Positions 1 to 14,358 of a DNA stretch of 14,358 bases are shown in pieces (the stretch's first letter is position 1; each line of letters begins with the position of its first letter). The notes under the pieces are model-generated. The model was not told the origin of the DNA. It made no database searches and was given only the letters and a program-made list of their open reading frames with translations. The position numbers and the translations under genes were made by a program. Origin of the DNA: Bacteroidota bacterium (lineage in GTDB: Bacteria > Bacteroidota > Bacteroidia > Bacteroidales > UBA10428); the NCBI GenBank assembly GCA_024640925.1, contig JAHEEB010000021.1, forward strand, positions 1 to 14,358, in the 5' to 3' direction.

Positions 1-86
1 AAAAGTTACAATTATTATATATACTTTAAAAAGTTAAAATGGAATAATTCCATTATACCATTGTAAATACTGATAATCTGACCCAT

Positions 87-104
87 ACATGATTTTTATC
101 ATGT
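87..104. repeat. Perfect 7-bp inverted repeat (hairpin)
   Basis: ACATGAT, a four-T loop, then ATCATGT: a perfect 7-bp stem about 150 bp beyond the stop codon of the DJ-1 family gene, which reads leftward. It is AT-rich and has no clear U-run on either side, so a terminator role is weak. It could equally be an operator or a chance palindrome. Confidence 0.4.
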
Positions 105-165
105 TCTTTGTGTAACGGGTAGAATATTGTGAATAAAGGGGATTGAGGGTATTCAACTTCTATAT

Positions 166-183
166 CTATTGATAGATCAATAG
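166..183. repeat. Perfect 8-bp inverted repeat downstream of the DJ-1 gene
   Basis: CTATTGAT and ATCAATAG, separated by AG, form a perfect 8-bp dyad about 70 bp past the end of the leftward DJ-1 family gene. It could stabilise or end that transcript, but there is no U-tract in that direction. The rest of positions 1-251 shows no gene. Confidence 0.4.
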
Positions 184-251
184 AACAGGTTCTTTAATTG
201 TTTGGACCACATCGATGTATCTTATGAACATTGAAGATAGCTTCAGAAGTA

Positions 252-809
252 TTATTTCCAGGTTTGTACAATCATTCCTTTTGCCAGGCTATCAGCTACC
301 TCTGCCCCTTTTAACAACTTCACAATTTCAAGGGAAAAATTAATCGCCGCTCCTGGTCCACGACCAGTTATAATATTGCCTGATTTTAAAACCAAATCGT
401 ATTTAACTTTTGCTCCCGTAAGATTTTGTTCATATCCTGGGTAGCAAACGGCTTCTTTATCTTTTAAAATACCTAAAGCTCCTAGTACCATAGGAGAAGC
501 ACAAATAGCAGCAATGGGTTGGTTCGCTTCAGCTTTTTCCTTTAATATTTCACCAAGTCCTTTATGATCTTTGAGGTTTTTTGATCCGGGCATTCCTCCG
601 GGTAGAATTACTATTGCGGCCTCATTGTAATTAACATCCTCAAAAACTATATCAGTTACCACTTTAATTCCATGAGCGCCTGTAACCTGCAAATTTCCGG
701 TAACAGAAACCATTTCTGTAAGTATATTGGCACGCCTTAATACATCAACAATTGTCAGTGCTTCGATTTCTTCAAAGCCTTCAGCAAAATGTAAAAATGC
801 TTTTTTCAT
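252..809 (-). CDS. DJ-1/PfpI family protein (YajL/DJ-1 subgroup)
   Basis: This 185-residue protein spans the whole single-domain DJ-1/PfpI fold. The nucleophile-elbow motif AAICAS places the conserved reactive cysteine at residue 103. The N-terminal GFEEIEA supplies the acidic partner (Glu16), and the C-terminal GRGPGAAINFSLEIV is the usual DJ-1 signature. DJ-1/YajL relatives are cytoplasmic stress proteins. Glyoxalase III, deglycase and chaperone activities have been proposed for them, so the exact reaction cannot be fixed from sequence. The histidine that follows in human DJ-1 (THP) is replaced here by CYPGYE, as in several bacterial members. It lies 99 bp downstream of recX on the same strand and could be read through from prmC-recX or have its own promoter. 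The ATG at 809 is the only sensible start, because homology begins at once with a beta strand. Confidence 0.9.
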   Translation of the reverse strand: MKKAFLHFAEGFEEIEALTIVDVLRRANILTEMVSVTGNLQVTGAHGIKVVTDIVFEDVNYNEAAIVILPGGMPGSKNLKDHKGLGEILKEKAEANQPIAAICASPMVLGALGILKDKEAVCYPGYEQNLTGAKVKYDLVLKSGNIITGRGPGAAINFSLEIVKLLKGAEVADSLAKGMIVQTWK

Positions 810-908
810 GATAGTAAGTTTTAGTCGGTTCTTCGAATATAAGTAAGATAAACATGTTCAAATTCATAACCTTACAATAAAGATAGATCAGAATAGGTTA
901 AAAACCAC

Positions 909-1376
909 CTAGTCCTGAATAATCTTTTCAATTATTTGGAGAGAGATATCACTTTCATATCCGCGCTGAATGGCAAAAGCATATAGTTTCTTCTTTCTTT
1001 CAAATTCATTTTTTGCTTTCAGTGTTTTGTTTTTTTTTAGAATTTCTTTTTTAACTGTTTCAACATAATCTGGTTCCGAAACTATTTCTATTGCCAGATC
1101 AATGTAATCAACAGGTATTCCTTTTTGTTTCAAGAGGTATCGCACTTTGCCCTTGCCCCATTTCCCAAATTTTATTTTATCATTTGCAAAGGATTGGGCA
1201 AACCTTTGTTCATTAATAAAACCCTCTTCTTCCAAGGTTCCGATTATTTCTTCCATATCCCCTTCAAAATGCCATTGGAGCAACTTCATAGAAATGTCTT
1301 TTTTGCATTTTTCCGCTTTGCTGCAGAGATTACGCAACCTGTCAAGAATTAATTTTTCTTCTTCTTTCTGATTCAT
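909..1376 (-). CDS. recX: Regulatory protein RecX
   Basis: A 155-residue, helix-rich, basic protein of the RecX family, whose members bind RecA filaments and modulate (usually inhibit) recombination and the SOS response in the cytoplasm. It shows the repeated three-helix pattern of RecX. One repeat runs from about residue 15 to 60 (GTLEEEGFINEQRFAQSF is the diagnostic stretch) and a second, starting at KIKFGKWGKGKVRYLLKQKG, follows to about 105. A third, lysine-rich C-terminal part ends at IIEKIIQD. Its ATG overlaps the TGA of prmC in an ATGA, so the two genes are almost certainly co-transcribed and translationally coupled. No recA is present in the window, so the gene is separated from its target, as is common in Bacteroidota. 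Confidence 0.9.
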   Translation of the reverse strand: MNQKEEEKLILDRLRNLCSKAEKCKKDISMKLLQWHFEGDMEEIIGTLEEEGFINEQRFAQSFANDKIKFGKWGKGKVRYLLKQKGIPVDYIDLAIEIVSEPDYVETVKKEILKKNKTLKAKNEFERKKKLYAFAIQRGYESDISLQIIEKIIQD

Positions 1377-2230
1377 TGACGACTAAAAATTAAGATTCGA
1401 TCCTTTTCGTTTAAATCTTTAATAAGCAAGTATTTGCTAAGTCCTGACTTTCTAAATACTTCTGATGTATCTGATGCTAGTGCCTCGTTAATTTCTACTG
1501 CTATAAATCCTTTGGCAGAAAGTTTATAGGAAGCATACCTGGCTATGGCTTCATAATAAACCAGGGGAGAAGAATCGGGGACAAACAAGGCGATTGAGGG
1601 CTCAAAATCTTTTACATTTTCGTGCATAAGAGATTTCTCCGATTCCCTTACATATGGAGGGTTGCTTACTATCAGATCATAGGTTTGATTATTTGTATTT
1701 GGATTCAAGATATCTTCCTCAAAAAAATCAACCTCAACCTGGTTCAATCGGGCGTTTCTTCTTGCCAAATCAAGTGCTTGCATAGAGATATCCAAAGCAA
1801 AAACTTTCTTTTCGGGCAAGTTTTTCTTTAATGTAATAGCTATACATCCGCTGCCTGTTCCAATATCCAGAATGGATTTGATTTGATTAATCCTGGGGTG
1901 TTTTATTATTTCGTGCACAATCAATTCGGTTTCCTGCCGCGGAATGAGAACATTTCTGTTAACTTCAAAAACCAAATCGTAAAAATGTGCTGTTCCCAGT
2001 ATATATTGAACTGGTTCATTTGTTTTTAATCTCTCAAGTATTTCTATTACCTTGCTCTGTTGCTCTTGAGCAAGTGCAGATTTCATCAGTTCAACCTGGT
2101 TGTTCGACCAGATTCCTGTAACATGCTCAAATACAAGCCTTGTTATGGAATCGATATCGCTTAGCGGATAGATTTCTTTTAGTGAATTCCTAAAAAGAGA
2201 TCTCATTTCTATATATGTGTTCAATCGCAT
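1373..2230 (-). CDS. prmC: Peptide chain release factor N5-glutamine methyltransferase PrmC (HemK)
   Basis: This 285-residue protein matches the usual PrmC length. PrmC uses S-adenosylmethionine to methylate the glutamine of the GGQ motif of release factors RF1 and RF2, which improves translation termination. The N-terminal helical substrate-recognition domain covers roughly residues 1-85. The Rossmann methyltransferase domain carries the SAM-binding motif ILDIGTGSGCIAI, and the NPPY motif (VSNPPYVRE) that positions the target glutamine amide is intact. The sequence VNRNVLIPRQETE before the SAM motif is also typical of the family. It is the first gene of a leftward prmC-recX unit, overlapping recX by ATGA, and is divergent from ribD with 86 bp between the two start codons. 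A second in-frame Met at residue 9 is possible, but the upstream start fits the family length. Confidence 0.95.
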   Translation of the reverse strand: MRLNTYIEMRSLFRNSLKEIYPLSDIDSITRLVFEHVTGIWSNNQVELMKSALAQEQQSKVIEILERLKTNEPVQYILGTAHFYDLVFEVNRNVLIPRQETELIVHEIIKHPRINQIKSILDIGTGSGCIAITLKKNLPEKKVFALDISMQALDLARRNARLNQVEVDFFEEDILNPNTNNQTYDLIVSNPPYVRESEKSLMHENVKDFEPSIALFVPDSSPLVYYEAIARYASYKLSAKGFIAVEINEALASDTSEVFRKSGLSKYLLIKDLNEKDRILIFSRQ

Positions 2231-2316
2231 TCTTTAAAAAATGTGAAATTCATTTGAACTCTATTTGAATGTTCTCAATAAGAGTTAATAAATTTAGACC
2301 ATAATCTTATTGTTCA

Positions 2317-3369
2317 ATGATACAAAACTATAAAAAATATATGCAGCGATGCATTGATCTCGCCCAAAATGGAAGAGGGAAAGTTGCCCCAAACCCTATG
2401 GTTGGCTCATTGGTTTTGTACAAGGATCAGATTCTTGGTGAAGGTTACCATAAATATTTTGGCGGTGCTCATGCCGAAGTCAATGCAATTAATTCGGTTA
2501 TACAGCAGGAACTTTTACCTCAAAGCACATTGTATGTGAGCCTGGAACCATGTTCACATAAAGGAAAAACACCTCCATGTTCCGATTTGATTATCGAAAA
2601 GAACATAAAAAAAGTTATTGTTGGTACTGTAGACCCAAATTCGCTTGTTGCAGGCAAAGGGATTGAGAAACTCAGGAATGCTGGCATTGATGTAGTTGAA
2701 AATATATTGGAAGAAGAATGTTTGGAACTAAACAAACGTTTTTTTACATACCATAAACTTAAAAGACCATATATAATTCTTAAATGGGCGGAATCGGAAG
2801 ATGGCTTTATTGATATAAAAAGAAATCAGGATACTCCTATTGGTCCAAACTGGATTTCTAATCCAGTTTCCAGAATGCTTGTACACAAGTGGCGTTCGGA
2901 AGAACAAAGTATAATGGTTGGAACAAATACTATACTCAAAGATAACCCAGGATTGGATACTCGCTTATGGTCCGGGAAATCGCCTCTTCGGATTGTTTTG
3001 GACAGATTTGGCAGATTGCCAATGGATAGAAAGGTATTCGACAATAAAGTGCCAACGCTTGTGTTTTCTGAGGTTGCTCATGAAAACAGTAAAAACCTGG
3101 AATATGTAGTAGTTGATTTTAACCAGACTTTGCTCAGCCAGGTAATGATTGAACTATTCCAAAGAGAAATCCAGTCGGTAATTATTGAAGGAGGACAAAA
3201 ATTAATTCAATCATTTATAGAGCAAAATCTTTGGGACGAAGCAAGAGTATTTAAAGGAGAAAAAATTTTTCAGAGTGGGGTGGAGGCTCCGAAAATCGAT
3301 TGTGCGAATTATACTGCCAGCAAAATATTAAACGATTCCATTTATGTTTATGTCAATAAACAATTGTAA
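2317..3369 (+). CDS. ribD: Bifunctional diaminohydroxyphosphoribosylaminopyrimidine deaminase / 5-amino-6-(5-phosphoribosylamino)uracil reductase
   Basis: A 350-residue cytoplasmic enzyme for two consecutive steps of riboflavin synthesis: deamination of the pyrimidine made from GTP, then NADPH-dependent reduction of its ribose. The N-terminal deaminase domain (about 1-148) has APNPMVG, the zinc ligand and catalytic pair HAE (His52, Glu54), and the PC-x8-C zinc motif (Cys79, Cys88). The reductase domain (about 150-350) begins RPYIILKWAESEDGFI and carries SEEQSIMVGTNTILKDNPGL and VIIEGGQKLIQSF, the usual NADPH/substrate motifs. Both halves look complete. The gene stands alone from other rib genes and is divergent from prmC. 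The 86-bp upstream gap shows none of the conserved blocks of an FMN riboswitch. Confidence 0.95.
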   Translation: MIQNYKKYMQRCIDLAQNGRGKVAPNPMVGSLVLYKDQILGEGYHKYFGGAHAEVNAINSVIQQELLPQSTLYVSLEPCSHKGKTPPCSDLIIEKNIKKVIVGTVDPNSLVAGKGIEKLRNAGIDVVENILEEECLELNKRFFTYHKLKRPYIILKWAESEDGFIDIKRNQDTPIGPNWISNPVSRMLVHKWRSEEQSIMVGTNTILKDNPGLDTRLWSGKSPLRIVLDRFGRLPMDRKVFDNKVPTLVFSEVAHENSKNLEYVVVDFNQTLLSQVMIELFQREIQSVIIEGGQKLIQSFIEQNLWDEARVFKGEKIFQSGVEAPKIDCANYTASKILNDSIYVYVNKQL

Positions 3370-3401
3370 TAAATTAACAAATGCTTCTGGCAATGTTTTT
3401 G

Positions 3402-3409
3402 TAGTTTTG
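3402..3409 (+). promoter_or_regulatory. Candidate -7 box for the caspase gene
   Basis: TAGTTTTG matches the Bacteroidota -7 consensus TAnnTTTG at every fixed position, 31 bp before the GTG start. No good TTTG -33 box sits 19-21 bp upstream, so the assignment rests on the -7 box alone. If real, the caspase gene has its own promoter and does not depend on ribD read-through. Confidence 0.35.
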
Positions 3410-3440
3410 CTGTTATAGATGTATAGCCAGAAAAGTAGAG

Positions 3441-5786
3441 GTGAATACCCGTAATTTAATAACAATATTGATTTTTGTCGGATCAAGTTTGTCCGTTTTA
3501 TCGCAAAATGCAAAATTATTTGTGAAATCCGGAGAACAATTTCTCAATAACGGAATGTATAAAGCCGCCATTGAAGAATTTGACAAAGCACTATCTGTTG
3601 ATTCTACCGAAGCAAGAGCGATATATCTGAAAGCTACATCTTTTCTGATGCTCAAAGATACCCTTACAGCAGCCTATTATTATAAAAAATCGGCGAAGGC
3701 TGGAAGTGACCCCGATGAATGCTATTTAAAAGCGGCCACTTTTTATTATGATAAGGGCATGATCAAACAAGCGAATGAATGTATCAATGAAGGATTAAAA
3801 GTCCGCCCGAAAAACTTCGATTTTTTACTATTCAAATCAAAAATCTCATACGAAAGAGGAGAATATAACAATGCCTTTTTATTTGCTTTGGAAGCACTTA
3901 AGATTAAGGATATGGCTATAGGGTATTATTATAGTGGAATAAGTGCATATAAGCTTGGAAAAATAGAACAGGCAGAAAAGGACTTTGAAAAAGCAATTGG
4001 ACGCGATGGCAAATTTGCTGATTCGTATCTTGAGCTGGCAAAATTGCAGATTGAACAAAAGAAATTTGATTATGCTATTGACAACTGCAGCATGGTATTG
4101 TTATTAATCAATCCTGAAAATACCGATGCTCTTTTCATACGCAGTCGTGCTTACCGCGCACAGAACTTGCCCGAACAAGCCCTTTCCGATGTATCCAAAG
4201 CCATATCGATTAATAAAAATAACTGGCAGCTTTATATGTGTCGTGCACAATACAATATTGACTATGCACATTATAGCGATGCCATAAATGATTATACTCT
4301 TGCCCTTAACCTGAACGATACATTAACAACAGCTTACAAAAACAGGGCCTATGCCAATGAACAAGTTGGTAATTTAGCCGATGCCCGAAAAGATTACCAG
4401 AAACTTTTAGTTTTTCTTGAAAAGAAAAAAACCACAGAAGTCCAAAAACAATTTGTGCAACAAAAAATTTTCGATTTAGGAAAAGAAGCGAATAAACCTT
4501 CCATAGAAATCAGTCAGCCACAATTGACGGAAAACCAGAGTTTAAAAATAATCGAGGGGAACGATTCAATTAGTATAGAAGGTATTGTTAAGGATGAATC
4601 GGGATTAAAAGCATTTAAAATAAACAATATCCAAATTCAAACAACAAAATCGGAAGATGGGATGAATCGATTTAAGGCGAAATTTCCTGTGAAAAATATC
4701 AGCATGATTACGCTTTCTGCAACCGATGTATATGATAATATTCAAACAGCTTCTTACGCAATTGCAAGAATAGAAATTCAGCCTCCCGTAATTACCTTGA
4801 CAAATCCGGCTGCAGGTCCTGATTATACAATACAATTAGAAACGGGCGATAAAAAAATTTATCTCGAAGGCCAGATACTAGATAAAAGTCTTATAAAAGA
4901 AATAAAAGTTGATGAAGTTAATGCCAGTTATATAACAGACAACTACAATCCAAGGTTTATAGCAACCCTTGATTTGCTTAACCGCCGCGATATTACAATT
5001 TCTGCAACAGATATTTTTGGGAACAAAACCGTTCAGAGTTTCAAATTGGCTCCCAACGGGCAGCTTTTGTCACAAAACAATCCAATGGGAAAAACATGGG
5101 CAATAATTATTGAAAATACAGAATATAAAGATTTTCAAACCCTGGTTAGCCCTGTAAGTGATATGGCTTCCCTTGAAGAAGCACTTGGAAAGTATAAAAT
5201 CAGTAAAATACTTCATAAGAAAAATATGACCAAGCGAGAGATGGAAAAATTTTTTTCCATTGATCTGCGCGATTTGATTGTAAGCAATAATGTTAACTCC
5301 CTATTTATTTGGTATGCCGGACATGGTAAAAATGAAAACAATACAGGATACTGGATTCCTGTGGACGCAAAAATAAATGATGAATACAGTTATTATAATA
5401 TCAATGCTTTAAAAGCTTCGTTTTACAGTTATACTTCTCTAACACATATTCTTGTTGTGAGCGATGCCTGTCAGGCTGGCGAAAACTTTTCTGTTGCTAT
5501 GCGGGGTGATAACAGCCTGGCAAGTTGCAGCGATGCTGCATTGATGAGTCAAAAATCTGCAATGGTGCTAACCTCGTCGTACAAAGAGCCAGCAATGGAT
5601 AATTCGCTGTTTACCCAGACATTCATTCAGGCCCTTAAGAACAATCCGGCCGATTGTATTCCCATAGATGCCATTGCTGAGCAAGTAAGTCTTGTAATGT
5701 ATAAAAACACCTCACAAAAGCCTGTATTCGGACGTATTTCAGGTCTTGAAGACAAGAATGGAACATTCTTTTTTATTGGCAGGTAA
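3441..5786 (+). CDS. Exported TPR / Ig-like / caspase-fold (C14, metacaspase-like) protein
   Basis: A 781-residue protein with a GTG start; no in-frame ATG precedes it, and the GTG gives a convincing signal peptide (hydrophobic residues about 5-20, ending near LSVLSQ). Residues about 24-350 are TPR repeats, for example YKAAIEEFDKALSVDSTEA and GKIEQAEKDFEKAI. Two similar segments at about 353-448 and 449-537 look like Ig-like beta domains, each ending in a ...SATD...GN/DN motif. Residues about 550-781 form a caspase-type protease domain. The histidine motif is YAGHG (His628) and the cysteine motif is SDACQAG (Cys677), which resembles the metacaspase motifs YSGHG and DSCxSG, so cleavage after basic residues is plausible. 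The catalytic dyad is intact. Its substrate and role are unknown; the signal peptide puts the protease outside the cytoplasm. It follows ribD by 71 bp and ends next to the repeat array. Confidence 0.88.
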   Translation: MNTRNLITILIFVGSSLSVLSQNAKLFVKSGEQFLNNGMYKAAIEEFDKALSVDSTEARAIYLKATSFLMLKDTLTAAYYYKKSAKAGSDPDECYLKAATFYYDKGMIKQANECINEGLKVRPKNFDFLLFKSKISYERGEYNNAFLFALEALKIKDMAIGYYYSGISAYKLGKIEQAEKDFEKAIGRDGKFADSYLELAKLQIEQKKFDYAIDNCSMVLLLINPENTDALFIRSRAYRAQNLPEQALSDVSKAISINKNNWQLYMCRAQYNIDYAHYSDAINDYTLALNLNDTLTTAYKNRAYANEQVGNLADARKDYQKLLVFLEKKKTTEVQKQFVQQKIFDLGKEANKPSIEISQPQLTENQSLKIIEGNDSISIEGIVKDESGLKAFKINNIQIQTTKSEDGMNRFKAKFPVKNISMITLSATDVYDNIQTASYAIARIEIQPPVITLTNPAAGPDYTIQLETGDKKIYLEGQILDKSLIKEIKVDEVNASYITDNYNPRFIATLDLLNRRDITISATDIFGNKTVQSFKLAPNGQLLSQNNPMGKTWAIIIENTEYKDFQTLVSPVSDMASLEEALGKYKISKILHKKNMTKREMEKFFSIDLRDLIVSNNVNSLFIWYAGHGKNENNTGYWIPVDAKINDEYSYYNINALKASFYSYTSLTHILVVSDACQAGENFSVAMRGDNSLASCSDAALMSQKSAMVLTSSYKEPAMDNSLFTQTFIQALKNNPADCIPIDAIAEQVSLVMYKNTSQKPVFGRISGLEDKNGTFFFIGR

Positions 5787-5848
5787 AAGGATTTGCCCGA
5801 TACACCTGACGACAGATATTTTTTTCGGATTTTTTCTATAGATTTCTT

Positions 5849-6262
5849 TCCTGCAGGTTGTAAACAATCAATCCAACTATAAATTTTGGTCCTGCAAGTT
5901 GTAAATGACAAATCCAACTATGAATTTCGTTCCTGCAGGTTGTAAATGACCATTCCATTCAAAAATTTTGTTCCTGCAAGTTGTAAATGACAAATTCAAC
6001 GATAGATTTCGTTCCCAACACGATGTAAATAACCAGTTCATTGAAAAGTTTTTCATTTTACATCTTGCAGGGAACAAATCAAACTATGGATTTTGGTCCT
6101 TACACGATGTAAACAGCAAATCAAACTATAGATTTGCTCCATGCAGCTTGCAGGAAACCAATTCAACGAATGAATTTTGCTCTTTCCGACATGTAAATGA
6201 CCAATCCATTATTCGTTTATCTACTTTACAACTTGCAGGGACCAAAATCAACATTTGATTTT
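5849..6262. repeat. Ten-unit 41-43-bp tandem array with orientation-switching core
   Basis: Units start at 5849, 5890, 5931, 5972, 6013, 6054, 6097, 6138, 6181 and 6222. Units 1-4 are exact 41-bp head-to-tail copies with core TCCTGCARGTTGTAAATGAC followed by a spacer like AAATCCAACTATGAATTT. In units 6, 8 and 10 the core is reverse-complemented (TTTACAACTTGCAGGGA type, with CTTGCAGG at 6064, 6147 and 6232), while the spacer after it keeps the forward sense. Units 5, 7 and 9 carry a variant forward core ending ATGTAAA (6023, 6107, 6191), spaced exactly 84 bp apart. The second half is therefore an 84-bp higher-order repeat of one forward variant plus one inverted core. I do not recognise the family. 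Protein-binding array, REP-like palindrome family or transcript-end structure are all possible. Confidence 0.85.
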
Positions 6263-6346
6263 ATATTTTAACGGATGGGAATGACTAATCGGCAAAAGAA
6301 ATTTTTGTTTTAAATGTTGCCAGGAAACAAAATTAAAAGAGAAACA
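6263..6346. repeat. Decayed continuation of the array (one 84-bp pair)
   Basis: The next 84 bp keep the phase of the array. ATGGGAATGACTAATC at 6275 aligns with ATGTAAATGACCAATC at 6191, exactly 84 bp earlier. TTTAAATGTTGCCAGGAAAC at 6309 aligns with the inverted core TTTACAACTTGCAGGGACC of unit 10 (TTTACA at 6225, also 84 bp earlier). These would be units 11 (forward) and 12 (inverted), with several substitutions each. Confidence 0.5.
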
Positions 6347-6449
6347 TGACTTTGCAGAAATAATTCTTTTCAATTCATTTTATGTCACTAATTCTTTACG
6401 CCAAGAAAGACAACTGATTTTTGTTTTTTATAAGGTATTGGAATTTGGA

Positions 6450-6905
6450 TTAAATAAATTTTCTGATTATCATCGAATTTATCCCTTCAGGTACCAAAAC
6501 AGCCTTTACCCCTAATTCTGAAACATCAGCAATATTTCGCATTTCATCATCAAAAAAAATCATATCCTTATAGGCAATTCCGGTTTTTCCAGACAATTCT
6601 TTAAAATGAGTGATTTTTGATCCCGGATAGATTTCTCTGCAGATAAAAAATTCATCTATTTCAAACAAAGTGAGAAGCGCTTGTGCCCAGGACGGCTCGT
6701 GAGTGCGGGAAGCAATTGCAAGTTTATAACCCTTATCCTTCAATCCTTTCAGAATATCTTTAACCTCGGGGAACAAAACAATATTGTTACCTACTGAATC
6801 AACAACATGTGAATTTACTTTATTGTAGGGTGGAAAGGTGTGATCACACCATGTCCCAGCTGCATCCCAGAGTGTAAAATCCAGGTCAAAGACAATTAGT
6901 TTCAT
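6450..6905 (-). CDS. MDP-1-like HAD-superfamily phosphatase
   Basis: This 151-residue protein has the compact, uncapped HAD fold. Motif I is FDLDFTLW (nucleophile Asp7, acid/base Asp9), motif II is IASRT (Ser66), a motif III lysine is probably Lys97 (GSKITHF), and motif IV is FFDDEMRNI (Asp119, Asp120). The FDLDxTLW start, followed by a short region with DHTFPPY, and the ASRTHEPSWAQALL stretch are typical of the magnesium-dependent phosphatase-1 (MDP-1) family. Mammalian members dephosphorylate protein tyrosine and sugar-phosphate (fructosamine) substrates in vitro. The bacterial substrate is unknown. It starts 15 bp after the dxs stop codon on the same strand, so it is probably co-transcribed with dxs. 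That proximity alone does not show a role in isoprenoid synthesis. Confidence 0.85.
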   Translation of the reverse strand: MKLIVFDLDFTLWDAAGTWCDHTFPPYNKVNSHVVDSVGNNIVLFPEVKDILKGLKDKGYKLAIASRTHEPSWAQALLTLFEIDEFFICREIYPGSKITHFKELSGKTGIAYKDMIFFDDEMRNIADVSELGVKAVLVPEGINSMIIRKFI

Positions 6906-6920
6906 GAAACTATTCCTGGA

Positions 6921-8840
6921 TTATATTGCTTTTGAAAAGACACCTTTTTTGATAAACAATCGGGTTGTCCTGGCAATTCCTTCTGCATCTATGCCTAACT
7001 CGTGACAGAGTTCTTTTTGGGTTCCATGCTCTATAAACTTGTCGGGTACACCTAATATTTTTACATGAGAAAGATAATTGTTCAATGACATGAACTCAAG
7101 AACAGCGCTTCCAAAACCGCCCATTATATTTCCATCTTCTATAGTAACAACATATTGATATTTCGAGAATATTTTATGAAGGGTTTTTTCATCGAGTGGT
7201 TTAATAAACCTCATATCAAAATGGGCTGCAGATATGTTTTCTTTTTCAAGAATATCAACAGCTTCAGCGGCATAATTTCCAATATGCCCAATAGACAAGA
7301 TTGCTACATCATCACCTTCAGAAAGTTGTTTTGAAGTGCCTGGAACAATTTCTTCAAATGGCAACTTCCAGTTTTCCAATACACCTCTTCCTCTGGGGTA
7401 TCGGATAGAGAAAGGCCCATACTTACAAAGTTGTCCGGTGTACATCAAATTTCTAAGATCAAGCTCATTCATAGGAGCAGCAACAACCATATTTGGAATA
7501 GACCTCATAAACGCTATATCAAATACTCCGTGATGAGTAGGCCCATCGGCTCCGACCAATCCACCCCTGTCGAAACAGAAGATTACGTTCAAATTCTGAA
7601 GTGCTACATCATGTATTATTTGATCGTAGGCTCTTTGAGCGAATGATGAATAAATATTACAAAAAGGAATCATTCCCTGAGATGCCAGACCAGCAGAAAA
7701 TGTCACTGCATGTTGTTCTGCAATACCCACATCAAAAGTGCGATCAGGCATTTCATCCATCATAATTTTCAGTGAACAGCCTGTTGGCATAGCAGGAGTG
7801 ATACCTACAATCTTATCATTCAGTCTTGCAAGTTCAAGAAGAGTTTTGCCAAAGACATCCTGATAAAGATCCGGTTGGGGTTTATCTGTTTTCATTACCA
7901 GAATTTCTCCTGTGTCTTTATCGAATTTTCCCGGGGCATGAAATTTAGTCTGTTCTTTTTCTGCCTGAAGAAATCCTTTCCCTTTGGTAGTAAGTACGTG
8001 CAACAATTTTGGACCGGGTATGCTCTTCAAATCTTCCAGAAGCATGGCTATGTGAACAACATCATGTCCATCAATTGGGCCAAAATACCTGAAATTTAAA
8101 GATTCGAACAAATTACTCTGACGAAGAAAAACTGATTTTAAACCATTCTCTAGTTTCTGGGCATAATCTCTGGCGTGAGGGGCAATTTTATTGATTTTCC
8201 CAAACAGGTTCCAGATATCATTTTTAAACTTGTTGTATGTTTTTGAGGTAGTAATGTCAACCAGGTATTCTTTAAGAGCACCAACATTTTCATCAATGGC
8301 AATGTTATTGTCGTTTAGAATTACCAGTAAATTAGCTTTGGACGATCCTGCATTGTTTAGTCCCTCAAATGCTAACCCCCCTGTTAATGAACCATCGCCG
8401 ATTACAGCTACAACATTCCTGTTTATTCCTTGGTACATATCGGCTGTAGCAATACCTAAAGCGGCTGATATAGATGTAGAAGCATGTCCTACTCCAAAGG
8501 AATCGTACTCGCTTTCGCTCATATTCGGAAATCCGCTAATTCCCTTGAATTTTCGGTTAGTATGAAAGATATCCCGCCGTCCGGTAAGTATTTTATGACC
8601 ATAAGCCTGATGACCTACATCCCAGATTATCTTATCGAAAGGAGTGTTATAAACATAATGCATGGCAACTGTAAGTTCAACAACACCAAGACTGGCACCA
8701 AAATGCCCGGGGTTGTTCGAGACAATTTCTATTATGAAGTTTCGAAGCTCTTTGCTAACTTCAACCAGCTCTTCAATCGCAAGCTTTTTTAAATCATCCG
8801 GCGAATTAATCTGGTTTAATATCCTATAGTCTGAAGCCAT
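6921..8840 (-). CDS. dxs: 1-deoxy-D-xylulose-5-phosphate synthase
   Basis: At 639 residues this is a full-length DXS. It is the cytoplasmic thiamine-diphosphate enzyme that condenses pyruvate with glyceraldehyde 3-phosphate in the first step of the MEP isoprenoid pathway. Visible motifs are GHFGASLG (His46), DVGHQAYGHK (74-83), and the ThDP/Mg motif GDGSLTGG with the downstream NDNNIAID (148-183). Further along are RYFGPIDGHD (251-260), the catalytic glutamate in VGIAEQHAVT (Glu375), GADGPTHHG (430-438) and the phosphate-binding YPRGRG (481-486). No domain is missing. It is followed at 15 bp by the MDP-1-like phosphatase and is divergent from the OmpA-family gene. A perfect -7 box lies about 27 bp upstream of the start. 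Confidence 0.97.
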   Translation of the reverse strand: MASDYRILNQINSPDDLKKLAIEELVEVSKELRNFIIEIVSNNPGHFGASLGVVELTVAMHYVYNTPFDKIIWDVGHQAYGHKILTGRRDIFHTNRKFKGISGFPNMSESEYDSFGVGHASTSISAALGIATADMYQGINRNVVAVIGDGSLTGGLAFEGLNNAGSSKANLLVILNDNNIAIDENVGALKEYLVDITTSKTYNKFKNDIWNLFGKINKIAPHARDYAQKLENGLKSVFLRQSNLFESLNFRYFGPIDGHDVVHIAMLLEDLKSIPGPKLLHVLTTKGKGFLQAEKEQTKFHAPGKFDKDTGEILVMKTDKPQPDLYQDVFGKTLLELARLNDKIVGITPAMPTGCSLKIMMDEMPDRTFDVGIAEQHAVTFSAGLASQGMIPFCNIYSSFAQRAYDQIIHDVALQNLNVIFCFDRGGLVGADGPTHHGVFDIAFMRSIPNMVVAAPMNELDLRNLMYTGQLCKYGPFSIRYPRGRGVLENWKLPFEEIVPGTSKQLSEGDDVAILSIGHIGNYAAEAVDILEKENISAAHFDMRFIKPLDEKTLHKIFSKYQYVVTIEDGNIMGGFGSAVLEFMSLNNYLSHVKILGVPDKFIEHGTQKELCHELGIDAEGIARTTRLFIKKGVFSKAI

Positions 8841-8866
8841 ACTATTTTTGAGAAGCTAAAACTAGG

Positions 8867-8874
8867 CAAAGTTA
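8867..8874 (-). promoter_or_regulatory. Candidate -7 box for dxs
   Basis: Read on the minus strand this is TAACTTTG, a full match to the Bacteroidota -7 consensus TAnnTTTG, 26 bp before the dxs ATG. A matching TTTG -33 box at the usual 19-21 bp distance is not evident. Confidence 0.35.
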
Positions 8875-8893
8875 ATAATTATTATCAAGATAG

Positions 8894-8925
8894 TTTGAGG
8901 TCAACATTCTCTTGTTGTATTTTCG
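8894..8925 (+). promoter_or_regulatory. Candidate promoter for the OmpA-family gene
   Basis: TTTG at 8894-8897, a 20-bp gap, then TATTTTCG at 8918-8925, which is one mismatch from TAnnTTTG. The spacing matches known Bacteroidota -33/-7 promoters. It would leave a 5' untranslated leader of about 60 nt before the ATG at 8995. Confidence 0.4.
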
Positions 8926-8994
8926 TTTTTTATAAGAAACGTATTTTATCATTTTTATTTTATCCTTAGAACTATTTTAAAATTCTTTAACGAT

Positions 8995-10005
8995 ATGAAA
9001 AATAAAAAGTTCATTTCAATGTATGGCTTTTTTATCCTGTTATTTGTAACCTCGTGTGTTGCCCCAAAAGCATATCGCGAAGCTGTTGAAGCAAAAGATA
9101 ATTGCGCCAGGGAACGTGACGAAGTTATGAAACAGAATGAGCAATTGACTGTTGAAAATACCGAACTTAAGTCGAAGCTTGAAACATCGGAGCAGGAAAT
9201 AAAACGCATGCAAGACTCCTATGCCAATGATGCACAAGAATTAAAGCGTGTTCAATCAGAAATGCAATCACTTACCAAGCGATATAAGGATCTTCAATCG
9301 GCCAACCAGGCGCTTGTTGATGGGAGTGATGCCAAAGCCAAAGAATTATTACTGCAACTTCAAACAACTCAAAAAGATTTATATTCAAGAGAAGATCAGT
9401 TAAATGCACTTTCAGCAAAGCTGGATAAAGAACGAACGGAATTAGACAAGACTTCCAGGGAACTTGAAGCACGAAACAAAAGACTTTCGGAGCTTGAGAA
9501 GATGATTGCCGAAAAGGACGAGGCTGTAAATTCCCTAAGAAAAAAAGTTAGCGATGCATTGATGGGTTTTGAGGGGCAGGGTCTCACGATAACAAAGAAG
9601 AACGGGAAAGTGTATGTTTCACTTGAAGAAAAACTTCTTTTTAAGAGTGGCAGTACAGATGTTGACCCGAAGGGTGTTTCCGCTTTAAATAAACTGGCAA
9701 CAGTACTCGAACAAAATCCGGATATCAATATAACCATTGAAGGACATACCGATGATGTACCAATTATTCCCGGATCGCAATTTAAAGACAACTGGGATTT
9801 AAGTGTTCAGAGAGCTACTTCTATTATACGTATTTTGCTGAGTAATTCTTCAATTAATCCAAAACGCCTGACAGCAAGTGGCCGAGGGGAGTTTCTACCA
9901 ATTGATACCCACAAAACTCCAGAAGGAAGACAAAAGAACAGGCGTACAGAGATAATTCTCACACCTAATCTCGATGAAATATTTGATATATTGGATGAAA
10001 AATAG
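8995..10005 (+). CDS. OmpA-family coiled-coil lipoprotein
   Basis: A 336-residue cell-envelope protein. The N-terminus is a lipoprotein signal with lipobox VTSC, so Cys21 would be lipidated. Residues about 30-190 are a long, charged coiled coil with heptad-like Glu/Lys/Leu spacing (for example DQLNALSAKLDKERTELDK). Residues about 205-325 form an OmpA C-terminal peptidoglycan-binding domain with LLFKSGSTDVDPKG, IEGHTDDVPI (248-257), NWDLSVQRA (266-274) and NRRTEI (315-320). The Asp in NWDLS and the Arg in VQRA are the family's usual diaminopimelate-contacting residues. The likely role is to tether the outer membrane to peptidoglycan, with the coiled coil spanning the periplasm. The arrangement resembles Lpp/Pal hybrids, and Bacteroidota often carry several such paralogues. 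It ends at a strong hairpin shared with the convergent DUF2807 gene. Confidence 0.9.
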   Translation: MKNKKFISMYGFFILLFVTSCVAPKAYREAVEAKDNCARERDEVMKQNEQLTVENTELKSKLETSEQEIKRMQDSYANDAQELKRVQSEMQSLTKRYKDLQSANQALVDGSDAKAKELLLQLQTTQKDLYSREDQLNALSAKLDKERTELDKTSRELEARNKRLSELEKMIAEKDEAVNSLRKKVSDALMGFEGQGLTITKKNGKVYVSLEEKLLFKSGSTDVDPKGVSALNKLATVLEQNPDINITIEGHTDDVPIIPGSQFKDNWDLSVQRATSIIRILLSNSSINPKRLTASGRGEFLPIDTHKTPEGRQKNRRTEIILTPNLDEIFDILDEK

Positions 10006-10020
10006 TCTTACATAGAAATA

Positions 10021-10057
10021 TAGACCAGACAGGTTTTTAAAAGCTTGGTCTGGTCTA
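10021..10057. terminator. Bidirectional hairpin terminator between convergent genes
   Basis: TAGACCAGAC and GTCTGGTCTA form a perfect 10-bp stem around a 17-nt loop, starting 15 bp past the OmpA-family stop codon and 12 bp before the DUF2807 stop codon. The plus side is followed by AAAAGTTTTATATT and the minus side by TATTTCTATG. The U-tracts are modest, but the stem and position suit termination of both transcripts. Confidence 0.7.
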
Positions 10058-10068
10058 AAAGTTTTATA

Positions 10069-10800
10069 TTATTCCATTGACCTGGTAGACCCTGATCCAA
10101 CGGAACTTGCATTGACAAGTGGTTTTCCTCTGTAGTATACATCTCCGCTACCGGCAATGTTCGTCTTCAGGTTATCTGTAACATTTACTTTTGCTGAACC
10201 CGAACCTGCAATATCAACATCTACATTTTTTGATTCAAATGCTTCAGATGAAACCTTTCCGGAACCTGCAATATTGATCTTTAGCGATTCTTCGTTTTTG
10301 CCGGAAATACTAATATCTCCTGAACCGGAAATGGAAGTCCCTGTGTTTGTTGCTTCCAGATTATTAATTTTTATATTTCCACTACCACTAACATTGAATT
10401 CTATTTCCTGAGATTTCAGGGTTCCCTGTGCAATAATATCACCCGAACCTAATACATCAAGTCTTTTAACTTCGGGCATGGTAACATATACCTTAATGGT
10501 ACCTAATGAAACATTATTTGATTTTGTTTTGATTATCAGGGTTTCTCCTCTAAGTTCAGCAACAACTTTTTTCACATCCACATCGTTACCTTCAATTCGG
10601 ACTGAATATGCTGATCCTTGTTCGACGTATAAAGTCCCGGAAATGTTGAACCCTATTGAATTAAACCCGGTAAGAGTGCTTAAATCCTGAATTTCTGCAG
10701 ATATTCTTTCTCCAGAACTATGTATTGGAATACATTGAAGCATTAGAAAACAAAAAACTATTGTCAACCCTGATTTTCCTGCTTTAATTACTTTTTTCAT
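10069..10800 (-). CDS. Exported DUF2807 (GIN-domain) repeat protein
   Basis: A 243-residue protein from the ATG at 10800. The open frame extends to an ATG at 10914, but the extra 38 residues are basic, unlike the family, and their DNA contains the operator palindrome, so I reject that start. From 10800 the protein opens with MKKVIKAGKSG and a hydrophobic stretch ending LMLQC. This is a signal peptide, possibly a lipoprotein signal, although Gln at -1 is unusual. The rest is the DUF2807 auto-transporter-like adhesin fold: short beta-strand repeats with seven GSG turns, for example VLGSGDI, VSGSGNI, ISGSGDI, IAGSGKV, IAGSGSA, IAGSGDV and SVGSGST. These suggest a beta-helix on the cell surface or in the periplasm. 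Such proteins are frequent in Bacteroidota and their function is not established. Confidence 0.85.
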   Translation of the reverse strand: MKKVIKAGKSGLTIVFCFLMLQCIPIHSSGERISAEIQDLSTLTGFNSIGFNISGTLYVEQGSAYSVRIEGNDVDVKKVVAELRGETLIIKTKSNNVSLGTIKVYVTMPEVKRLDVLGSGDIIAQGTLKSQEIEFNVSGSGNIKINNLEATNTGTSISGSGDISISGKNEESLKINIAGSGKVSSEAFESKNVDVDIAGSGSAKVNVTDNLKTNIAGSGDVYYRGKPLVNASSVGSGSTRSME

Positions 10801-10886
10801 ATATTTATTTTTAATAAATTTAATATAGAGACGATAAAAAAGGGAAGATGCTGCATCATTCTTTAAAATTGGCCTGAAAAACTTTC

Positions 10887-10898
10887 GCAAACGTTTGC
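10887..10898. promoter_or_regulatory. LacI/GalR-type operator, copy 1
   Basis: GCAAACGTTTGC is a perfect 12-bp palindrome with the central CG typical of LacI-family operators; E. coli PurR and CcpA-type sites share the same architecture. It lies 87 bp upstream of the DUF2807 start and 333 bp upstream of the transporter start. Confidence 0.65.
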
Positions 10899-11081
10899 AT
10901 CCTGCTATTCTCAATCATCTCATTTCACTTTACATTCTCAAAAACCGGCTGTTTTTTCATTTTATTTAGAAATTTTCAAGATTTCAGCAAATAAAAATTC
11001 TGTATAAAGGTGGAAAATGAGTTCCAATTGCCTTGATAATATTTAAAACCATGAAAAAAACAGGAAGAAATAAAAATTTCC

Positions 11082-11092
11082 GCAAACGTTTG
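11082..11092. promoter_or_regulatory. LacI/GalR-type operator, copy 2
   Basis: GCAAACGTTTG repeats copy 1 except for the last base of the palindrome; the inner 10 bp CAAACGTTTG is perfectly symmetric. Its centre is 195 bp from that of copy 1 and about 143 bp before the transporter start codon. Two such sites upstream of a sugar-catabolic operon strongly suggest LacI-family regulation, possibly with DNA looping between them. Confidence 0.65.
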
Positions 11093-11230
11093 AAATGCCG
11101 GGTCTGGATTAAATTAAAGCATAATAGGAGGAAAGGCATTCTTTTAAAATTTTATTAATTGCATTTAACCATTTACTTTTCCGCTGATGTACTGAACAAT
11201 TGAAAACTAAACTATATCTCAAAAAATACA

Positions 11231-12556
11231 ATGATTAAAAAACCCCGATTATCTTTCTGGCAAATATGGAACCTGAGCTTTGGGTTTCTGGGAGTTCAGA
11301 TTGGTTATTCTCTTCAAAACGGAAACACCAGCCGCATTTTATCTGCTCTTGGTGCAAATGTTGAACATTTGAGTTATTTCTGGCTAGCTGCACCTCTTAC
11401 CGGATTACTGGTTCAACCAGTTATCGGTTTGATGAGCGACAAAACATGGACACGTTTTGGACGAAGGATTCCTTTTATTCTTATTGGTGCTATTATTTCA
11501 GCTTTAGCCATGTTTTTTATGCCTAATTCTGAGTTTTTTGCCTATTTGTTACCACCTCTGTTCTTTGGAGCCATGATGTTAATTTTTATGGATACCTCCT
11601 TTAATATCACTATGCAACCATTCAGGGCGCTTGTTGGTGACATGGTTTCGGAGGAACAAAGAAATCAGGGATATTCCGTTCAGAGTTTTTTAATTAATTC
11701 TGGTGCCGTAATAGGTTCTCTTCTGCCTTGGGCTTTAACCTGGGGTGGCGTTTCAAATGTCCCTGCAGAAGGAGAAAAAGTTGCTCCAACAGTTATTTGG
11801 GCTTTTTATTTTGGAGGTGGCGCTTTATTGCTTTCGGTAATAATTACTGCACTTACAACAAAAGAATACCCACCAGAAGAGTTTAGGAAATATAACAATA
11901 TTGAAGAGGGAGAAAAAGTAAAAACCCCGTTTAAACAACTTCTGAAAGACATTCCTAATACGATGATTCGCCTTGGATTAGTTCAATTCTTTTCATGGTT
12001 TTCCCTTTTTATTATGTGGGTATACACAACATCGGGTATTTCTCAGCACATATGGAATACTGAGCCGACAGATTCTATTTCTCAGAATTTTAATGCTGCA
12101 GGAAACTGGACGGGAGTGATATTTGCCGCTTACAGTCTCTTTGCTGCATTGTTTTCCATAGTTATGGCAAGGATAGCGACCAAATTTGGCCGCAAACCCA
12201 CGTATATGTCTGCTCTAATTATCGGAGGATTGGGATTATTATCCATGATATTTATACATAACCAGTATTTATTACTAGTATCGATGGTTGGTGTTGGCAT
12301 AGCCTGGGCAGCAATATTAGCTATGCCATATGCTATTCTTTCTGCATCATTACCTGCCGATAAAATGGGCGTTTACATGGGGCTTTTTAATGCAACCATA
12401 ACTATTCCACAAATTGCAGCGGGATTACTAGGAGGTATAATTCTAACCACGCTCGGAGGAAAAGCAATATTAATGCTTGGTGTTGCCGGAATATCAATGA
12501 TAATTGCTGGTTTCGCAGTATTGTCAGTTAAAGAACATATTCAAACCAAAGAATAA
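11231..12556 (+). CDS. MFS sugar transporter, SLC45/sucrose-maltose symporter-like
   Basis: A 441-residue inner-membrane protein with about twelve hydrophobic segments and the MFS loop motif GLMSDKTWTRFGRRIPFI between helices 2 and 3 (66-83). It is repeated in weaker form as ARIATKFGRKPTYM in the second half. The combination of FGFLGVQIGYSLQNGNTSRI in helix 1 and QPFRALVGDMVSEEQRNQG around 129-147 is typical of the SLC45/GPH-like proton-sugar symporters found beside GH65 phosphorylases in Bacteroidota. It probably imports maltose or another alpha-glucoside intact across the inner membrane. It is the first gene of the operon, with pgmB only 9 bp downstream. The start has an A-rich leader and no Shine-Dalgarno box. 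Confidence 0.88.
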   Translation: MIKKPRLSFWQIWNLSFGFLGVQIGYSLQNGNTSRILSALGANVEHLSYFWLAAPLTGLLVQPVIGLMSDKTWTRFGRRIPFILIGAIISALAMFFMPNSEFFAYLLPPLFFGAMMLIFMDTSFNITMQPFRALVGDMVSEEQRNQGYSVQSFLINSGAVIGSLLPWALTWGGVSNVPAEGEKVAPTVIWAFYFGGGALLLSVIITALTTKEYPPEEFRKYNNIEEGEKVKTPFKQLLKDIPNTMIRLGLVQFFSWFSLFIMWVYTTSGISQHIWNTEPTDSISQNFNAAGNWTGVIFAAYSLFAALFSIVMARIATKFGRKPTYMSALIIGGLGLLSMIFIHNQYLLLVSMVGVGIAWAAILAMPYAILSASLPADKMGVYMGLFNATITIPQIAAGLLGGIILTTLGGKAILMLGVAGISMIIAGFAVLSVKEHIQTKE

Positions 12557-12565
12557 TTAATTCAT

Positions 12566-13237
12566 ATGAAGGAAAAAATAAAAGCCTTCCTGTTCGATTT
12601 AGATGGAGTAATTGTCGATACAGCCAAATATCATTACCTGGCATGGAAAAGACTTGCAGCGGAGTTGGGTTTTGACTTTTCAGAGGAACATAACGAACGG
12701 TTGAAAGGGGTGAGTCGAATGAGGTCACTTGAGATACTTCTTGAGGTCGGCAACATAAAACTTCCTCATGATGAAATGGAAAGGCTGGCTGCAAAAAAGA
12801 ACGATTGGTATGTAGAATACATTAAACAGCTGCGTCCCGATGAAATACTTCCCGGGGTGCAAAGGTTTTTGGATGAAACACGATCAAGAAATATAAAGAC
12901 GGCTATTGGATCTGCCAGCAAAAATACTCCGCTCATCCTCGAAAGACTTAACATTTCCGGCTATTTTGATGCTATAATCGATGGAACAAAAGTTTCAAAG
13001 GCAAAACCTGATCCTGAAGTGTTTCTGAAAGGCGCCGAAGAATTGGGAATTAAACCCGAAGAGTGCATTGTTTTTGAAGATGCCCAGGCAGGAATAGAAG
13101 CTGCAAAAAACGGAAATATGTATTGTGTGGCAGTGGGCAGTCCCGAAAATCTTACGGGTGCCGATTATTTAATCCCTGGTTTTAAAACAATGACTGTCGA
13201 TACAATACTTCATAATGTGACTAAAGCAATTCTTTAA
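12566..13237 (+). CDS. pgmB: Beta-phosphoglucomutase
   Basis: This 223-residue HAD-superfamily enzyme interconverts beta-D-glucose 1-phosphate and glucose 6-phosphate through a beta-glucose 1,6-bisphosphate intermediate. The nucleophile motif FLFDLDGVIVDTA gives Asp11 (phosphorylated) and Asp13 (acid/base). The cap domain carries the substrate-binding LKGVSRMRSLE (46-56). Core motifs II-IV follow as IGSASKN (Ser117), KAKPDPE (Lys147) and VFEDAQAGIEAA (Glu171, Asp172). All catalytic residues are present and the length is standard. It sits between the transporter (9-bp gap) and the GH65 phosphorylase (2-bp gap), which would supply its substrate, so the beta-phosphoglucomutase call is stronger than a generic HAD call. 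Confidence 0.95.
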   Translation: MKEKIKAFLFDLDGVIVDTAKYHYLAWKRLAAELGFDFSEEHNERLKGVSRMRSLEILLEVGNIKLPHDEMERLAAKKNDWYVEYIKQLRPDEILPGVQRFLDETRSRNIKTAIGSASKNTPLILERLNISGYFDAIIDGTKVSKAKPDPEVFLKGAEELGIKPEECIVFEDAQAGIEAAKNGNMYCVAVGSPENLTGADYLIPGFKTMTVDTILHNVTKAIL

Positions 13238-13239
13238 GT

Positions 13240-14358
13240 ATGAAAAAATATCTTAAATCTGATCCCTGGTTGATAATTGAAGATTCTTTCAGCACAGAAT
13301 ACCATCAATCGTCGGAAAGTATCTTCAGTATTGGGAATGGACAGGTTGGCCAGCGTGCAAATTTCGAAGAAACATATAGTGGTAAGACTTTGCAGGGAAC
13401 ATATGTTGCCGGAGTATATTATCCGGATAAAACAAAAGTTGGCTGGTGGAAAAACGGATATCCGGAATATTTTGCAAAAGTGTTGAATGCACCAAACTTT
13501 ACAGGCATCAAAATAAATATTGAAGGAGAAACTCTCGATTTAGCCAACTGTAAGGTAATATCCTTTCGCCGGGTTCTTAATATGAAGGAAGGAACACTTC
13601 AGCGTGAGTTTGTTGCCAAATTGCCATCGGGAAGAAAGGTACAGGTTGATACACTTAGGTTTCTCAGCATGTCTGATACCGAATCGGGTGTTATCCGATA
13701 TAGTATCTCTCTTCCTGATTCTGAAGCAGAAGTGGAATTCTCTCCCTACCTCGATGGAAATGTTGTAAATGAAGATGCCAACTGGGATGAAGTATTCTGG
13801 ACACAGATAGCACATGAGATTAATGAGAATGAGGGTTTTTTAATATCACGTACAAAAAAGACCGAATTTGAGGTTGCTATGGGAATGCATATCAACGCAT
13901 TGGTTGGTAGCAATGAAATAACGGCAAAACCTGTTAACTACTCAAAAACAGGATATGTTGAAGCGACATACAACCTACAGTTAAAAAAAGAAGAAAAACT
14001 CCATATTTATAAATATATCTCAGTCCTTTTTTCGTTGAATCATAAGAAAGAAGATATACTTACCAATTCAAAGAAAGTAGTAAGAAGAGCTGTTGAAAAG
14101 GGATACAAACAGATGCTATCGGAGCATGTTGCATGCTGGGCAAAAATATGGGAACACAGCGATATTATTATTGAAGGTGATGATGAGGCTCAACAGGGAA
14201 TCCGATTCAATATATTCCATCTGAACCAGACTTACACTGGCAAAGATGAACGATTAAATATCGGGCCTAAAGGATTTACCGGTGAAAAATATGGTGGAGC
14301 TTCCTATTGGGATACAGAAGCATACTGCCTGCCCTTTTTCCTTTGTACTGCACCCCCG
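13240..14358 (+). CDS. Glycoside hydrolase family 65 phosphorylase, probably maltose phosphorylase (3' end beyond window)
   Basis: The first 373 codons are present and open to the window edge; full-length family members have about 750-800 residues. The ATG at 13240 lies 2 bp after the pgmB stop codon. Residues about 1-270 are the N-terminal beta-sandwich (opening DPWLIIEDSF and SIFSIGNGQVGQRANFEE). A linker follows, and the start of the (alpha/alpha)6 barrel carries RFNIFHLNQTYTG and GPKGFTGEKYGGASYWDTEAY (split here as GPKGFTGEKYGG, 342-353, and WDTEAY, 357-362). GH65 enzymes cleave alpha-glucosides with phosphate to release beta-glucose 1-phosphate. The GPKGFTGEKYGG loop, rather than the AKGLTGEGYxGH type of trehalose and kojibiose phosphorylases, favours maltose. 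The general-acid glutamate lies downstream of the window, so activity cannot be judged. No signal peptide: cytoplasmic. Confidence 0.9.
   Translation, partial: MKKYLKSDPWLIIEDSFSTEYHQSSESIFSIGNGQVGQRANFEETYSGKTLQGTYVAGVYYPDKTKVGWWKNGYPEYFAKVLNAPNFTGIKINIEGETLDLANCKVISFRRVLNMKEGTLQREFVAKLPSGRKVQVDTLRFLSMSDTESGVIRYSISLPDSEAEVEFSPYLDGNVVNEDANWDEVFWTQIAHEINENEGFLISRTKKTEFEVAMGMHINALVGSNEITAKPVNYSKTGYVEATYNLQLKKEEKLHIYKYISVLFSLNHKKEDILTNSKKVVRRAVEKGYKQMLSEHVACWAKIWEHSDIIIEGDDEAQQGIRFNIFHLNQTYTGKDERLNIGPKGFTGEKYGGASYWDTEAYCLPFFLCTAPP

Follow-up and report, generated by a model that had tools for sequence, protein, structure and literature searches.

A composite repeat of 41-bp units with rearranged core arms, carried at four places in the genome of a Bacteroidota bacterium

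The window analysed here is a stretch of 14,358 nucleotides from the genome of a Bacteroidota bacterium. It contains two genes with convergent ends, one encoding a protein rich in TPR repeats (ORF 3441-5786, plus strand) and one encoding a HAD-type phosphatase (ORF 6450-6905, minus strand), and the space between them holds a tandem array of about 420 bp (~5847-6262, copy A). An initial reading of the sequence alone, made without database searches, had described four head-to-tail 41-bp units between two convergent gene ends. Both observations are borne out: units 1-4 occupy 5847-6010, and six more follow at a pitch of 41-42 bp to ~6262, giving ten units in total. The same reading had called the product of the neighbouring gene at 3441-5786 exported and caspase-like; this protein consists mainly of TPR repeats, its caspase match (NF047832) scores 41.5 against a cut-off of 140 bits, and no link with the array was seen.

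Tandem Repeats Finder reports the region twice, as 5836-6015 with a period of 41 (score 206) and as 5838-6052 with a period of 82 (score 260), the doubled period being due to the presence of two spacer types. Each core is built from two arms, L (GTTCCTGCA) and R (TGTAAATGAC), whose reverse complements are denoted L' and R'. Spacer S1 (AAATCCAACTATRRATTT type) follows units 1, 2, 4, 6, 7, 8 and 10, while S2 follows units 3 and 5 and, weakly, unit 9. The units of copy A are listed in Table 1, together with the further places in the genome that are considered below. The array as a whole folds far more stably than shuffled sequences (z of -8.3 for the plus and -7.3 for the minus strand, with 0 of 100 shuffles reaching the value on either), which inverted repeats alone can explain.

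Table 1. Units of the composite repeat in copy A (window coordinates) and places of the further copies (coordinates of the array query)
Feature	Position	Strand	Remarks
Copy A, composite repeat, ten units at 41-42 bp pitch	5847..6262	+	
Units 1-4, L-R cores head to tail	5847..6010	+	starts 5847, 5888, 5929, 5970; spacers S1, S1, S2, S1; best template forward in all four (A1-A4)
Unit 5, R kept (9/10), left arm altered	6011..6052	+	spacer S2
Unit 6, core R'-L', reverse-complemented	6053..6094	-	spacer S1, still plus strand
Unit 7, inner core R'-R (TTACA-CGA-TGTAA), outer GTTCC-like L bases kept	6095..6135	+	spacer S1; near tie with forward template
Unit 8, L-L' core, self-complementary	6136..6177	.	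spacer S1
Unit 9, R kept (10/10)	6178..6219	+	left arm and spacer diverged
Unit 10, core R'-L'	6220..6262	-	spacer direction split between templates
Copy B, contig C393	query 9-431		85%; match ends 5 bases from contig end
Copy C, contig C351	query 11-296		80%
Copy D, contig C1100	query 185-422		76%; match ends 4 bases from contig end

Several familiar identities were considered for the array and rejected. Open reading frames cross it, yet units of 41 and 42 bp shift any reading frame, and the array is therefore regarded as non-coding rather than as a coding repeat. A CRISPR does not fit, because the spacers belong to two recurring types and the cores vary. Rfam gave two matches to microRNA models, which at 27.6 and 24.2 bits stay below the gathering scores of 144 and 160, and a consensus scan detected no terminator at the array.

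The source genome comprises 5.67 Mb in 1131 contigs and is 81.9% complete. A BLAST search of the rest of this genome with the array matched three further places, so copies exist elsewhere, and the composite stands at four places in full or in large part. In a sample of 29 sources from the same genome (140 kb), the array occurred only at these known places. Copy A alone has both array ends inside its contig, while B and D lie at contig ends. No constant gene context was found among the copies, with copy C located between two ORFs on the same strand and B and D beside other genes. Similarity beyond the array ends is not significant either, as it was reached by 24 (A/B), 18 (A/D), 117 (B/D) and 30 (left side, A/C) of 200 shuffles.

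The copies are largely collinear. Mutual best matches at the same position link A3 with B3, A5 with B5, A6 with B6, A7 with B7, B8 with D8, B9 with D9 and B10 with D10. The plain units 1, 2 and 4 pair interchangeably with one another, and for C5, C6, C7, D6 and A9 the best match in another copy lies at a different position. Unit 5 agrees with the forward core in 18 of 22 bases in copy C and in 15 of 22 in copies A and B.

The sequence-only reading had further proposed that, after the first four units, every second core is reverse-complemented while the spacers keep one direction. Five templates were used to score each unit together with its flanks, namely the forward unit, the wholly reversed unit, a unit with only its core reversed, and the L-L' and R'-R forms. 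Among 32 unit rows, all but D9 had a best template score above the maximum of 100 shuffles, and B9 passed that maximum by only 2. For unit 6, the template with reversed core and forward spacer is the best of the five in 4/4 copies. In copy A, both spacers next to this unit score 34 in forward and 18 in reversed orientation, and a profile of the forward unit finds the core on the minus strand (6057-6071) and the following spacer on the plus strand (6074-6094). Inversion of the whole unit, which that reading had named as an argument against a mobile or switching element, is thus rejected for unit 6 in all four copies. It is not rejected for unit 10, where the whole-unit and core-only templates score 53 and 45 in copy A, 42 and 41 in B, and 48 and 57 in D. 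The selective inversion of a core between unchanged spacers consequently holds for unit 6, whereas unit 10 is split between copies.

A regular inversion of every second core is not borne out. For unit 8, L-L' is the best template in all three copies that have this unit. Unit 7 is a near tie between the forward and R'-R templates (73 versus 72 in A, 69 versus 76 in B, 84 versus 83 in C, 71 versus 70 in D), and its R' arm agrees in 6-8 of 10 bases, at least 7 being expected by chance in about 5%. In units 5 and 9, only R is clear. The suggestion in the sequence-only reading of an assembly from two related elements came near the mark, since the cores combine two arm modules in several ways.

The places outside the window strengthen the idea that the array is mobile, yet no mover is shown. 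Several dispersed non-coding copies in one genome, as in MITEs, are present here at four places (two at contig ends). The first and last cores face each other, and the best long inverted arms are 36 nt with 75% complementarity; these start inside unit 1 and not at the left array end. No terminal repeat shared among the copies was found, no target-site duplication was seen by eye in the flanks of copy A, the sole copy with both ends, and no insertion sequence with similar ends occurred among the BLAST matches of the array in its own genome. The genome contains a RAYT gene on contig C130 (L049 1426-1968; 94.2 against a cut-off of 80 bits), the ORF of which runs to the contig end. A palindrome upstream of this gene (CCGCAAGTCTGTGACTTGTGG), which is absent from the array, is also present at five places on contig C134, where both orientations are represented. 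On contig C838 (L048 1880-2420), a gene for an IS200-like transposase adjoins arrays of other palindromes (GGCACTACGTGCC, GCAACATAGTTGC, GGGGCATAGCCCC), several of them with ATCTTTGTAG-like flanks. A BLAST comparison of the array with the RAYT and IS200-like contigs gave no match at E <= 10 (39 candidates scored, the downstream flank of the RAYT gene lying off the contig), and a link to a RAYT, as it characterizes BIMEs and REPs, was thus not found.

Other repeats were noticed in the course of this analysis. Near the middle of a core, copy C contains a 38-bp palindromic repeat (CAACAACGCTGGCAGG...CCAGGTTG; L022 ~2378-2417), which matches 22 other places in the same genome, 20 of which were aligned. 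The segment after this palindrome (L022 2438-2558) is repeated on contigs C790, C915 and C252 (82-89%). The intergenic regions of this genome look like mosaics of repeats. A hairpin repeat with AACCCGG...CCGGGTT ends is present at 8 places, including L119 and L131, and contains CCTGCAGGTTGTAAGCAAT, which agrees with unit 1 of the array in 18 of 19 bases at a BLAST E-value of 1.1 and provides a lead only. This hairpin repeat may be related to the array, or the likeness may be due to chance.

Beyond its own genome, the array was searched for at several levels. With at most the best 11 candidates scored per genome, the full array matched only its own genome at E <= 0.001 among 60 genomes, including its own, 8 of the same genus and 14 of the same family. 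Records of plasmids (72,556) and phages (50,697) gave no array match, and the exact core is absent from IMG/VR. The exact 19-base core occurs once on each of four GTDB contigs, two of them from Pseudomonas, and none of these carries a 41-bp array. A search across the class (395 genomes including its own) scored the best two candidates per genome and recovered just two of the four known copies. In 27 other genomes, it gave matches of 20-45 bases (E of 5e-5 to 0.01); a tandem array of ~41 bp was absent at the 14 loci examined among them. A profile of the unit found weak matches in 9 others of 23 family genomes including its own (E of 2e-4 to 0.08), and the five loci examined among these contained no ~41-bp array. 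Tandem Repeats Finder detected no 41-bp array in 40 stretches (461 kb) from two genomes of the same genus. Of 29 other genomes, two have a relative of the neighbouring phosphatase gene at an E-value better than 1e-10 (58 and 54% identity), and no array was seen at either locus. The best reading of these data is a lineage-restricted element, found among the genomes searched in its own genome only. Sister strains may carry the array, and the search sets may omit the records nearest to this genome.

With moderate confidence, we regard the array as a non-coding, dispersed intergenic element of the MITE or BIME kind, the imperfectly palindromic cores of which probably had their arms rewritten by copying from inverted repeats, mostly before the element spread and partly afterwards. 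As a non-autonomous element resembling MITEs or BIMEs, the entire composite would be copied in one piece with the help of an enzyme supplied in trans. Flipped and self-complementary cores would arise when one arm is recopied from an inverted partner, either because the polymerase switches template at a quasi-palindrome or because oppositely oriented units undergo conversion. According to the available parts of two published accounts, template switching between short, imperfect inverted repeats homogenises their arms and can invert the sequence between them (PMC8604942, PMC8794818). Recopying of this kind would alter the arms only and leave pitch and spacers in place, and template switching predicts L-L' and R'-R cores at an unchanged pitch.

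The collinear best matches between the copies imply that much of the arm pattern is older than dispersal. Most of the rewriting would therefore precede the spread of the copies, and some of it, at unit 10, would follow. When unit 10 is compared with the reverse complements of the other units, the best score in copy A falls on unit 2 (41, the next being unit 4 with 36) and in copy B on unit 7 (36, the next being unit 5 with 31). Copy A has three occurrences of TTTTGGTCC or its complement (forward in units 2 and 7, reversed in unit 10), and copies B, C and D have none. As far as these bases and the differing match of unit 5 between the copies can indicate, the few events after dispersal point to exchange between oppositely oriented units, which could reflect conversion just as well as template switching. 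In support of recopying, folding of single cores of copy B as DNA gave -7.5 kcal/mol for L-L' (reached by 0 of 300 shuffles) and -4.2 for R'-R (2 of 300), compared with -1.8 kcal/mol for an L-R core (51 of 300). The inverted core R'-L' gave 0.0 kcal/mol and forms no hairpin alone, which counts against arm recopying. Also against this explanation stand the short repeats flanking the cores (~6-7 bp by eye), the small number of sites behind the post-dispersal events, the near tie of R'-R in unit 7, the units that match off-position and the negative results for a mover, a target-site duplication and a shared terminal repeat. No host function was seen, and we think that the element is selfish or neutral.

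A possible, though clearly less probable, origin is a BIME-like ancestor with alternating cores (L-R, S2, R'-L', S1), from which deletions between units and amplification of L-R units through unequal crossing-over would have produced the array without any rewriting of arms in place. The order of modules agrees with this proposal in several respects: R precedes S2 in units 3, 5 and 9, R'-L' follows S2 after units 5 and 9, and S1 follows L' at units 6 and 8. The near identity of units 2-4 in copy C indicates that direct amplification happens, and alternating palindromes are described for BIMEs in the available part of PMC2817692. Deletion accounts for unit 8, where L-L' lies between S1 and S1, but not for unit 7, because there S1 stands on both sides and outer L bases precede R'. 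The copy-specific inverted matches of unit 10 are likewise left unexplained by such an ancestor.

We consider it rather improbable that the array is a live arm-shuffling element, in which inverted arms would be exchanged during replication and the copies would drift through four arm states while the spacers hold the register; if this is true, bacterial template switching would have a natural recorder in the array. Still more doubtful is an array of binding sites for a host protein, in which 41 bp, about four helix turns, would place the cores on one face of the DNA and a putative dimer would tolerate either orientation. The regular pitch of 41-42 bp and the partly palindromic cores are consistent with such a function, and 8 promoter-like matches were found in 5700-6460 compared with 3.0 +/- 1.8 in shuffles, all 8 of them minus-strand and 5 or more inside the array, an excess that repetition itself can cause. 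The lack of a match in the 59 other genomes, the different gene context of the copies and the loss of an arm in units 5 and 9 argue against it. Least credible is the inversion of cores by site-specific recombination as a phase-variable switch, as the sequence-only reading had suggested: the inverted core between unchanged spacers in unit 6 of 4/4 copies would agree with it, but the copies share the same state at unit 6 (R'-L', 4/4) and unit 8 (L-L', 3/3), self-complementary cores are not a simple product of inversion, and none of the 9 proteins scanned, a subset of the genes on the four array-bearing contigs, is a recombinase.

If the preferred explanation of a dispersed element with rewritten arms is right, flipped cores in a tandem array require no recombinase, and the array offers a compact natural case in which rewriting templated by inverted repeats can be read at fixed positions across copies. 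A literature search for bacterial cases that combine inverted units with template switching revealed no relevant report, which does not prove absence. For the correction of quasi-palindromes by template switching, the available parts of PMC8604942 and PMC8794818 describe, as proposed here, that one arm is turned into the reverse complement of its counterpart and that the sequence between the arms can invert. Their cases are single hairpins, while here the outcome would be distributed among the units of an array present at several places.

Judged by their descriptions, the closest known elements appear to be MITE464/PgRS of Porphyromonas gingivalis and the BIMEs. BIMEs and REPs, which are associated with RAYT transposases, resemble the array in their extragenic palindromic units, inverted orientations, recurring spacers and mosaic structure, as far as the available parts of PMC2817692 and PMC6006769 describe them. 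The array differs from them in occupying four places instead of being highly abundant and in lacking strict alternation, since units 1-4 run head to tail and inverted or self-complementary cores occur at units 6, 7, 8 and 10. By eye, neither strand of the 41-bp unit consensus shows the GTAG/GTGG head of these elements. The BrickBuilt MITE of P. gingivalis shares with the array an internal minisatellite, an intergenic location and the restriction to one species group, but its repeats are 23 nt long without spacers, and its leader and tail are non-repetitive (PMC4596501, available part). MITE464/PgRS, likened here by description and not by sequence, is also non-coding and dispersed, has a similar length and a Bacteroidota host, and carries 41-nt tandem direct repeats with repetitive flanks, according to the same part of that source, where inverted cores are not mentioned. 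Its 12-base terminal repeat, as given there, has no match in the array with up to 3 mismatches. If our explanation is right, the array would add one more lineage-restricted family beside the P. gingivalis elements with 41-nt tandem repeats.
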